DNA of 64,000 nt from Limosilactobacillus panis (GTDB lineage Bacteria; Bacillota; Bacilli; Lactobacillales; Lactobacillaceae). Position 1 is the first letter of the stretch. Each line of letters starts with the position of its first letter. Where the stretch lies: contig NZ_CP081855.1 in assembly GCF_019797825.1 (NCBI RefSeq), positions 496,001 to 560,000 on the forward strand, written 5' to 3'. Below are positions 1-64,000 of this stretch, piece after piece. The notes under the pieces were generated by a model that was not told where the DNA came from, did not search any database, and worked only from the letters and a program-made list of their open reading frames with translations. The position numbers and the translations under genes were made by a program.

Positions 1-22
1 TTGAATTGGGGGCAGTAACAAG

Positions 23-1368
23 ATGCAATTTTTAAGAAAAACAGCGGTCCGGGGGACGAGTCCCTTCCTGATTATTGCGGTCGCCTTTGGGGGCTTGATC
101 CTTCTAGGAACCATTTTACTGATGCTGCCGGTGGCGACAAAGAGTGGTCAGGGGACCTCATTTGCCGACGCCCTGTTTACGGCGACCTCTGCTGCTTGTG
201 TGACTGGGCTGGTCGTTCACAACACGGCAACTTACTGGTCGCTCTTTGGTCAGACTGTTATTTTGGCCCTGATCCAAGTTGGTGGCCTGGGAGTGGTGAC
301 CGTTGTCGTTGGTGTACGGGCGCTACGGCGGCAGCGAATTAGTCTGCGTGAGCGAACAATCATGCAGGAGTCGCTGTCTGCCTCAAAGATTGGGGGCGTC
401 ATTCGGTCGACCCGCTTTATCATTGTGACCACCATTGGGATTGAATTCATTGGGGCCCTCCTTTTACTACCGATGTTTGTTCCCCGCTTTGGGTGGGAAG
501 GTGGCAGTGGTGAAGCCATCTTCCATGCCGTCTCGGCTTTCTGTAACGCGGGCTTTGACCTTCTCAGTACTAAGCGGCCTTACCAGTCACTGGTGGCATA
601 CTCAACAAATGTTGAAATAAACCTTGTGATTGGCCTCTTGATTCTGATTGGGGGAATCGGCTTTGTCACCTGGATTGATGTTCGTCGGTATGGCTGGCAC
701 ATTCATCGTTACCGCCTGCAGAGTAAAATCGTTCTGGTGGCAACGGTCATCCTTTTGTTAGTGCCAATGGTCTACTTCTTTAACTGTGAGCTTCAAAGCT
801 TTCCTTTCCGATGAAGAAACGACTTTTGGCGTCCTTCTTCCAGACGGTGAGCCCCCGGACCGCCGGTTTTAACACGGTTTCTTTAACGCAGCTGTCTGAT
901 AACGGTAAGTTTATGACAATCCTGCTGATGTTTATCGGTGGAGGAACTGGTTCGACGGCGGGGGGAATTAAGATGACGACGGCGGGCGTCCTGTTCTGTA
1001 CCTGTTTAGCGGTGATCTTTCGCCGGCGGGAGGTAACGGCGTTTGGCCGGCGGATTGCTTCCCGGACCATTTTTCGGGCTGCGGCTATATTTACCCTGTA
1101 CTTAAGCTTGTTAATCGTGGCGGCAATGATGATGAGCGGTGTGGAGCACTTGGCGCTGTTGACCAGCCTGTTCGAATGTGCTTCGGCGCTGGATACGGTC
1201 GGTCTAACCCTGGGGGTGACCCCCTTACTGCACTTAAGTTCACGTCTACTTTTGATACTATTGATGTTCATTGGGCGGGTAGGCAGTTTGACAGTCGTCT
1301 TTGCGGTGGGCAGCCACTCGACAAAGTTCCAGGCCCGTTACCCAGAGGAGACCGTAAACGTTGGTTAG
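23..1368 (+). pseudogene. ktrB: KtrB/TrkH-type potassium transporter subunit, frameshifted
   Basis: This encodes the membrane channel subunit of a Ktr/Trk potassium uptake system. The first part (23-814) holds the N-terminal membrane segments and the first selectivity region (ATSAACVTGLVV). The second part (811-1368) is in a different frame and carries VSPRTAGFNT and the later pore loops GGGTGSTAGG. The frames switch within about 787-811, where the first reads into a TGA at 812 and the second has a TGA at 787. Together they give a normal TrkH/KtrB length of about 445 residues, so one small indel broke an otherwise complete gene. The regulatory partner downstream is also broken. ATG 811 could in principle give a separate C-terminal product, but half a channel is unlikely to work. 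Confidence 0.85.
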
Positions 1369-1381
1369 GAGGAAGTTAACG

Positions 1382-1983
1382 ATGGCAAAGGATAACATTG
1401 ACTCGGCATTGACGTGATGGGAATCGATATCAAGGAGGATCGGGTGACTGCTGCCATCGATGTCCTTACCCGGGGCCTGATTGGCAACACTACGAACGCT
1501 GACTTTTTAAGAAGCTGCGGGGTGGGAAATTTTGACCTGTGTGTCGTAACGATTGGTGGAGACTTTGAGGCTTCGCTGGAGACAACCTGACAGCTTAAAC
1601 AGCTAGGCGCCAAGGAGGTCATTACCCGGGCTAGCTCAGCAATTCATGAGCAGTTCTTGTTACGTAACGGGGCGGATGAAAGTATTTATCCCGAACGCCA
1701 AGATGCCCAGTGGCTGGCCTACCGCTACAGTTCACCCCATATTTTGGATTACACTCGTTTAGACCAGGAAAATGCTATCTTTGAGATTGAGGTCCCGACG
1801 TCGTGGGCTGGTAAATCACTAGTGGAGATTGATGCCCGGCGGAAATATGATCTCAATATTATTGGTAGTAAGCACCTAGATGGACGAGTATCGACCCATG
1901 TTGATCCCGAACAACTCCTGGAAAAAGGGATGACCTTGCTGGTTAGTGGGGATGCCCAGACGATCCTTAAATTATTTCGCTAA
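1382..1983 (+). pseudogene. ktrA: KtrA/TrkA-type potassium uptake regulator, degenerate
   Basis: This is the cytoplasmic NAD-binding (RCK) regulator that gates KtrB. The reading frame is recognisable from 1417 (MGIDIKEDRVTAA) to the TAA at 1983, with an RCK_N part (VVTIGGDFEAS, LKQLGAKEVITRA) and an RCK_C part (LVEIDARRKYDLNIIG). Three lesions are visible. The glycine-rich nucleotide loop (usually GLGRFG) is missing, as if about 20 codons were deleted after the start. The initiator ATG at 1382 is in a different frame from the rest. A TGA interrupts the frame at 1588-1590. The internal ORF from 1657 (108 aa) is only the C-terminal half. It lies 13 bp after the ktrB remnant. Confidence 0.85.
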
Positions 1984-1998
1984 AAATAAAAAAAGTAC

Positions 1999-2027
1999 TT
2001 GCTAATGAATTGTCTGCTTGCTATAAT
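1999..2027 (+). promoter_or_regulatory. Promoter of tRNA-Leu
   Basis: A -35 TTGCTA (1999-2004) and a consensus -10 TATAAT (2022-2027) are separated by 17 bp. The tRNA gene begins 14 bp after the -10 box. Confidence 0.7.
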
Positions 2028-2040
2028 ACTATTTGTTGAT

Positions 2041-2126
2041 GCGGCCATGGCGGAATTGGCAGACGCGTAAGATTAAGGATCTTATGGTCATTTATGACCG
2101 TGGAGGTTCAAGTCCTCTTGGCCGCA
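2041..2126 (+). tRNA. tRNA-Leu (anticodon AAG)
   Basis: Acceptor arms GCGGCCA (2041-2047) and TGGCCGC (2119-2125) pair perfectly, followed by discriminator A. The anticodon stem TAAGA/TCTTA encloses the loop TTAAGGA, giving anticodon AAG, which reads CUU leucine codons. A long variable arm (TGGTCATTTATGACCG) marks a class II tRNA, and GGTTCAAGTCC is the T loop. CCA is not encoded. It has its own promoter and terminator. Confidence 0.95.
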
Positions 2127-2134
2127 CTACTGAA

Positions 2135-2171
2135 AACACCCAACTGGTTTTACCGGTTGGGTGTTTTTTTA
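2135..2171 (+). terminator. Terminator of tRNA-Leu
   Basis: Stem AACACCCAAC / GTTGGGTGTT with a short loop, followed by a run of T. Confidence 0.9.
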
Positions 2172-2207
2172 CGTTAATTTGACTAAAGTTTACTATCTTC
2201 CGCCAAA

Positions 2208-2221
2208 TGAAAGCGCTATAC
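2208..2221 (+). promoter_or_regulatory. cre-like CcpA site upstream of lacLM
   Basis: TGAAAGCGCTATAC matches 12 of 14 positions of the catabolite-response consensus TGWAANCGNTNWCA and lies 37 bp before the lacL start. This fits glucose repression of beta-galactosidase. The core AAAGCGCTAT recurs upstream of cydA. CcpA binding is inferred. Confidence 0.55.
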
Positions 2222-2257
2222 TAAAAGTGGACACTTTTATGAGGAGGTATTTCTTTA

Positions 2258-4207
2258 ATGGATGCAGATATCAAATGGTTAGATGACCCCGAAACATTTC
2301 GGGTTAACCAACTACCCGCCCATAGTGACCATCATTACTATGGCAACTATGCTGAGTGGGGGCAGGGGCAAAGTCGCTTTGTCCAGTCGTTGAATGGCCA
2401 GTGGCAATTTAAGTTTGCCCAAAATCCGCACAAACGGCAAAGAGATTTTTACCAAGCAGGCTTAGACTGTACCGATTTTGACCAAATTGAAGTACCGAGC
2501 GAAATTGAACTGAGTGACTACGCCCAGAATAACTACATTAACACCCTGATTCCGTGGGAAGGTAAAATTTACCGGCGGCCCGCCTACGCGGTTGATGGTA
2601 AGAATAAGGAGGAAGGTTCCTTCAGTACGGGTGAAGACAACACCGTTGGTATGTACCGGAAGAAATTCGACCTTAACCCTGAATTACGGGGTAAGGAAGT
2701 CCGGGTCCGTTTCGAAGGGGTCGAACGGTCAATGTATTTGTGGTTAAACGGCCACTTTGTTGGCTACGCTGAAGATAGCTTTACCCTGTCCGAGTTTGAC
2801 TTGACACCATACATCCAGGACGAGGATAACGTCATGGCGGTTGAGGTCTTCAAACACAGTACCGCTTCCTGGATCGAGGACCAGGACATGTTCCGTTTCT
2901 CCGGCATTTTCCGGTCAGTAGAACTGCTGGCCCAGCCGGTAACCCACTTGGAAGATATGACCATCCGACCAACCGTTGATGACGGTTACCAAAATGGTCA
3001 TTTAAACCTGGATCTGCAACTCGCTGGTGAGCAAGAGGGGACCGTTCACGTTCTGGTTAAGGATGAAGACGGTAACGTCGTCGTTGACCAGACAAAGCCG
3101 GTTGCTGAGCAGGTGGCAATTGATGAGGTTGCCCTGAAGAACGTTCACCTCTGGGATAACCACCAGCCTTACCTTTATCAACTTTTTATTGAGATCCGCG
3201 ACGAAGCAGGGCAACTAGTTGAACTGGTCCCGTACCGGTTCGGTTTCCGGCGGATCGAAATCAGTACTGACCACGTTGTCTTACTGAATGGCCAGCGTCT
3301 GATCATTAATGGGGTTAACCGTCACGAATGGGATGACCAGCGTGGCCGCTCTGTCACAATGACTGACATGGAAAAGGACATCCAAACCTTCAAGGAGAAC
3401 AACATCAATGCCGTCCGGACCTGTCACTATCCAGACCAATTACCTTGGTACCAGCTGTGTGACGAGCACGGAATCTACATGATGGCTGAAAATAACCTGG
3501 AGTCCCACGCTACCTGGCAGAAGATGGGGAAGGTTGACCCGTCTTATAACGTTCCCGGCTCCGTCCCACAGTGGAAGGAAGTCGTTGTTGATCGGGCCCG
3601 GACTAACTATGAGACCTTCAAGAACCACCCGGCAATTTTATTCTGGTCTCTGGGGAACGAATCCTTTGCAGGTGACAACATTGCCGCGATGGGCCGCTTC
3701 TACAAGGAACATGATGACAGCCGCCTGGTTCACTACGAGGGTGTTTGTCACACTCACGATTACAGTAAGCAGATTCCGGGTCTCAAGAAGGAATCTTACC
3801 TGCCAGCCGGTGGGACGAAGGACTATCGTGACCAGATCTCGGATGTTGAAAGCTGGATGTACCTGCCACCAAAGCAGGTTGAAGAATACCTGCAAAATAA
3901 CCCCGATAAGCCGTTTATGGAGTGTGAATACATGCATGACATGGGGAACTCCGATGGTGGAATGGGATCCTACATTAAGCTGTTGGACAAGTACCCACAA
4001 TACTTCGGCGGCTTCATCTGGGACTTCATTGACCAGGCCCTGCAAGTTAAGGACCCCGTCAGTGGTAAGATGGTAATGCGTTACGGTGGCGACTTTGATG
4101 ACCGTCACTCAGACTATGAATTTTCAGGCGATGGCTTGATGTTCGCTGACCGGACACCAAAGCCGGCAATGCAGGAGGTACGGTACTACTATGGCTTACA
4201 CAAATAA
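2258..4207 (+). CDS. lacL: Beta-galactosidase large subunit LacL
   Basis: Large subunit of the heterodimeric GH2 beta-galactosidase of lactobacilli, which hydrolyses lactose to glucose and galactose in the cytoplasm. It contains the N-terminal sugar-binding domain, the immunoglobulin-like domain and the TIM-barrel catalytic domain. The acid/base glutamate is in WSLGNES (about residue 468) and the nucleophile in [11 protein letters not shown] (about residue 557). The start is an ATG behind GAGGAGG. At 649 aa it is slightly longer than the usual 626-628. Its stop overlaps the lacM start by 17 bp, so the two are probably translationally coupled. Confidence 0.97.
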
Positions 4208-5144
4208 ATTACACGTTATTTACGGTGACGGTTCACTCGGTGTCGGTGGTGAAGGATTCCACTACATTTTCTCTTATGAACGTGGGGGACTGGAATCACT
4301 GAAAATTAATGGCAAGGAATGGCTCTACCGGACCCCAACGCCGACCTTTTGGCGGGCCACGACGGATAATGACCGGGGAAGCGGCTTTAACATCAAGTCT
4401 GCCCAGTGGTTGAGTGCCGACTACTTCCAAAAGTGCACGAAAATTGATGTTACGGTTGACGATCACCACTTCGCAGGCCTGCCGCTTGACAATGACCACT
4501 ATAGCAATGACGAAACTGCTGAGCGGGTGGCACTGACCTACACTTTTGAAACACTAACGGTCCCATCAACGACGGTGGCACTGACCTATACTGTAAACAG
4601 CGATGGCCAGATTAAGGTCGTTGTCCACTACACCGGTAAGAAGGGCTTGCCAGAGTTACCAGTGTTTGGTGTCCGGATAGTGATGCCGACTGCGGCGACC
4701 GGCTTTGAATACGCGGGCCTCTCCGGTGAAACCTACCCTGACCGGATGGCGGGTGGCCAGCACGGTACCTTCAAGGTTAAGGGCCTTCCGGTAGCAAAGT
4801 ACCTGGTTCCCCAAGAAAATGGGATGCACATGGCTAGTGACTGGGTTAAAATCACCCGGCAGACGACCCAGAACAATGCCGATCATTCTGACCAGCCGTT
4901 CAGCTTGAAGGTGGTTAAGGACCAGGATAGCTTTGCTTTCAGCTGTCTGCCGTACACAGCGGAGGAGCTCGAAAACGCGACCCATATTGAAGAATTGCCC
5001 CTAGAGCGGCGGACCGTCCTGGTTATTGCTGGTGCTGTCCGTGGTGTTGGTGGCATCGATAGCTGGGGTGCCGATGTTGAAAAGCAGTACCACATTCCAG
5101 CCGACCAGGATATTGACTTTAGCTTCATTTTGAACGCCAAGTAA
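4191..5144 (+). CDS. lacM: Beta-galactosidase small subunit LacM
   Basis: Small subunit of the LacLM enzyme, equivalent to the C-terminal beta-sandwich (domain 5) of LacZ that completes the active site. The family feature [15 protein letters not shown] is near the N-terminus (about residues 48-62). The length of 317 aa is normal. It overlaps the end of lacL, and its Shine-Dalgarno (GCAGGAGGT) lies inside lacL. A hairpin repeat follows at 5173 and probably terminates the operon. Confidence 0.97.
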
Positions 5145-5172
5145 TACTAAGGAATTTAACAAAAAAGGATCA

Positions 5173-5323
5173 GGGGCTGTGACATAAGTCCCCTATATAG
5201 TTAAAAATACTACAGCGCAGTACACAAAGGGGCTCTAATATTCGGAAAATCCGAACACTAGAGCCCTCTTTGTGCTTGCGGGGGTTCGAAGACGAACTAG
5301 CAAGCTAGTTCTGTCTCACTCCC
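5173..5323 (+). repeat. Dispersed hairpin repeat, copy A1
   Basis: A 151-bp element opens with GGGGCTGTGACATAAGTC and closes with CTGTCTCACTCCC. It contains a large imperfect hairpin (5222-5274, arms CAAAGGGGCTCTA / TAGAGCCCTCTTTG) and a short palindrome GAACTAGCAAGCTAGTTC. A nearly identical inverted copy is at 56142-56315, and shorter relatives are at 8008-8080 and 37855-37960. It sits just after lacM and can serve as its terminator. The opening motif resembles the ends of the IS1182-type elements here, so it may be a non-autonomous derivative. Confidence 0.8.
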
Positions 5324-5362
5324 TCTTTTCGCAATTACTGTGTAATATTCGGCGAACTAAAA

Positions 5363-5397
5363 GGGGATGGTGAGAAAAAAGTTTTCTCCCATCCTCT
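5363..5397 (+). terminator. Hairpin between repeat A1 and the MMPL gene
   Basis: GGGATGG-TGAGAAAA / TTTTCTCCCATCC forms a strong stem with a tiny loop, but only a weak T run follows. It may be part of repeat A1's flank or a second terminator. Nothing else is recognised before the promoter at 5471. Confidence 0.4.
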
Positions 5398-5470
5398 AAT
5401 TTTTGGCAAAAAAGACGGGCTACTAAACCGTTTTCTGTTTATTTTTGGGATAAAAAGCGATAAATGTTGC

Positions 5471-5500
5471 TTGAAACAACACCTTTTCAAGTTTTAGAAT
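5471..5500 (+). promoter_or_regulatory. Candidate promoter of the MMPL gene
   Basis: TTGAAA (5471-5476) and TAGAAT (5495-5500) have an 18-bp spacer, about 50 bp before the likely start. Confidence 0.45.
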
Positions 5501-5548
5501 TTATTCGTTTCGTTGTTTCAACTACTAAGAGAGAAAGGTGCAGAGAGC

Positions 5549-7999
5549 TTGAAGAAATTATTCCATGATCATTTTTTTGCTTTGCTTGCCTGGATCCTTA
5601 TCCTGGTTATTTCGGTAGTTGCCCTGCCGGATGTTAACCAGTTGACGCGGTCACACTCACAAATTACGCTGCCCAAGAGCACGCAGAGTCAGATTGCGCA
5701 GACCATCCAGCAAAAGCACTGGGGCCACCACGTTAATAATACCTACCAAGTCGTGGCGGTCTTTAATAATGGCAACAAGAAAATGTCTGCCAAGGATAAG
5801 CAAAATGTCCAAAAGACGATTAGCCGCCTGCAAAAGCACGAGGGTAAGTACGGTATTAAGGCCATCCTGGGGCCCAACGATAATGCCGCAACCCGTAAGC
5901 AGCTGATTTCCAAGGACAAAACCACCCAGCTGGTCCAGCTGAACGTCAGCAAAAAGCACGGGACCCTGCAAAAAATTAATAAGCAGCTGTCCAGTGCGGT
6001 AAAGACGGACGGGGTCAAAACCTACGTCACCGGGGCGGACATCTTAAATGATGACTTCTCCGGGGCTGTGCAAAAGGGGATTAAGAAGACCGAGGTCATC
6101 TCCGTTATCTTTATCTTCGTGGTTCTCCTGTTAGTTTTCCGGTCACCAATCACCCCGTTGATTTCCCTGCTGATGGTCGGGGTGGCCTTCCTTACCTCCT
6201 TTAGTATCGTTACCAACCTGGTCGATAAGTTTAACTTCCCATTCTCTAACTTCACCCAGGTTTTCATGGTGATTGTTCTGTTCGGAATTGGGACCGACTA
6301 TAACATCCTGCTGTATAACCGCTTCAAGGAAAACCTTGGCCAGGGGATGGGAAAGTGGGAAGCCACCCGTAACGCCCAGAAAAATGCGGGGCGGACCATC
6401 CTCTACTCCGGTTCCTCACTTCTGATTGGTTTTACTTCCCTGGGCCTGGCTCGCTTCTCGGTTTACCAGTCTGCCGTTGGGGTCGCTGTTGGGGTTGCTG
6501 TTTTGCTGGTTACCCTCTTAACTTTGAACCCCTTCTTCATGGCCGTCTTAGGCAAGAAGATGTTTTGGCCGGACAAGCGGTTTACTGGTGAATCCAGCAG
6601 TAAAATTTGGCACAAGATGGCCAACACTTCGGTTCACCACCCGATTGTCAGCCTCATCTTGGTATTTATCATTTTGTTACCAATTGGTCTTTCCTATAAG
6701 AACCACCTGAACTACAATGATGCCGATGAAATCAGCAATACGACGCCTTCAAAGAAAGGGTTTAACGTTGTTGAGGATCACTTTTCGAAGGGGACGGCCG
6801 AACCGGTTACGGTTTATATCAAGGCCAACCACAAGTTAGATAATGAAGAGAACCTACTGCTGATTGACCGACTGACTAACCAGCTGAAGGACAGTAAGGA
6901 CGTTAAGACTGTTACTTCCGTGACCCAACCGGCCGGGAGCAAGGTCAACCAGCTGTATGTTAACAACCAACTCAAGCAGATTACGGGCCAACTTGGCAAG
7001 GCTCAGGGGAGTCTGTCACAACTTTCCTCTGGGATGGCTGGCCAGGCCGCAATGCAGTCTGCTTCCATGGGGGCAGCGGGTGCTTCAGCCATGGCACAAC
7101 AACAGGCAATGATGTCTGGAATGAGTCAGATGACTTCCGGCCTTCAGCAGGGTGGCGACTACCTGACTGGCCTGCAAAATTCGGCTGCCGGTAAGACCTT
7201 CTACCTGCCGCAAAATCAGCTGAGTAACCCTGAAATTCAGCAATCGATGCGGACCTACTTGTCACAGAACAAGAAGACCGCGCAAATTACGGTTATCCTA
7301 AATTCCAACCCTAGTGGTGGACGGGCTACCAACGCGGTTAATGACCTGACCAACGTTGCCAAGTACTCCCTGAAGGGGACTAAGTTGGGCAACGCCACCG
7401 TGGTTGTCGGTGGTCAGAGCTCGAAGATCAATGACACGAAGACGGTTGCCGGTGGCGACTTTGTTCGGACGGCAATCATCATGATTGTTGGGATTGGCCT
7501 GGCCCTGATCTACGTTACCCGGTCACTATTGCAGCCGGTTTACGTTCTCGGAACGCTGGTTACGGCTTACCTGGCCGCTTTGTCAATCACCCATATTTTG
7601 ACCCATCTTATTCTTGGGCGCCCAATGCTGACCTGGAACACCCCATTCTTCAGCTTTATCATGCTGATTGCCCTGGGGGTTGACTACAGCATCTTCTTAA
7701 TCATGCGTTACCGGAATACGGATAACGAGCATTACCTGCCAACGGAGCGGATTGTGATGGCCTCATCTGCAATCGGAACGGTCGTAATCTCAGCCGTAAT
7801 TATCCTGAGTGGGACCTTTGCATCACTGATTCCGTCTGGTATCCCAACCTTAATTGAGGTGGCCATGACCGTAATTATCGGACTGATTATTCTGGTAATT
7901 ATTATTCCGCTGGTTGTTCCAAGTACGATTCACTTGACATACCCAATGTGTTCCGCGATGCGTGATAACCAAGCAAAGCGGCAGGCCGCTGAAAATTAG
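5549..7999 (+). CDS. MMPL/RND family membrane exporter
   Basis: A polytopic transporter of the MmpL/YdfJ type that uses the proton gradient to move hydrophobic or lipidic compounds. There is one membrane helix near the N-terminus, a large extracellular domain, a block of helices (about residues 180-360), a second extracellular domain rich in Gln/Met/Ala/Ser, and a second helix block at the C-terminus. The intramembrane acidic motifs are GIGTDYNILLYNRF and ALGVDYSIFLIMRY. I prefer the TTG at 5549 because GAGAAAGGTG lies 9 bp upstream. An in-frame TTG at 5513 would add 12 residues. The substrate is unknown. It is flanked by hairpin repeats on both sides. Confidence 0.88.
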   Translation: MKKLFHDHFFALLAWILILVISVVALPDVNQLTRSHSQITLPKSTQSQIAQTIQQKHWGHHVNNTYQVVAVFNNGNKKMSAKDKQNVQKTISRLQKHEGKYGIKAILGPNDNAATRKQLISKDKTTQLVQLNVSKKHGTLQKINKQLSSAVKTDGVKTYVTGADILNDDFSGAVQKGIKKTEVISVIFIFVVLLLVFRSPITPLISLLMVGVAFLTSFSIVTNLVDKFNFPFSNFTQVFMVIVLFGIGTDYNILLYNRFKENLGQGMGKWEATRNAQKNAGRTILYSGSSLLIGFTSLGLARFSVYQSAVGVAVGVAVLLVTLLTLNPFFMAVLGKKMFWPDKRFTGESSSKIWHKMANTSVHHPIVSLILVFIILLPIGLSYKNHLNYNDADEISNTTPSKKGFNVVEDHFSKGTAEPVTVYIKANHKLDNEENLLLIDRLTNQLKDSKDVKTVTSVTQPAGSKVNQLYVNNQLKQITGQLGKAQGSLSQLSSGMAGQAAMQSASMGAAGASAMAQQQAMMSGMSQMTSGLQQGGDYLTGLQNSAAGKTFYLPQNQLSNPEIQQSMRTYLSQNKKTAQITVILNSNPSGGRATNAVNDLTNVAKYSLKGTKLGNATVVVGGQSSKINDTKTVAGGDFVRTAIIMIVGIGLALIYVTRSLLQPVYVLGTLVTAYLAALSITHILTHLILGRPMLTWNTPFFSFIMLIALGVDYSIFLIMRYRNTDNEHYLPTERIVMASSAIGTVVISAVIILSGTFASLIPSGIPTLIEVAMTVIIGLIILVIIIPLVVPSTIHLTYPMCSAMRDNQAKRQAAEN

Positions 8000-8007
8000 A
8001 ATAATGA

Positions 8008-8080
8008 AGCTGTGACATATAGTTATATAAAAAGGGCTCTAGCCATCCGGAAAAATCCGGGCGCTAGAGTCCTTTTTGTG
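8008..8080. repeat. Dispersed hairpin repeat, copy A2 (short)
   Basis: AAGCTGTGACATATAG is followed by a hairpin at 8029-8078 (AAAAAGGGCTCTAG / CTAGAGTCCTTTTTG). It is a truncated relative of copies A1 and A4. Lying between two convergent genes, with A and T runs on its two sides, it can terminate both. Confidence 0.75.
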
Positions 8081-8117
8081 CCTTCTAACGACTAGCTTAA
8101 CTGGAGCGTGAAGCCGT

Positions 8118-9878
8118 TTACGCGCGAATACTAGTCTTAAAAAGACTTGAGATAAAGATTAAACCTTGGTAGATACCGTAAGCAAGTAAGATCGTCAGGC
8201 CAATCAAAGAAACTGCCAGCAGGACATTGAACCAGGCCGACTGGTGGAAGCTGAGGATTGCCGTGTTATGCCCCCGTTGCTGGTAAACGTAAGGAGCACC
8301 AACACGAGAACGCTGGAAGTGTCTAAGCCGGTGACCGTTGACGGTAAGCCGGGACTCCTGGTAGGTGATGATGGGGAGGCGGACCTTTCCCGAGCGCTTG
8401 GCATTCCAGGAAAGACAGAGCCGTCCCTTCGGAAGGACAGTGTGCTTGAAGTCTTTAGCATGGCGGATGACCTGGTCCTGGTAGGCATATGAGCGGACGT
8501 AGGTGCGGTTGAGGTACTTCTTGGGAATCGGCAGGTAGTCGGGGACCCGCTTTTCGACTTTCATCAGCAGTTGTCCAGGATAGTCGGTGTGGACAGACCG
8601 TCGCAGGCTCTTAGAGTTGTTTGTCACCCAGGCCAAGGCCGTTGAACTATTTAAGACCTCATCTGATTCGTAGATGGCAGTCCGCCGAAAGACGCTAGTT
8701 GTCGTTGGGATTACAACCTGGAAAAGGGTAAAGAGCAAGAGACCAGAAACCAGCCGCAAGCGAAGTCGGTCATGCGGTGCTGCATCGATAAGTTGCTGGC
8801 AGCTCATCGCAATCCCCACTAGCAAGAGGGGGTAGGCAATCACGGTCAACCGGTTAGGAAACTGCAAAGTGGTTTGCAGGATTGGAACTGCTTTTTGGAT
8901 GCTTTCCCAAGGGAACCAGGTCGAACTGATCAAGAGGATGATGGTCCCCATGATGGTGACCGTGTTGTTAACGAGTGACCGCTTGAAGGTGAAAATCACG
9001 TAAACCAGCTGGAGGGCAAACAAGATCCAACAGAAGTAGATCAGGTATTGACGGGTGCTGGTAAACTGTGATGGCGTCAATGCGTTGATTTGCATATCAA
9101 ATGGTGCCGGCTGGGCAATATGGTTATGGAGGTTGAGCATCAAAAGGGCGCCCCAAACGTTACCGGTCAGGATAACCGTCCCCATGACTGCCTTGGCCGT
9201 ATCCCAAAGCATTTGGCCCCGCTTAGTTGAAAGGATTAAACCAATGATAAAGAAGGGCACAAGCGTCAGGGTGAAGAAAATGGAACTCAACAGGTGGATC
9301 TGAATGATGACCGTCATTAAAGTCATCAGAGAGAGCCAGTGAACTGGGCGGTCATGGTCCGTAATCATCGTAATACCAACCATGATCATGTACGGGGCGA
9401 GAGCAGCCCCCCAGGCGTTCATGTTTTGTGCCAGTTCCCACCGGGGAAGCCAGCCAATACACAGGAAGATTAGGCTAACCAACAGGACTATCCGGCGACA
9501 AGCATGGACCTTGGTAGCCAGCTGGTACATTCCCACCCCGCCGATGAAGTAGACAAGAAAGCTTGAAATAACCTGGTAGCGAAACCAAGTCCCCAAAATG
9601 CCGAGCAAAATGCCGTTAAGGTAGGCAAAGAGGGGGCCGTAAACGGCGTTAATAATTCGGCCACTCTGTTGGAAGGAGTAGTTACTCTGAAAATAACTCC
9701 AGTTTCCCTGCTGGATCTGCTTAGCGGCATCGTAGAAGCGGTTAAAGTGGAAAATTGAATCCGTCCCGAGAATTACCCCGTGGGATATAATCTGCGGATA
9801 CATGATTATGTAAGTCATCACGGCAATCGCTAGGTAGGGCAGGGCCCAGTTGATAACTTTTTTACTCTGTTCTTTCAT
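8118..9878 (-). CDS. Polytopic membrane protein, YfhO/GT-C-like
   Basis: A 586-aa protein with about 11-12 hydrophobic segments, then a soluble stretch (about residues 420-545) and a last membrane helix near the C-terminus. The first loop reads GTDSIFHFNRFYDA, where an acidic residue sits as in GT-C type glycosyltransferases and YfhO-like proteins. Lactobacilli carry similar proteins of unknown role, often described as large membrane proteins or 6-pyruvoyl-tetrahydropterin synthase-related. A role in moving sugars onto wall polymers is possible but inferred. The start is ATG with only a weak Shine-Dalgarno. It is monocistronic and convergent with the MMPL gene. Confidence 0.7.
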   Translation of the reverse strand: MKEQSKKVINWALPYLAIAVMTYIIMYPQIISHGVILGTDSIFHFNRFYDAAKQIQQGNWSYFQSNYSFQQSGRIINAVYGPLFAYLNGILLGILGTWFRYQVISSFLVYFIGGVGMYQLATKVHACRRIVLLVSLIFLCIGWLPRWELAQNMNAWGAALAPYMIMVGITMITDHDRPVHWLSLMTLMTVIIQIHLLSSIFFTLTLVPFFIIGLILSTKRGQMLWDTAKAVMGTVILTGNVWGALLMLNLHNHIAQPAPFDMQINALTPSQFTSTRQYLIYFCWILFALQLVYVIFTFKRSLVNNTVTIMGTIILLISSTWFPWESIQKAVPILQTTLQFPNRLTVIAYPLLLVGIAMSCQQLIDAAPHDRLRLRLVSGLLLFTLFQVVIPTTTSVFRRTAIYESDEVLNSSTALAWVTNNSKSLRRSVHTDYPGQLLMKVEKRVPDYLPIPKKYLNRTYVRSYAYQDQVIRHAKDFKHTVLPKGRLCLSWNAKRSGKVRLPIITYQESRLTVNGHRLRHFQRSRVGAPYVYQQRGHNTAILSFHQSAWFNVLLAVSLIGLTILLAYGIYQGLIFISSLFKTSIRA

Positions 9879-10044
9879 GATTCATCTCTCAATTTCAAAC
9901 AATTATTTGTATTATAAGACAAACCCATGTTATAAGGGAGTAAAAATCAAAACGGTTTACCAAAATTAATGTGATTATTCCACTGCGGCATTAAGATCCT
10001 GTTGTACAATAGACGGTATATTCGAAGAGAAAGTAGATGAGGTA

Positions 10045-10995
10045 ATGCTAGCAATTTTCCTGTCAGCCGTTTCTGGTGTTTTAATTATTTTAGTAATGGT
10101 CGTGGTGGGCTTCGTAATGAATGAACGGGGCTGGTTCAACGAACAGTCGCCCCGCATCATTTCCCGCCTAGTTACCCAGGTTTCTTTACCTTGCTACATG
10201 GTTACCACCATCATGCACGATTTTTCTGCCGGACAACTGAAGAACCTTTTACCGGACCTCCGTTACCCGGTGATCTCGATGCTAATCCTGTTTGCCCTTT
10301 CCTTCGCGGTCGCCCGGGCGATTGGCATCAAGCGGTCCCACATTGGCCTGTTTTCGTCAATGTTTTTCAACTCCAACACGGTTTTCATTGGTCTGCCAAT
10401 CAACCTGGCCCTGTTTGGTAATTCTTCAATCCCCTACGTGCTGGTTTACTACATGGCAAACACGACCTTCTTCTGGACCCTGGGGGTGTGGTTGATTCAA
10501 AAAGACGGCATGCACGAGGCCAAGATTGATCCCCTGACGGCACTGAAAAAGATCTTTTCACCGCCGCTGTTGGGCTTCATTTTGGGGGTCATCTTGGTAA
10601 TCCTCCATGTCCACCTGCCGAAGTTCATCATGAGTGACCTTTCATACATTGGGGGGCTAACCATCCCAATGTCGATGATCTTTATTGGTATTGCCATCTC
10701 TAACGCCGGGTTGAGCCGGGTAAAGATTTCCCGGGATGCCCTGGGAATTCTTTTAGGACGTTTCCTCTTGGCACCTGCCTTGATGGCACTTTTGGTCTTG
10801 CCGAGTTCAATGTCGCCACTGATGAAGCAGGTCTTTATCCTCCAAGCGGCGATGCCGGTAATGACGAACGCACCGGTTGTTTCCAAGCTGTACCATGCCG
10901 ACTCTAGTTACGCCGCAATTATGGTCACGGAAACGACCGTCCTCAGTGTGATTGTCATTCCAATCCTGATGGTAATCATCAAGACCTTCTTATAG
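10045..10995 (+). CDS. AEC family transporter (auxin efflux carrier/malate permease type)
   Basis: A 316-aa integral membrane protein with about ten helices arranged as two five-helix repeats, the usual AEC fold. Family-like stretches include VGFVMNERGWFNEQ at the N-terminus and SMFFNSNTVFIGLPI in the middle, with the paired Asn and Gly-Leu-Pro typical of the substrate site. Members in lactic acid bacteria move malate or related organic acids. The actual substrate cannot be read from sequence. ATG 10045 follows GATGAGGT closely. It is divergent from the gene ending at 9878. Confidence 0.85.
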   Translation: MLAIFLSAVSGVLIILVMVVVGFVMNERGWFNEQSPRIISRLVTQVSLPCYMVTTIMHDFSAGQLKNLLPDLRYPVISMLILFALSFAVARAIGIKRSHIGLFSSMFFNSNTVFIGLPINLALFGNSSIPYVLVYYMANTTFFWTLGVWLIQKDGMHEAKIDPLTALKKIFSPPLLGFILGVILVILHVHLPKFIMSDLSYIGGLTIPMSMIFIGIAISNAGLSRVKISRDALGILLGRFLLAPALMALLVLPSSMSPLMKQVFILQAAMPVMTNAPVVSKLYHADSSYAAIMVTETTVLSVIVIPILMVIIKTFL

Positions 10996-11002
10996 GAAAT
11001 AT

Positions 11003-11032
11003 TTGATAATTTCCCGGGAAATACGCTATCAT
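11003..11032 (+). promoter_or_regulatory. Promoter with spacer palindrome, upstream of the mutase-like gene
   Basis: TTGATA (11003-11008) and TATCAT (11027-11032) have an 18-bp spacer that is mostly occupied by the perfect 14-bp palindrome ATTTCCCGGGAAAT (11009-11022). A protein bound there would block RNA polymerase. The regulator is unknown. Confidence 0.5.
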
Positions 11033-11063
11033 TAAATTGTAAAAGGGAGAGCGAGAAAGAATT

Positions 11064-11747
11064 ATGGTAGACTTAGTAATCGTGCGTCACGGGCAGAGTC
11101 AGGCAAACCATGACAACATCTTCACTGGTTGGACGGATGTCCCGTTAACTGACAAGGGAATTGCCCAGGGAATTGCGGTTGGCAAGGCCTTGAAGGTAAC
11201 TGGCATTCAGTTTAGCGATGCTAATACCTCCTACATGTCCCGGGCAATTGTCACGACAAACATTATTCTGGATGAAATCGACCAACTTTATATTCCGGTT
11301 CACAAGACCTGGCGGTTGAACGAACGGCATTACGGCGCCCTTTCAGGCCGTAATAAGGCCGTCGTTAAGGAAAAAGTCGGGGCCGACCAGCTTCACCGTT
11401 GGCGGCGGGGGTACAGTGAAGTACCGCCAAAGTTGACGACCCGTCAGCACGACCGGCGTTATGACCGGCTTGGCATTAAGATGCCCCTTAGTGAGAGCCT
11501 GGCAATGACCCAGAAGCGTCTGTTGCCGTTTTGGGAAGACCAGGTAGCACCCCGGTTGCTTGACGGTAAGAATCAGCTGATTGTTGCCCACGGCAGCTCG
11601 CTCCGGGCCCTGATTAAGTACCTCGATCAAATTCCGGACGACCAGATTGACAAGGTGGAAGTACCAAACGGTAAGCCGATTTGGTATAAGTTCGATAACC
11701 ACCTCCGCATCGTTAACAAGACATTTATTACTATGGATGGTGAATAA
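11064..11747 (+). CDS. Phosphoglycerate mutase-like protein (2,3-BPG-dependent type)
   Basis: Histidine phosphatase superfamily, GpmA branch: interconverts 3- and 2-phosphoglycerate or acts as a phosphatase. The phosphohistidine motif is VRHGQSQANHDNIFTGW at residues 7-23. RLNERHYGALSGRNK holds the second-site residues and AHGSSLRAL the second catalytic histidine. The length of 227 aa is close to GpmA. QSQAN replaces the usual QSEWN, so it may be a divergent paralogue rather than the main glycolytic enzyme. It is likely co-transcribed with the esterase, whose start is 2 bp after its stop. Confidence 0.85.
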   Translation: MVDLVIVRHGQSQANHDNIFTGWTDVPLTDKGIAQGIAVGKALKVTGIQFSDANTSYMSRAIVTTNIILDEIDQLYIPVHKTWRLNERHYGALSGRNKAVVKEKVGADQLHRWRRGYSEVPPKLTTRQHDRRYDRLGIKMPLSESLAMTQKRLLPFWEDQVAPRLLDGKNQLIVAHGSSLRALIKYLDQIPDDQIDKVEVPNGKPIWYKFDNHLRIVNKTFITMDGE

Positions 11748-11748
11748 G

Positions 11749-12618
11749 ATGGCAATTCATGAACTTGAAAATAACCCGGATCTTAAGGGCCAAGTGCGGT
11801 TGATTGATAACGTTACCTATGCGGCAATTGACGGGCGGCCCCTTAAGATGGCAATCCTGGAACCGTGGACCCAGCGTTTTCCGCTGAAGTATAGCCCATT
11901 GCCGCGGCCATTAATTGTCTTTGTTCAGGGAAGTTCCTGGCGTGTGGGCAAGATGGGGGAGCAGATTCCCCAGTTAATTCAGTTTGTTAAGGCTGGCTAT
12001 GTGGTCGCCACAGTCCAACACCGTAACACCCTGGATGGCTATCCGTTCCCGGCATTTCTCCAGGACGTTAAGACCGCAATTCGCTACCTCCGGCGACACG
12101 CTATTAAGTATGCAATTGATCCCGAGAAGGTGGCTATTTGGGGGACGTCATCCGGAGCCAATGCGGCCATGCTGGTGGCACTGACCGAAGATGACCCCCG
12201 GTATGCCGGCCACCTCTATTTGACCGAGTCCGACCGTGTCAACGCGGTTGTCAGTTGCTTTGCCCCGATGGATATCAAGGATACCTTTGAGTACACGGCG
12301 GCGGTACCGGGCAGTGAATTATTGAAGTTCTGCCTGCTTGGGATGGACACGAAGAAGTGGTCAGAAAAGGAAAAGGAGATGAGTCCCCTGTACCAGGTAA
12401 AACCTGGCCAGGACTACCCACCATTCCTCTTACTTCACGGTGACGCCGATAAGGTTGTTCCTTACCACCAGATGGAGGACATGTACCACAAGCTGACCGA
12501 TGAAGGCTATGATGTTGAAGCCTACCGGGTAAAGGGCGCTAACCACGAAAAGGACTTTTGGAGCGCAAAAGTTTATCAGGTCGTCCAGAAATTCCTCGAC
12601 CAGCAACTTAAGAATTAA
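11749..12618 (+). CDS. Alpha/beta hydrolase, esterase type
   Basis: A 289-aa cytoplasmic hydrolase of the BD-FAE/esterase-lipase group. The nucleophile elbow GTSSGA places the serine near residue 134. The acid is in HGDADKVVP and the histidine in GANHEKDF. An oxyanion-type element VQGSSW precedes them. ATG 11749 starts just after the mutase stop, so I prefer it to upstream in-frame starts inside that gene. The likely substrate is an ester such as an acetylated or feruloylated sugar, but this is not determined. Confidence 0.85.
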   Translation: MAIHELENNPDLKGQVRLIDNVTYAAIDGRPLKMAILEPWTQRFPLKYSPLPRPLIVFVQGSSWRVGKMGEQIPQLIQFVKAGYVVATVQHRNTLDGYPFPAFLQDVKTAIRYLRRHAIKYAIDPEKVAIWGTSSGANAAMLVALTEDDPRYAGHLYLTESDRVNAVVSCFAPMDIKDTFEYTAAVPGSELLKFCLLGMDTKKWSEKEKEMSPLYQVKPGQDYPPFLLLHGDADKVVPYHQMEDMYHKLTDEGYDVEAYRVKGANHEKDFWSAKVYQVVQKFLDQQLKN

Positions 12619-12625
12619 AAATAAA

Positions 12626-12675
12626 GGACCCTTAGCGGTGTGTCGTCAGTTGACACGGTGCTAAGGGTCCTTTTA
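12626..12675. terminator. Bidirectional terminator
   Basis: GGACCCTTAGC (12626-12636) pairs with GCTAAGGGTCC (12660-12670), with an inner GTGTC/GACAC stem. A T run follows on the plus strand and an A-rich run precedes it, so it can serve both the esterase and the convergent XRE gene. Confidence 0.85.
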
Positions 12676-12676
12676 A

Positions 12677-12883
12677 TTATTCATCTTTTACATACTGGAG
12701 AATATCACCGGGCCGGCAATCCAGAACCTGGCAAATCTTTTCGAGAGTAGCAAAGCGAATCCCGCGGGCCTTACCAGTCTTAAGAATTGACAGGTTTGCT
12801 GGTGTGATGCCAATTCGCTTAGCAAGCTCCTTAGAGGTAATCCCCCTTTGGCCCATCACCAGTCCTAAAGTTACCTTAATCAT
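12677..12883 (-). CDS. XRE-family transcriptional regulator (YozG type)
   Basis: A 68-aa Cro/CI-type DNA-binding protein that is almost entirely one helix-turn-helix domain: GITSKELAKRIGITPANLS covers the two recognition helices, and CRPGDILQYV is the usual C-terminal strand. It starts 11 bp after the DUF2975 gene, whose stop codon overlaps its Shine-Dalgarno (AGGTGGTGAG), so the pair is one operon. Such pairs are common in firmicutes, with the small regulator probably controlled by or controlling its membrane partner. Confidence 0.9.
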   Translation of the reverse strand: MIKVTLGLVMGQRGITSKELAKRIGITPANLSILKTGKARGIRFATLEKICQVLDCRPGDILQYVKDE

Positions 12884-12894
12884 TGACTCACCAC

Positions 12895-13401
12895 CTAAAT
12901 AATGTTGTCGGCGTCTTGCTGGAGCGCGATTCCCCGCTTGAAGATCAAGTAAATAATTAGCAGAAAAACAATAAATCCAATGCCGTCACTAAAGTTGTCT
13001 TCTGTCATTACAATGAAGCTGACAAATGGTTTAACTTGAACCAGGCGTAGCCAGATGGTGGTGATACCACTAATGATTAACCCAGCGATTTCCAGCCACA
13101 AAAGTTGCTGTAATGCCTGACAGTTAGCTGCAATAAAGTAGTGGCCCCGGTTAAGATTGTCCAATAAACGGTGAGTTGCTAGTAATCCAGCGAAGGCAAG
13201 AGCAGCGACGATTACTGCTACTAGTCCCTGAATGACGAGGTTAATGGTTAGGTGGCCGCCAAGAAACGTACGGGGTGAAACTAGGCAACAAATTCCGGCA
13301 ATCACGGTTGCAAAGGCGGTAAAGAAGGTGGCAACGATACCGAGGTCAATGGCTACCTGGGCTAATCCTAAAACGAACTTGATTAACTTTTCTCTCATCA
13401 T
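12895..13401 (-). CDS. DUF2975 membrane protein
   Basis: A 168-aa protein with four predicted membrane helices (about residues 10-38, 53-76, 95-118 and 138-158), matching the DUF2975 family in length and in its link to a downstream YozG-like regulator. The function is unknown. It could be a membrane sensor or anti-factor for the regulator. Two consecutive ATG codons follow GGAGGAGTGACTG. An inverted repeat with a third half-site lies 32-73 bp upstream and may be the operator. Confidence 0.8.
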   Translation of the reverse strand: MMREKLIKFVLGLAQVAIDLGIVATFFTAFATVIAGICCLVSPRTFLGGHLTINLVIQGLVAVIVAALAFAGLLATHRLLDNLNRGHYFIAANCQALQQLLWLEIAGLIISGITTIWLRLVQVKPFVSFIVMTEDNFSDGIGFIVFLLIIYLIFKRGIALQQDADNII

Positions 13402-13432
13402 CAGTCACTCCTCCAGTGATTCTTATTTACAA

Positions 13433-13474
13433 AATTATTGTAAAGCAATAATTAAATATCGTCAAACAATAATT
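13433..13474 (-). promoter_or_regulatory. Candidate operator: three CAATAATT half-sites
   Basis: AATTATTG (13433-13440) and CAATAATT (13446-13453) form a perfect inverted repeat with a 5-bp gap. A further CAATAATT lies at 13467-13474, exactly 21 bp (two helical turns) from the second. It stands just upstream of the DUF2975-XRE operon, suggesting autoregulation by the XRE protein. Confidence 0.5.
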
Positions 13475-13487
13475 GAAGTGGACCAAA

Positions 13488-13516
13488 TAAAAAGAGCCAG
13501 CACTTAATGCCGACTC
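13488..13516 (-). terminator. Terminator of pepC
   Basis: On the minus strand GAGTCGGC pairs (two wobbles) with GCTGGCTC, followed by TTTTTATTT. Confidence 0.7.
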
Positions 13517-13546
13517 AGTAAGTGATTTATTTGGCTAATTATGATA

Positions 13547-14887
13547 TTAGGCAAGGGTGCCCATTGGATCCCATGGCTTGAGGACGATTGGCTCCTGGGC
13601 CTGTTCTTTCAGCAGCTTTTCTGACAGGTACTTCTTGTTAATAACAATTTGGAAGCAGTATTGATCCATCCAGTCGTCACTCATAACGAAGTAGCCCTTG
13701 TGACCAACCTTGTTTCCCCAGGAGTTTTCGACCTTCCACTTGGTTGGCTGGCCATCAACCAGGTCAACTCCGGTTAATACCATGGCGTGATCCATCATGC
13801 TTTGACCGTAGTCCAGCATTTGGGCCTTAGTCATGTCCAGGTCAACGTCAAAAAGTTCGTTGTAACGGTATGTGTTGAGGGCCATAATCCCGAGCTTGGT
13901 TTCAGAATACTTGACCACATCGGATCCAAACCAGACGCTTTCGCCGCCCTTCAGTTGGTCAATGGCGAGTTGCTTGAATTCATCCATCGGCAGGTTAAGG
14001 TGCTTGATTTGCCGGCCACCAACGACATTACCGAGCATATCAATTGTGTAGGTCTTGTGGTATTCCTTGTCAGCGGTTGGGGCCTGGATAATGGAGACGT
14101 AATCTTCCAGGTTCCAGCCAACGTACTTCTTGAAGAATTCTTGAGGGGTCAAGTTGGCGTCCCGGTGGTATTCGTTATCTTTCTTAGTCCGATATTCAAA
14201 GTCAAAGTGAGTAGCGGGTTCACCAAAAGCGTAGGCGAGGATCCGGTAGACTTCGTTGAGCATCTTTTGCCGGGCAGTGTTTAGTTCGTCATCGCTAGCA
14301 TTATCTTCGTTGACCATCTTACGCAGGATAACGGCGTCGTGCCGGAGCTTGTTGTTCAGCACTTCATTGATGCCCCGAGAGTTGTTAGAGTTGAATGATT
14401 CAGGCATGGCCGTTTTCGGAACCACCCCGTACTTTTCAATGAGGGCGCACAGCATGTCCCATTGGCCACCATCACTTTGCGGTGTGGCCATTAACCAGGC
14501 CACCTTCCGGCTGTCGGCATCCTTCTTGGCGGTCTTTAAAACATTTTCGTAGAAGTAGTTGGCTTTTTCAAACTTGTCCCAGAAGAACTGGTAGGACTGC
14601 GAAAGCTCAAAGTTGTCGGGGAGGTTGAACTTTTGCTGCATGTCGTGCCGCATGGTATTTAGGGCAGCAAACATCCAGCAACGACCGGACTGCTTTTGGT
14701 CGGCAACGTTCCCGGTCTTAAGATCGATTGAGAAGTGGGGGTCGTTGTCCTTGATTGAGTGCCAATCAAAGCTGGCATTCCGAACCCCGTTCTTGGTAAC
14801 GGCGCGTTCTAAAACTTGACTGTCACGTCGGTTGTCGTAGTCGGCGCGGAAGTTGGCAATATCATCGTTAGAAATAGCAAAACTCAT
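13547..14887 (-). CDS. pepC: Aminopeptidase C (bleomycin hydrolase family)
   Basis: A cytoplasmic C1B cysteine aminopeptidase that frees N-terminal residues from peptides during protein-derived nutrition. Catalytic residues are visible: Cys70 in QKQSGRCWMFA, His367 in MDHAMVLTG and Asn388 in VENSWGNKVG. The length of 446 aa is normal. The C-terminal tail (WDPMGTLA) matches the self-compartmentalising hexamer type, in which the tail lies in the active site. ATG 14887 follows AAGGAGGCTC. It is monocistronic. Confidence 0.97.
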   Translation of the reverse strand: MSFAISNDDIANFRADYDNRRDSQVLERAVTKNGVRNASFDWHSIKDNDPHFSIDLKTGNVADQKQSGRCWMFAALNTMRHDMQQKFNLPDNFELSQSYQFFWDKFEKANYFYENVLKTAKKDADSRKVAWLMATPQSDGGQWDMLCALIEKYGVVPKTAMPESFNSNNSRGINEVLNNKLRHDAVILRKMVNEDNASDDELNTARQKMLNEVYRILAYAFGEPATHFDFEYRTKKDNEYHRDANLTPQEFFKKYVGWNLEDYVSIIQAPTADKEYHKTYTIDMLGNVVGGRQIKHLNLPMDEFKQLAIDQLKGGESVWFGSDVVKYSETKLGIMALNTYRYNELFDVDLDMTKAQMLDYGQSMMDHAMVLTGVDLVDGQPTKWKVENSWGNKVGHKGYFVMSDDWMDQYCFQIVINKKYLSEKLLKEQAQEPIVLKPWDPMGTLA

Positions 14888-14966
14888 TTAATGAGCCTCC
14901 TTTAAATTGTTACTACCTATTATAAAACAAAAGCCAGCACAACATAATAAAACGACGGCCCAATCT

Positions 14967-15085
14967 GTGAACTACTCGGCCATTAATGACCGCGCTTCTG
15001 GGAACACGGAGTAGTATTTAGGATATTATACCTGTATTCAAGCTACCTAACTTACAGAACTCCACTCTATTACCATGGCTAGTCC
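14967..15085 (-). ncRNA. Candidate omega RNA (reRNA) of TnpB copy 1
   Basis: The roughly 115 nt after the tnpB stop are strongly conserved between the two copies although non-coding, up to the right end at 14967. In TnpB systems this is where the guide RNA scaffold lies, with the guide taken from the flank just beyond (here plus-strand 14947-14966). The RNA is inferred by position and conservation. Confidence 0.5.
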
Positions 15086-16258
15086 CTAACCAATAGCTTT
15101 TAATCCTTGATGCAAGATATTAACTGCCGCATTAATATCGCGATCGTGATGGGTACCACAGCTTGGGCACGTCCATTCACGAATGTTAAGGGGCTTAGGG
15201 CCACTATGATAGCCACAATGACTACAAATTTGACTGGTATAGTTTGGCTTAACCACCACTAAACGTCTACCATACCAGGCACATTTATATGCCAACATGG
15301 TCTGGAACTGATACCAACTGGCATTTGCAATCGCTTTAGCTAGGCAATGATTTTTCTGAAGGTTTTTGGTTTTCAAATCTTCAATGACGATTACGTCGTA
15401 TTGCTTAACCAAGGTCGTTGTTAATTTATGCAAATAATCTTTGCGCTGGTTCGCCACCTTGGCTTGGTAACGGGCCTTTTGTTGCTGTGCTCGTTGCCAG
15501 TTTTGGTAATCACTTAGTTCTTTCTTAATGGTTTTGTGGTTATGGTTCCATTGACAGACGGCAACCGTCGCCTGATGTTTCCGCTTGGCATACCTACTTT
15601 GCCACTTAGCTGCTTGCTTTTCTGCCCATTTAGCATTAAAAGTTCCGTACTTAATCCCATCAGAACTAATGGCTAGATTAGTGATGCCAACATCAACTCC
15701 AACTGCTTTTTCCGCCTTTCTTAAGTGTTTGGGAGCCTCAACCGCCACTTGTAATGACAGATAGTAGCGGCCAGTGGGCTCAAAGCAAACCGTATAGCAC
15801 CTGATTTTGCTATTAGCTAACCAGGTTGTTTTACTGGTCCGAATGCTGCCCAACTTAGGCAACTTAACCCGCCGTTTAGCAAGTACCCGACAAACTGACC
15901 GCCCCGTATAAGCTTGCCGAATAGCTCGACGCGATTTAAAACGTGGGTAACCGCCCCGATGTTTAAATAGCATCTTAAAGGCTTGGGCGAGGTTGTGATT
16001 AACCACTAGAAAATTAGTTGAGTCACTAGCCCTAAGAAATGGGTATTCCTGTTTGAGTCTCTTCAGTAGATAATTCATCCCGTATTCATTGACAAAGTGA
16101 CTACTAGGATTATTTTGATACCGCTCCTTGGCCATTGCCAACATTTGGTTCCAAACGAAGCGGTCGTTACCAAACATCTGCCACAATTGTTCCCTTTGCT
16201 GGGCATTGGGATATAGGCGAAGTTTGATCCCCTTTATAACTTGCGCCATTTTCACCAC
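15086..16258 (-). CDS. tnpB: TnpB, RNA-guided endonuclease
   Basis: A 390-aa IS605 OrfB/TnpB protein, the compact ancestor of Cas12, which cuts DNA guided by an RNA from the element's right end. The RuvC residues are complete: Asp189 in [11 protein letters not shown], Glu293 in VIVIEDLKT and Asp374 in [11 protein letters not shown]. The zinc ribbon CSHCGYHSG...CPSCG is intact (Cys345, 348, 364, 367). It may start at GTG 16258 or at the ATG 9 bases later. A sister copy at 51725 is interrupted by a stop, so this is the only complete copy here. Confidence 0.93.
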
Positions 16259-16375
16259 AATCTTTCATCATTGGCTAGTTAACAAAGCTAATTAATAGCT
16301 GAACACTTCTCTCTGTTAAGTACATTATATCACATCCTAAAACATATGTTCGATTAAAAGGTTAAAAAATAGGCA

Positions 16376-16470
16376 AGGGGGCTGTGACATAAGTCCCAAA
16401 TAATTAATGGAGTTAGATGAAATTTTCGGATTTCATTTAACTCCATTTTCCTTTAAAATATTAGTAAAAG
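16376..16470. repeat. Solo end of an IS1182-type element
   Basis: GGGGCTGTGACATAAGTCCC followed by the hairpin AATGGAGTTAGATGAAA / TTTCATTTAACTCCATT has the same design as the right end of the IS at 22967-24612 (hairpin, then TTGTCACAACCCC), but no transposase of that type is attached. It is a leftover end next to a later insertion. Confidence 0.55.
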
Positions 16471-16587
16471 AAAGAGGCTGGGAATTAACTATTAATTCTT
16501 GGTTCTCTAACAGTAAAATCCGGACTATAATTTTTGATCGATTCAAAAATCATAGTCCGGATTTTAAATTACCTGAAATGTCAAATT

Positions 16588-17628
16588 AAGTTAGAAAGAA
16601 ACTAACTGTGCATCTGTGATATTCTCCATGAATACCTCAATGGGTGTGCGGTAGTGCAGTGACTTCCGTGGAATATTGTTCCGGTATGACATTAGCTGAG
16701 TAACTAATTCATCCGGGAGATTACGGAAGTCTTTCTTTTTACTCAGACCATCACGCCGAAGAATACCGTTGGTGTTTTCGTTTAGCCCTCGCTGATTAGG
16801 CGCACCGACTTCCGCAAAATATGTCTGAATATCGTGCTTATTGGCAATCTCACGCCAGCCCGCGAATTCCTTACCGTTGTCAAAGGTGATGGACTTAAAA
16901 AGATGACGAGGCTGTTTTGATAGCCATTGGTCCAAATAATAGTTCACACTCTCGGCCGTTTTGTGATGGACATTCAAAACAATCTCAACTTTTGAAATCC
17001 GTTCTACTAGGGTCATCACAGCACCATGGTGAGCTTTCCCTTGAACCGTATCAGCTTCTAAATGACCAAATTCATGTTGGTAATGTGGAAAATCGCGGTA
17101 ACGTTGGTAAATACTGCGACCAAGATGGCCAGCTTTCCCACGCCGTTCAACGTAGCCATTTGGGTGACGGTTACCTTTCATTGGTAACTGCTTAACATCA
17201 AAGCCATATTGACCACGAGCAAACATGCGATAAAGCGTCCGCATACTACAACTGATTTTCTTCTCTGACCGACCAATAATGGTATCTGGCGTCCAACCTT
17301 GACTAACTTGCTTGGTAATGTAACTTACTTCATCATCAGGTAACGTCATTGGTTTACGACCACAACGGCGCTTATTCCGTTGGTACTGCTTTAAATACTG
17401 CGTAATTGTCTTGCCCGTATCCAAGTAACGATAAACTCGATAAATTGTTTCAGCACTACGCTTTAGTGATTTAGCAACTCGATAAGCTCGAGTGTCTTGA
17501 CGATAAAATTCAGCTATGAGAGTTAATTCACGTGTGGTAAGATGTTTGTAGGTCATTTGTGATTGCCTTTCTTTTGATTAGGGATACTCAAAAGTCTATC
17601 ACAAATGGTTTTTTTGTTTTTCTAACTT
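16588..17628 (-). mobile_element. IS30-family insertion sequence 1
   Basis: A 1041-bp element with terminal repeats starting AAGTTAGAAA on both sides and a 4-bp direct duplication AATT (16584-16587 and 17629-17632). It is inserted in the last codons of the IS1182-type transposase. Removing it restores an ending of ...NPVCKI followed by TGA. Confidence 0.85.
16591..17556 (-). CDS. IS30-family transposase
   Basis: A 321-aa DDE transposase. The N-terminal helix-turn-helix (LTLIAEFYRQDTRAYRVAK) binds the ends. The catalytic acids are in HLEADTVQG, TFDNGKEF and NENTNGILR, the IS30 form of DDE. It is full length and apparently intact. The start ATG follows AAAGGCAATCAC, a modest Shine-Dalgarno. 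The stop lies 3 bp inside the element's left end. Confidence 0.95.
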   Translation of the reverse strand: MTYKHLTTRELTLIAEFYRQDTRAYRVAKSLKRSAETIYRVYRYLDTGKTITQYLKQYQRNKRRCGRKPMTLPDDEVSYITKQVSQGWTPDTIIGRSEKKISCSMRTLYRMFARGQYGFDVKQLPMKGNRHPNGYVERRGKAGHLGRSIYQRYRDFPHYQHEFGHLEADTVQGKAHHGAVMTLVERISKVEIVLNVHHKTAESVNYYLDQWLSKQPRHLFKSITFDNGKEFAGWREIANKHDIQTYFAEVGAPNQRGLNENTNGILRRDGLSKKKDFRNLPDELVTQLMSYRNNIPRKSLHYRTPIEVFMENITDAQLVSF

Positions 17629-19236
17629 AATTTTACAAACCGGGTTATTTATAAAATTAGTCGCCAATCGACTAATTGATTGACCAAATTTCGTTAGATT
17701 TAATGCCATCAAGGCTAGCCCAATGTCATTTTCCACAGCCCGTTGTCCGCGTAGATGAGTTCGGCGTATGCCAAAATCCCTCTTCATGTGACCAAAGACT
17801 GGCTCAACGTCGAACTTTCGTCGACGATAAATTGCCTTGCCTTCGTCACTTGAGAGGGTTGCTTTTACTTTAGCCTTGTAATAATTCCACGTTGGGTTAA
17901 CCTGCATATAGCGTTGCCGACCACTTGGTGTTTTTGCCAACTCATCCAATTGTTCTGACAGTTGGTGCTTATCCGCTCGGTAGAGTTTGAAATCACGTTC
18001 GAAACCATATTTATCGGTTCGCCTACTATACCGATAAAAGCTAAAGCGAACTCCTAAATGATCGATGTAGTAATCATCTTCGGCATTATACTGCCAATTT
18101 TGTGATTTAGTTGGATCGTTTTTAAATTTATGTTTCTGTTCCTTTTGATAAGTTGTGTATGGAATAACAGGCTGCTTTTCAAACTGATCAAGAATCATTG
18201 TGTAATTGTACTCACTACCATAACCGGCATCGGCAACGATATGCTTAAAGAAATCTAAAGCATGAAACTGGGTAAGGAATGGCACTAAGGTCCTGGTGTC
18301 AGTTGGATTTGAAAAGAGCCCGTAATCAAGGACAAATTGCTTATGTGTAGCGATTTGCAGGTTATAGCCGGGCTTTAACTCCCGATTCATCATCGGATCT
18401 TCCTTCATACACATAAAAGTCGCATCATGATCAGTCTTGGAATAGCTATTACGACCTTGGAAGATATCTTCGGCACGTTCATACTTTTTGGCACGCGGAA
18501 TTAGGTCGTTGCTTAATTGATGGCGAAGTTTTTTTAGAAAACGACGGCGCCGTTTTCTAACTGAACCACCTTTGATGATTTTTGGTTCTTGCTTAATCTC
18601 TTCATCTAACTTAGTGATTTTCTCCGCAAGTTCTTGTTCCATTACTTCCATGCCTTCGGCAGAAGTAACCAGCTCGGGTGCCATTTCTTGCACCACTTGT
18701 TTTTCTACTAGTTCCTCATAAAGCTTACTCGTCTTTTCTCTTAACTTAGCGTGATACTTTTCAACTGCCCGTCGCCAAGTAAATGAATATTTATTGGCAT
18801 CGGCTTCTACCTTGGTCCCATCGATAAAAACTGCATCATTTTGAATTAGTCCGTGATCTTTCAAAGCCATGGTAAAGTAAACAAAGGCATGTTTAATTAG
18901 CTTACTAGCGTGCTGACTGCGTCGAAAGTTATTAATGGTATGGTAGCTATAAGCATAATCATGAGCTAACCAACGCATTGGCAGGTTCTCATCCAACATC
19001 ATTTCAATCTTTCTTCCAGAATAAGTTTGACGTGCGTAGGCAAACAAGAGAATCTTAAGCATAATTGCTGGATGCGATGAAGGGCGGCCGGTAGCCGCTC
19101 CTGAATCTTCTAATAGCACATTTTGTGGAATCGAGTCGACAAAATCACTAATTAGCCGCGCAATATGATTTTGTGGTAAATCATAGTTATAGCTTAGTAC
19201 GAATTCGGTTTGTCCTATGGTATAATTTTGATACAT
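17599..19236 (-). CDS. IS1182-family transposase, C-terminal tail altered by IS30
   Basis: A 545-aa DDE transposase with the N-terminal region HPAIMLKILLFAYARQTYSG, the first acid in DAVFIDGTKVEADANKYSF, the second in IVADAGYGSEYNYTM, and the C-terminal VEPVFGHMKRDFGIRR with the last acidic residue. The final nine residues (from KLEKQ) are encoded by the inserted IS30. The original protein ended at ...NPVCKI. Loss of so little probably leaves the enzyme active. RBS AAGGAGCGATTTTC precedes the ATG. Confidence 0.93.
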   Translation of the reverse strand: MYQNYTIGQTEFVLSYNYDLPQNHIARLISDFVDSIPQNVLLEDSGAATGRPSSHPAIMLKILLFAYARQTYSGRKIEMMLDENLPMRWLAHDYAYSYHTINNFRRSQHASKLIKHAFVYFTMALKDHGLIQNDAVFIDGTKVEADANKYSFTWRRAVEKYHAKLREKTSKLYEELVEKQVVQEMAPELVTSAEGMEVMEQELAEKITKLDEEIKQEPKIIKGGSVRKRRRRFLKKLRHQLSNDLIPRAKKYERAEDIFQGRNSYSKTDHDATFMCMKEDPMMNRELKPGYNLQIATHKQFVLDYGLFSNPTDTRTLVPFLTQFHALDFFKHIVADAGYGSEYNYTMILDQFEKQPVIPYTTYQKEQKHKFKNDPTKSQNWQYNAEDDYYIDHLGVRFSFYRYSRRTDKYGFERDFKLYRADKHQLSEQLDELAKTPSGRQRYMQVNPTWNYYKAKVKATLSSDEGKAIYRRRKFDVEPVFGHMKRDFGIRRTHLRGQRAVENDIGLALMALNLTKFGQSISRLATNFINNPVCKIKLEKQKNHL

Positions 19237-19397
19237 GAAAATCGCTCCTTTGGGTTGTTTTGTGGTAATTACATCATATCAGGAACGATTTCCTGTGTAC
19301 ATAAAAACCGGATGATGAATTGTTCAAAAAATTCATCATCCGGTTTTTGCTTTGGACTAGGAGTTTTTTCCCAGCCTCTTTTTAGTTATGTCTGATT

Positions 19398-20324
19398 TTA
19401 GTAGTTGAACAGGTCGGTGGACAGGTAACGATCGCCGCCGTCTGGGGAGACGGTGATGACCTTCTTGCCCTTGCCCAGCTTCTTGGCTAATTCGATAGCA
19501 CCTTTAATATTGGCACCAGCGGAAATCCCAACCAGGATTCCTTCCTTGTGGGCCACTTCACGTGCCGTGGCGATGGCATCGTCGCTGCTTACCTCAACAA
19601 TTCCGTCATAAACGTCCTTGTCGAGCACCTTTGGGATGAAGCCAGCACTGATTCCTTGGATCTTGTGCTTGCCACCGTGGCCTTCCTTAAGAAGTGGTGA
19701 TTCGGCTGGTTCCAGAGCGTAAACCTTGGTAGCAGGGTTAGCCTTCTTGAGGGCGTGGCCGATTCCGGTCAGGGTACCACCAGTACCAACCCCGGCAACA
19801 AAGGCGTCCGGCAGGTTATCCTTACCAAAGGCATCGATGATCTCAGCGCCAGTAGTTGCTTCATGAATAGCCGGGTTAGCAGGGTTCTCGAACTGCATTG
19901 GCATGAAGTAGCCCTTCTCCTTGACGAGTTCTTCGGCCTTGGCGATGGAGCCCTTCATTCCGTCAGCACCAGGGGTGAGGATCAGTTCAGCACCGTAGCC
20001 CTGCATCAGCTTACGACGTTCCACACTCATGGTTTCCGGCATGGTGATTACCAGGTGGTAACCCTTAGCGGCAGCGACCATTGCCAGACCAACTCCAGTG
20101 TTACCAGAGGTTGGTTCCACGATGGTACCGCCGGCAGTCAGCTTGCCCTCTTTTTCTGCCCGTTCGATCATTGCCAGGGCGATCCGGTCCTTGATGGAGC
20201 CAGCGGGGTTGAAGAATTCCAACTTAACGTAGACATCAGCAGCGTCTTCAGGAACGACGCGGTTTAACTTAACGATGGGGGTATTACCGATCAGGTCGGT
20301 GATTGAGTTAACGATCTTAGTCAT
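19398..20324 (-). CDS. cysK: Cysteine synthase (O-acetylserine sulfhydrylase)
   Basis: A PLP enzyme that makes cysteine from O-acetylserine and sulfide. The PLP lysine is in [10 protein letters not shown] (about residue 45), the substrate loop is [11 protein letters not shown] and the phosphate loop GTGGTLTG. The length of 308 aa is normal. It is the second gene of an operon: its Shine-Dalgarno (AAAGGAG) overlaps the end of the MetA-like gene, with a 6-bp gap. It is governed by the cysteine leader attenuator at 21193-21335. No own terminator is seen, because the IS1182-type element begins 16 bp downstream and its hairpin probably ends the transcript. Confidence 0.96.
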
Positions 20325-20330
20325 AATTAA

Positions 20331-21158
20331 TTACTCCTTTACTAATTTCTTGTTTTGCATGCTGTGGACAACGGTTTGAAGCCAGTTATCAAAATAGATG
20401 TGCTGGGCCGGTTGCCACTTGAACTGTGGTCCCTTCATATGAATGGGGTCGAGGAAGTAGTTTTGCGGCTTGGCGTACTCCCGGTCCGGGTAGGCGTTCT
20501 TCTCACGCCGGTACTCCTTCAGCAGGGCTTCCCGCTCGTATTCCAGGTGGGCGAACAGGAAGGACTGCTGGTACTTAGGCGCCCGGAAGGAGAAGAGGTC
20601 ATCATCGATGGTGGTGGCCTCGAGGATCAGGTCGGGATGGACACTGATCTGCTGGTGATCTAGCTCCGCGTAACGCGCGTGGGGTGCCAGGAAGCCATCC
20701 GGCAGCCCCGTCAGCAGCGGCCCCTGGTTGACAATGTGGTTAGGGAAGATCCCAAACAGTTTCTCCGGTAACCGGTGCTTCTCGATCCCGTATAAGTAGT
20801 TGGCGGCGGCCATTGCTCCCCAGCAGATGTAGAGCTGCGGGATATTGAATTTTACCAGCTGGTCGATCAACTGGTGGATCTCGTCAATGTAGGTAACCTC
20901 GTTAAAGTCGAGTTGTTCGATTGGTGCCCCGGTAATGATGAAGGCATCAAACTCGTTGACCCGGGCAAGGTCCAGGGGTTGAGCAATCTGTTGAACCAAG
21001 TCAGGAACCGTCCGGTCACGGTAATGGGTTTGCGGGTACAGGAAGGTCAACTCCACTGGGTAGGCAGTGTGGGCAAAGACGTTCGTGAACCTTTTCTGGG
21101 TATCAACCTTATCGTGCATCAGGTTGAGAATCCCAATCTTAATCTGGGGAGTGGCCAT
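20331..21158 (-). CDS. MetA-like homoserine/serine O-acyltransferase
   Basis: A 275-aa protein of the homoserine O-acyltransferase (MetA) family, glutamine-amidotransferase-like fold. Aligned to MetA, the nucleophile is Cys112 (YICWGAMAA) and the His/Glu pair is His204 and Glu206 (FAHLEYERE, where MetA has HPEYD). GAPIEQLDFNEVTY and KLFGIF are also shared. It lacks about 30 N-terminal residues of typical MetA (about 300 aa). Its operon partner is cysK and the leader peptide ends in three Cys codons, so I infer that it supplies O-acetylserine for cysteine synthesis, that is, acts as a serine acetyltransferase. Homoserine acetylation remains the alternative. Confidence 0.85.
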   Translation of the reverse strand: MATPQIKIGILNLMHDKVDTQKRFTNVFAHTAYPVELTFLYPQTHYRDRTVPDLVQQIAQPLDLARVNEFDAFIITGAPIEQLDFNEVTYIDEIHQLIDQLVKFNIPQLYICWGAMAAANYLYGIEKHRLPEKLFGIFPNHIVNQGPLLTGLPDGFLAPHARYAELDHQQISVHPDLILEATTIDDDLFSFRAPKYQQSFLFAHLEYEREALLKEYRREKNAYPDREYAKPQNYFLDPIHMKGPQFKWQPAQHIYFDNWLQTVVHSMQNKKLVKE

Positions 21159-21192
21159 TATTTATCACCTCAATTCGTTGTTATTTGGGCAC

Positions 21193-21274
21193 TAAAAAAC
21201 TGTTGTTAATCAAAAAGTGAATAAGCCAAAGAACCCCAGTTGGGCTGGGGCGGGCACAGGATGATTAACAACAG
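21193..21274 (-). terminator. Attenuator terminator of the cysteine operon
   Basis: On the minus strand CTGTTGTTAATCA (21262-21274) pairs perfectly over 13 bp with TGATTAACAACAG (21200-21212), followed at once by TTTTTTA (21193-21199). A small hairpin CCCCAG/CTGGGG (21234-21250) lies in the loop. The 5' arm contains the last two Cys codons and stop of the leader peptide, so a ribosome paused there would prevent the terminator from forming. It ends 34 bp before the MetA-like gene. Confidence 0.85.
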
Positions 21275-21318
21275 CAGCTAGTGGACCACGGATGAATTGA
21301 ATTTGTAATTTTTAACAT
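21265..21318 (-). CDS. Cysteine leader peptide
   Basis: A 17-codon ORF, MLKITNSIHPWSTSCCC, with three consecutive Cys codons (TGC TGT TGT) directly before TAA. ATG at 21318 is preceded by AAGGAGTGG at a good distance (about 9 bp), and a strong promoter lies about 45 bp further upstream. It resembles the his and trp leader peptides in design: scarcity of Cys-tRNA would stall the ribosome on the Cys codons, mask the terminator 5' arm and let transcription enter the operon. I know of no named version in lactobacilli. The function is inferred from the arrangement. Confidence 0.85.
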   Translation of the reverse strand: MLKITNSIHPWSTSCCC

Positions 21319-21363
21319 TGGGACCACTCCTTTTTTACTTGATACTTATTTATTGTTAGCAAT

Positions 21364-21392
21364 ATTCTAACCTGGTTAGCATGGGAAGTCAA
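21364..21392 (-). promoter_or_regulatory. Promoter of the cysteine operon
   Basis: On the minus strand TTGACT (21387-21392) and TAGAAT (21364-21369) have an exact 17-bp spacer. The IS4-type element ends 17 bp upstream of the -35 box, close enough to have removed any upstream activator site. Confidence 0.8.
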
Positions 21393-21408
21393 TCAATATC
21401 TATTTGTG

Positions 21409-22966
21409 ATCTGAAACTTGAAAGCCCTGAATTGCAATGAAATCATTGTGGTTCAGGGCTTTTGGACGAAAAAAATAAAAAACGCAAGAACTCTTACGCT
21501 ATACTTTAAGTGTCAAAATCAAAGTAGAAAAGAGTCTTGCGCTATGCAAATTATAAACCATTTCAGTACTGAAAACGATTCTCAAAACATTATTTCTCAC
21601 TTCTTAAGCCTAATTGGTCTAGCTAAGCTAACTCACAGGGTGAATTTTAAGCGTCACTCATTATGTTCATTGAAAATGATCGTAGCTTGGTTAATGACAG
21701 CTCATTTTGAGCGTCTTTCGATCAATCGTGCTCATCCAGATTGCCATTTTACCCCAAGAACGGCACGGAATGTTTTGAATGATGGCCGTATTAACTGGCA
21801 GAAATTAGTCTGTTTAGTAGCGATTCAATTAATTCGCATCTTAACCCCGTTTATTGATGGTCGACGTCGTTTGGCATTAGTGCTTGATGATACTCTGTTA
21901 GCACGTCGTTGGTCCCAAAAGACTGAATTATTAGCCAAGACCTATGACCACGATAAGCACGAGTATGTAAATGGTTACCGTGGCTTAACTCTCGGTTGGA
22001 GTGATGGTAATACTTTTTTGCCTATTAATTTTGCTTTAATGTCAACTCACCAGCCTGCTAATCTGATTGGATGCTTAGCGCAGATTACTGACCAACGTCA
22101 AATTGCCGGTCAAAGAAGGGCTCAAGCTCAACGCCCAATGAACCAAGTGGCTCTAGAATTGATTAGACAAGCGCAAACACTAGGCGTGTCAGCTAAATAC
22201 GTCCTTTTTGATTCTTGGTACAGTTCGCCGAAGATGTTTTGGCAACTCGCTCAGCTTCAGCTTTTTGGTGTGGGTATGCTCAAACGCAGCGCAAAAGTCT
22301 ATTATCGATATCGTGGTCGTCACTATAGCATTAAGGGTCTTTATCAACGTTTAGCAGCTTCTAAAATGAATTGTCGGCATCACTATCTTTACAGCAGTGT
22401 CATTCAAGCCCAATATCATGGCCATCAGTTTCCGCTAAAAGTGGTTTTTGTATCCAAAAAGGGGCACCGTCAGGACTACCTAGTTTTAGCGACCACTAAC
22501 TTAGCTATGCGGCCAGAAGAAATCATTCAATTGTACGGACGCCGCTGGCAAATTGAGACCTATTTCAAAGCTGCTAAGCAGTATTTAGCTCTTAATCGAT
22601 CACAAATTCAAAGTTACGACGGTCAATGTGGTTATATTGCCGTCACCATGATTACTTATGACTTATTGGCTTGGCAAGAACGACTTAATACTGATGATCG
22701 CACAATTGGTGGACTCTTTTACATTATGAATCAAGCACTGCCAGATATTCGTTTTATGGACGCATTGGTCTACTTATTTCATGAACTGGGTCGAGCTGAG
22801 CTCAGCCTAACTGATCACATTGATGACATCATTAATCGATTCATAGCTCAGTTGCCAATAACGATCCAAAAAGCATTGAATACTGGCATCTAAAAGTCTA
22901 ATTTAGGCTGAGAAAAGCCGAAGCTGACGCAGCTCCGGCTAGTTTTCGTGCTTTCAAGTTTCAGAT
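21409..22966 (+). mobile_element. IS4-family insertion sequence
   Basis: Perfect 17-bp inverted repeats ATCTGAAACTTGAAAGC (21409-21425) and its complement (22950-22966). Hairpins near both ends (AAGCCCTGAA / TTCAGGGCTT on the left, AGCCGAAGCTG / CAGCTCCGGCT on the right) probably block transcription from outside. No clear target duplication is seen, because different sequences flank the two ends. Confidence 0.88.
21544..22893 (+). CDS. IS4-family transposase
   Basis: A 449-aa DDE transposase. The first acid is in LVLDDTLLARRW, the second in LFDSWYSSPKMFW and the third in the IS4 signature YGRRWQIETYFKAAK (Y-2-R-3-E-6-K). I take ATG 21544 as the start, since the in-frame extension to 21418 runs through the terminal hairpin. 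A promoter-like TATACT lies near 21500. It appears intact. Confidence 0.93.
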   Translation: MQIINHFSTENDSQNIISHFLSLIGLAKLTHRVNFKRHSLCSLKMIVAWLMTAHFERLSINRAHPDCHFTPRTARNVLNDGRINWQKLVCLVAIQLIRILTPFIDGRRRLALVLDDTLLARRWSQKTELLAKTYDHDKHEYVNGYRGLTLGWSDGNTFLPINFALMSTHQPANLIGCLAQITDQRQIAGQRRAQAQRPMNQVALELIRQAQTLGVSAKYVLFDSWYSSPKMFWQLAQLQLFGVGMLKRSAKVYYRYRGRHYSIKGLYQRLAASKMNCRHHYLYSSVIQAQYHGHQFPLKVVFVSKKGHRQDYLVLATTNLAMRPEEIIQLYGRRWQIETYFKAAKQYLALNRSQIQSYDGQCGYIAVTMITYDLLAWQERLNTDDRTIGGLFYIMNQALPDIRFMDALVYLFHELGRAELSLTDHIDDIINRFIAQLPITIQKALNTGI

Positions 22967-24612
22967 ACAAAAACATTGGAACCTGATTATAACATGAATC
23001 AACTTAGTTTGAACATACCTACTGCTTATGAACCTGAGTTAAATCATCCAGCACGTTATATTAATCGGCTGGTTGAAAGCTTAGCGCTGCGGCGACCCAA
23101 TATTATGGGTCGACCAAGAGAGTATGATCCACGAATGCTGTTAAAGTTAGTTTTACTGGCTTACAGCTATGGCATCATTTCCTCTAGGAAAATTGAACGC
23201 TTTGCTCGTGAAAACATTGTTGCGATGTGGTTGACTCAAGAACAGCGTCCAACCTACCGCACCATTGCTCGCTTCATTGTCTCCCAAGAATTGGAAGATA
23301 TGATTCAGAGTAGTTTCAAGGAATTTCATGACTATTTAAAGGCTCAGGGAATGATCGATGAGGCTTCATTCATTGATGGCACTAAGATTTTAGCTAACGC
23401 AAATAAGTTTTCCTTTGTTTGGAAGAAACGCACCATTAAGTATCGCGAATTAAACGTTGAAAAGGCTCAAAAACTAATTCGTGAAATTAAGCAAGCAGAA
23501 GTTAAGATTGATGTTGATGAAGATAGCTTTGACATTGATCAACTTGATACGATTATTGCCTTACTTGAACAACGGATTGAAGAGTTAAACCAACGGGTGG
23601 CCGAAACCGCAAAGGTTTCGCCCAATCCGGTCAAGCAGGAACGACGTCATGCCAAAAAGTATCTCCATGCTTTAGACCATTGTCGTCAAAAGCATCTTGA
23701 ATACCAAGCCCAATCGCAGATTGCTGGCCAACGTAATAGCTATTCCAAAACCGATCATGACGCTACTTTTATGCGTTTAAAGGAAGATCCGATGCGTAAT
23801 GGTCAAACAAAGCCAGCGTATAATCTTCAAATTATGACTAGCTCACAGTACGTGCTGGGTTATGAACTCATGCAGAACCCAACCGATACTAGAACCTTAA
23901 TCCCATTCTTATCTCATCTCGCCCAGAACGAAGTTTTGGGGCGAGAAATTGTTGCCGATGCTGGTTACGGATCAGAACGCAATTATAAGTATATCGAAGA
24001 TGAGCTATTTGATTGTACAGCTTTAATTCCTTACAGCACCATGATTAAAGAGAATAGCCGTAAGTGGCGTTCTGATGATCGAAAAGTAATGAACTGGGAA
24101 TATCATGAGGCTGATGACTTTTATGTAAACCCACAGGGCGTCCGATTCAACTTTAAACGATACGCATACCGAAATGATAAATACAAATTCCGTCGTGATT
24201 TCAAAGTATATCAAGCAGAGAAGTATGATGAGAATCATCAAATTATTTCTCAGGCATTAACACCACATGGGAACACTAAGTACCTTGTGGTGAACCCACA
24301 GTGGGAATATTTTAAGTCGAAAGCTCGCGAGTCGCTTTCAAATTCCAACACTTACTCCCGTCGTAAGTACGATGTAGAGACTGTTTTTGGTAACTTGAAG
24401 GCTTATTTGGGTTTTAAAAGATTCACAGTACGTGGTCTTAAGAAAGCCAAAAGACAAATTGGGATTGCTTTAATGGCATTAAACATGAAGAAAATGGCCG
24501 GAAGGCCGCTCATTTTCTCAAAATATTCAGATAATCAAAAAGCTCCATTCAGAATTTTTGTTAAATTCCGAATGGAGCTTCTGATTCAGAGGCTTTTGTC
24601 ACAACCCCTTTG
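22967..24612 (+). mobile_element. IS1182-type element 2, left end missing
   Basis: The right end is present: a terminator hairpin (24539-24582, AAGCTCCATTC / GAATGGAGCTT), then TTTTGTCACAACCCC. On the left, only 27 bp separate the IS4-type element from the transposase ATG, and no hairpin or matching inverted repeat remains. The two elements are fused, presumably after an IS4-adjacent deletion. Confidence 0.7.
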
Positions 24613-24673
24613 CCCGTTTTCAAAAAAGCGCCACGCGTTAGGAAGACCTAATCGCGAGGCGCATTTAAATTAG
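22994..24673 (+). CDS. IS1182-family transposase 2
   Basis: A 559-aa DDE transposase from the ATG at 22994, distantly related to the one at 17599-19236. Landmarks are GRPREYDPRMLLKLVLLAYS, EASFIDGTKILANANKFSF (first acid), IVADAGYGSERNYKY (second) and YDVETVFGNLKAYLGFKR (last). The ORF runs through the element's terminal hairpin and out into the rpiA terminator, so the last 20 or so residues come from host DNA. Its own upstream region is gone, so it may be silent unless transcribed from the IS4-type element. Confidence 0.88.
   Translation: MNQLSLNIPTAYEPELNHPARYINRLVESLALRRPNIMGRPREYDPRMLLKLVLLAYSYGIISSRKIERFARENIVAMWLTQEQRPTYRTIARFIVSQELEDMIQSSFKEFHDYLKAQGMIDEASFIDGTKILANANKFSFVWKKRTIKYRELNVEKAQKLIREIKQAEVKIDVDEDSFDIDQLDTIIALLEQRIEELNQRVAETAKVSPNPVKQERRHAKKYLHALDHCRQKHLEYQAQSQIAGQRNSYSKTDHDATFMRLKEDPMRNGQTKPAYNLQIMTSSQYVLGYELMQNPTDTRTLIPFLSHLAQNEVLGREIVADAGYGSERNYKYIEDELFDCTALIPYSTMIKENSRKWRSDDRKVMNWEYHEADDFYVNPQGVRFNFKRYAYRNDKYKFRRDFKVYQAEKYDENHQIISQALTPHGNTKYLVVNPQWEYFKSKARESLSNSNTYSRRKYDVETVFGNLKAYLGFKRFTVRGLKKAKRQIGIALMALNMKKMAGRPLIFSKYSDNQKAPFRIFVKFRMELLIQRLLSQPLCPFSKKRHALGRPNREAHLN
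24622..24663 (-). terminator. Terminator of rpiA
   Basis: On the minus strand GCGCCTCGCGATTAGG pairs with CCTAACGCGTGGCGC, followed by TTTTTTG. Confidence 0.85.
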
Positions 24674-24676
24674 TTG

Positions 24677-25360
24677 TTAGCGGGCATGTAAAATCTTCGG
24701 GCCGTTCTGTGTACCAACAATCACGTCGTTGACCCGGTTCAAGAAGAGACCGCTCTCAACGACGCCCACCATGTGGATCAGCTCATCGGCAAGTTGGGCC
24801 GGATGGTCAATTTTGCCCAGGTGGAGGTCAATGATGTAGTTCTTTTCGTCAGTCAAGAACTTGTTGCTGCCGTCCATCCGCCAGCTCGGCTTGTAGCCCT
24901 TCTTTTCCAGACGGTTGAAGACTAGCTGGGCACCGAACGGGATTACCTCAATTGGTAGCGGGAATTTCCCTAGCTGGTGGACCAACTTGCTTTCGTCGAC
25001 AATCCAGATGATCTTGTCGGAAGCATTGGCAACGATCTTTTCCCAGAGGAGGGCACCGCCACCACCCTTGATTCCTTGGAAGTCGTCGCTAACTTCATCG
25101 GCCCCGTCAATACAGAGGTCGATATGGTCAACGTCGTCAATGTCCTTAATGGTGATTCCCAGATCCTTGGCCTGCTTGGCGGTCCGGCTGGAGGTCGTGA
25201 CCCCGGTAATGCCGGTTAATTCCCCGGCTTGGACCCGCTTGCCAAGTTCGTCAACCATGTAACGGACGGTTGACCCGGTCCCTAGGCCGACAATCATTCC
25301 TGACTTAATGTAGTTAACCGATTCCTGGCCGGTTTGGGCCTTTAATTCGTCTTGATTCAT
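24677..25360 (-). CDS. rpiA: Ribose-5-phosphate isomerase A
   Basis: Interconverts ribose-5-phosphate and ribulose-5-phosphate, feeding nucleotide synthesis and the phosphoketolase pathway. Conserved segments are [12 protein letters not shown] (phosphate binding), [11 protein letters not shown] (catalytic Asp) and [15 protein letters not shown]. The length of 227 aa is normal. The start ATG follows AGGAGGATTTACGAAA. It lies 14 bp downstream of the GNAT gene and shares its direction, so the two are probably one transcript. Confidence 0.97.
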
Positions 25361-25374
25361 TTTCGTAAATCCTC

Positions 25375-25665
25375 CTAAATTGTGCGGTCATCCGGTGATA
25401 ATAGCTTTTGGTATTCGGGATGACGACGAAACTCCGCCTTTGCAAAGGGACACATTAGTTTTACCGTTAACTGGTGCTCACTTGCGTAGTCCACGAAATG
25501 GCGCACGAGCTCGTTGGCAATCCCCTGTCCACGAAAGTCGGGGTGGACAAAGACCCGTTCGACCACGACCCGGTCGTCAGCAACGGCTGGAAAGCTCAGT
25601 TCACCAATCAGGGGGTGAAACTGGTCCTTGGCGATGAGTTTATTTCCATCAACAACAAATTCCAT
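25375..25665 (-). CDS. Small GNAT-type N-acetyltransferase (YjdJ-like)
   Basis: About 96 aa from the ATG at 25665 (MEFVVDGNK), with GGATGTGATAGTG as Shine-Dalgarno. An earlier ATG at 25680 would add five residues. The acetyl-CoA loop is [15 protein letters not shown], preceded by the beta-strand VVERVF. Such short single-domain proteins are known from many bacteria, but their acceptors are not. It precedes rpiA by 14 bp. Confidence 0.85.
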
Positions 25666-25792
25666 CACTATCACATCCATTCAAATTTAATTTTCAATAA
25701 AGTCAGGCGAAAAGTCAAGCTAACCAATACCATTGGCAACCAATCTATCCTATAATATTACAATAGTGATTTATTAATGAGGTGAAATAACT

Positions 25793-26329
25793 GTGAAACG
25801 CGGATTTAAAATCGTGTCGACAAAGGCCGGTAATGGTTTATCCCTCCCTAAGCGGCAGACTGCAAAGGCAGCTGGTTATGACTTTGCTGCTTCCGAGGAC
25901 TTTACCCTCCCTTCAATCTGGAAGGGGCACTTTTTAAAGGTTCTCTGGGCGCTTTTTAAGCAAGAGAAGGTCACCAACGAGGATTTTCAAAGTGCGGACG
26001 CTTGTTTAAAACCGTATTTAGTACCTACAGGGGTCAAAGCCTACATGCAGGATAATGAATTCCTCCTGTTGGCCAACCGCTCGAGTGGCCCTTTAAAACG
26101 GCGGCTGATTTTACCCAACGGGATTGGAATCGTCGACGCGGATTATTATGATAACGACAGTAACGAGGGGGAAATTTTCTTTCAGCTGATTAATTTTGGC
26201 CTGCGCGACTACCATATCAAGAAGGGCGAACGGATTGGCCAGGGAATCTTTATGCCATTCCTCTTGGCCGATGGTGAGACGGCACCACACGCTCAACGGA
26301 CCGGTGGATTTGGCTCAACTAAAAAGTAA
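25793..26329 (+). CDS. dut: dUTP pyrophosphatase
   Basis: Splits dUTP to dUMP and diphosphate, keeping uracil out of DNA and feeding dTMP synthesis. All five trimeric dUTPase motifs are visible: AGYDFAAS, NRSSGP, GIGIVDADYYDN, RIGQGIFMPF and the C-terminal RTGGFGST that closes over the site. At 178 aa it is longer than the usual 145-150 because of an insert after motif 1 (about residues 45-75), as in other lactobacillary homologues. The start is GTG behind GAGGTGAAATAACT. It is the first gene of dut-radA-yacL. Confidence 0.93.
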   Translation: MKRGFKIVSTKAGNGLSLPKRQTAKAAGYDFAASEDFTLPSIWKGHFLKVLWALFKQEKVTNEDFQSADACLKPYLVPTGVKAYMQDNEFLLLANRSSGPLKRRLILPNGIGIVDADYYDNDSNEGEIFFQLINFGLRDYHIKKGERIGQGIFMPFLLADGETAPHAQRTGGFGSTKK

Positions 26330-26341
26330 GGAGGAGAGAAA

Positions 26342-27718
26342 TTGACAAAGGTAAGGACACAGTACGTTTGTCAAAACTGCGGGTACAGTTCCCCCCGCTA
26401 TCTAGGCCGGTGCCCCAACTGTGGTCAATGGAATTCTTTAGTTGAGGAACAGGTTCAAACAAAATCGCCGACTAATAAGGCGCGGCCGACAACCACCTTA
26501 ACCGGCCTCGTTGCCAAGCCACAAAAGATTAATGAGATTAACAGCAAGGAAACACCGCGGGTCAAGACCAAGTTAAACGAACTTAACCGGGTCTTAGGGG
26601 GCGGAATTGTCCCTGGCTCGTTAATCCTGATTGGTGGGGATCCGGGAATAGGAAAGTCGACCCTATTACTGCAGGTGTCTGGCCAGCTCAGTGATGAGGG
26701 GCACCGGGTTCTCTATGTTTCCGGAGAGGAAAGTGGTACGCAGATCAAAATGCGGGCAGAACGTCTTGGGGTTGCTGGAGATGAGTTCTATGTTTATCCG
26801 GAGACGAACATGGACAGCATTAAGGACACTATCCGTGAGATTAAGCCGTCCTACGTGGTTATCGATTCTGTCCAGACCATGCAGGCAACGGATGTGACGT
26901 CAGCTATCGGGAGTGTCTCCCAGATTCGGGAGGTTACCGCCCAGTTGATGCAGATTGCCAAGAGTAATAACATCACAATCTTTGTGGTTGGTCATGTTAC
27001 CAAAGGGGGCGCCCTGGCTGGGCCGAAAATTCTGGAACACATGGTAGACACGGTTCTCTACTTTGAAGGGGACCTCCACCATACCTACCGGATCTTGCGG
27101 TCAGTTAAGAATCGATTCGGCTCGACAAATGAACTGGGAATCTTTGAAATGCATACCAACGGACTGACAGAGGTCAAAAATCCTTCCGAGATTTTTCTGG
27201 AGGAGCGCCTGGCCGATGCCACTGGATCGGCCGTGGTGGTTTCTTTAGAGGGAACCCGGCCAATCCTGGTCGAAATTCAGGCCCTAGTGACGCCAACGGT
27301 TTATGGAAATGCCCAGCGAACTGCTACCGGTTTGAGTAGGAACAGGGTATCATTAATAATGGCCGTTTTGGAAAAGCGCGCCAACCTGATGCTGCAAAAC
27401 CAGGATGCTTACCTAAAGGCTGCTGGTGGGGTTAAGCTGGACGAGCCGGCAATTGACTTAGCAATTGCCGTTAGTATCGCCTCAAGTTACCGTGACAAGG
27501 GAACCCGGCCGGCAGATGCCTTTGTTGGCGAAGTCGGCTTGACCGGTGAAATCCGGCGGGTTAACCGAATCGAACAACGGGTTGCCGAGGCGCAAAAGCT
27601 CGGCTTTCAACGGATTTTTGTCCCGAAGAATAATCTGAAGGGGTGGGCCCCGCCTTCAGGAATTGAGGTCATCGGTGTTGGGACCCTGCGCGAGGCCTTG
27701 CGGATGGCCCTCGGCTAG
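26342..27718 (+). CDS. radA: DNA repair protein RadA/Sms
   Basis: A RecA-like helicase that promotes branch migration in recombination and transformation. It has an N-terminal zinc finger (CQNCGYSS...CPNCGQW), Walker [12 protein letters not shown] (about residues 99-109), the RadA-specific [11 protein letters not shown] motif, and a C-terminal Lon-like domain with [13 protein letters not shown]. The length of 458 aa is normal. It starts at a TTG after AAGGAGGAGAGAAA, 12 bp downstream of dut. Confidence 0.97.
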
Positions 27719-27741
27719 AAAAAAGCAAAGGAGGAATGCTA

Positions 27742-28911
27742 ATGCTTAAACGAATTATTCGTTTACTCTATATTTTAGTAGGGGCTGCAGTGGGCTTTTA
27801 TTACCTACCGACACTGTGGGACTTGTTTAAGCTGCACATCTATAATCCACTGTTGGTATTCTTAGATGTTTTAATTGGTGCAATTATTTTCTGGTTATTA
27901 TCTTTAGCACTTATGAAACCAACGGTCAGCGTTATTCACCGGGTTGAACAAGACTTGACAAGCAAGAGTCCCCTATATATTTTCTTTGGTGCCCTATTGA
28001 CAATCCTAGGTTTAGTCATCGCGGTCTTGGTATCGATCCCTTTGTGGCGGACTAAGATTCCGGTGGTTAATAATATCCTGCCAATCTTATTAATGGTCGT
28101 TTTCAGTTACTATGGCTTTAAGATCGGGACCACCCGCCTGGATGACTGGAAGGATCTTACTTTGGTCAAGCGGGGCAAGGACAGTAAAAATGAGGTTCTG
28201 GAGCGTCAGGATGATAACTACCACCACTATAAAATCCTGGATACTAATATCCTGATTGATGGACGAATCTATGACCTCGTCAAGACCGGCTTTCTGGAAG
28301 GAACCTTGCTAGTTCCTAATTTTGTGCTCTATGAGTTACAATACATCGCAGATTCGGGTGAGAGCATCAAGCGGGTTCGGGGCCGGCGGGGCCTAGACAT
28401 CCTTAATAAGTTACGGAGTGAAAAGATCGTCCCAATTGAGATGTATGATGGTGATTTTGAGGATATCCCAGAGGTCGATAGTAAGCTGATTGCTCTTGCC
28501 AAGAAGGTGGACGGGGTAATTGTGACGAATGACTATAACCTCAATAAAGTTATCCAGTTCCAAAACGTAGATGTTTTAAACATCAATAACCTGGCCAAGT
28601 CATTGCGGCCACGAGTTATTCCTGGCGAAACCTTGAAAGTGGTTGTCATCAAGAAGGGGACCGAGCGCCAGCAGGGGGTTGCCTACCTTGATGACGGCAC
28701 AATGGTGGTTGTCGAAGACGGTCGCTTCTTTATGAACAAGCCGATTGAAGTCGAAGTTACCAGTGCCTTACAGACTGATGCTGGTCGGATGATTTTTGCC
28801 CGGCCCCTCCATTCGCAGCGGGGAATTGATGAACAACACGACAGTGGTTTGCCTTCAAAAGAAAACTCTAAAGATAAAACTGAGCCCAAGAAAGGCAAGG
28901 GACACAAGTAA
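27742..28911 (+). CDS. yacL: PIN/TRAM-domain membrane protein (YacL type)
   Basis: A 389-aa protein with four N-terminal membrane helices (about residues 1-135), a PIN nuclease-like domain with acidic residues in LDTNILIDGRIYDL, NFVLYELQ and VIVTNDYNLNKV, then a TRAM domain (VIPGETLKVVVIKKG) that may bind RNA, and a Lys-rich tail. I chose ATG 27742, well spaced from AAAGGAGG, over the ATG six bases earlier. In many firmicutes it follows radA and precedes gltX. Here gltX is absent and cysS comes next. Confidence 0.93.
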   Translation: MLKRIIRLLYILVGAAVGFYYLPTLWDLFKLHIYNPLLVFLDVLIGAIIFWLLSLALMKPTVSVIHRVEQDLTSKSPLYIFFGALLTILGLVIAVLVSIPLWRTKIPVVNNILPILLMVVFSYYGFKIGTTRLDDWKDLTLVKRGKDSKNEVLERQDDNYHHYKILDTNILIDGRIYDLVKTGFLEGTLLVPNFVLYELQYIADSGESIKRVRGRRGLDILNKLRSEKIVPIEMYDGDFEDIPEVDSKLIALAKKVDGVIVTNDYNLNKVIQFQNVDVLNINNLAKSLRPRVIPGETLKVVVIKKGTERQQGVAYLDDGTMVVVEDGRFFMNKPIEVEVTSALQTDAGRMIFARPLHSQRGIDEQHDSGLPSKENSKDKTEPKKGKGHK

Positions 28912-28924
28912 ATACAAATGGAAA

Positions 28925-28964
28925 GGGCCCCGGGTGTTTTGAAGATTCAAGATGCCCGGGGCCC
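28925..28964 (+). terminator. GC-rich hairpin after yacL
   Basis: GGGCCCCGGG (28925-28934) pairs perfectly with CCCGGGGCCC (28955-28964). The T run is weak, so termination may need help. Confidence 0.6.
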
Positions 28965-28982
28965 GATGGTTTAAACAAAAAA

Positions 28983-29298
28983 AGAGATAGCTTGGGAATG
29001 CTATCTCGTTAGGGAGTATATGATAACCTTGGGGGAGATTATCATAAGTAATTATTTTTTCGTTACTATTGGGAGGAGTAATTGAAAAATAATAGGTTTC
29101 ATTGATGTAAAAAGCTTTTAACTTTCTACGCTTTTTATACTAACAATAGAATGTGAAGAAAGTATGACCAAACGATTAAATATTCTTTAGCGGGGTTAAA
29201 AGCATTCTCTTGGCGATAACGGCCGCGCCACGAAAGGGAATGTGTTAAAATTATTGAGAAGAAATTTTACATTATTGAACGGATGGGAGTAGGTTAAA
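28983..29298 (+). other. Non-coding stretch with three hairpins showing G-rich loops
   Basis: Between yacL and cysS (387 bp with the terminator) no gene is seen. Three successive hairpins carry similar loops: GAGATAGC/GCTATCTC around TTGGGAAT (28984-29007), ATGATAA/TTATCAT around CCTTGGGGGAGA (29020-29045), and TTACT/AGTAA around ATTGGGAGG (29063-29081). The rest is AT-rich. No T-box signature is seen before cysS. The stretch occupies the place where gltX and cysE usually lie. Confidence 0.45.
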
Positions 29299-30711
29299 AT
29301 GCTAACAATTTACAATACCTTGACACGGAAGAAAGAAATATTTAAGCCCCTACACGCGGGGATTGTTAACATGTATGTCTGTGGTCCCACCGTTTATAAC
29401 TACATTCATATTGGTAATGCGCGGAGTGCAATTGCCTTTGACACCGTCCGGCGGTACTTGGAGTTCAAGGGCTACCAAGTCAACTATGTTTCTAACTTTA
29501 CGGACGTTGATGACAAGATGATTAAAGCGGCTCACGAGCAGGGAATTACCGTTCCCCAGCTGGCGGATAAGTATATCAAGGCTTTTATGGAGGACACTAC
29601 GGCAATCAATATTGAACCGGCGACGAGCCACCCCCGGGCAACCGAACATATCCCGGAGATCATTAACTTTGTTCAGCGTTTAATTGATAAGGGCTACGCA
29701 TACGCAAAGGACGGGGATGTCTACTACCGGGCCCGTAAGTTTGCTCACTATGGTGAATTATCGGGACAATCGATTGATGACTTGGAAGTTGGTGCGAGTG
29801 AACACGTTAGTGCCGACGAGGTCAACAAAAAAGAGGACCCAATGGACTTTGCCCTTTGGAAGGCGGCTAAACCGGGAGAAATTTCCTGGGATTCACCATG
29901 GGGAAAGGGACGGCCCGGCTGGCATATTGAGTGCTCAGTGATGTCCACCAAGTACCTCGGTGACACCCTTGATATCCATGCCGGGGGCCAGGATCTGGAG
30001 TTTCCTCACCATGAGAACGAAATTGCCCAGAGCGAAGCGGCAACCGGGCATAAGTTTGTTCGTTACTGGATGCATAACGGATTTGTAACGATTGGCAAGG
30101 ACAACGAGAAGATGAGTAAGTCCCTTCACAACTTCATTACGGTCCACGACATCATTAAAACGGTTGACCCGCAAGTACTGCGTTTCTTCATGGCCACCAC
30201 CCAGTACCGACGGCCAATCCAGTACAGCGAAGCCAACCTTACGGATGCTAAGAACAACCTCGCACATATCCAAACCGCCTTCGACAACCTGAAGTACCGG
30301 GAAAAGGATGCCCAGGACGGTGATGATGCTGGCGTCCAAAAGCAAGTAACCGCGTATACAAACCGTTTCATTGACGCAATGGACGACGATATCAACGTTC
30401 AAAACGGGATTGCGGTGGTTTATGAGCTAGTGAAGGCCGCCAACACCTATGCTCAACAGGCAACTGTCTATCGCGGCGGCTTGAAAGAGTTTGAAGCTGC
30501 AATGGTAAAGCTAGTCAGCATTTTTGGTATCAAGCTGGTGGCAACGGACAACGAAATTGATGACGAAAAGATCAAGGCGCTGATTGAGGAGCGGAACCAA
30601 GCGCGGAAGAACAAGAACTTTGCCCGGAGTGATCAGATTCGTGATGACCTGAAGAAGCAAGGGATTATTCTTGAAGATACCCCGCAGGGAACTCGTTATA
30701 AGAAGGAGTAG
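29299..30711 (+). CDS. cysS: Cysteinyl-tRNA synthetase
   Basis: A class I synthetase that charges tRNA-Cys and is therefore the supplier of the signal read by the cysteine leader at 21265. The HIGH-type motif is YIHIGNARS (about residues 35-43), the zinc site begins with CGPTVYN and continues at ECSVM and HHENE, and the KMSKS motif is in [10 protein letters not shown]. The length of 470 aa is normal. ATG 29299 is preceded by GGATGGGAGTAGG. It starts the cysS-mrnC-rlmB operon, with a 12-bp gap to mrnC. Confidence 0.97.
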
Positions 30712-30723
30712 CAAAAGAGAGCA

Positions 30724-31137
30724 ATGGAAAAAGCAAATTATCAGCAATTAAACGGAATTGCCCTGGCTTACTTGGGGGATGCCGTTTATGAAGTATTTAT
30801 TCGCCAGCACCTATTAAGTAAGGGGCTTAGTAAGCCGACAAAGTTGCAGCACTTAGCAACCCACTACGTTTCTGCCAAAGCTCAGGCGGCTTTAATTGAC
30901 TTGATGAAGGCCGACCAGCTTTTAAACGATGAGGAATGGGCCTACTTTAAACGGGGGCGGAATGCTAACAGCCACACCCATGCCAAGCACACTTCGGTCC
31001 TCACCTACCGGATTTCAACTGGCTTTGAGGCTTTGATGGGCTACCTGCAGCTTTCGGGGCAACAGGATCGGTTAGCAGAACTTGCTGAATGGTGTATTAA
31101 ACAAGTCGAGAAGGGACGGACTAAGCATGAAGACTGA
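30724..31137 (+). CDS. mrnC: Mini-ribonuclease 3
   Basis: A 137-aa RNase III-like catalytic domain without a dsRNA-binding domain, which matures 23S rRNA ends. [15 protein letters not shown] carries the catalytic acidic residues and [12 protein letters not shown] the basic motif. It follows cysS, as in Bacillus subtilis, and overlaps rlmB by 11 bp. Confidence 0.95.
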
Positions 31138-31876
31138 GCATACTGATTTTATTATTGGTCGGCACCCGGCGGTAATGGCGCTAAAGTCAGACCAGGAGAT
31201 TAATAAGGTCTTCATCCAATCTGGCCTTAAGGCAGACGCCATTGCCCAGATTATTAAGTTAGCAAAGGGAAAGCGGTTGGTGATCTCAAACGTGCCCAAG
31301 ACCAAGCTGGACCAAATGACTGATCACCAGAACCACCAGGGAGTAGCCCTAGCTGTCGCTGCCTACCACTACGCTAGCATCGACGACCTCTTTGCCAACG
31401 CTGAAAAGAAGGGGGAAGATCCCTTCTTCCTAATTCTGGATGAGTTGGAGGACCCCCACAATTTGGGTTCGATTATTCGGACAGCAGATGCGGCAGGAGT
31501 TCATGGAATTATTATTCCCCGGCGGCGGGCGGTCGGCCTGACCTCCGTGGTGGCCAAGACGTCCACGGGGGCTATTGAACACGTTCCGGTTGCCCGGGTG
31601 ACTAACCTGGTGCAGACCGCTAAAGAACTCCAGTCGCGTGGTGTCTGGTTGTTTGGAACTGATATGCGTGGTAAGGACTACCGGACCTGGGATGCGCACG
31701 GTGCGGTGGCCCTTGTGATTGGAAACGAAGGGAAGGGAATCTCGTCTCTGTTAAAAAAGGCCTGTGACGAGATGCTAACGATTCCAATGATTGGTCACGT
31801 TCAAAGCCTAAACGCCAGTGTGGCGGCCAGTCTCCTGATCTATCAGGGCTTCAACTCCCGCCACCCATTAGAATAA
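31127..31876 (+). CDS. rlmB: 23S rRNA 2'-O-methyltransferase, TrmH/RlmB type
   Basis: A SPOUT methyltransferase (250 aa) that probably methylates a ribose in 23S rRNA. It has an N-terminal substrate-binding domain ([14 protein letters not shown]), then the knotted SAM domain with [29 protein letters not shown] and [20 protein letters not shown] 31127 lies inside the end of mrnC behind GAAGGGACGG. An in-frame extension to 31082 is not needed. Confidence 0.95.
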
Positions 31877-31879
31877 ATT

Positions 31880-31921
31880 AAAGACAAACTCTAGTGATCA
31901 CTGCTAAAGTTTGTCTTTTTA
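31880..31921 (+). terminator. Terminator of the cysS operon
   Basis: AAAGACAAACT pairs with AGTTTGTCTTT, followed by a T run. Confidence 0.8.
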
Positions 31922-32249
31922 AATCCCTTATTTATTTATCATTGCCTTATCTCATGTAAGGGCTTTCATATTTTCTACTCAGTGTAGTAACGCCTTTTTC
32001 TCTTACGGGGTGGACAAAGTGGCTGTTAGCGTTCGATCGCGTGTTTTTTAAAGGTAGACTATTTATTGTTTCACCCTAGCTGCTTTGTTAAATTAGCAAC
32101 AGACACGTGGATTTTAATTGGAAAAGTTAATTGGGACATTTCTAAGCCCAATGATGGGGAAGGTAAATACCATTGTTAGGTAACTACCGGCAATTATGTC
32201 AGGAGTTAAAATCGTGACGGGTTAATTAAATCTTTAGGGAGTTTTATCG
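31922..32249 (+). other. Non-coding gap before sigH
   Basis: No ORF, tRNA or known leader is recognised in these 328 bp. A small ATTGGG/CCCAAT hairpin occurs near 32137-32159, and GTTTTTTAAAGG-type AT tracts are scattered. It probably contains the sigH promoter, which I cannot place with confidence. Confidence 0.4.
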
Positions 32250-32813
32250 ATGCGTTTGGATGAAGAAAAACGGGATTGGATCAAGCCTTGTACAAGCCTG
32301 AACGATAAGGAGTTTATCCTCCTTTTTCGCCAGTACCGGCCCTTAGTTCGGCGGATATGGCAACACTATTATGTGCCGGGCTTGGAATTAGCCGACTGGG
32401 AGCAGGAAGCACAACTAGTGTTGATTAAGGTTATTCGTTCCTATACCGGAACAAATAATCGCCAGTTTGGGGGCTTTTATAAGCAGAGCCTGGTCAACAA
32501 AATTTTGGACCTTTACCGGGCGCGGCAAGCACGTAAAAGAATTCCGGCGGGAAAGGTGGCCCCATTAAAAGATGACTTCGCGGAAATCCTGAACGACCCC
32601 CACCAGGTCCAACCGGAAGACACCATTTATTGTCACTACTGCATTCGCAAATTGATGCAGTCCTGTTCAGCATTCGAACGAACTGTCTTAATCAGTTATC
32701 AGAAGGGGTATTCGACAAACGAGCTGGCGGCCGTACTTAATTGCAGCAAGCGGCAAGTACAAAGCGCAATGAGTCGCAGCCGTCAGAAACTAATTCACAT
32801 CCTAAAACGCTAG
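32250..32813 (+). CDS. sigH: Sigma-70 family factor, SigH/ComX-like
   Basis: A 187-aa alternative sigma factor. Region 2 is [20 protein letters not shown] with the aromatic core-binding part. Region 4 is the C-terminal helix-turn-helix [18 protein letters not shown]. Its place between rlmB and rpmG matches SigH in Bacillus and lactobacilli, where it controls late competence genes. The start is an ATG after TTTAGGGAG. Confidence 0.88.
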
Positions 32814-32881
32814 TTGACTGCCATTCGCTTGCTTTCTACTGGCAATTCGTGATAATCTATTTCCTGTGTGGAGGTGTTAGT

Positions 32882-33031
32882 ATGGCACAGAAGAAAGTGG
32901 CCTTAGAATGTACCAAATGTGGTGCACGAAACTATACGATTACTGCTAACCCTCAGCGTCAAGAGCGCTTAGAATTACGAAAATTCTGTAAACATTGCGG
33001 GGAATATACACTTCACCGCGAGAGTAAATAG
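32882..33031 (+). CDS. rpmG: 50S ribosomal protein L33
   Basis: A 49-aa zinc-ribbon protein with two CxxC pairs (CTKCG and CKHCG), the zinc-containing form of L33. ATG 32882 follows GTGGAGGTGTTAGT. Longer in-frame starts run into sigH and are unlikely. It lies 12 bp before secE, as in many firmicutes. Confidence 0.96.
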
Positions 33032-33043
33032 GTGGAGGCAAAT

Positions 33044-33220
33044 ATGTACTTAATTCGTTTTATTAAAAGTGTTAACCATGAAATGAAACTAGTCGTTTGG
33101 CCAACGGCACGGGAGAACCGGCGTGATACGACGATTGTTATCTCGCTGACCCTCTTTTTCGTCCTGTTCTTTGCCCTGTTCGACTGGTTGATTCAAATGT
33201 TTATGAAACTGTTTGTTTAA
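33044..33220 (+). CDS. secE: Preprotein translocase subunit SecE
   Basis: A 58-aa single-helix subunit of the SecYEG channel. The amphipathic part ends in the conserved KLVVWPTARE, followed by one membrane helix (about residues 32-56). ATG 33044 follows AGGTGGAGGC. Confidence 0.95.
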   Translation: MYLIRFIKSVNHEMKLVVWPTARENRRDTTIVISLTLFFVLFFALFDWLIQMFMKLFV

Positions 33221-33250
33221 CAGGTAGTGGTAAAACAAGCAGTGGTCTGT

Positions 33251-33290
33251 TATACTAGCTGTGTTGAACTTCGTAGATTTGCGAAGTTTT
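33251..33290 (+). promoter_or_regulatory. Promoter-proximal hairpin upstream of nusG
   Basis: A -10 like TATACT (33251-33256) is followed within 11 bp by AACTTCG / CGAAGTT (33267-33288) and TTTTTTA. The hairpin looks like an intrinsic terminator lying right after the promoter, so it may attenuate nusG expression. Confidence 0.45.
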
Positions 33291-33330
33291 TTATTTTGGC
33301 AAAATTTTAAATTAAAGAGGAGGATTCATC

Positions 33331-33876
33331 GTGGAATCACATGAAAAACGCTGGTATGTGCTCCATACCTATGCCGGATACGAAAACCGGGTCAAGAGCA
33401 ACTTGGAATCACGGGCCCAATCAATGGGTATGCAAGACTACATTTTCCGGGTAGTCGTTGCCGAAGAGACCGTTCGTGAAGTCAAGGACGGCAAGGCTAA
33501 AGAAGTTGTCGAAAATACCTTCCCGGGTTACGTCCTGGTTGAAATGATCATGACGGATCAAGCATGGTACATTGCGCGGAACACACCTGGTGTTACTGGG
33601 TTCCTTGGTTCTCACGGTGGGGGCTCAAAGCCAACACCATTACTGCCAGAAGAGGTTGAACGAATCATGAAGCGGATGGGCGCCGACATTACCGTTAGTG
33701 ACATCGACGTTAAGGAAGGCGACACTGTTAAGGTAATCGCCGGACCGTTTGCTGACCTGACGGGAAAGGTAACGGAAGTTGACCACGAAAAGCAAAAACT
33801 GAAGGTCAACGTTAAGATGTTTGGCCGGGAAACTTCGGCTGAACTGGGCTTTGACCAGATCGATACAGTCGAATAA
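33331..33876 (+). CDS. nusG: Transcription antitermination factor NusG
   Basis: Binds RNA polymerase and links transcription to translation and Rho. The N-terminal NGN domain has RWYVLHTYAGYENRVK and FPGYVLVEM. The C-terminal KOW domain has EGDTVKVIAGPFADLTGKV. The length of 181 aa is normal. It starts at a GTG after AGAGGAGGATTCATC. Confidence 0.97.
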   Translation: MESHEKRWYVLHTYAGYENRVKSNLESRAQSMGMQDYIFRVVVAEETVREVKDGKAKEVVENTFPGYVLVEMIMTDQAWYIARNTPGVTGFLGSHGGGSKPTPLLPEEVERIMKRMGADITVSDIDVKEGDTVKVIAGPFADLTGKVTEVDHEKQKLKVNVKMFGRETSAELGFDQIDTVE

Positions 33877-33999
33877 TTAATAATTGATTACTCATTATAA
33901 TTGTGGTATTTTATTAAGGTATGCTATTGAACATACTGTGGGAGAGGTAAATTTTCTGCCTCATCATGACCACAACACGGACTAAGGAGGTTTTGTCTC

Positions 34000-34425
34000 G
34001 TGGCAAAGAAAGTAGCTAACGTTGTCAAGTTGCAAATTCCTGCCGGTGCAGCAACACCAGCTCCACCAGTAGGTCCTGCACTTGGACAAGCAGGTATTAA
34101 CATCATGGGCTTCACTAAGGAATTCAACGCCCGGACGGCTGACCAGAAGGGTATGCTGATCCCAGTTGTAATTACTGTTTATGAAGACCGTTCATTTGAC
34201 TTCATTACTAAGACGCCACCTGCTGCTGTCTTACTGAAAAAGGCCGCTGGTGTTGAACACGGTTCCGGTGAACCTAACACGAAGAAGGTTGCTAAGGTAA
34301 CCAAGGATCAAGTTAAGAAGATTGCCGAAACTAAGATGCAAGATCTAAACGCAGCTGACGTTGAAGCAGCTATGCGCATGATTGAAGGTACTGCACGCAG
34401 CATGGGCTTCACTGTTGAAGACTAG
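34000..34425 (+). CDS. rplK: 50S ribosomal protein L11
   Basis: A 141-aa protein of the GTPase-associated centre. The start is [17 protein letters not shown] and the C-terminal rRNA-binding domain contains the [10 protein letters not shown] segment. It starts at GTG after AAGGAGGTTTTGTCTC. It forms an operon with rplA. Confidence 0.97.
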
Positions 34426-34467
34426 TTGCTAAGTAGTCCGGACACCCTATTAAAGTAGTGTGTCTTT

Positions 34468-34495
34468 GTGGGAGGTATTAACTCCGCTAGACCAC
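34468..34495 (+). promoter_or_regulatory. Candidate L1 autoregulatory site upstream of rplA
   Basis: GTG-GGAG-gtattaa-CTCC-gctagac-CAC folds into two short helices with an asymmetric internal loop, and GTGGGAGG also occurs in the L1 site of 23S rRNA (helix 76). It lies 25 bp before rplA, where L1 could bind and block translation of its own gene. A hairpin GACAC/GTGTC (34441-34464) precedes it. Confidence 0.4.
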
Positions 34496-34519
34496 ATTTG
34501 CAAGGAGGAAAAACACAAG

Positions 34520-35212
34520 ATGGCTAAGAATCGTGGTAAGAAGTACCAAGATGCGCTTAAAAAGGTTGACAGCAAGAAGGAATATGCAGTCAACGACGCA
34601 GTTCAATTAGTGAAAGACATTGACTTTGCTAACTTTGACTCAACTGTTGAAGTTGCATTTAACTTAAACGTAGACACTAAGCAAGCTGACCAACAATTAC
34701 GTGGTGCCGTTGTTTTACCAAACGGTACTGGTAAGGACCAAACCGTTATCGTATTTGCCGAAGGTGACAATGCTAAGGCTGCTGAAGATGCCGGCGCTGA
34801 CTTTGTTGGCTCTGACGACTTAGTAGAAAAGATTCAAGACGGTTGGCTCGACTTTGACGTGGCCATTGCTACGCCAAACATGATGCCTAAGGTTGGTCGT
34901 TTGGGTCGGATCCTGGGACCAAAGGGCTTAATGCCTAACCCAAAGACTGGTACGGTTACAATGGATGTTGCTAAGGCAGTTTCTGACGCCAAGGCTGGCC
35001 AAGTTACCTACCGGACTGACCGTGATGGTAACGTTGCTGTACCATTTGGTAAGGTTTCCTTTGATACCGACAAGTTAGTTGAAAATCTGAAGACTTTGGA
35101 AGATATCGTGGCTAAGGCGCGTCCTGCTTCGGTACGTGGTACTTACATCAAGCATGCTTCCATCGCTTCGACTTTCGGCCCAAGCGTTACGCTTGATTTG
35201 GCTTCATTCTAA
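34520..35212 (+). CDS. rplA: 50S ribosomal protein L1
   Basis: A 230-aa protein of the L1 stalk. Landmarks are [15 protein letters not shown] at the start, [20 protein letters not shown] in the middle (RNA-binding) and [15 protein letters not shown] near the end. ATG 34520 follows CAAGGAGGAA. In-frame starts upstream (34460) lie in the leader. rplJ, normally next, is displaced by about 5.9 kb. Confidence 0.97.
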
Positions 35213-35231
35213 ATTTAGTCTGAACCTATTA

Positions 35232-35274
35232 AAAGAGGAAGACAGCGTTCACGATAACGTTGTCTTCTTTTTTA
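35232..35274 (+). terminator. Terminator of rplKA, with an IS30 element in its T run
   Basis: AAGAGGAAGACAGCGTT / AACGTTGTCTTCTTTTTT. The T run ends directly at the IS30 element's target duplication TTTA (35271-35274). Confidence 0.85.
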
Positions 35275-36335
35275 ATTGGCAGATTGTAAAATTTAAGTTG
35301 AACATTTAAGTGGACAGAAAAAACCCATCAAGGTCTTTAATGGTGTTACCGTACAATCCATTAGAAAGAAGGACCTTGATGAGCACCACTATTTTATCAT
35401 TCCAGAACCGTGTTGTCATTGAAACGCTTCATAATGAAGGACGTTCCTTGCGATACATCGCTAATTACTTAGGCTTTAGTAAAACCACAGTCTTTAACGA
35501 ACTTCACCGGCTAAATAGTGAGTACCAGGCTGAGCTAGCGCAAACTGACTTTGAACGCAAGGTTAGTCAACGGGGGCGGAAGTCTTCGCTCACTAAAAGC
35601 CTTAAACACTTGATTGAAGAAAAGATTCAAGTCCAGAAGTGGTCCCCTGAACAAGTTGCCCATGTGGTTGGGATTGCCTACAAGACGGTCTATAACTGGA
35701 TTGATCAAGGATGGCTTGATGTACAGTTGCCCGATTTGCCTGATCATGGAATGCGTCGTCATCGTGCTAAAGAAAAGCGTGGTACGTTCAATCACGGCCG
35801 CTCCATTGAGGAGCGTTCTCATAAAGTCAAAACTCGCCAGGAATTCGGCCACTTTGAAGCTGATACCGTACTTTCTGGCAAACGTAAAGGTCAAGCTGTG
35901 GCTACTTTTGTGGAGCGTAAGAGTCGCCTGACAATTGTTAAACGGCTCCATGGTCGCGACAGTCAGTCCATGACTCAAGCCGTACTTGAACTAGCTAGTC
36001 AACTTCAAGACAAGCTCAAGACGCTTACCGTAGATCATGGTAAAGAGTTCGCTAACTACCAGGCAATTGAGCAGCGAACTGATACTCCGGTTTATTTTGC
36101 TCATGCTTATTCACCACATGAACGCGGCAGTAATGAGAACCGTAACCGAGTTTTACAACGCTTTATTCCCAAAGGCCAAGCCATTGAAGAGTTAAGCGAT
36201 CACAAGCTGATTCAAATTAATTGGTATTTGAATTCCCGGCCACTTAAATGTCTTAATTGGCATACACCAATCGAGATCTTCCTGCTTAATCTACGTCACT
36301 AAATTCGTTCAAGTTATTTCTTGCAATCTGCCAAT
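35275..36335 (+). mobile_element. IS30-family insertion sequence 2
   Basis: A 1061-bp element with imperfect 29-bp inverted repeats (35275-35303 and 36307-36335, sharing ATTGGCAGATTG and TTGAAC) and a 4-bp target duplication TTTA (35271-35274 and 36336-36339). It differs from the IS30 element at 16588. Confidence 0.9.
35379..36302 (+). CDS. IS30-family transposase 2
   Basis: A 307-aa DDE transposase. The helix-turn-helix is RSLRYIANYLGFSKTTVFNE, and the acids are in HFEADTVLSG, TVDHGKEF and GSNENRNRVL. ATG 35379 follows GAAAGAAGGACC. An upstream in-frame start at 35310 lies in the element's end. It is intact and apparently functional. Confidence 0.95.
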   Translation: MSTTILSFQNRVVIETLHNEGRSLRYIANYLGFSKTTVFNELHRLNSEYQAELAQTDFERKVSQRGRKSSLTKSLKHLIEEKIQVQKWSPEQVAHVVGIAYKTVYNWIDQGWLDVQLPDLPDHGMRRHRAKEKRGTFNHGRSIEERSHKVKTRQEFGHFEADTVLSGKRKGQAVATFVERKSRLTIVKRLHGRDSQSMTQAVLELASQLQDKLKTLTVDHGKEFANYQAIEQRTDTPVYFAHAYSPHERGSNENRNRVLQRFIPKGQAIEELSDHKLIQINWYLNSRPLKCLNWHTPIEIFLLNLRH

Positions 36336-36541
36336 TTTAAAAAATATTCTAATTCTTTTATAATCAAAAGACTGTTAGGCCGGGATCAGGCGGGAAAATA
36401 ATAATAATTTTAATGACGAAAATCTGCTAAGAGTAAATTAAGTACTTAACAAGCGGATGGTTTTAGTGTATACTACGTGCCAATGACAGTTTTATTAAAA
36501 ACAAATTAGAACTGTAAAAATATTTTTAAGGAGTGACGACA

Positions 36542-37735
36542 ATGACAAAGTTTAAGTATTCTAAACGAGTTCCAGCAGACGGTACGGATGCGGTGGGGGC
36601 TATCCTGAAAGCAGCGGCGGATCCGAAGATTATTTCCTTTGCTGGTGGATTGCCAGCTCCTGAACTTTTCCCCGTCAAGAAAATGCAAGCGGCCGTTGAC
36701 AAGGTCTTTGAAGAACATGGCCAAGAAGCGATGCAGTACGGGGCCGCTAAGGGGGTTACTGCTCTTCGTGAGTTGATTCTTCAACACGTTAAGGAAAAGG
36801 AGGGTGTCACTGGCGTCCTCGATAACGTCTTGGTAACAACTGGTTCAGAACAGGCTTTGGACCTGGTGGGGAAGGCATTCGTTAACACCGGTGATACGGT
36901 CTTGGTTGAACAGCCGACCTATCTTTGTGCCCTAGACGTTTTCAAGTCCTATGGTGCCAAGTTCGTGGGTGTGGCCATGGATGAACAGGGGATGAAGATG
37001 GATGCCCTTGAGGACGCCCTGAAGGCCCATCCGGAAACTAAACTGATCTATACTGTGCCTAACTTCCAAAACCCAACTGGCCGAACAATGGCCGTTGACC
37101 GCCGAAAGAAACTGGCTGAGTTAGCTGCTAAGTATGACGTTTATGTTCTCGAAGACAACCCTTATGGTGAAATTCGCTTTGCCGGGACCCACGTTCCCGC
37201 GGTTAAGTCATTTGATGAAACCGGCCATGTCTTTTACATGAGTACCTTTTCCAAGACCCTGGCACCAGGATTCCGCCTTGGTTGGGTAGTTGCCGATGAG
37301 GATGTCGTCAACAAACTGACTGTGTTAAAGCAGTCTGCGGACTTACACACCGATAACTTGGCCCAGTATGCAGTTGTTGAATTCTTGAATAATAATGATC
37401 TTGACGCGCACGTAAAGAAGATCAGTGACCTTTACGGTAAGCGTAAGCAATTGATGGCGGATGGACTTAAGAAGTACTTCCCGGCTGGCGTTAAGTATAC
37501 TAACCCAGAAGGCGGGATGTTCCTGTGGGTTGAAGTGCCAGGGGTTGATGATACCGTTGAGCTCTTCAAGGAATGTCTTAAACACAATGTCGCTTTTGTT
37601 CCGGGAGATCCGTTCTTTGCGGGTAAGCCACAGCCTGGTGCCTTCCGCTTGAACTATTCAAATGCCAAAGAAGACCAGATCAAGGTCGGAATGAAACAAT
37701 TAGGTGAAGCACTCCAGGAAACGGTTAATAAGTAG
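36542..37735 (+). CDS. PLP-dependent aminotransferase, class I/II (2-aminoadipate/aromatic type)
   Basis: A 397-aa fold-type I aminotransferase of the group that includes LysN and the catalytic domain of MocR proteins. The Schiff-base Lys238 is in YMSTFSKTLAPGFRLGW. Family elements are ISFAGGLPAPELFP, TTGSEQALDL, PNFQNPTGRTM and EDNPYGEIRF. It probably transaminates aromatic or branched amino acids with 2-oxoglutarate. ATG 36542 follows AAGGAGTGACGAC. It is monocistronic with its own upstream region, and lies in the segment separating rplA and rplJ. Confidence 0.92.
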   Translation: MTKFKYSKRVPADGTDAVGAILKAAADPKIISFAGGLPAPELFPVKKMQAAVDKVFEEHGQEAMQYGAAKGVTALRELILQHVKEKEGVTGVLDNVLVTTGSEQALDLVGKAFVNTGDTVLVEQPTYLCALDVFKSYGAKFVGVAMDEQGMKMDALEDALKAHPETKLIYTVPNFQNPTGRTMAVDRRKKLAELAAKYDVYVLEDNPYGEIRFAGTHVPAVKSFDETGHVFYMSTFSKTLAPGFRLGWVVADEDVVNKLTVLKQSADLHTDNLAQYAVVEFLNNNDLDAHVKKISDLYGKRKQLMADGLKKYFPAGVKYTNPEGGMFLWVEVPGVDDTVELFKECLKHNVAFVPGDPFFAGKPQPGAFRLNYSNAKEDQIKVGMKQLGEALQETVNK

Positions 37736-37854
37736 GAATAATAAAAAATCTTCCTAAGAAGAGAAGCCAAGAAAGCCTTTTTGACATGCATTTAACTAGT
37801 AACAACGGGTCGTCACTGACTATAATGGCTTGTATCATAACGCTAGTTTGAAAT

Positions 37855-37960
37855 TGGGCTGTGATATTAGACCCAACAGAGGCAAAAGGGTTACAGCACA
37901 TCCACAAAGAGGACTCTGGTATTTGGACAATCCAAATATCAGAGCCCTCTTTGTACTTTC
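37855..37960 (+). repeat. Dispersed hairpin repeat, copy A3
   Basis: TGGGCTGTGATATTAGACCC is followed by a long hairpin (37903-37954): CACAAAGAGGACTCTGGTATTTGGA pairs with the complement ending in TCTTTGT. It is the copy most diverged in sequence, yet the stem has been kept by paired changes. It lies 120 bp after the aminotransferase. The flank to about 38090 (GTAATTACGGTACAACATTCG) also resembles the flank of copy A1. Confidence 0.7.
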
Positions 37961-38315
37961 TAAGGACCGTTAAGATAGAAAATAAGTGGCGGTTTCTGGA
38001 CGGCTAGCACAGAACGGCAGTTGATGCTGAAAGCATCGTCTTTTGTTCATAGTCTTATTCCGTAATTACGGTACAACATTCGGGAAAATGAAGCTTTTCT
38101 CAGTTTCTTTGGCACGATTCCTTTTATTTTATTGATCAATTGCTTAGACAAAAATATAGCAATTATTCCTGGATTAACAGGTATATAATTGCTATCGGCA
38201 AAATTTTGGTTAGAGATTGATAATTGGTGATTTGACATTTATATAATTAGTCGATAAACTAGTTGCGAAAATTAGTTATGTGGAGTATGACTTGTAACTT
38301 GGGAGAAATTAAGTG
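37961..38315. other. Non-coding stretch before the glycan cluster
   Basis: Apart from the flank of repeat A3, this AT-rich segment holds no gene I can support. The short minus-strand ORF at 38047-38238 has no Shine-Dalgarno and no recognisable domain. Confidence 0.4.
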
Positions 38316-38450
38316 ATGCTTTCATTACTGAATGCAATTGGGAAGCCGTTGATAGCGGTCGTTCTTCTTATTTTACTGGTGATTATTGGAATAGCGTTAG
38401 CGATTAGCTTTGCCTTCTGGATTGCTTTTCGCCATAATTTGAGGAGGTAA
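38316..38450 (+). CDS. Small single-helix membrane peptide
   Basis: A 44-aa ORF starting MLSLLNAIGKPLIAVVLL with one long hydrophobic helix (residues 11-38) and a basic end RHNLRR. GGGAGAAATTAAGTG lies before the ATG. Its last codons (AGG AGG TAA) provide the Shine-Dalgarno for the glycosyltransferase, so the two are coupled. It may be a small partner of the synthase, in the way PgaD partners PgaC, but no similarity can be claimed. Confidence 0.55.
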   Translation: MLSLLNAIGKPLIAVVLLILLVIIGIALAISFAFWIAFRHNLRR

Positions 38451-38456
38451 GCCACG

Positions 38457-39748
38457 TTGGTATATTTCTTCACAGGTGTCTGGATGCTTAGTCTCCTTAT
38501 TTTTTTGATTTATACCTTTATTAGTATTTTCTTTCGGTCATTTTCATATCCAGTAGACTACATTGCATTTGCTGGTAATCAAGTAACAAGCCAGATTGAA
38601 AAAGGCCTTCGCTATTTTGTTATTGTTCCATGCTTTAATGAAGAGGCGGTCATCAAGCAGACACTCCAGCATTTGTTACGCTTTACCGAATTTGAAGTGG
38701 TTGTAGTTGATGATGCTAGTAGCGATGGTTCAGTGACACAAATTCATCAAATTAAAAATCCCCGTTTACACTTGCTCCAACGTCAATTACCCAATGCCCA
38801 TACAGGAAAGGGAGATGTATTGAATTTCGCCCTTGATTACATTAGAGAGCAGGTTAAGCAGCAAGCAATTTCACCTGATAAAGCGATTGTTGGTGTGGTT
38901 GATGCGGATGCTGAATTGGCATCCAATGCCGCGCAGCGACTAAACGGTTATTTTTCTTCACCAGCTGGCAATATTTGTCAAATGCGGGTAAAAATGTATC
39001 CCCATTTTAAATCGGAACTACAGATTCTTCAGGATATCGAATTTTTTAGTATAAACCATATGACACAGATAAGCGGATGTATACCAGAACTGTTGGATTA
39101 AGCGGTAATGGACAATTTTTTCGTTTAGGGCCGATTACGGCCAAAATTGGTCCACATCCTTGGGGGAATGCCCTACTAGATGATTATGAATTGACTATTA
39201 AGATGCTACTTAAGGGACTGCATGTTGATTATATGACGGAGACATATGTTTACCAAGAAGCACTGTCTTCTTTGAAAAAGTTTATTCGGCAGCGTAGTCG
39301 ATGGGTTCAAGGAGACCTTAATTGCCTTAAATATTTACCACTGATTATGAGGAGCAGGCGGTTAAAATTGGCACAAAAGGCAGGAATTTATTATTTCCTT
39401 TGTCAACCGTGGATTAATATATTAACCGATATTGCAATTATCGTTTTGACGACGTTCAGTTTCTTTCATTTAAGGATGCTATTTGGTAATTTACCTGGCC
39501 TAGCTTTGGTGGCATTAGTAGGACTAGTTGCGATTTTTTCATTATTATGGGGAATTGTTTTTAGCTTCTTCTACCGCCATGACCTTCATCACTTTGACGA
39601 GCCAACAATATCTTGGTGCCAGTACTTGTTGCTACCATTTGGTGTCTCGTATTTTTACGTTATTCTCTTTTTTAGTATTATCATGGCGTTTTGGCGGTGG
39701 ATTTTTCACGAGAATACATGGATTAAGACAGAGCACGGAAAAAGCTGA
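38457..39748 (+). pseudogene. Family 2 processive glycosyltransferase, frameshifted
   Basis: A membrane glycosyltransferase of the polysaccharide-synthase type (about 430 aa when joined). The first frame (TTG 38457 to 39101) has a membrane helix, VVVVDDASSDGS (first Asp), and VVDADAEL (DxD). The second frame (to 39748) has GLSGNGQFFRL, LDDYELTIKML and QRSRWVQGD (the QxxRW motif), followed by several membrane helices. The frame changes between about 39062 and 39077. No slippery sequence is visible there, so I treat it as an inactivating indel. It lies before a broken UDP-GlcNAc 2-epimerase gene. Confidence 0.85.
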
Positions 39749-39768
39749 TTTTGAAAGGGGAAAAAGTA

Positions 39769-40874
39769 ATGAAGCGGATAAAGGTTATGGCTGTTTTTGG
39801 AACCCGACCTGAAGGAATAAAAATGGGGCCAGTTATTCGAAAGTTAATTGCTGATAACCGCTTTACGCCAGTCATAGTATCAACTGGTCAGCATGCCGAA
39901 ATGCTTCAACAAGTGTTAGATATTTTCCGTATAAAACCTGATTATAATTTGAAGATTATGAAACCAGGGCAGAATTTGGCACAGATAACCATAGCGACGA
40001 TGGAGAAGCTAGAACCCATTGTTCGAAAAGAGCAACCGGCAATTATGCTTGTCCATGGAGACACGAGTTCTGCTTACGCTGCTGCACTAACGGCCTTCTA
40101 TAACCGAGTCGCGATTGGCCATGTCGAGGCGGGCCTACGAACTTGGAATAAATACTCGCCGTACCCGGAAGAAATGAATCGGCAAATGATTGATGACCTT
40201 GCAGACCTTTATTTTGCCCCAACCACGACAAGTGCTAAAAATCTTCGTTGCAGTAATCACAAAAAAGGAATCACCATAACCGGTAATACGGCCATTGATG
40301 CACTAAAGTACACGATTAACCCCAACAATCGCCTTCCTTTTCTTGAAAAGATTGCTCCTGGTCACCGAATTATTTTATTGACAATGCACCGCCGTGAAAA
40401 CTGGGGACGGCCGATGAAAGAAACATTTAAAGCCATTAAGGACGTTGTTGATTCCCGTCCTGACTTAGATGTTGTTTATCCCGTTCACTTAAACCCAATT
40501 GTTCAAAGGGTCGCTAATGAAGTGTTTGCCGGGGACCCCGGGTTCACCTGATTAAGCCTTTAGACGTTGTCGATTTTCATAATATTATGAGTCGTTCTTT
40601 ATTGGTGATGAGTGATTCTGGTGGGGTGTAAGAAGAAGTACCTGCTTTGCATAAGCCAGTACTAGTGCTGCGTAATACGACAGAACGGCCTGAGGGAGCC
40701 CTTGCGGGGACTCTTAAATTAGTGGGAACTAATTATGCAAACATTGTTAAACAGCTAACGGATTTACTCGATAACAAAGTAGCATACCGGCAAATGAGTA
40801 CCGCACATAACCCATACGGAGACGGCCATGCCAGCGAAAGAATTCTTTCAGCAATTATCCGGTGGGCGTGCTAG
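39769..40874 (+). pseudogene. wecB: UDP-N-acetylglucosamine 2-epimerase, frameshift plus stop
   Basis: Would convert UDP-GlcNAc to UDP-ManNAc for a surface polymer. FGTRPEGIKMGPVIRKL, VHGDTSSAYAAALTAF, GHVEAGLRTWNKYSPYPEE and LTMHRRENWG identify it. After GDP at about 40545 the frame shifts (a run of C appears one short), and the true continuation reads RVHLIKPLDVVDFHN and SLLVMSDSGGV. There a TAA at 40629-40631 replaces an expected Gln before EEVPALHKPVLVLR. Two independent lesions make it a clear pseudogene. MnaA/WecB cannot be told apart. ATG 39769 follows GAAAGGGGAAAAAGTA. Confidence 0.92.
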
Positions 40875-40924
40875 TTTGAATTATTTAGGAAAGTCCTTTA
40901 CAAGAATTCTAGTGATATGCTATA

Positions 40925-41062
40925 CTACTAAAGTTGATTAAATATGACTCTGCCTAAGACTCAGGTGGCATAAGCCTTAATTCGTACCTGCCGAGGAAGA
41001 AATGAAAATTCCTTCTCTATGTCTGCGGTCATAGGGATTTTTTTATAAATCCGATCAAAAAT
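40925..41062 (+). promoter_or_regulatory. L10 ribosomal protein leader
   Basis: The leader before rplJ-rplL has the typical parts: CTGCCTAAGACTCAGGTGGC, then TAATTCGTACCTGCCGAGGA, then an AAATTCCT...AGGGATTTTTTT hairpin that resembles a terminator. L10(L12)4 binding to it represses the operon in firmicutes. Promoter TATACT (40920-40925) lies just upstream. Confidence 0.85.
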
Positions 41063-41083
41063 ACATTGCAGGAGGTGAAATTC

Positions 41084-41584
41084 ATGAGTGAAGCAGCTAT
41101 TGCAAAGAAGGCTGAAATCGTTAAGCAAACTGTTGATTTGATTAACGACGCTGAATCAGCCATCGTTGTTGACTACCGTGGTTTGACGGTTGCCGAAGTT
41201 ACTGACTTACGTAAGCAACTTCGTGACGCCGGGGTTAAGATGTCCGTTATCAAGAACAAGATTCTTGACCGGGCTGTTGAAGGCACTGATTACGAAGATC
41301 TACGGAGTACTTTTGTTGGCCCAACTGCTGTTGCCTTCTCTAACGAAGACCCAATTGCCCCAGCTAAGATTCTGAAGAAGTTCGCTGACGACCACGACGC
41401 TCTTGAAATCAAGGGTGGCTTCATCGAAAAGTCTGTTAAGACACTCGACGAAATCAACGAATACGCTACGATGCCAAGTCGCGAAGACCTGCTGTCCATG
41501 CTTGCATCTGCATTGCAAGACCCAATGCGCAAGATTGCCCGTGCAGTCAAGGCCGTTGCCGACAAGGAAGACGAAGCGGCATAA
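41084..41584 (+). CDS. rplJ: 50S ribosomal protein L10
   Basis: A 166-aa base of the L7/L12 stalk. The N-terminal part [20 protein letters not shown] binds 23S rRNA, and the C-terminal helix ([16 protein letters not shown]) binds L12 dimers. ATG 41084 follows GCAGGAGGTGAAATTC. It is controlled by the leader upstream. Confidence 0.97.
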
Positions 41585-41646
41585 TTACCGTATATTGGTT
41601 CAATATCAAATCAAAATTAATTACCTAAATATTGGAGGAAATAAAC

Positions 41647-42012
41647 ATGGCTTTTGATAAGGATGCTATCATTGCTTCATTAAAGGAAGCATCAATTTCT
41701 GACCTTAACGATCTTGTTAAGGCAATCGAAGACGAATTCGACGTTTCTGCTGCTGCTCCAGTAGCTGCTGCCGGTGCTGCTGGTGGTGACGCTGCTGCTA
41801 AGGACAGCTTCACTGTTGAATTGACTGAAGCTGGTCAAGCTAAGGTTAAGGTTATCAAGGCTGTTAAGGACATCACTGGTGTCGGCCTGAAGGATGCTAA
41901 GGACCTGGTTGACGGTGCTCCTTCAGCTATCAAGGAAGACGTTAAGGAAGACGAAGCTAACGACATCAAGGAAAAGCTTGAAGCCGCTGGTGCTACTGTT
42001 ACCCTTAAGTAG
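41647..42012 (+). CDS. rplL: 50S ribosomal protein L7/L12
   Basis: A 121-aa stalk protein. It has an N-terminal dimer domain, an Ala/Gly-rich hinge ([13 protein letters not shown]) and a C-terminal domain with [20 protein letters not shown], which recruits translation GTPases. ATG 41647 follows TGGAGGAAATAAAC. It is followed by a terminator. Confidence 0.97.
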
Positions 42013-42030
42013 TCATTTTATCAATTTAAC

Positions 42031-42066
42031 TAAAAGAGGTTGGCGAGTAATCGTCAGCCTCTTTTG
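42031..42066 (+). terminator. Terminator of rplJL
   Basis: AAAAGAGGTTGGCGA pairs with TCGTCAGCCTCTTTT. Confidence 0.9.
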
Positions 42067-42434
42067 TTGTTTAAAAATACGGCTCTAAACAAGTTATTAA
42101 CTATCAGCGGGATTAGTGTAGGGGGAATAATGGACCGAATTTAGTAAATAATGATCAGTTGCTAAATGTTACAAAACCGTATTTCGCTTATAGTATGCTA
42201 TTTAAAAATCATCATTATTTAGGCAGTATCTGACTAATATTAATGCAGAATATTAACATTTCCTAGAGCCAACGTTTAAGAAAAACAGGTTACCCCATCA
42301 ACAAATAAAGAAGTTCCAATATAAATATTTTAATCTTGCTTGAAAGAAAGCGCTATGAGTTGTACACTTAACATGTAATAAGCAATTATTGTTAAACATG
42401 TGATAAGTTATTTGTTTACTGGAGGGGATTAACA
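42067..42434 (+). promoter_or_regulatory. cydA upstream region with cre-like site and 25-bp direct repeat
   Basis: The gap before cydA holds a cre-like site AGAAAGCGCTATGA (42345-42358) sharing its core with the lacL site. It is followed by two imperfect copies of AACATGTAATAAGCAATT spaced 25 bp apart (42370-42387 and 42395-42412, the second AACATGTGATAAGTTATT). The repeats may bind a redox or haem-responsive regulator. The exact promoter is uncertain. Confidence 0.5.
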
Positions 42435-43868
42435 ATGGATATTGTTAGTTTAGCGCGGTTCCAGTTTGCGATGACGACGGTCTTTCACTTTTTCTTCGTC
42501 CCGTTTTCCATCGGGACGGTCTTCGTTGTCGCAGTTATGGAAACAATGTATTACCGCACCAAGAACCCGTCATATAAGAAAATGACTAAGTTCTGGGGTA
42601 ATATCTTCATGCTAAGTTTTGCTGTTGGGGTCGTAACTGGACTAATTCAAGAATTCCAATTTGGGATGAACTGGTCTGATTATTCACGGTTCATGGGTGA
42701 TATCTTTGGAGCACCACTGGCTTTCGAAGCATTGCTATCATTCTTTATCGAATCGACCTTCATCGGTCTGTGGGTATTTACCTGGGACCGGGTTAAGAAG
42801 GGCCTGCACTTATTTTTCATTTGGATGATCGTCTTTGGGACGGTTACAAGTGCCCTGTGGATTTTGACGGCCAACTCGTTCATGCAACACCCGGTGGGCT
42901 TTACAATTCGTAACGGTCGGGCCGAAATGGTTAACTTTGGGGCTCTGCTGTCTAATCCACAACTGCTCTTTGAACTTAGCCACGTTTTAATGGGGGCACT
43001 CCTGACAGGTGCAACTATTATTACCGGTTTGACAGCCTTTCAACTGTTGAAAAAGCGGTCACTGTCTGATGAAAATAAAAAAATCTATCATAAGACAATG
43101 CGGATTGGTCTCTGGCTAATTCTGATCTTCTCCCTCGGTTCTATCACCGCTGGGGACATGCAGATGCAATACTTGATCAAAGAACAACCAATGAAGTTTG
43201 CCGCTACCGAGGCGGTTTACAAGACGACCAAGAGTCCAGCACCATGGACGGTAGTTGGGATTGCTAATCCAAAGACCCACCAGGTCAATGGTAAAGTTGA
43301 AATTCCAGTAATGTTGAGTGTGCTCTCCTACCACAAGGCTTCTGGTTCTGTCACCGGGATGGAAGAAGTTAACGCTCAATTAGAAAAGAAGTATGGCACC
43401 CACATCGATGGGCAAAAGATGAACTACTATGTTCCAGTTAACACCTTGTTCTGGAGCTTCCGGGTAATGTGTGGTTTTGCTGCATTGCTTACCCTAGTTT
43501 CAATTGTCGGTCTGGTAATGACAAGGCACGGCAAGGAGACACTTTACAATCACCGGTGGATGTTATGGATAATGGCCATTCTTACATTCTCACCATTCCT
43601 GGCTAACACCGCTGGTTGGTTCATTACCGAATTTGGGCGGGCCCCATGGACAGTTTATGGCCTGTTCACAATTAAGCAGAGTGTTTCGCCAAACGTCTCT
43701 GTTGCTTCACTACTGACGTCAAACATCATTTACTTTGTTTTGTTCACCAGCTTAGCAATTGTCCTAATCGCCCTAATCGTTCGCTTCCTGCGTAACGACC
43801 CGGTTGAATGGGATGCTGCTCAGGCCGATAAGAAAGCAACTGATCCATTTGCAAAGGGGGCCTTCTAA
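42435..43868 (+). CDS. cydA: Cytochrome bd quinol oxidase subunit I
   Basis: A membrane oxidase subunit carrying haems b558, b595 and d. It reduces oxygen to water with electrons from menaquinol. The N-terminal RFQFAMTTVFHFFFVPFSIG has the first haem-ligand His, SHVLMGALLTGA is in the middle, and WFITEFGRAPWTVYG is the characteristic conserved motif. The length of 477 aa is normal for the short Q-loop type. It starts the cydABDC operon. The organism probably needs supplied haem, since no haem synthesis is seen here. Confidence 0.97.
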   Translation: MDIVSLARFQFAMTTVFHFFFVPFSIGTVFVVAVMETMYYRTKNPSYKKMTKFWGNIFMLSFAVGVVTGLIQEFQFGMNWSDYSRFMGDIFGAPLAFEALLSFFIESTFIGLWVFTWDRVKKGLHLFFIWMIVFGTVTSALWILTANSFMQHPVGFTIRNGRAEMVNFGALLSNPQLLFELSHVLMGALLTGATIITGLTAFQLLKKRSLSDENKKIYHKTMRIGLWLILIFSLGSITAGDMQMQYLIKEQPMKFAATEAVYKTTKSPAPWTVVGIANPKTHQVNGKVEIPVMLSVLSYHKASGSVTGMEEVNAQLEKKYGTHIDGQKMNYYVPVNTLFWSFRVMCGFAALLTLVSIVGLVMTRHGKETLYNHRWMLWIMAILTFSPFLANTAGWFITEFGRAPWTVYGLFTIKQSVSPNVSVASLLTSNIIYFVLFTSLAIVLIALIVRFLRNDPVEWDAAQADKKATDPFAKGAF

Positions 43869-44885
43869 ATGTCATTTCTACAAGCACTATGGTTCTTGTT
43901 AATTGGCGTCCTGTTCTCTGGCTTCTTCTTCTTGGATGGATTCGATTACGGAGTCGGGATGGCCGTTGGAACACTCGCCCATGACGAAGGTGAGAAGAGC
44001 CAAATCATTAAGACAATTGGCCCGGTTTGGGACGGTAACGAAGTTTGGCTGATTACTGCCGGGGGAGCTATGTTCGCCTCCTTCCCATACTGGTACGCAA
44101 CCCTCTTTTCTGGCTACTACTTGATTCTTTTGTTTATTCTGGTTGGCCTGATTTTGCGGGGAGTCTCATTCGAATTCCGTGCTAAGAGTGCGGATGAAAA
44201 GAAGCCGGTTTGGGACCGGATCATGGCATTCAGCAGTTTCTTAGTACCATTTCTGTTTGGGGTAATGTTTATCTCAATGATTAAAGGAATGCCAATTGAC
44301 GCTGCTGGTAATGTTCATGCCCACTTCTTTGACTACTTTAACTGGTTCTCAATTGTCGGCGGAATTGCCCTAGCCCTGCTGACTTACCTGCACGGTTTAA
44401 ACTACATCACCTTAAAGACCAAGGGCCCCGTTTCTGAGCGGGCACAAAACTTTGCCCAGGTCCTTTACTGGGTCCTCTATGTTGGTGAAGTGGTCTTTGC
44501 TTTGCTGCTGTTTTTCCAAACTGACTTTATCAAGGTTCACCCCGTTGCAACCTTGCTTTGCCTGGCCCTGATTGTTGGCTTCTCTGTTTGGGCCCACGTT
44601 TCGACCTTCAAGAATAAGCAGGGGTACGCATTTGCAGCAAGTGGTCTAACTCTCGTTTCACTGGTTGCCTTAATTTTCTGTGGCCTTTTCCCACGGGTAA
44701 TGATTTCTTCAATCAGTGCGAAATTTGACCTTGTTATCCAAAGTGCATCTTCATCTAATTACACTTTAATTGTGATGACGATTGCGACAGTTATTCTGGT
44801 ACCTTGTGTACTGGCTTACACCATTTGGGCATACTGGATCTTCCGGAAACGGATCGAGATGCCTAAAGTTGGGGAGGCTAATTAA
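43869..44885 (+). CDS. cydB: Cytochrome bd quinol oxidase subunit II
   Basis: The 338-aa partner subunit with about eight or nine helices. Landmarks are FLDGFDYGVGM and GPVWDGNEVWLITAGGAMFASFP. It starts immediately after the cydA stop. Its own stop shares a base with the cydD start (TAATG), so translation is coupled. Confidence 0.97.
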   Translation: MSFLQALWFLLIGVLFSGFFFLDGFDYGVGMAVGTLAHDEGEKSQIIKTIGPVWDGNEVWLITAGGAMFASFPYWYATLFSGYYLILLFILVGLILRGVSFEFRAKSADEKKPVWDRIMAFSSFLVPFLFGVMFISMIKGMPIDAAGNVHAHFFDYFNWFSIVGGIALALLTYLHGLNYITLKTKGPVSERAQNFAQVLYWVLYVGEVVFALLLFFQTDFIKVHPVATLLCLALIVGFSVWAHVSTFKNKQGYAFAASGLTLVSLVALIFCGLFPRVMISSISAKFDLVIQSASSSNYTLIVMTIATVILVPCVLAYTIWAYWIFRKRIEMPKVGEAN

Positions 44886-46603
44886 TGATTGATCGAGAGC
44901 TATTTCAACTCGCGGGAGCTAAATCAATCAGTAAAAGGCTTGCGGGACTTGATGTTCTGCAGACCTTTTTAATTATTGGTCAGGCGCTCGCCCTCAGTGC
45001 GGTTATTACTCGCTTATGGGCTGGCCACACATTGAACTACCTGCTATTATTGACATTTGCGGCTTGCTTTACCGGTCGCCAGTTGGTGGCCTGGTTAAGT
45101 AACCGTTGGCTGGATGACTATGCCGGCAAAACGGCGCAAAGCCTCCGGAAGCGACTTTTGAAGAAGCTGTTTGCAATGGGCCCCGCTCTGGTGCAAAAGC
45201 AGGGGACGGGGAGTATGATCACCATGGTTGTGGACGGAATTAGCGAGGTTCGCGAATACGTCAAGCTGACTTTCTCAAAGGTCATGACCATGATGATTGT
45301 TCCCGTTTTGGTCCTGATTGCCGCAGCCTTCTTGGATTGGAAGTCCGCCCTTATCTTGTTGATTATGTACCCCCTGATTGTGCTGTTCATGATTATTCTT
45401 GGGCACGCCGCTCAGGCCCGGGCGGAAAAGCAGTTTGGTAACTTTCAGAAGCTGTCCAACAACTTCATTGATTCCTTAAGGGGAATTGACACCTTGAAAT
45501 ATCTGGGCCTTAGTAGGCGGTACTCCAAAAGTATTTTCCGTTCTAGTGAACTGTTCCGGGGCCGGACAATGCGGGTCCTCAAGGTGGCAATGCTGTCTAC
45601 TTTTGCCCTGGACTTCTTTACGACTCTTTCCATTGCCGTAATTGCTGTTTACCTCGGTTTTGGCCTGATTAACGGGACCATCAACCTGTTTCCCGCTTTA
45701 GCGGTCCTGATTTTAGCGCCTGAATACTTTCTCCCGATTCGTAACTTTGCGGGGGACTTTCACGCCACTCTAAACGGTAAGAACGCCTTTAAAAAGATTC
45801 ACCAGCTGATCACGACTCCCGCTGAAAAGACGGTCGACCTGCCCCTTCATCCCTGGGCGGCTAAGGACCAGTTGACGGTTGACAATTTACAATTCCGCTA
45901 TCCTAACGGAACAACGATCAAGCCTTTCAACCTGGCAATTCAGGGTTACCAGAAGGTGGGGATCATTGGGATGAGTGGAGCCGGTAAGACGACCTTGATT
46001 AACCTCCTCAGTGGTTTCTTGACGCCAACAGGGGGGACAGTGACGGTTCAGGGACAGGCAGCCTCAACGCTAGATATCCCGGAGTGGAAGCAGCAACTCC
46101 TCTACATTCCCCAGAACCCGTATGTCTTTACGGCCACCCTGCGGGATAACATCGCTTTTTACACACCGGACGTTAGTGACGATGCGGTCCGCCAAGCTAT
46201 CCACGTTGTCGGCTTGGATGACCTCTTAGCCGACCTACCAGAAGGAATTGACACCGTGATTGGCAACGGCAAACGGGTGCTTTCTGGGGGACAGGCGCAG
46301 CGGATTGCCCTCGCCCGGGCCTTTCTGGATAAAAAACGGCGGGTGATGATTTTTGATGAGCCGACCGCCCACCTAGATATTGAGACCGAGATGGACTTGA
46401 AAAAGCGGATGCTTCCGCTGATGGAACACCGGTTAGTCTTCTTTGCGACCCACCGCCTACACTGGATGAAGCAGATGGACTACATCCTAGTGATGAACCA
46501 TGGCGAGTTGGTGGAGCAGGGGACCTTTGCCCAGCTCCAGGAGAAGAAAGGTTACTTTACCCGGCTAATGAACGAAATGCAAGGTGAAAAGGAAAATGTT
46601 TAA
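44885..46603 (+). CDS. cydD: ABC exporter subunit CydD, cytochrome bd assembly
   Basis: A 572-aa membrane-ATPase half transporter that, with CydC, exports thiols such as glutathione or cysteine, needed for assembly of cytochrome bd. Six helices are followed by the nucleotide domain with Walker A GMSGAGKTTL, signature LSGGQAQR and Walker B VMIFDEPTAHLD. It overlaps cydC by 8 bp. Confidence 0.95.
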   Translation: MIDRELFQLAGAKSISKRLAGLDVLQTFLIIGQALALSAVITRLWAGHTLNYLLLLTFAACFTGRQLVAWLSNRWLDDYAGKTAQSLRKRLLKKLFAMGPALVQKQGTGSMITMVVDGISEVREYVKLTFSKVMTMMIVPVLVLIAAAFLDWKSALILLIMYPLIVLFMIILGHAAQARAEKQFGNFQKLSNNFIDSLRGIDTLKYLGLSRRYSKSIFRSSELFRGRTMRVLKVAMLSTFALDFFTTLSIAVIAVYLGFGLINGTINLFPALAVLILAPEYFLPIRNFAGDFHATLNGKNAFKKIHQLITTPAEKTVDLPLHPWAAKDQLTVDNLQFRYPNGTTIKPFNLAIQGYQKVGIIGMSGAGKTTLINLLSGFLTPTGGTVTVQGQAASTLDIPEWKQQLLYIPQNPYVFTATLRDNIAFYTPDVSDDAVRQAIHVVGLDDLLADLPEGIDTVIGNGKRVLSGGQAQRIALARAFLDKKRRVMIFDEPTAHLDIETEMDLKKRMLPLMEHRLVFFATHRLHWMKQMDYILVMNHGELVEQGTFAQLQEKKGYFTRLMNEMQGEKENV

Positions 46604-48347
46604 AAAAGTACCACTTTTAAGGGCCCTCAAGCACGACCGGTGGGTGCGACCGTACCTGCACCGCTACCGCAAGACGCTTACCCTGGCAATTTCTTTAGGA
46701 ATTGTCACCTTCGTCTGTGGTGGGGGACTGATGTTTTGTGCTGGCTTTTTGATTAGTAAGTCGGCGACCCACCCAGAAAATATCCTTCTCGTCTACGTGC
46801 CAATTGTTCTGACCCGGGCGTTCGGGATTGCCCGCCCTGCTTTTCGCTATGTTGAACGGCTGGTCAGCCATAACTGGGTTCTCAAGATGACCTCGCGCCT
46901 TCGTCAGAAGCTTTATGACAGCCTGGAAGAGGACGCCACCATCTTTAACAGCAAGTACCAGTTAGGTGATATCTTGGGACTGTTATCCGATGACGTCCAC
47001 CATATCCAAAACCTCTACCTCCGGACGATTTTCCCAATGCTGGTCGCCTGGGGTCTGTTTACCATCATCGTCATCGCCTTGGGGATTCTTTCTCCCTTAA
47101 TGGGGTTGTGGATGCTCCTGGTATTTGCCCTGATGATAGTTGCCATCCCCCTGTGGTCGGTCCTGGTGAACGGGGCCCGGCAGGAATACGAAAAGCAGGT
47201 CAAGGATGACCTCTACGTCAACCTTACTGATAACGTCTTGGGGGTTGGTGACTGGGTCCTTGCTGGTCGGGGTAAGGAATACTTACAGCTTCATGACGAA
47301 AACGAACTTCAGGTGCTGGCGGTCGAAAAAGCCATGCACCGCTTTGAACGACTGCGTGACTTTCTCGTGCAGATGCTGGTCCTCTTGATGGCGGTCAGCC
47401 TCCTTCTCTGGGGCGCTGCCCGCTTTGGGGGCCAACCGGGTGGTCCAGCGAACTGGATTGCGGCCTTTGTCTTGGCAATCTTTCCCCTAATTGATGCGGT
47501 TGCCCCCCTCCCGGCGGCAGCCCAGGAGACCAATGTCTACACTAAGTCGCTTGTCCGCTTGAACGGGTTGAACGCTGAGCAACCAGCTGCCACGACGAAT
47601 GTTCCCCAATTGGCTGAGCCGTATGAGATTCAGGTCAAAGACCTCCATTACACTTATCCCCACACAAAACGGCCCGTGCTGCGGGGAATTGACCTAACAA
47701 TCAAGCCGGGTGAGAAATTGGCCATCCTGGGAAAGAGTGGCGCGGGGAAGAGTACCCTCGCGGCGCTTTTGCGGGGTGACCGGGTACCAACCAGCGGTGC
47801 CGTAACGCTAAATAGTGTTGCCACCAGCCAGTTTGGTGACCAAATTGCCGACTACATTGGGGTTATCAACCAGCAGCCGTACCTTTTTAACACGACAATT
47901 GCAAATAACATCCGCCTTGGTAACGAAGATGCCAGTGACGACCAGGTCTGGGAAGTCCTCAAGCGGGTCGGCCTCGCGCCGATGGTTAAGGCCTTGCCCC
48001 ACGGTATCGAAACTAAGGTTGACGAAGCCGGCCTCCGCTTCTCCGGTGGTGAACGTCACCGGTTAGCCCTTGCTCGAATCTTGCTCAAGGATACCCCCGT
48101 GGTTCTTCTTGACGAACCAACCGTTGGGCTGGACCCTATCACAGAACAGGCGGTCATTGATACAATCCTGAACCAGCTGGCGGGAAAGACCTTGATCTGG
48201 ATTACCCACCACCTCCAAGGGATTGAACGCTTTGATCAGGTTATCTTTATTGAAGATGGTAAACTTGAGATGCACGGTAAGCCGGCCGAATTGTGGACTA
48301 ACAATGCCCGTTACCGTGAACTAAAAAAAGCCGATCAGGGACTGTAA
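46596..48347 (+). CDS. cydC: ABC exporter subunit CydC, cytochrome bd assembly
   Basis: A 583-aa half transporter and partner of CydD. Walker A is GKSGAGKSTL, the signature FSGGERHR and Walker B VVLLDEPTVGLDP. I prefer ATG 46596, behind AAGGTGAAAAGG, to the GTG four codons earlier. The stop lies within a hairpin (48325-48363) that ends the operon. Confidence 0.95.
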   Translation: MFKKVPLLRALKHDRWVRPYLHRYRKTLTLAISLGIVTFVCGGGLMFCAGFLISKSATHPENILLVYVPIVLTRAFGIARPAFRYVERLVSHNWVLKMTSRLRQKLYDSLEEDATIFNSKYQLGDILGLLSDDVHHIQNLYLRTIFPMLVAWGLFTIIVIALGILSPLMGLWMLLVFALMIVAIPLWSVLVNGARQEYEKQVKDDLYVNLTDNVLGVGDWVLAGRGKEYLQLHDENELQVLAVEKAMHRFERLRDFLVQMLVLLMAVSLLLWGAARFGGQPGGPANWIAAFVLAIFPLIDAVAPLPAAAQETNVYTKSLVRLNGLNAEQPAATTNVPQLAEPYEIQVKDLHYTYPHTKRPVLRGIDLTIKPGEKLAILGKSGAGKSTLAALLRGDRVPTSGAVTLNSVATSQFGDQIADYIGVINQQPYLFNTTIANNIRLGNEDASDDQVWEVLKRVGLAPMVKALPHGIETKVDEAGLRFSGGERHRLALARILLKDTPVVLLDEPTVGLDPITEQAVIDTILNQLAGKTLIWITHHLQGIERFDQVIFIEDGKLEMHGKPAELWTNNARYRELKKADQGL

Positions 48348-48364
48348 TCCCTAATTGGCTTTTA
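48325..48364. terminator. Terminator between cydC and the polyprenyl synthase gene
   Basis: AAAGCCGATCAGGGA pairs with TCCCTAATTGGCTTT around the cydC stop. An A run lies on one side and a T run on the other, so it can serve both convergent genes. Confidence 0.8.
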
Positions 48365-48373
48365 CATTGGCTT

Positions 48374-49360
48374 TTACATGGTACGCTTGAGCAGTTGAGT
48401 TGCCATCTGGTGAAGAAGGCGGCGGGCCCGGTTATCGGGAAGCTTGGTGAGGTTCTCAATTGCCTTATTGGTGAACCGGCTGGCTAATTGGCGACTGGCC
48501 TTGACCGCGTCCGACGCAATGACAATTTCTTGGACCCTCTGCATATCAGCGAGGGTCATTTGTCTTTTCTTAGCCAGCAGCGGACTTAACTTGGTGGCCG
48601 TAGCCGGTTGTTGAAGGGCCATAAGGAGGGGTAAGGAATAGACACCGGTAGCGAGATCTTCAAGAACCGGCTTATTCAGTTCCTGACCGCCAGTGTAGTC
48701 AAGAATATCGTCAAGCATTTGAAAGGCGATTCCCAGATTTTGCCCGAATCTTGCAGCAGGTCCGGTCAACCGCTCGTCCCCACCGCCAAAGTGGGCACCT
48801 TCCCGGGCGGCCAAGCGGAAGAGGGCGGCGGTTTTACCGTTAACGTTTTTAAGGTAGTCCTTGAGTCCCTGCTGGGTATTGAACCGCTGTCCCATCTGTC
48901 CCAGCTCGCCGTTTAAAATTTGGCGCATACTGCGAGCGTTGGTGGTGAGGTAGCTAGACCCCGGCATCGTTTCAATCAGGAGGTCAAAGAAGACCGTGAA
49001 GAGCAGGTCACCGGCATAGACGGCGGTGTCCTTCCCAAAGCGGGCCTGAATGCTGACTGCTCCCCGTCTTTTTGGTGAGTCATCGATGATATCATCGTGG
49101 ATTAGGGTTGCCATATGTAGGACCTCAATTGATGCGGCGACCTTCACTAAGCGGTCATCATGCGCGCCGTTTTGGGGGTTGCAAGCCCGGGCCGTTAACA
49201 ACAAGAGAGCGGGGCGGAGGTACTTGCCGCCGTTGTCGGCCATCGTTAAAAGGGCTGTTTCTAGGGACGGGTTATCGCAGATAATCCGTTGGTGGATGCA
49301 GTCATTGACTGCCTGGAGCTGTGTGCTGATTAGTGGATAATGTTGCCATCTATTTTTCAT
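48374..49360 (-). CDS. Polyprenyl diphosphate synthase (menaquinone side chain)
   Basis: A 328-aa trans-prenyltransferase that lengthens farnesyl or geranyl diphosphate. The two aspartate-rich motifs are LIHDDIIDD (about residues 84-92) and FQMLDDILDYTG, with GGKYLRPAL before the first. It is HepT/IspB-like. I chose ATG 49360 (MKNRWQHY), behind AAAAGGAAAA. The longer frame to 49468 would overlap the opposite gene. It is divergent from the MenA-like gene, and the two together suggest prenylation of an imported quinone precursor. Confidence 0.92.
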   Translation of the reverse strand: MKNRWQHYPLISTQLQAVNDCIHQRIICDNPSLETALLTMADNGGKYLRPALLLLTARACNPQNGAHDDRLVKVAASIEVLHMATLIHDDIIDDSPKRRGAVSIQARFGKDTAVYAGDLLFTVFFDLLIETMPGSSYLTTNARSMRQILNGELGQMGQRFNTQQGLKDYLKNVNGKTAALFRLAAREGAHFGGGDERLTGPAARFGQNLGIAFQMLDDILDYTGGQELNKPVLEDLATGVYSLPLLMALQQPATATKLSPLLAKKRQMTLADMQRVQEIVIASDAVKASRQLASRFTNKAIENLTKLPDNRARRLLHQMATQLLKRTM

Positions 49361-49424
49361 TGTAATAATTTTCCTTTTAATCAAAAATGCTTTAGTTATA
49401 ATTATACCGAAAGGATGTGATTTG

Positions 49425-50327
49425 GTGTCACTAAATGTATTTTTAGAGCTTGTCGAAATTAAGGCCAAGACGGCAAGCGTTGTCCCCTTCCTCTTGGGGA
49501 TGGGTTTTAGCTTGTATTATTTTCATTCTATCAACTGGCTGTTGGCACTTATTTTCTTTGTAGCGATGTTCCTATTTAACATGGCAGTTGATATGCTTGA
49601 TAACTACAATGACTACAACCACGCGGTTGACCAACAGAACTACAAACAAAAGACCAACATCATCGGTCGGGAAAACCTATCACCCCACCTGGTATTAGGA
49701 CTGTTGGTAATCTTCACGGCAACCGCCGCTTTACTTGGTCTCTACCTGGTTTACCTAGCCGGGTGGCCGGTACTGTGGATGGGAATCTTTTGCTTTGCCA
49801 TCGGGATTCTGTATTCCTCGGGGCCCCATCCCATTTCCAACTTACCATTTGGTGAATTAGCATCGGGCTTTACGATGGGCTTCATGATTGTCCTCTTAAG
49901 CGTCTACCTCAATGCTTACCAACAATTTCAGTGGAATTGGGCAACCTTATGGCGGGTCTTCGTCATCGCCCTGCCAGATGAATTATGGATTTCTAACCTT
50001 ATGTTAGCTAATAACATCTGTGATGCGCAAGAGGATGAGGATAATCACCGTAAAACAATTGTCCATTTCATCGGTAAACGGAATGCTTTGATTGCTTTTA
50101 GTGTCAAGAATGTTATCGCCTTCTTAGTGATTGTCGCTTCTCCTTTACTGAAGATTGCCCCATGGACAGTTATTTTATCATTAGTTATTGTACCTTTTAC
50201 TTATCACCAGAACAAGTTACTTGTTCACAAGCAGATTAAGTGTGAGACCTTTATCTGTGGTGTTAAAATACTTTTAGTCGGATCAGTCGCCCAGCTATTA
50301 ATGTACTGGGTTGGCATACTTTTGTAG
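49425..50327 (+). CDS. menA: UbiA-family prenyltransferase, MenA-like
   Basis: An integral membrane enzyme, likely attaching the polyprenyl chain to 1,4-dihydroxy-2-naphthoate to give demethylmenaquinone. The two metal-binding motifs are DMLDNYNDYNHAVD (about residue 57) and DAQEDEDNHRKT. The length of 300 aa is normal. It starts at GTG 49425 or the TTG just before, behind AAAGGATGTGA. No ring-forming men genes are in the window. It lies 15 bp before ndh and forms an operon with it. Confidence 0.9.
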   Translation: MSLNVFLELVEIKAKTASVVPFLLGMGFSLYYFHSINWLLALIFFVAMFLFNMAVDMLDNYNDYNHAVDQQNYKQKTNIIGRENLSPHLVLGLLVIFTATAALLGLYLVYLAGWPVLWMGIFCFAIGILYSSGPHPISNLPFGELASGFTMGFMIVLLSVYLNAYQQFQWNWATLWRVFVIALPDELWISNLMLANNICDAQEDEDNHRKTIVHFIGKRNALIAFSVKNVIAFLVIVASPLLKIAPWTVILSLVIVPFTYHQNKLLVHKQIKCETFICGVKILLVGSVAQLLMYWVGILL

Positions 50328-50342
50328 AATGGAGGAGAAATG

Positions 50343-51563
50343 ATGAAAAAGGTAGTTGTATTGGGGGCCGGTTATGCTGGCCTAAAGACAGTCGTTGAGT
50401 TACAAAAGAAGTGTCAAGGTGAGGTAGAAATTACCCTAGTTGACGAGAATTCGTACCATTACGAGGCCACTGACTTGCATGAAGTAGCGTCAGGAAACCT
50501 CCCGGCCAGCAAGATTACTTTCCCAATTGCGGATGTCTTAAATCCAAAGATGACCACCTTGCTGCTGGACCATGTTGAAAAGGTCAATGAAGCGGAAAAG
50601 ACGGTTGAGTTAGCGCACCACCAGCCGCTTAAGTATGATTACTGTGTTTTTGCGTTAGGCTTTGTTTCCGAAACCTTTGGTATCAAGGGGGCCGAGGAGA
50701 ATAGCCTGTCGATGACCAGCGTCAAGGAAGCCGAAGCAATTCATGCCCATATTATTGACCGGATGAAGGATTATCAGCAGAGCCAGGACCCAGCTGACCT
50801 GAAGATTGTTATCTGCGGTGCTGGCTTTACGGGAATCGAACTGGCAGGGGCACTGGCTGATGCCCGTCCACGGTTTGCTAAGCTTGCCGGGGTGACCCCT
50901 GATAAGGTAACGATTGACATTATCGATGCTTCGAAGCGACTGTTGCCAATGTTTAACGACAACCTAGCTGAATATGGTGTTAACCTGTTGAAGAAGCTTG
51001 ACATCAATGTTATTACGGAGGCTCTGATTCAAGAAATCAAGCCGGGAACCGTTCTTTATAAGGGGGTCAATGACGAAGACGGGACCCCACTGCACGAAAT
51101 TCAAGGGAATACCATTATTTGGACGACCGGGGTCAGCGGCAGTCCAGTAGTGGCCGAATCTGGCCTTCAGCAACGGCGGGGTCGGGTAATGGACAGTGGT
51201 CACTTGACCGCCCCACAAGACGATGAACTCTACATGGTCGGGGACGTTGCAGCGGTAATGCCGCCAGATGGTAAACGGCCGTACCCAACCACGGCACAGA
51301 TTGCCTTGTCGATGGCTAATTACGTTGCCAAAGACATTGCTGCCCGTGTAAAGGGAAGCAGCCGGCCGAGCGCTTACACCTACAAGTCACTGGGGACGGT
51401 TGCCTCAGTTGGTAACACCCGGGCATTCGGGGAGGTTAGTGGTCATTCCTTTAAGGGTTACCCTGCTTCGGTTCTCAAAAAGATGATCATGAACAAGTCG
51501 CTCATGGAATTAGGGGGCTTCAAGGAGCTCTTTGCTAAGGGCCGCTTTGACCTTTACCACTAG
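50343..51563 (+). CDS. ndh: Type II NADH dehydrogenase
   Basis: A single-subunit FAD enzyme that passes electrons from NADH to the quinone pool without pumping protons. The FAD motif is VVVLGAGYAGLKTV, the NAD motif IVICGAGFTGIELAGALAD and the second FAD motif LYMVGDVAAV. The C-terminal amphipathic end is expected to bind the membrane. The length is about 406 aa. Two ATG codons (50340, 50343) follow GGAGGAGAA. With cydAB and the prenyl genes it forms a minimal respiratory chain. Confidence 0.96.
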   Translation: MKKVVVLGAGYAGLKTVVELQKKCQGEVEITLVDENSYHYEATDLHEVASGNLPASKITFPIADVLNPKMTTLLLDHVEKVNEAEKTVELAHHQPLKYDYCVFALGFVSETFGIKGAEENSLSMTSVKEAEAIHAHIIDRMKDYQQSQDPADLKIVICGAGFTGIELAGALADARPRFAKLAGVTPDKVTIDIIDASKRLLPMFNDNLAEYGVNLLKKLDINVITEALIQEIKPGTVLYKGVNDEDGTPLHEIQGNTIIWTTGVSGSPVVAESGLQQRRGRVMDSGHLTAPQDDELYMVGDVAAVMPPDGKRPYPTTAQIALSMANYVAKDIAARVKGSSRPSAYTYKSLGTVASVGNTRAFGEVSGHSFKGYPASVLKKMIMNKSLMELGGFKELFAKGRFDLYH

Positions 51564-51585
51564 AATTGAATGCTTGTTAAGCTAG

Positions 51586-51622
51586 TAAGAACATCGTCCC
51601 CAACGGCGGTGTTCTTTTTTAG
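51586..51622 (+). terminator. Terminator of menA-ndh
   Basis: AAGAACATCGTCC pairs imperfectly with GGCGGTGTTCTT, followed by TTTTTTAG. The TnpB element begins right after its T run. Confidence 0.8.
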
Positions 51623-51724
51623 TTTTTAATCGAACATATGTTTTGAAATATGATATAATATCCTTAACAGAGAGTGGTGTTCAGTTATTAATTAGCTTTA
51701 TTGACTGGCCAATGATGAAAGATT

Positions 51725-52894
51725 GTGGTGAAAATGGCGCAAATTATAAAGGGAATCAAACTTCGTCTATATCCCAATGCCCAGCAGAGGGAACAGTTGT
51801 GGCAGATGTTTGGTAACGATCGTTTTGTTTGGAACCAAATGTTGGCAATGGCCAAAGAGCGGTATCAAAATAATCCCGGTAGTCACTTCGTCAATGAATA
51901 CGGGATGAATTATCTACTGAAGAGGCTCAAACAGGAATACCCATTCCTTAGGGCTAGTGACTCAACCAGTTTCCTCGTGGTTAATCACAAACTTGCCCAA
52001 GCCTTTAAGATACTGTTCAAGCATCAGGGTGGCTATCCACGTTTCAAATCACGTCGTTCCACCCGGCAAGCTTATACGGGGCGGTCAGTTTGTCGGGTGC
52101 TTGCTAAACGGCGGGTGAGATTACCTAAGCTGGGCAGTATTCGGACCAGTAAAACAACCCGGTTAGCTAATAGCAAGATCAAGTGCTATACGGTTTGCCT
52201 TGAGCCCACCGGCCGCTACTATCTGTTACAAGTAGCGGTTGAGGCTCCTGAATCCTTAAGGAAGACGGGAAGAACCGCCGGAATTGATGTTGGCATCGCT
52301 AATCTAGCCATTAGTTCTGATGGAATTAAATATGGAACCTTCAATGCTAAATGGGCGGAAAAGCAAGCAACCAAGTGGCAAAGCAAGTATGCCCAACGGA
52401 AACATCAGGCGACAGTTGCTGTCTGTCAATGGAACCATAACCACAAAACCATTAAGAAAGAACTAAGTGATTAACAAAACTGGCAACGAGCACAGCAACA
52501 AAAGGCCCGTTACCAAGCCAAGGTGGCGAACCAGCGCAAAGATTATTTGCATAAATTAACAACAACTTTGGTTAAGCAATACGACGTAATTGTCATTGAA
52601 GATTTGAAAGCCAAAAATCTTCAGAAAAATCATTGCCTAGCTAAATCGATTGCAAATGCCAGTTGGTATCAGTTCCGGACCATGTTGGCGTATAAATGTG
52701 CCTGGTATGGCAAGAAATTAGTAACTGTTAAACCAAACTATACCAGCCAAATTTGTAGCCATTGTGGTTACCATAGCGGACCAAAGCCGTTACAAATTCG
52801 TGAATGGACTTGCCCAAACTGTGGTACCCATCACGACCGCGATATTAATGCGGCAGTTAATATCTTACATCAAGGATTAAAAGCCGTTGGCTAG
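51725..52894 (+). pseudogene. tnpB: TnpB copy 2, with an internal stop
   Basis: The sequence is nearly identical to the intact tnpB at 15086-16258. A single base change turns the Tyr codon after KKELSD into TAA (52472-52474), separating the N-terminal 249 residues from the C-terminal part (Glu and last Asp of RuvC plus the zinc ribbon). It also lacks one Ser codon in YYLLQVAVEA. The truncated protein lacks two RuvC residues and cannot cut. The C-terminal piece from 52523 has its own ATG but is unlikely to act. Confidence 0.93.
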
Positions 52895-53013
52895 GAACTA
52901 GCCATGGTAAAAGAGTGGAGTTCTGTAAGTTAGGTACCTTGAATACAGGTATAATATCCTAAATACTACTCCATGTTCCCAGAAGCTTGGTCATTAATGG
53001 CAAAGTAGTTTAC
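52895..53013 (+). ncRNA. Candidate omega RNA of TnpB copy 2
   Basis: This non-coding segment is conserved with copy 1 to the right end. If still transcribed it could guide the intact TnpB of copy 1, with the adjacent GTTGGTACTAAGGATTAC as guide. This is inferred from position. Confidence 0.45.
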
Positions 53014-53164
53014 GTTGGTACTAAGGATTACGACGAGGCAATGGCCCGGCGTTAATTTAACTGATTGATGTAAAGTATCTGTAATAATTAATTTTGTTAT
53101 AGATGCTTTAATTTTTTATTGCCTTTTTTGTCGTAAATTTAGTGGACACCAATTCTAAACCATA

Positions 53165-53192
53165 TTGACATTAAATCGCCAGCGTGTAAAAT
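53165..53192 (+). promoter_or_regulatory. Promoter of the zinc-binding protein pseudogene
   Basis: TTGACA (53165-53170), a 16-bp spacer, TAAAAT (53187-53192). The Zur box begins 10 bp after the -10. Confidence 0.65.
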
Positions 53193-53201
53193 TTCAGTTC
53201 A

Positions 53202-53224
53202 TTAATCGTAATAATTACGATTAA
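53202..53224 (+). promoter_or_regulatory. Zur-type operator
   Basis: A perfect 23-bp palindrome (11-1-11) containing TCGTAATAATTACGA, which equals the Bacillus Zur consensus TCGTAATnATTACGA. It covers the expected transcription start, so zinc-bound Zur would block the promoter. Confidence 0.85.
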
Positions 53225-53239
53225 TGAAAGGAGTATTTT

Positions 53240-54170
53240 ATGGGTAAATTACAAAAGATATTTATTAGTATTGCAGTAGTGGCCTGCTTCGTTTGTGGGT
53301 GAGGCAATTTAGTGTCTGCTAACAGTGAACGACCAATTTGGGTGGTAACCGGGCTGAACTTTTATGACGAAGTTGCTAAGCAGGTCGCTGGCCAGCATGG
53401 TCAAGTAACATCTTTTATTAACAGTTCCTCGGTTAACCCTCATGATTACCAGCCAGGCGCTAAGCAGGCGGAGGAAGTTGCCAAGAGCAATGTTGTAATC
53501 GAAAACGGTGCTGGTTATGATAACTGGATGAATAAGCTGGCCAAATCCAGCGGCAACCAGGACTCTAAGGTTGTAAATGTCGGTAAGGTAGTCGGCAAGA
53601 AAAATGGTGATAATGAACACTTATGGTATCGGCCGACAACCGTCAAGCAATTAGCAAATGCATTAGCCAGTCAGTATAGTAAGATCGATCCTGACCATGC
53701 TAAGGAGTATCGCGCTAATGCGCACCGGTATATTGCTTCCCTTAAGCCCCTAGATCAAGAAATCGCTAAGGATAAGCAGCAAGTTAACCCACAGAAAAAG
53801 GAAGTTGCGGTAAGTGAACCAGTTTTCGACTATGCTTTAGAAAGTATGGGATACCAAGTCATGGATAAGCACTTTGAAAAGGCTGTTGAGGACGGTAAAG
53901 ATCCTTCGCCAAAGGATATTCACCAGTTTCAGTAGGTAATTTGTAAGCATCAGATTGCTTTCTTTGTTGATAATACCCAGGCGAGTGACCGGGTCGTCAA
54001 AAATTTAGTTGCCTTGGCAAAGAAAAACGACGTTCCCGTACTAAAGGTGACTGAAACTAAACCCAGTCAGAAGATGATTTATACTAAATGGATGATGAAC
54101 CAGTACCAGGAGTTGTCAAAAATTCAAAAAGAAATTATGGTACAAATCGAAAATAAAGGAAGCTGGAAAA
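53240..54170 (+). pseudogene. Zinc ABC transporter substrate-binding protein (AdcA/ZnuA type), two stops
   Basis: A cluster A-1 metal-binding lipoprotein that would deliver zinc to an ABC importer. The frame runs from ATG 53240, with signal peptide MGKLQKIFISIAVVACFVCG, through WVVTGLNFYDEVAKQVAG, NPHDYQPGAKQ (first metal His), GDNEHLWYRP (second His) and VSEPVFDYALESMGY. A TGA at 53300-53302 falls in the lipobox region and a TAG at 53933-53935 cuts the C-terminal lobe (HQIAFFVDNTQASDR). Both are in the same frame, so point mutations are enough. No transporter genes adjoin. The exact natural end is unclear (about 54150-54180). Confidence 0.88.
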
Positions 54171-54218
54171 AATATCGGAGTGCTCCAATGCTTTTTCAGC
54201 TTCCTTTTGCCTTAGGTT
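54164..54218. terminator. Hairpin between convergent genes
   Basis: AAGGAAGCTGGAAAAA pairs with TTTTTCAGCTTCCTT around a 20-base loop. A and T runs on its sides suit termination of glpT on the minus strand. Confidence 0.7.
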
Positions 54219-54226
54219 CATTAACT

Positions 54227-55537
54227 TTATTTAACGGCTTCTTGTCCGCGAACGTTCCAGGATGTCAAGAAAATCAGGCAGGCGACGATACTGGCAACTA
54301 GAATCAGGACAAAGCCCATGTGCCAGCCGGCCATGTCAACGACCCAGCCGAGGACAGCATTGGCGGAGAAGGACCCGAAGAAGTAGCCAAAAAGGCCAGT
54401 TAACCCAGCAGCAGTCCCGGCGGCCTTCTTTGGCACCAGGTCAAGGGCTTGTAGGCCGGCTAACATGACTGGACCGTAAATCAAAAAGCCAATTGCCACC
54501 AGGGCGGCGTTAATCACTGCTAGACTATTAGCGGACATGTAGACCACGAGGAAGACAGTTACCAGGACCATGTAGCAGAAACTAGCCGGACCCCGCCGAC
54601 CGTGGAAAACATGGTCAGAAACCCAACCGGCCAGTAGGGTACCGGGAATTCCGGCTAATTCGTACCAGAGGTAGGAAGCGCTAGCGCTACCAAGAGTGAT
54701 TCCCTTTACCTCGGTCAGGTAGGTTGGTACCCAGTTTTCCACTCCGTAACGGACGAGGTAGACGAAGATATTAGCACAGGCGATGACCCAGACCCACTTA
54801 TTATTGAGGACGTGCTTGAACAGGAGCTCCTTGGTGGTAAAGTTGTGCTCGTTTAGCTGGTGACTCTTGTTTGGGTAATCATTACGGTACTCCTCAATTG
54901 GTGGCAAGCCAACCGATTCGGGACTGTTACGCATCAGGATAAAGGCGATTCCGGCAATTACGATTCCAGCAATGGCGGGGATAATGAAGGCCCCGTTAAA
55001 ACTTTTGATACCGAGGGAACTTGCCGCAATCAAGACAATCCCCCAGTTGGCCAGGGGTGCCATTAAGCCACCGCCGACATTATGGGCCGTGTTCCAGAGG
55101 GCGGTCTTGCCACCCCGCTCGTTGAGGGAAAACCAGTGGACCAAAATCCGGCCACACGGGGGCCAGCCCATCCCCTGAAACCAACCGATGACGAACAAGA
55201 CGATGAACATGGTCGTGATGTTACTGGTTAGCGCGGGGATGAAACCGAAGGCTAAGTTGGTTAAGGAAACCAGCAGTAGGCCGAGGGGCAAGAAAATTCG
55301 GGCATCACTCTTGTCGGAAACAATCCCCATCACGAACTTACTAATTCCGTAAGCGAGGGAGACGGCGGAGAGGGCCAGTCCTAATTGCCCCTTTGAGAAG
55401 CCCTCCTTGATTAATCCGGGGATAGCGATTGAAAAGTTGTTTCTTAATAGGTAGTAACCGGCGTAGCCAACGAAAATACCGATAAAGACTTGTAGGCGCA
55501 AGCGACGGTAGGAGGCGTCGATTTTACTCTTGTCCAT
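54227..55537 (-). CDS. MFS organophosphate:phosphate antiporter, GlpT/UhpT family
   Basis: A 436-aa major facilitator with 12 helices. The family has GYAGYYLLRNNFS in helix 1, which matches the OPA signature region, and GWFQGMGWPPCGRILVHWF in helix 4-5, typical of GlpT-like proteins. It likely imports glycerol-3-phosphate in exchange for phosphate. Hexose phosphate is the alternative. ATG 55537 has AAGGAGCATTTTCAT upstream. It is monocistronic. Confidence 0.88.
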   Translation of the reverse strand: MDKSKIDASYRRLRLQVFIGIFVGYAGYYLLRNNFSIAIPGLIKEGFSKGQLGLALSAVSLAYGISKFVMGIVSDKSDARIFLPLGLLLVSLTNLAFGFIPALTSNITTMFIVLFVIGWFQGMGWPPCGRILVHWFSLNERGGKTALWNTAHNVGGGLMAPLANWGIVLIAASSLGIKSFNGAFIIPAIAGIVIAGIAFILMRNSPESVGLPPIEEYRNDYPNKSHQLNEHNFTTKELLFKHVLNNKWVWVIACANIFVYLVRYGVENWVPTYLTEVKGITLGSASASYLWYELAGIPGTLLAGWVSDHVFHGRRGPASFCYMVLVTVFLVVYMSANSLAVINAALVAIGFLIYGPVMLAGLQALDLVPKKAAGTAAGLTGLFGYFFGSFSANAVLGWVVDMAGWHMGFVLILVASIVACLIFLTSWNVRGQEAVK

Positions 55538-55612
55538 ATGAAAATGCTCCTTACTGATAAATTATTCAGCATTAATTGTACTACTGTTTGTAATGGTTAA
55601 GAACAAAAAATA

Positions 55613-55645
55613 AAGGGCTTCCATAAGAAGAAAGCCCTTATCAAC
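55613..55645 (-). terminator. Terminator of mscL
   Basis: TAAGGGCTTTCTTC pairs with GAAGCCCTTTATTTTTT on the minus strand. Confidence 0.75.
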
Positions 55646-55664
55646 CATTAATTCTGGTTAGTAG

Positions 55665-56036
55665 TCATTCGTTTGCCTGTTTCTTTAACGTCTCCGCAAT
55701 TTCCCTGAGGTATTGAACTTCGGGACTTAGTGCGGCCGGTTTTTCTTCCTTCTTGTGGAAGTGGTTGATAAATTTAACCAGCAGGAAGACAACGAAGGCG
55801 ATGATGATAAAGTTAATGACGGCATTTAAAAACAGGCCGTATTTGAACTGAGCGTCGCCAACGGTTAGGACAAAGTTTGAAAGGTCAATTTTCCCGATAA
55901 AAAGACCAATCAGGGGGTTAATCAGGTTATTGACCAGGGAATTAACGATGGCAGTAAATGCTGCCCCGACAATGATCCCGACAGCCATGTCAACAACGTT
56001 CCCACGGGCAATAAAATCTTTGAATTCCTTGAGCAT
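55665..56036 (-). CDS. mscL: Large-conductance mechanosensitive channel
   Basis: A 123-aa pentameric channel that opens at membrane tension on osmotic downshock. The N-terminus [20 protein letters not shown] and the pore helix [15 protein letters not shown] are typical, with a second helix ([20 protein letters not shown]) and a charged tail. ATG 56036 has AAGGAGGCTCATC upstream. Confidence 0.97.
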
Positions 56037-56141
56037 GATGAGCCTCCTTTTTAACTGTCTTTCGTATTATCATTTTATCAATAGAATCAGGCTAGTGGCT
56101 ACGGTTAATTAATTAGATTTAATAAATTTTAAGTAATGGAA

Positions 56142-56315
56142 AGGGAGTGAGACAGAACTAGCTTGCTAGTTCGTTTTTCGACGCGAAGCTAGCCTGTAGG
56201 GAACCCCCGCAAGCACAAAGAGGACTCTAGCGTTCGGATTTTCCGAACACTAGAGTCCCTTTGTGTACTGCGCTGTAGCATTTTCAACTATATAGGAGAC
56301 TTACGTCACAACCCC
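56142..56315 (-). repeat. Dispersed hairpin repeat, copy A4
   Basis: The inverted counterpart of copy A1, 174 bp, from GGGAGTGAGACAGAAC to GTCACAACCCC. The hairpin at 56214-56265 (CACAAAGAGGACTCTAG / CTAGAGTCCCTTTGTG) is longer and better paired than in A1. It lies 44 bp after the adhE stop and can terminate it. It also carries the palindrome GAACTAGCTTGCTAGTTC. Confidence 0.85.
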
Positions 56316-56358
56316 TTTTTGGATTGGTTGATATTAGGTGAATTGAATAGGTTAAAAA

Positions 56359-58998
56359 CTAGTTGTTATCTTCAACCCCAGTGCCTTCGTAGCAACGTTC
56401 AAGGAGTTCTTTGAGCTGGCTAACGAGTGGTTCAACTGGGTTAGTGGTTGTACATTGGTCTTCGTATGCGAGGACAGCAAGCTGGTCAACGACCTTGTCG
56501 AATTCCTCACGGGTAACCCCGTTGGCCTTCAGACTCAGGGTAACGCCACATTCATGAGCAACGTCAATGTACTTTTGGGCGTATGCATCTGCTAACTCTT
56601 CATCATTCTTGCCTTGGAGGCCGATGAAGCGTGCAATATCAGCGTAGTCCTTCGTTGCGTGGTACGTTTCGTAGTGTGGCCAGAGAGCTAGTTTCTGTGG
56701 CCGTTGGGCGTTGAAACGAATAACCTGTGGCATTGCAATGGCAATCAAGAGACCGTGAGGAAGACCAAAGGCACCACCCATCTTGTGGGCCAGGGAGTGG
56801 GTAATCCCCAGAAAGGCTTGACCAAACGCCATTCCGGCCATCGTGGAGAAGTCATGCATCTTCCGCCGGGCTAACTTATCACCCTTAACGGACATCGGCA
56901 GGTATTCCATTGCCCCCTTGATGGTTTGCAGTGACCAACCACGCGTGTAATCGGTTGCCATTACGGAAACGTAAGATTCGGTGGCGTGGCAAAGAACATC
57001 CAAACCGGTGTAGGCAGTTGTCTTAGCCGGAACGGTTTCCACAAATTGGGAGTCAACGATGGCAATGTTTGGCGTTAGTGCGTAATCTGCCAATGGGTAC
57101 TTAACGTGGGTTTTGGAATCAGTGATAACCGCAAATGGGGTAACTTCGGAACCCGTTCCAGAAGTAGTTGGAATCCCAATCAGCTGGGACTTTTCAGGCT
57201 TCTTAATCTGGTAAGCCCGCTTCCGGATGTCAAGGTACTTCTGCATTACACCGTACCAGGAAGTCTCGGGGTGTTCATAGAACATCCACATTGCCTTGGC
57301 AGCGTCCATCGGTGACCCCCCACCAAGGGCAATAATGGTGTCCGGCTTGAAGTCATTCATCATGGCAACCCCTTTTTCAACCGTGTGGGTGGATGGGTCT
57401 TCTTCAACGTCATCGAAAACTAAGAATGGGGTTTCGTTTTGCCGCAGCCGGAGTTGGTCGATGACCCGTTGAACGTACCCCCGCTTGCTCATACCGGGAC
57501 CGGTGACGATAAATGCCCGGTTAATGTTTGGAATATCGCGCAATTCTTTTAGCGAATTCCGCTGAAAGTAAACTTTTGGGGGGATCTTGACCCACTGACG
57601 GTTTTCACGCCGCTTAGCAATTACCTTGATGTTTAGAAGGTCCCAGTCGGTAACGTTGTGGGAAACTGAGTTACCGCCATAAGAACCAGTCCCCAGGGTC
57701 AGTGATGGGGTCATATTGTTGTAAATGTTCCCAATTCCACCGATACCAGATGGTGAGTTGACGATAATCCGGGAAGCCCGCATTTCGAGTCCGTACTTGG
57801 TTGCCAGATCATCATCCAGGGTATGAATGGCGGCTGTATGACCTTCACCACCGTAGTGAAGAAGTTGCCGACAGATATCAAAGGCGTTTTCACGAGAGCT
57901 TGCCCGGTACATGGTCAGAACGGGGGAGAGCTTTTCGGCAGACAGTGGGTAGTCGTCACCAACGCCATCAATTTCGGCAATTAATACCTTGGTGTTGTCA
58001 GGAACATTCTTCAGTCCACACATATCGGCAATGGCATTGGCCGAGCGTCCGGCAATTGGTCCCCGTACTTGGTGACGCTGCGGGTCGATAAAGCCGTCGG
58101 AAAAGGTTTGCATTTCGTCTGGCTTAACGAAGTAGCAGTTCCACTTCTTGAATTCTTCCTTAACTTGGTCGTAGATTTCGTCATCAACAACAACTGAGTT
58201 TTCTGATGCACAGATCATCCCGTTATCGAAAGTCTTGGATAAGACAATGTCGTAAACGGACCGTTCAATGTTGGCTGACTTTTCAATGTAGGCCGGACCG
58301 TTACCAGGGCCAACCCCTAGGGCTGGGTTACCAGAACTGTAGGCGGCCTTGACTAAGCCGGGACCACCAGTAGCCAGGATGGTAGCAATGTTAGGATTTT
58401 GCAGTAGGGCATTAGTATTTTCCCGACTGCATCGTGGAATCCATTGAATCATGTCTTTCGGGGCACCGGCCTTTTCAGCGGCCGCCTGAAGGATCTTTGC
58501 GGTCTTTACAGATGACTGAAAGGCCTGGGGGTGGAACGAGAAGATGATGGTGTTCCGGGTCTTTGCGGAGATGATGGACTTAAAAATTGTTGTTGAAGTG
58601 GGGTTGGTAACAGGAACCACTCCGGCAATAATTCCAAGAGGATCCGCAATGGTGATTGTTTGGTCCTCATCGTTGTCTTCGATAATACCAACGGTGTGGT
58701 CATGACGAATGTTGTTCCAAATATATTCACTAGCGTAGATATTCTTAATTGCCTTATCTTCGGCAACACCACGGCCGGTTTCGTTAGCAGCGTCTACAGC
58801 GAGGTCCATGTGGTGCTCTTCAGCAGCCAAGGCCATTGCCTGACAGATATTGTCAACTTGTTCCTGGGTGTAGTTACGTAACTGTTCGAAAGCGACTTGA
58901 CTCTTGCGAACTAAGCCACCAATTAGTTCTTCGGCGGCCTGTTGCTTGTCTTGTTCAGTCTCTTTTTGCTCAATTTGGTGTTTCTTAGAATTTGCCAT
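56359..58998 (-). CDS. adhE: Bifunctional acetaldehyde-CoA/alcohol dehydrogenase
   Basis: Reduces acetyl-CoA to acetaldehyde and then ethanol, regenerating NAD for heterofermentation. The N-terminal aldehyde dehydrogenase half has the catalytic Cys in FDNGMICASENS. The C-terminal iron-dependent alcohol dehydrogenase half has GGGSPMDAAKAMW and the metal-binding HSLAHKMGGAFGLPHGLL. The length is 879 aa from ATG 58998, with GAAGGAGAAAC upstream. An in-frame TTG at 59004 is less likely. Preceded by a promoter with a Rex-like box. Confidence 0.97.
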   Translation of the reverse strand: MANSKKHQIEQKETEQDKQQAAEELIGGLVRKSQVAFEQLRNYTQEQVDNICQAMALAAEEHHMDLAVDAANETGRGVAEDKAIKNIYASEYIWNNIRHDHTVGIIEDNDEDQTITIADPLGIIAGVVPVTNPTSTTIFKSIISAKTRNTIIFSFHPQAFQSSVKTAKILQAAAEKAGAPKDMIQWIPRCSRENTNALLQNPNIATILATGGPGLVKAAYSSGNPALGVGPGNGPAYIEKSANIERSVYDIVLSKTFDNGMICASENSVVVDDEIYDQVKEEFKKWNCYFVKPDEMQTFSDGFIDPQRHQVRGPIAGRSANAIADMCGLKNVPDNTKVLIAEIDGVGDDYPLSAEKLSPVLTMYRASSRENAFDICRQLLHYGGEGHTAAIHTLDDDLATKYGLEMRASRIIVNSPSGIGGIGNIYNNMTPSLTLGTGSYGGNSVSHNVTDWDLLNIKVIAKRRENRQWVKIPPKVYFQRNSLKELRDIPNINRAFIVTGPGMSKRGYVQRVIDQLRLRQNETPFLVFDDVEEDPSTHTVEKGVAMMNDFKPDTIIALGGGSPMDAAKAMWMFYEHPETSWYGVMQKYLDIRKRAYQIKKPEKSQLIGIPTTSGTGSEVTPFAVITDSKTHVKYPLADYALTPNIAIVDSQFVETVPAKTTAYTGLDVLCHATESYVSVMATDYTRGWSLQTIKGAMEYLPMSVKGDKLARRKMHDFSTMAGMAFGQAFLGITHSLAHKMGGAFGLPHGLLIAIAMPQVIRFNAQRPQKLALWPHYETYHATKDYADIARFIGLQGKNDEELADAYAQKYIDVAHECGVTLSLKANGVTREEFDKVVDQLAVLAYEDQCTTTNPVEPLVSQLKELLERCYEGTGVEDNN

Positions 58999-59050
58999 AA
59001 TCAAGTTTCTCCTTCATCACTTAATGTTTGTTACCTTTTGAACATGGTTA

Positions 59051-59102
59051 ATAATACAGGATATTCTTAGCCCTTGCAAGGAGATTGTGATAAGGTTAAC
59101 AA
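59051..59102 (-). promoter_or_regulatory. adhE promoter with Rex-like box
   Basis: On the minus strand TTGCAA (-35) and TATTAT (-10) have a 17-bp spacer. TTGTGA-TAAGGT-TAACAA (59085-59102, plus strand) lies just upstream and touches the -35 region. It differs from the Rex palindrome TTGTGAnnnnnnTCACAA at one position, so repression relieved by high NADH is expected. Confidence 0.65.
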
Positions 59103-59199
59103 TGGTTACGAATGATGAATTCGCTTACAAATATGGCAAATTAAGCCTGAAATAACAGCAAAAAAGATTGGTATAAATTTTAGTCAATTAGTAATTTAG

Positions 59200-59211
59200 G
59201 CAAACGTTTGC
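59200..59211. promoter_or_regulatory. LacI/CcpA-type operator half-way between nrdF and adhE
   Basis: GCAAACGTTTGC is a perfect 12-bp palindrome with the central CG of LacI-family operators. It lies about 100 bp upstream of the adhE -35 box. CcpA is the first candidate (11 of 14 consensus positions). Confidence 0.5.
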
Positions 59212-59252
59212 ACATGTGATACTGATCAGTAATTCACAACGCCTAAAAATAA

Positions 59253-59284
59253 AAAAGCAACCGGATGATTCCAGTCGCTTTTAT
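59253..59284 (-). terminator. Terminator of nrdHEF
   Basis: AAAAGCGACTGG pairs with CCGGTTGCTTTTTT on the minus strand, with two non-Watson-Crick positions. Confidence 0.75.
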
Positions 59285-59288
59285 AGTA

Positions 59289-60308
59289 TTAATCCCGGGA
59301 GTTTTTATCCTTGCCGGCATTGGGGTCCATGATGTGATAATCATCATCGTTCATCGCTTCAACCGCTCCTAAACGGTACCCATTACCCACTTGACTAAAG
59401 AAGTCGTGGTTAGAAGTAGAAGTTGAGATTCCGTTCATTACCACGGGGTTAACATCTGCGGCCGTGTCTGGGAAGAGCGGGTCCTGGCCGAGGTTCATCA
59501 GGGCCTTGTTGGCATTGTAACGGATAAATACGAGGACGTCATCTGTCCAGCCAATTTGGTCATAGAGCAGGTGGGTGTACTTCTCTTCGTTGTCGTAAAG
59601 GTCGTAGAGGAAGTTGTACATCCAGTCCTTCATATCCTGCTGTTGCTTTTCGGTCCGGTCATGGAGACCAAGTTGGAACTTGTAACCAATGTAGGTTCCG
59701 TGGACGGATTCATCCCGTAGGATAAGCTTGATAATTTCAGCAACGTTGTTTAGTTCGTTGTGGCCAAGATAGTAAAGCGGGGTGTAGAAACCAGAGTAGA
59801 AGAGGAAGGTTTCCAAAAAGACGTTGGCAACCTTCTTCTTCAGCGGGTCCTCCTCGGGATCGAGGTACATGTTGGCAATCTTAGTTGCCTTGTTTTGCAG
59901 GTACTCTTCCGAATCAGACCAGTCGAAAATTTCGTTGATTTCATCAGGAGTGTTCAAGGTTGAGAAGATGGTGGAGTAACTCTTGGCGTGGACCGATTCC
60001 ATGAATTGGATATTGTTCAGCACCGCCGTTTCGTGTGGGGTCCGGACGTCATTCTTTAGTGCGGTCAGTCCTGCTTCGGATTGGACCGTATCAAGCAGGG
60101 TCAGTCCCCCAAAGACATGACCAACAGTCCAGCGGTGGTCATCATCTAGTGCCCGCCAGTCGTCCATATCGTTGGAAACGGGGATCCGAGTATCAAGCCA
60201 GAACTGCTCTGTCAGCTTCTCCCAGGTTGCCTTGTCAATCATGTCGGAAACTTTATTCCAATTGATTGCCTTATATTTGCTTAATGGTTTAAATTCTTCA
60301 AGTTTCAT
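59289..60308 (-). CDS. nrdF: Class Ib ribonucleotide reductase small subunit
   Basis: A 339-aa di-metal (Mn or Fe) protein that generates the tyrosyl radical. Metal ligands are in TVQSEAGLT, NNIQFMESVHAKSYS (Glu and His), FLETFLFYSGFYTP and LRDESVHGTYIG. ATG 60308 follows AAGGAGAACGGCTAGTTAA. It follows nrdE after 89 bp. NrdI, the flavodoxin partner, is not in this operon. Confidence 0.96.
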   Translation of the reverse strand: MKLEEFKPLSKYKAINWNKVSDMIDKATWEKLTEQFWLDTRIPVSNDMDDWRALDDDHRWTVGHVFGGLTLLDTVQSEAGLTALKNDVRTPHETAVLNNIQFMESVHAKSYSTIFSTLNTPDEINEIFDWSDSEEYLQNKATKIANMYLDPEEDPLKKKVANVFLETFLFYSGFYTPLYYLGHNELNNVAEIIKLILRDESVHGTYIGYKFQLGLHDRTEKQQQDMKDWMYNFLYDLYDNEEKYTHLLYDQIGWTDDVLVFIRYNANKALMNLGQDPLFPDTAADVNPVVMNGISTSTSNHDFFSQVGNGYRLGAVEAMNDDDYHIMDPNAGKDKNSRD

Positions 60309-60397
60309 TTAACTAGCCGTTCTCCTTAATCAAGAATATTAATCGCCCTATAATTCGTGTAATAGCAATAAAATTGTAGCAGTCTCTTTATTGAAAA

Positions 60398-62569
60398 TCA
60401 AATAACACAACTTTCACATTGGTTAGCACCAATTTCATCATTGTCATCCGTAAATGTTCGGATATAGTAAATCGACTTGATACCATGCTGATATGCATAG
60501 TGACGAAGAATATTCAGGTCACGGGTGGTCATCTTATTGGTGCGCCCGTTTTTCCATTCGTATAGGCCGTCTGGAATCGTCGACCGCATGAAGAGGGTCA
60601 ATGACATTGACTGGTCGACGTGTTGCTGGGCAGCAGCGTAAGTGTCAATTACCTTCCGCATGTCGATGTCGTAGGCTGACTGGTAGTATGGCATTGTATC
60701 GTTAGACAGGTACGGTGCGGGGTAGTAGATTTTCCCAATCATCTTCTCTTGCCGTTCCTCGACTCGGTTGATGATTGGTGTCAGACTGGCAGTTGAATCG
60801 TTAATATAAGAAGTCGAACCGTTTGGCGCAACGGCGAGCCGGTATTCGTTGTAGAGGCCGTCTTTTTTAACGTCTTCCTTGAGCTTTTCCCAGTCCTTGA
60901 TTCCTGGAATAAAGATGCCCTTAAATAGCTCCTTAACAACGTCGGACTGGGGACCCCAATCTTTTGAAGTATACTTGGCAAAGTATGAGCCATCCGCATA
61001 GGTACTCTTGTCAAAATTGTGGAAAGTTTCTTGCCGTTCGCGTGCGATCTCGTTAGAGGCAACGAGTGACCAGTAGTTCAATAGCATGAAGTAGACCCCC
61101 GTAAACTCAATTGCGACGGGGCTGCCGTATTGAATATGGTGCTTAGCCAGGTAACTGTGTAGACCCATAGCGCCTAAGCCGACAGAGTGGGCGAGGGCGT
61201 TCCCCCGCTTGATGCTCGGCACAACGTCGAGGTTTTCAACGTCACTGATATGGGTTAAACCGCGCATCATTGCCCGGACCGACCGCCCAAAGTTGGGGCT
61301 TTCCATCATGTTGGCAATGTTAGTGGACCCCAAGTTACAGCTAATATCCGTCCCCAACTTTTCGTAAGATTGGTCATCAGCGACTTTTGAAGGAACCTGA
61401 ACTTGAGCAATCTCCGAGCATAGGTTACTCATTACAATCTTACCGTCAATTGGGTTGTCGCGGTTCTCCGTATCGATGTTGATAATGTACGGGTATCCAG
61501 ATTCCTGCTGGAGCTTGCTAATTTCGTCTTCCAGATCGCGGGCGTTGAGTTTCTTCTTATGAATCTCATCGTTTGCAACCATGTTATCGTATTCCTTGGT
61601 AATGTCGACGTAAGAGAAGGGAACACCGTAAACCCGTTCCACATCATATGGACTAAAGAGGTACATATCCTCGTCCTTTTCAACCAGTTCATAGAACTTA
61701 TCGGGAACGGTGACCCCTAACGAAAGGGTCTTCAGCCGAATCTTTTCGTCGGCGTTTTCTTTCTTGGCACCGAGAAAAGCGATGATGTCAGGGTGGAAGA
61801 CGCTCAGGTAGACGACACCGGCACCTTGCCGCTGGCCGAGCTGGTTAGAATATGAGAAACTATCTTCCAGGAGCTTCATAACCGGAACAACTCCGCTTGC
61901 TGCCCCCTTGATCTTTTTGATTGGGGCTCCTGCCTCACGGAGATTACTGAGGTTGATGCCGACCCCACCACCGATCTTAGAAAGCTGAAGGGCCGAATTG
62001 ATGGTCCGACCAATCGTATTCATGTCATCGGTACTTTGAATGGCAAAACAGGAGACAAATTCCCCCCGGCGTTTCCGCCCAACGTTCAAAAAGGTAGGGG
62101 TAGCTGGTTGGTAGCGCTGGTGGATGATTTCATCAGCAAGGTCCATGGCTAAGTCTTCATCCCCATCGGCAAGGTATAAAGCGTTCATGGCAACCCGGTC
62201 AATGTAGTTTTCCAAGTAATATTCCTTGTCGTTGGTCCGCATGGCATATTGCGCATAGAATTTATAAGCAGCCATGAAGGAGTGGAAGTGGAAGCCCTGG
62301 TCCTTTAGGTAGGTGTACAGTTTTTCGATGAAGGAAAAACTATATTTATCCATAAAGCCTTCTTCGATGTAGTCGTTTTCTTCCAGCCATTCAAAACGTT
62401 CCTTTAATGAAGAGAAGTGCTTGGTGTTAGGCTTGACATTACTATTGATGAAGTCTTGCAGAGCTTCTTGATCCTTGTCTAGTTGGATTTTACCGTCACG
62501 GGGGATGTTAACCTCGTTGTTGAGGTCGTAATATTTAACTTTAGTGATGTCGATGTCAGATAAAGCCAT
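60398..62569 (-). CDS. nrdE: Class Ib ribonucleotide reductase large subunit
   Basis: Reduces ribonucleoside diphosphates to deoxyribonucleotides. The 723-aa protein lacks the N-terminal ATP cone, as expected for class Ib. Active-site features are FVSCFAIQSTDD (first Cys), the NLCSEIAQVQVPS region with the radical Cys, and the C-terminal CESCVI tail that NrdH reduces. ATG 62569 lies behind GGAAAGTGAG. It is the central gene of nrdHEF. Confidence 0.96.
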   Translation of the reverse strand: MALSDIDITKVKYYDLNNEVNIPRDGKIQLDKDQEALQDFINSNVKPNTKHFSSLKERFEWLEENDYIEEGFMDKYSFSFIEKLYTYLKDQGFHFHSFMAAYKFYAQYAMRTNDKEYYLENYIDRVAMNALYLADGDEDLAMDLADEIIHQRYQPATPTFLNVGRKRRGEFVSCFAIQSTDDMNTIGRTINSALQLSKIGGGVGINLSNLREAGAPIKKIKGAASGVVPVMKLLEDSFSYSNQLGQRQGAGVVYLSVFHPDIIAFLGAKKENADEKIRLKTLSLGVTVPDKFYELVEKDEDMYLFSPYDVERVYGVPFSYVDITKEYDNMVANDEIHKKKLNARDLEDEISKLQQESGYPYIINIDTENRDNPIDGKIVMSNLCSEIAQVQVPSKVADDQSYEKLGTDISCNLGSTNIANMMESPNFGRSVRAMMRGLTHISDVENLDVVPSIKRGNALAHSVGLGAMGLHSYLAKHHIQYGSPVAIEFTGVYFMLLNYWSLVASNEIARERQETFHNFDKSTYADGSYFAKYTSKDWGPQSDVVKELFKGIFIPGIKDWEKLKEDVKKDGLYNEYRLAVAPNGSTSYINDSTASLTPIINRVEERQEKMIGKIYYPAPYLSNDTMPYYQSAYDIDMRKVIDTYAAAQQHVDQSMSLTLFMRSTIPDGLYEWKNGRTNKMTTRDLNILRHYAYQHGIKSIYYIRTFTDDNDEIGANQCESCVI

Positions 62570-62663
62570 GGTTAAAACTCACTTTCCTGTCTTATTTTAT
62601 TCAAAATTAAACCAGGCTAACAGTCGTTTGGCGAATGCAGCCTGGTAAAAATAACGTCGTCGA

Positions 62664-62885
62664 TTATGCTAACTGTTGGAGCCGGTCCGGTCGGAAACCA
62701 GAAAAGGCGTTGCCGTTTGGTAGTTTTACGACTGGCGTTGCCATGAAGCCAGCGGCTTTTAACCGGTCGATGTATTCCGGCTGCTCATCAATGTTGTGCT
62801 CAACGAAGTTAATCTTGTGTTGCCGTAAGAACTTCTTGGTCATCTTGCATTGAATGCAGTTATTCTTTGAGAAAATTGTAATCAT
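62664..62885 (-). CDS. nrdH: Glutaredoxin-like protein NrdH
   Basis: A 73-aa redoxin that reduces the NrdE tail. The active site is CIQCKMTKKFL (Cys-x-x-Cys, residues 11-14). GFMATPVVKLPNG has the cis-Pro and FSGFRPDRLQQL the C-terminal NrdH motif. ATG 62885 follows TGGGAGGCACC. It is the first gene of the operon. Confidence 0.95.
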   Translation of the reverse strand: MITIFSKNNCIQCKMTKKFLRQHKINFVEHNIDEQPEYIDRLKAAGFMATPVVKLPNGNAFSGFRPDRLQQLA

Positions 62886-62927
62886 AATGGTGCCTCCCAG
62901 AGAATTGTTTCGTAGTTGATGTTATTA

Positions 62928-63010
62928 AGTATAGCCGGAAATAATGAAAAATCAATCTAAAAATACCATATATCGAGTCGTACTTGATGGTGAAACACAA
63001 TATATGGTAA
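62928..63010 (-). promoter_or_regulatory. nrdHEF promoter with paired NrdR boxes
   Basis: On the minus strand TTGATT (62950-62955) and TATACT (62928-62933) have a 16-bp spacer. Two NrdR-like boxes lie just upstream: 62963-62978 (12 of 16 to ACACWATATATWGTGT) and 62995-63010 (13 of 16). Their ATATAT cores are 32 bp apart, about three helical turns, the arrangement known for NrdR. Confidence 0.75.
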
Positions 63011-63116
63011 TAATAATGGGGAGCAAAGACTGTGAAACTTTTTTGGCTATTTAATCGCTAGATAAACTTTATCAAACTAATTAGTAATTATACACTGAAT
63101 CAGAAGGATGGAGAAG

Positions 63117-63617
63117 ATGGCAGAAGAAAAAACGAAAAAAGAATATATGCGAATGGCAATTGCGGAAGCCCACCAGGCGGCATTACTTAATGAGGTGCCA
63201 ATTGGGGCCGTCATCGTTCATGACGGTAAAGTGATTGGTCGGGGGCACAACATGCGCGAACGATTCCAAGATGTGACTTATCACGCGGAAATGCTGGCGA
63301 TTAACGAAGCATGCACTTTCTTGCACAGCTGGCGACTTGAAGACTGTGACCTTTACGTTACCCTAGAACCATGCATTATGTGTAGCGGGGCCATACTCAA
63401 TGCGCGGATAAAAAAACTTTATTACGGTGCCCAGGATCCAAAGGCGGGGGCTGTGGATAGTCTTTACCACCTTCTCAATGATTCTCGGCTGAACCACCAG
63501 GTCAACGTCGAAAGCGGCCTCTTGAAAACGGAATGTGGGCAAATGCTCAAGGACTTCTTCCGGGTAATTCGTAAACGCCGCAAGGCAGCTCGTAAAAAAC
63601 GTCGGGTAAAAGACTAG
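63117..63617 (+). CDS. tadA: tRNA-specific adenosine deaminase
   Basis: Converts the wobble adenosine of tRNA-Arg(ACG) to inosine. The zinc site is THAEMLAINEAC (His and catalytic Glu) and LEPCIMCSGAI (two Cys). The C-terminal tail is strongly basic (KRRKAARKKRRVKD). ATG 63117 has AAGGATGGAG upstream. The ATG at 63108 is possible but overlaps that Shine-Dalgarno. The gene order tadA-ffs-dnaX is typical for firmicutes. Confidence 0.95.
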   Translation: MAEEKTKKEYMRMAIAEAHQAALLNEVPIGAVIVHDGKVIGRGHNMRERFQDVTYHAEMLAINEACTFLHSWRLEDCDLYVTLEPCIMCSGAILNARIKKLYYGAQDPKAGAVDSLYHLLNDSRLNHQVNVESGLLKTECGQMLKDFFRVIRKRRKAARKKRRVKD

Positions 63618-63654
63618 CAATTATCGCTGATTTAGTGTAATATACTATATGCCG

Positions 63655-63742
63655 AAAGGCCTTAGAGCAAGGACGTGCTTACGAACCGTGTCAGGTCCGG
63701 AAGGAAGCAGCACTAAGTTTGTTGCATCCTGTGCTCTAAGTT
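63655..63742 (+). ncRNA. ffs: Signal recognition particle RNA (small type)
   Basis: The conserved apical sequence GTGTCAGGTCCGGAAGGAAG with GCAGC binds Ffh. The long closing stem is formed by CTTAGAGCA (63661) and TGCTCTAAG (to 63740). A promoter-like TATACT lies at 63641-63646. It is the short single-hairpin form without an Alu domain. Confidence 0.95.
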
Positions 63743-63752
63743 TGAATGATAA

Positions 63753-63787
63753 TTAGCTGAGGCTGGGAAACTTTTCCAGCTTCTTTT
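63753..63787 (+). terminator. Terminator of the SRP RNA
   Basis: GAGGCTGGGAAA and TTTTCCAGCTTC pair, followed by TTTTTA. Confidence 0.8.
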
Positions 63788-63913
63788 TATTCTGGGTCGG
63801 TAACTAATGAATTTTAGGGCGGGCCTTTTTTTGATAGTCCAATGAAGCAGAAAGCTAGTATAATATTAAAGTAATGTTTTAGACTTTGTACCATATAGAA
63901 AGGAAGCCCCGTG

Positions 63914-64000
63914 ATGAGTTATCAAGCACTGTACCGGGTTTGGCGTCCACAGCGCTTTGATGAGTTGGTGGGTCAGCAGGTGGTCACGCAAACCCTTAAA
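63914..64000 (+). CDS. dnaX: DNA polymerase III subunit gamma/tau, start only
   Basis: The first 29 codons (MSYQALYRVWRPQRFDELVG, then QQVVTQTLK) match the invariant N-terminus of DnaX, the clamp-loader ATPase. The gene runs off the window. ATG 63914 or GTG 63911 follows GAAAGGAAGCCCC. Confidence 0.95.
   Translation, partial: MSYQALYRVWRPQRFDELVGQQVVTQTLK

Follow-up and report, generated by a model that had tools for sequence, protein, structure and literature searches.

The his, trp and leu leaders of enterobacteria place tandem regulatory codons in a short ORF before a biosynthetic operon, and starvation for the amino acid leads to read-through. In these classical attenuators, mutually exclusive antiterminator and terminator structures lie downstream of the codons. 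The sequence-only reading of the locus described here had placed the leader-peptide design in enterobacteria, where it is indeed known, but it is not confined there. The leucine-rich leader of the S. aureus ilv-leu operon has genetic support for ribosome-mediated attenuation (PMC5794164), and a His leader has been predicted in bacilli (PMC2965389). Cysteine is also represented among described or proposed systems. Poly-Cys short ORFs precede the cys operons of Mycobacterium and P. acnes and the cbs gene of B. longum (PMC1262725), and the uORFC-8-2 motif found before cysS in Rhodobacterales has been proposed to act by Cys-tRNA attenuation (PMC8632094).

A lactobacillus operon reported to respond to cysteine is cysK2-ctl1-cysE2 of L. 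paracasei FAM18149, which showed higher expression without cysteine and high read coverage over its 5'UTR (Wuthrich et al. 2018, PMC6004538). The available text of that paper predicts a terminator over the motif AAGGGCGCGAAA-N16-TTTCGCGCCCTT in this 5'UTR, reports no T-box there, does not mention a leader peptide in its account of the operon, and terms the mechanism 'yet to be discovered'. The same source reports a Cys T-box in L. paracasei, and describes a metA-like cysE-cysK operon in this species with no recognisable 5'UTR signals, which showed a small difference by RNA-seq and none by RT-qPCR and was taken as constitutive. The metA-annotated gene is stated there, citing Bogicevic 2016, to encode a serine acetyltransferase (PMC6004538).

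We analysed a 64,000-nucleotide stretch of the Limosilactobacillus panis genome (contig NZ_CP081855.1, positions 496,001 to 560,000; hereafter the window), in which a cysteine leader had been proposed ahead of a MetA-like/cysK operon. Family matches bore out the identity of both genes. The operon's first gene, a metA-like gene of the HTS family (20331..21158, minus strand), matches Pfam PF04204 at E 1.5e-62, and cysK (19398..20324, minus strand) scores 446.5 bits against the cysteine synthase A model NCBIfam TIGR01139 (cut-off 350.95). The metA-like protein scores far under the NCBIfam cut-offs for both MetA_succinyl and MetA_acetyl. By analogy with the L. paracasei metA-annotated gene (PMC6004538), and from the operon layout and the family, its product is probably a serine acetyltransferase. 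An IS4-family element (21411 to about 22966, plus strand) ends about 18 bp 5' of the leader -35 hexamer with the promoter intact, and is absent from the relative UBA639 (L002/L081), compared by eye, which has the same leader. Downstream of the operon there are transposases of the IS1182 and IS30 families, and upstream of it another of the IS1182 family.

The leader element lies on the minus strand at 21392-21194, ahead of the metA-like gene and cysK. The promoter, Shine-Dalgarno (SD) and 17-codon ORF ending in Cys-Cys-Cys-stop named by the sequence-only reading can each be read directly on this strand. A sigma-70-type promoter, TTGACT-17-TAGAAT (21364..21392, minus; 10/12 matches in a consensus scan), has its -35 hexamer TTGACT at 21392-21387 and its -10 hexamer TAGAAT at 21369-21364, separated by a spacer of 17 bp. 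A perfect palindrome, CTAACCAGGTTAG, at 21378-21366 (minus) overlaps the spacer and the -10. The SD AAGGAG (21327..21332, minus) precedes the leader ORF MLKITNSIHPWSTSCCC-stop (21265..21318, minus), with its ATG at 21318-21316 and its TAA at 21267-21265. Its last three sense codons, TGC TGT TGT (21268..21276, minus), are the proposed sensing codons.

The ORF end is also one side of a stem. The 5' arm CTGTTGTTAATCA (21262..21274, minus), which is supported by covariation in relatives, consists of the third base of the first Cys codon, both other Cys codons, the stop and 3 nt more. It pairs perfectly over 13 bp with the 3' arm TGATTAACAACAG (21200..21212, minus), and an intrinsic terminator tail, TTTTTT, follows immediately 3' of the stem (21194..21199, minus). 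The perfect 13-bp stem with Cys codons and stop in its 5' arm is therefore as the sequence-only reading gave it, but the run it called T7-like has six T. The stem encloses a 49-nt loop that contains a second, GC-rich hairpin, GCCCCAG-CCCAA-CTGGGGT (core CCCCAG/CTGGGG; 21233..21251, minus). The leader region 21150-21356 has a predicted fold of -56 kcal/mol, against -40.3 +/- 3.9 kcal/mol for shuffled sequences (z -4.0), and beats 200/200 shuffles.

Mycobacterial poly-Cys ORFs are reportedly leaderless. The window leader, in contrast, has an SD and a -10 about 45 nt before its ATG, and a mycobacterial-type leaderless poly-Cys attenuator was rejected here on the SD, the stem and the T6 tract. It also differs from the enterobacterial his, trp and leu leaders, since its regulatory codons and stop themselves form the 5' arm of the terminator. 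Like the S. aureus ilv-leu system it belongs to a Firmicute and combines a leader rich in the operon's amino acid with a terminator; however, that system concerns Leu, a separate antiterminator has been proposed for it, and the available text does not describe its codons as a terminator arm (PMC5794164). The actinobacterial poly-Cys ORFs share with the window a short leader, ahead of cysteine genes, whose Cys codons form a run close to its stop, but the available account for Mycobacterium reports no conserved terminator hairpin and suggests Rho (PMC1262725), whereas the window has an intrinsic terminator-like stem and T6. The uORFC-8-2 motif resembles the window element in having two tandem Cys codons in a stem and a U run at the 3' end, and differs in its alphaproteobacterial hosts, its aminoacyl-tRNA synthetase gene and its two prominent stems (PMC8632094). 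The L. paracasei FAM18149 cysK2-ctl1-cysE2 operon, as described in PMC6004538, is alike in being a lactobacillus cysteine operon with a 5'UTR terminator and induction without cysteine.

We propose that the window leader very probably senses cysteine and controls the serine acetyltransferase-like/cysK operon by ribosome-mediated transcription attenuation. With ample Cys-tRNA(Cys), the ribosome would pass the Cys codons and release at the stop, leaving the 5' arm free; if the arm stays free during synthesis of the 49-nt loop and the 3' arm by RNA polymerase, the stem would form and transcription would terminate at the T tract. A shortage of Cys-tRNA(Cys) would instead keep the ribosome at the Cys codons with its footprint over the 5' arm, no stem would form, and polymerase would continue into the metA-like gene and cysK. 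The ribosome, by masking the arm, would take over the role of the separate antiterminator in trp and his leaders. Stalling, masking and termination, and with them the cysteine response of the operon, are predictions from the sequence. The geometry of ribosome position relative to the stem is given by the Cys codons lying inside the 5' arm. In the UBA639 locus (L081), the full stem-loop has a predicted energy of -31.4 kcal/mol, and -16.4 kcal/mol when the arm is omitted by construction, mimicking a masking ribosome. The chief doubt about the mechanism comes from the 49-nt loop, which is unusually long for a terminator. The hairpin within it would shorten the loop and, more speculatively, is a possible pause hairpin that may slow polymerase so that the ribosome keeps pace.

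To establish how far this arrangement recurs, the metA-like protein was searched in 50 Limosilactobacillus genomes, which gave 30 loci of the window's class including the window (E 4e-76 or better), and the upstream regions of all 29 other loci were read. The compact layout, with Cys-Cys-stop or Cys-Cys-Cys-stop at the stem arm, was present in 20 of these 29, among them loci of L. pontis, L. kribbianus, L. caccae, L. oris, L. rudii, L. agrestis, L. balticus and L. reuteri; the UBA639 leader is the same as the window's by eye. Since the 20 compact leaders were selected by their Cys-Cys-stop end, that end is true of them by definition. Independent of the selection are the frequency of 20/29 loci, the stem, and the distribution on the MetA tree, where the compact leaders fall within one group and account for 20 of its 21 rows, the support for this group being weak (82/77). 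TTGAC is also found 5' of the leader in the 20 relatives, and SD-like sites precede the leader ORF in relatives too. At this operon the sequences show a promoter, a leader that looks translatable and ends in Cys-Cys-(Cys)-stop, and a stem with its T tract, both conserved, in which the Cys codons and stop build the 5' arm. Alignment of relatives for the leader ORF, its Cys codons and compensatory stem changes was the check that the sequence-only reading had suggested, with lack of leader and stem conservation as its refutation; the layout is kept in 20/29 loci, and compensatory changes accompany it.

The terminator features were kept to different degrees. The T tract comprises at least 5 consecutive T in 16 of the 20 relatives and 4 in two, and is lost in two; in the reuteri group it is merely 4-5. 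When the match of the 3' arm was compared with 200 shuffles per locus, none was as good in 15/20 loci and 6-9 were as good in 3/20. In L081, whose leader is identical to the window's by eye, 0/200 shuffles of the downstream region gave an equal arm partner. For L090 and L093, 178 and 160 of the 200 shuffles matched the arm equally well; in both the stem is imperfect and the T tract is gone. These two loci, of the L. oris group, retain the leader end PTVSCCC despite the lost T tract and degenerate stem, a state that may reflect either decay or a change to another control mode. A Cys-run leader with a different layout was found in four of the 29 loci (L102-L104, grouping with L. mucosae, and L109). 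No recognisable Cys leader was found in five of the 30 (L096 and L105-L108); in L096, cysK is ahead of the metA-like gene. A covariance model of the compact leader was trained on 18 relatives and searched in the 50 genus genomes. Its 19 strong matches (E 6e-9 or better) were the 18 training loci and the window, every one of them at this operon; the remaining matches were weaker (E 1e-4 and up), and no second strong copy at the 6e-9 threshold was found in these genomes.

Covariation was analysed in an alignment of 18 leaders, from which L090 and L093 were excluded for their imperfect stem and lost T tract. Across the 13 stem pairs, 97.7% of cells were paired. Double-sided changes were found in 20 cells against 8.6 +/- 2.1 in shuffles, and the covariation score was 0.292 against 0.169; for each, 0/500 shuffles were as high. 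Two of the five covariation measures were not above shuffles, namely pairs with a double change (3; 388/500 as high) and further pair types (11; 234/500 as high). Shifting the partner by 1-3 columns lowered pairing to 19-67%. RNAalifold, unprompted, returned the same helix, the one conserved helix in its fold of the 18 sequences. The wobble base of the last Cys codon and its partner in the far arm are C-G in nine sequences, U-A in seven, U-G in one and C-A (unpaired) in one, and the base after the stop is U-A with its partner in eight, A-U in six, G-C in three and unpaired in one (n=18 for both). The L083 stem has one C-A mismatch. On the MetA tree, the wobble pair is C-G in G031 and a nine-row clade with L. 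reuteri, its nearest neighbours G005 and G038 being U-A, and G045, within a U-A clade, shows the unpaired C-A state; stem changes are scattered across the tree. A synonymous Cys-codon change matched 60-odd nt away in non-coding RNA suggests selection on the stem, and is hard to explain otherwise. The fold of the loop is less uniform: in the 18 long-loop relatives its z ranges from -5.3 to +0.3 against shuffles, strong in some and at chance level in others.

The peptide itself varied. The third residue from the leader end is Cys in 10, Ser in nine and Tyr in one of the 20 leaders, and residues further N-terminal change freely. Arrest peptides normally require specific upstream residues. A TnaC-like arrest, in which the nascent leader together with free cysteine or another metabolite would stall the ribosome irrespective of tRNA charging, finds some favour in the constant end WSTSCCC of L081-L085. 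However, the free variation ahead of the Cys codons over the 20 leaders does not show the upstream residues that such peptides would normally need; it fits sensing of Cys codons, not of peptide sequence, and we consider peptide-specific arrest quite unlikely.

Could the stem, or a pairing of the leader's ribosome-binding site (RBS) with the start region of the metA-like gene, instead hide an RBS and control translation? In L081-L084 the leader RBS GGAGTGGTCC pairs with the start region GGCCACTCC such that only 1-3 of 200 shuffles are as good, and in L086 and L098 none of 200 is; L090 and L093, moreover, keep the leader though the T tract is lost. This pairing is not general, however, as 163/200 shuffles are as good in L089 and 122/200 in L101. 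The metA-like SD lies about 22 nt beyond the T tract, outside the stem, and a T tract of at least 4 follows the stem in 18 of the 20 relatives, which argues against control at the level of translation. Translational control is quite unlikely to explain the locus, and the long-range RBS/start pairing, suggestive in some loci, was rejected as a general feature.

Cysteine control in Firmicutes is often by a T-box or CymR, so such a switch, or another of its kind, might control the operon without reading the ORF, which would then be incidental. L. paracasei has a Cys T-box (PMC6004538), and of the 19 loci scored, 11 have a weak palindrome, AAC(C)N0-1(G)GTT, between the -35 and -10 hexamers of the promoter. 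No Rfam family matched the window site at its gathering score or even at E 5, which led us to reject a T-box, or any other RNA in Rfam, at this position. At E 0.001 or better, the T-box model (RF00230) has 27 matches in the same genome; none is at the site, and 10 score above the family cut-off. At or above cut-off, no Rfam match was found in 20 leaderless metA-like loci or in 20 cysK2-class loci, and 20 metA-like loci with leaders gave one T-box only, beyond the metA-like gene in L137. The promoter palindrome was rejected as a regulatory site, being per locus mostly no better than chance, and in the stems scored the Cys codons lie within the covarying arm. A switch that ignores the ORF is, we judge, very unlikely. 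The absence of a T-box at the site, together with the leader, terminal Cys codons and stem that recur in 20/29 loci and the compensatory stem changes, supports the attenuator interpretation with which the sequence-only reading began.

A T-box does stand before a second metA homologue in the same genome (G000:C1:210559-211317, minus; 34% identical), directly upstream and in place of a Cys leader. This T-box (L236; 211450-211695, minus) matches at E 9.8e-20, slightly under the Rfam cut-off. This genome's two metA homologues are therefore preceded by leaders of different kinds.

Beyond the genus, we compared 80 regions upstream of metA-like genes (29 from the genus and 51 from outside it, the latter taken from 72 matches, counted by hand, with E below about 1e-49) and 63 cysK2-class genes, at 53% identity or more, from 345 Lactobacillales genomes. 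Under a strict criterion (an SD-preceded short ORF with at least 3 consecutive Cys within 400 nt upstream), Cys-run leaders were found at 26/80 metA-like and 49/63 cysK2-class genes. Applied to 20 shuffled sets of each, the criterion gave none for Cys, and runs of any other residue were found in at most 2 real loci. These counts bear on the simplest alternative, a chance ORF ahead of a constitutive terminator or processing stem. Short ORFs are common and a 17-codon leader holds little sequence information, but runs of three Cys at so many loci of both gene classes, with none in the shuffled sets of either, make coincidence extremely improbable.

A looser count, of at least 2 consecutive Cys and made without shuffle control, gave a leader at 38/80 metA-like and 62/66 cysK2-class loci, the latter being the 63 plus L169, L170 and L235. 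An ordinary short-loop terminator follows the leader at 17 of these 38 metA-like loci, four of the 17 within compact leaders, and at 59 of the 62 cysK2-class loci. Even under the looser count, 42/80 metA-like operons have no Cys leader; with the five leaderless loci among the 30 of the genus, this indicates that control by a Cys leader is not essential.

Individual leaders differ in form. One example is MSSKSIFNANQETCCCGLCLGQSTIWRGLS in L. equicursoris (L024/L144). In E. faecalis (L170, 2771-2908), the leader-like ORF MTKKQASPFLETESCCCMVQ... is annotated as the hypothetical protein WP_002355203.1; it has a Cys run and a terminator behind it, lies ahead of a cysteine synthase and cystathionine gamma-synthase pair, and looks like a leader peptide. 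L143, L145 and L150, from other genera, have a CCC-stop leader and an imperfect long-range stem whose 5' arm begins within the stop codon; the loops measure 78-92 nt, and T6-7 follows. The scan behind this had no shuffle control, and in L150 a rival stem scored equally. The three loci offer only a hint of a second origin of the compact design. In these three loci and L156, further small Cys-containing ORFs follow the CCC-stop leader by eye, such as an Ala-Cys-Cys-stop ORF in L156; these series are perhaps tandem attenuators. On a contig labelled Faecalicatena absiana (L023), a CCC leader accompanies a metA-like locus that resembles those of lactobacilli; the contig may be from a mislabelled or mixed genome. 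The sequence-only reading had raised the question of a lactobacillary version of leader-peptide control: the compact leader is indeed present in Limosilactobacillus, but Cys-run leaders are not limited to lactobacilli, as they are found in other Lactobacillales families.

In L. paracasei, plasmids of strains other than FAM18149 have the leader MSQSMFNAINCCCRTTRFWRCSAC or MTQSMFNAINCCCRTTRFWRCSAC ahead of the 5'UTR terminator. Plasmid pACT of strain LcA has the exact FAM18149 terminator motif with MSQSMFNAINCCCRTTRFWRCSAC before it, and pL11434-1 has a near copy of the motif. These leaders differ from that of the window in that their Cys codons lie mid-leader and an ordinary terminator follows about 65 nt past the leader stop. 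A Cys leader, known here from the plasmids of other strains and not from FAM18149 itself, may explain the cysteine response of cysK2-ctl1-cysE2, and the published RNA-seq agrees with such control.

Literature searches on cysteine attenuators and leader peptides, both overall and for lactobacilli, enterococci and Lactobacillales, found no description of these leaders; as the queries were narrow and reached few subscription papers, this is weak evidence that none exists. On balance, we favour the view that order-wide, unrecognised Cys-codon leaders sensing Cys-tRNA charging largely govern cysteine supply in the Lactobacillales, that leaders and their folds have been re-invented or rapidly rebuilt repeatedly, and that the Limosilactobacillus form is pared down to codons within the terminator, without an antiterminator. 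This would name a likely sensor of cysteine synthesis for a large group of food, probiotic and gut bacteria, in one of which, L. paracasei, the mechanism at a cysteine operon had been reported as undiscovered. In the compact leader the sensing codons double as a terminator arm, which would make it a minimal attenuator and a part that is simple to test. Leader-peptide attenuation has often been seen as enterobacterial, with T-boxes serving the Firmicutes; these results suggest that, for cysteine, it is common in the Lactobacillales.
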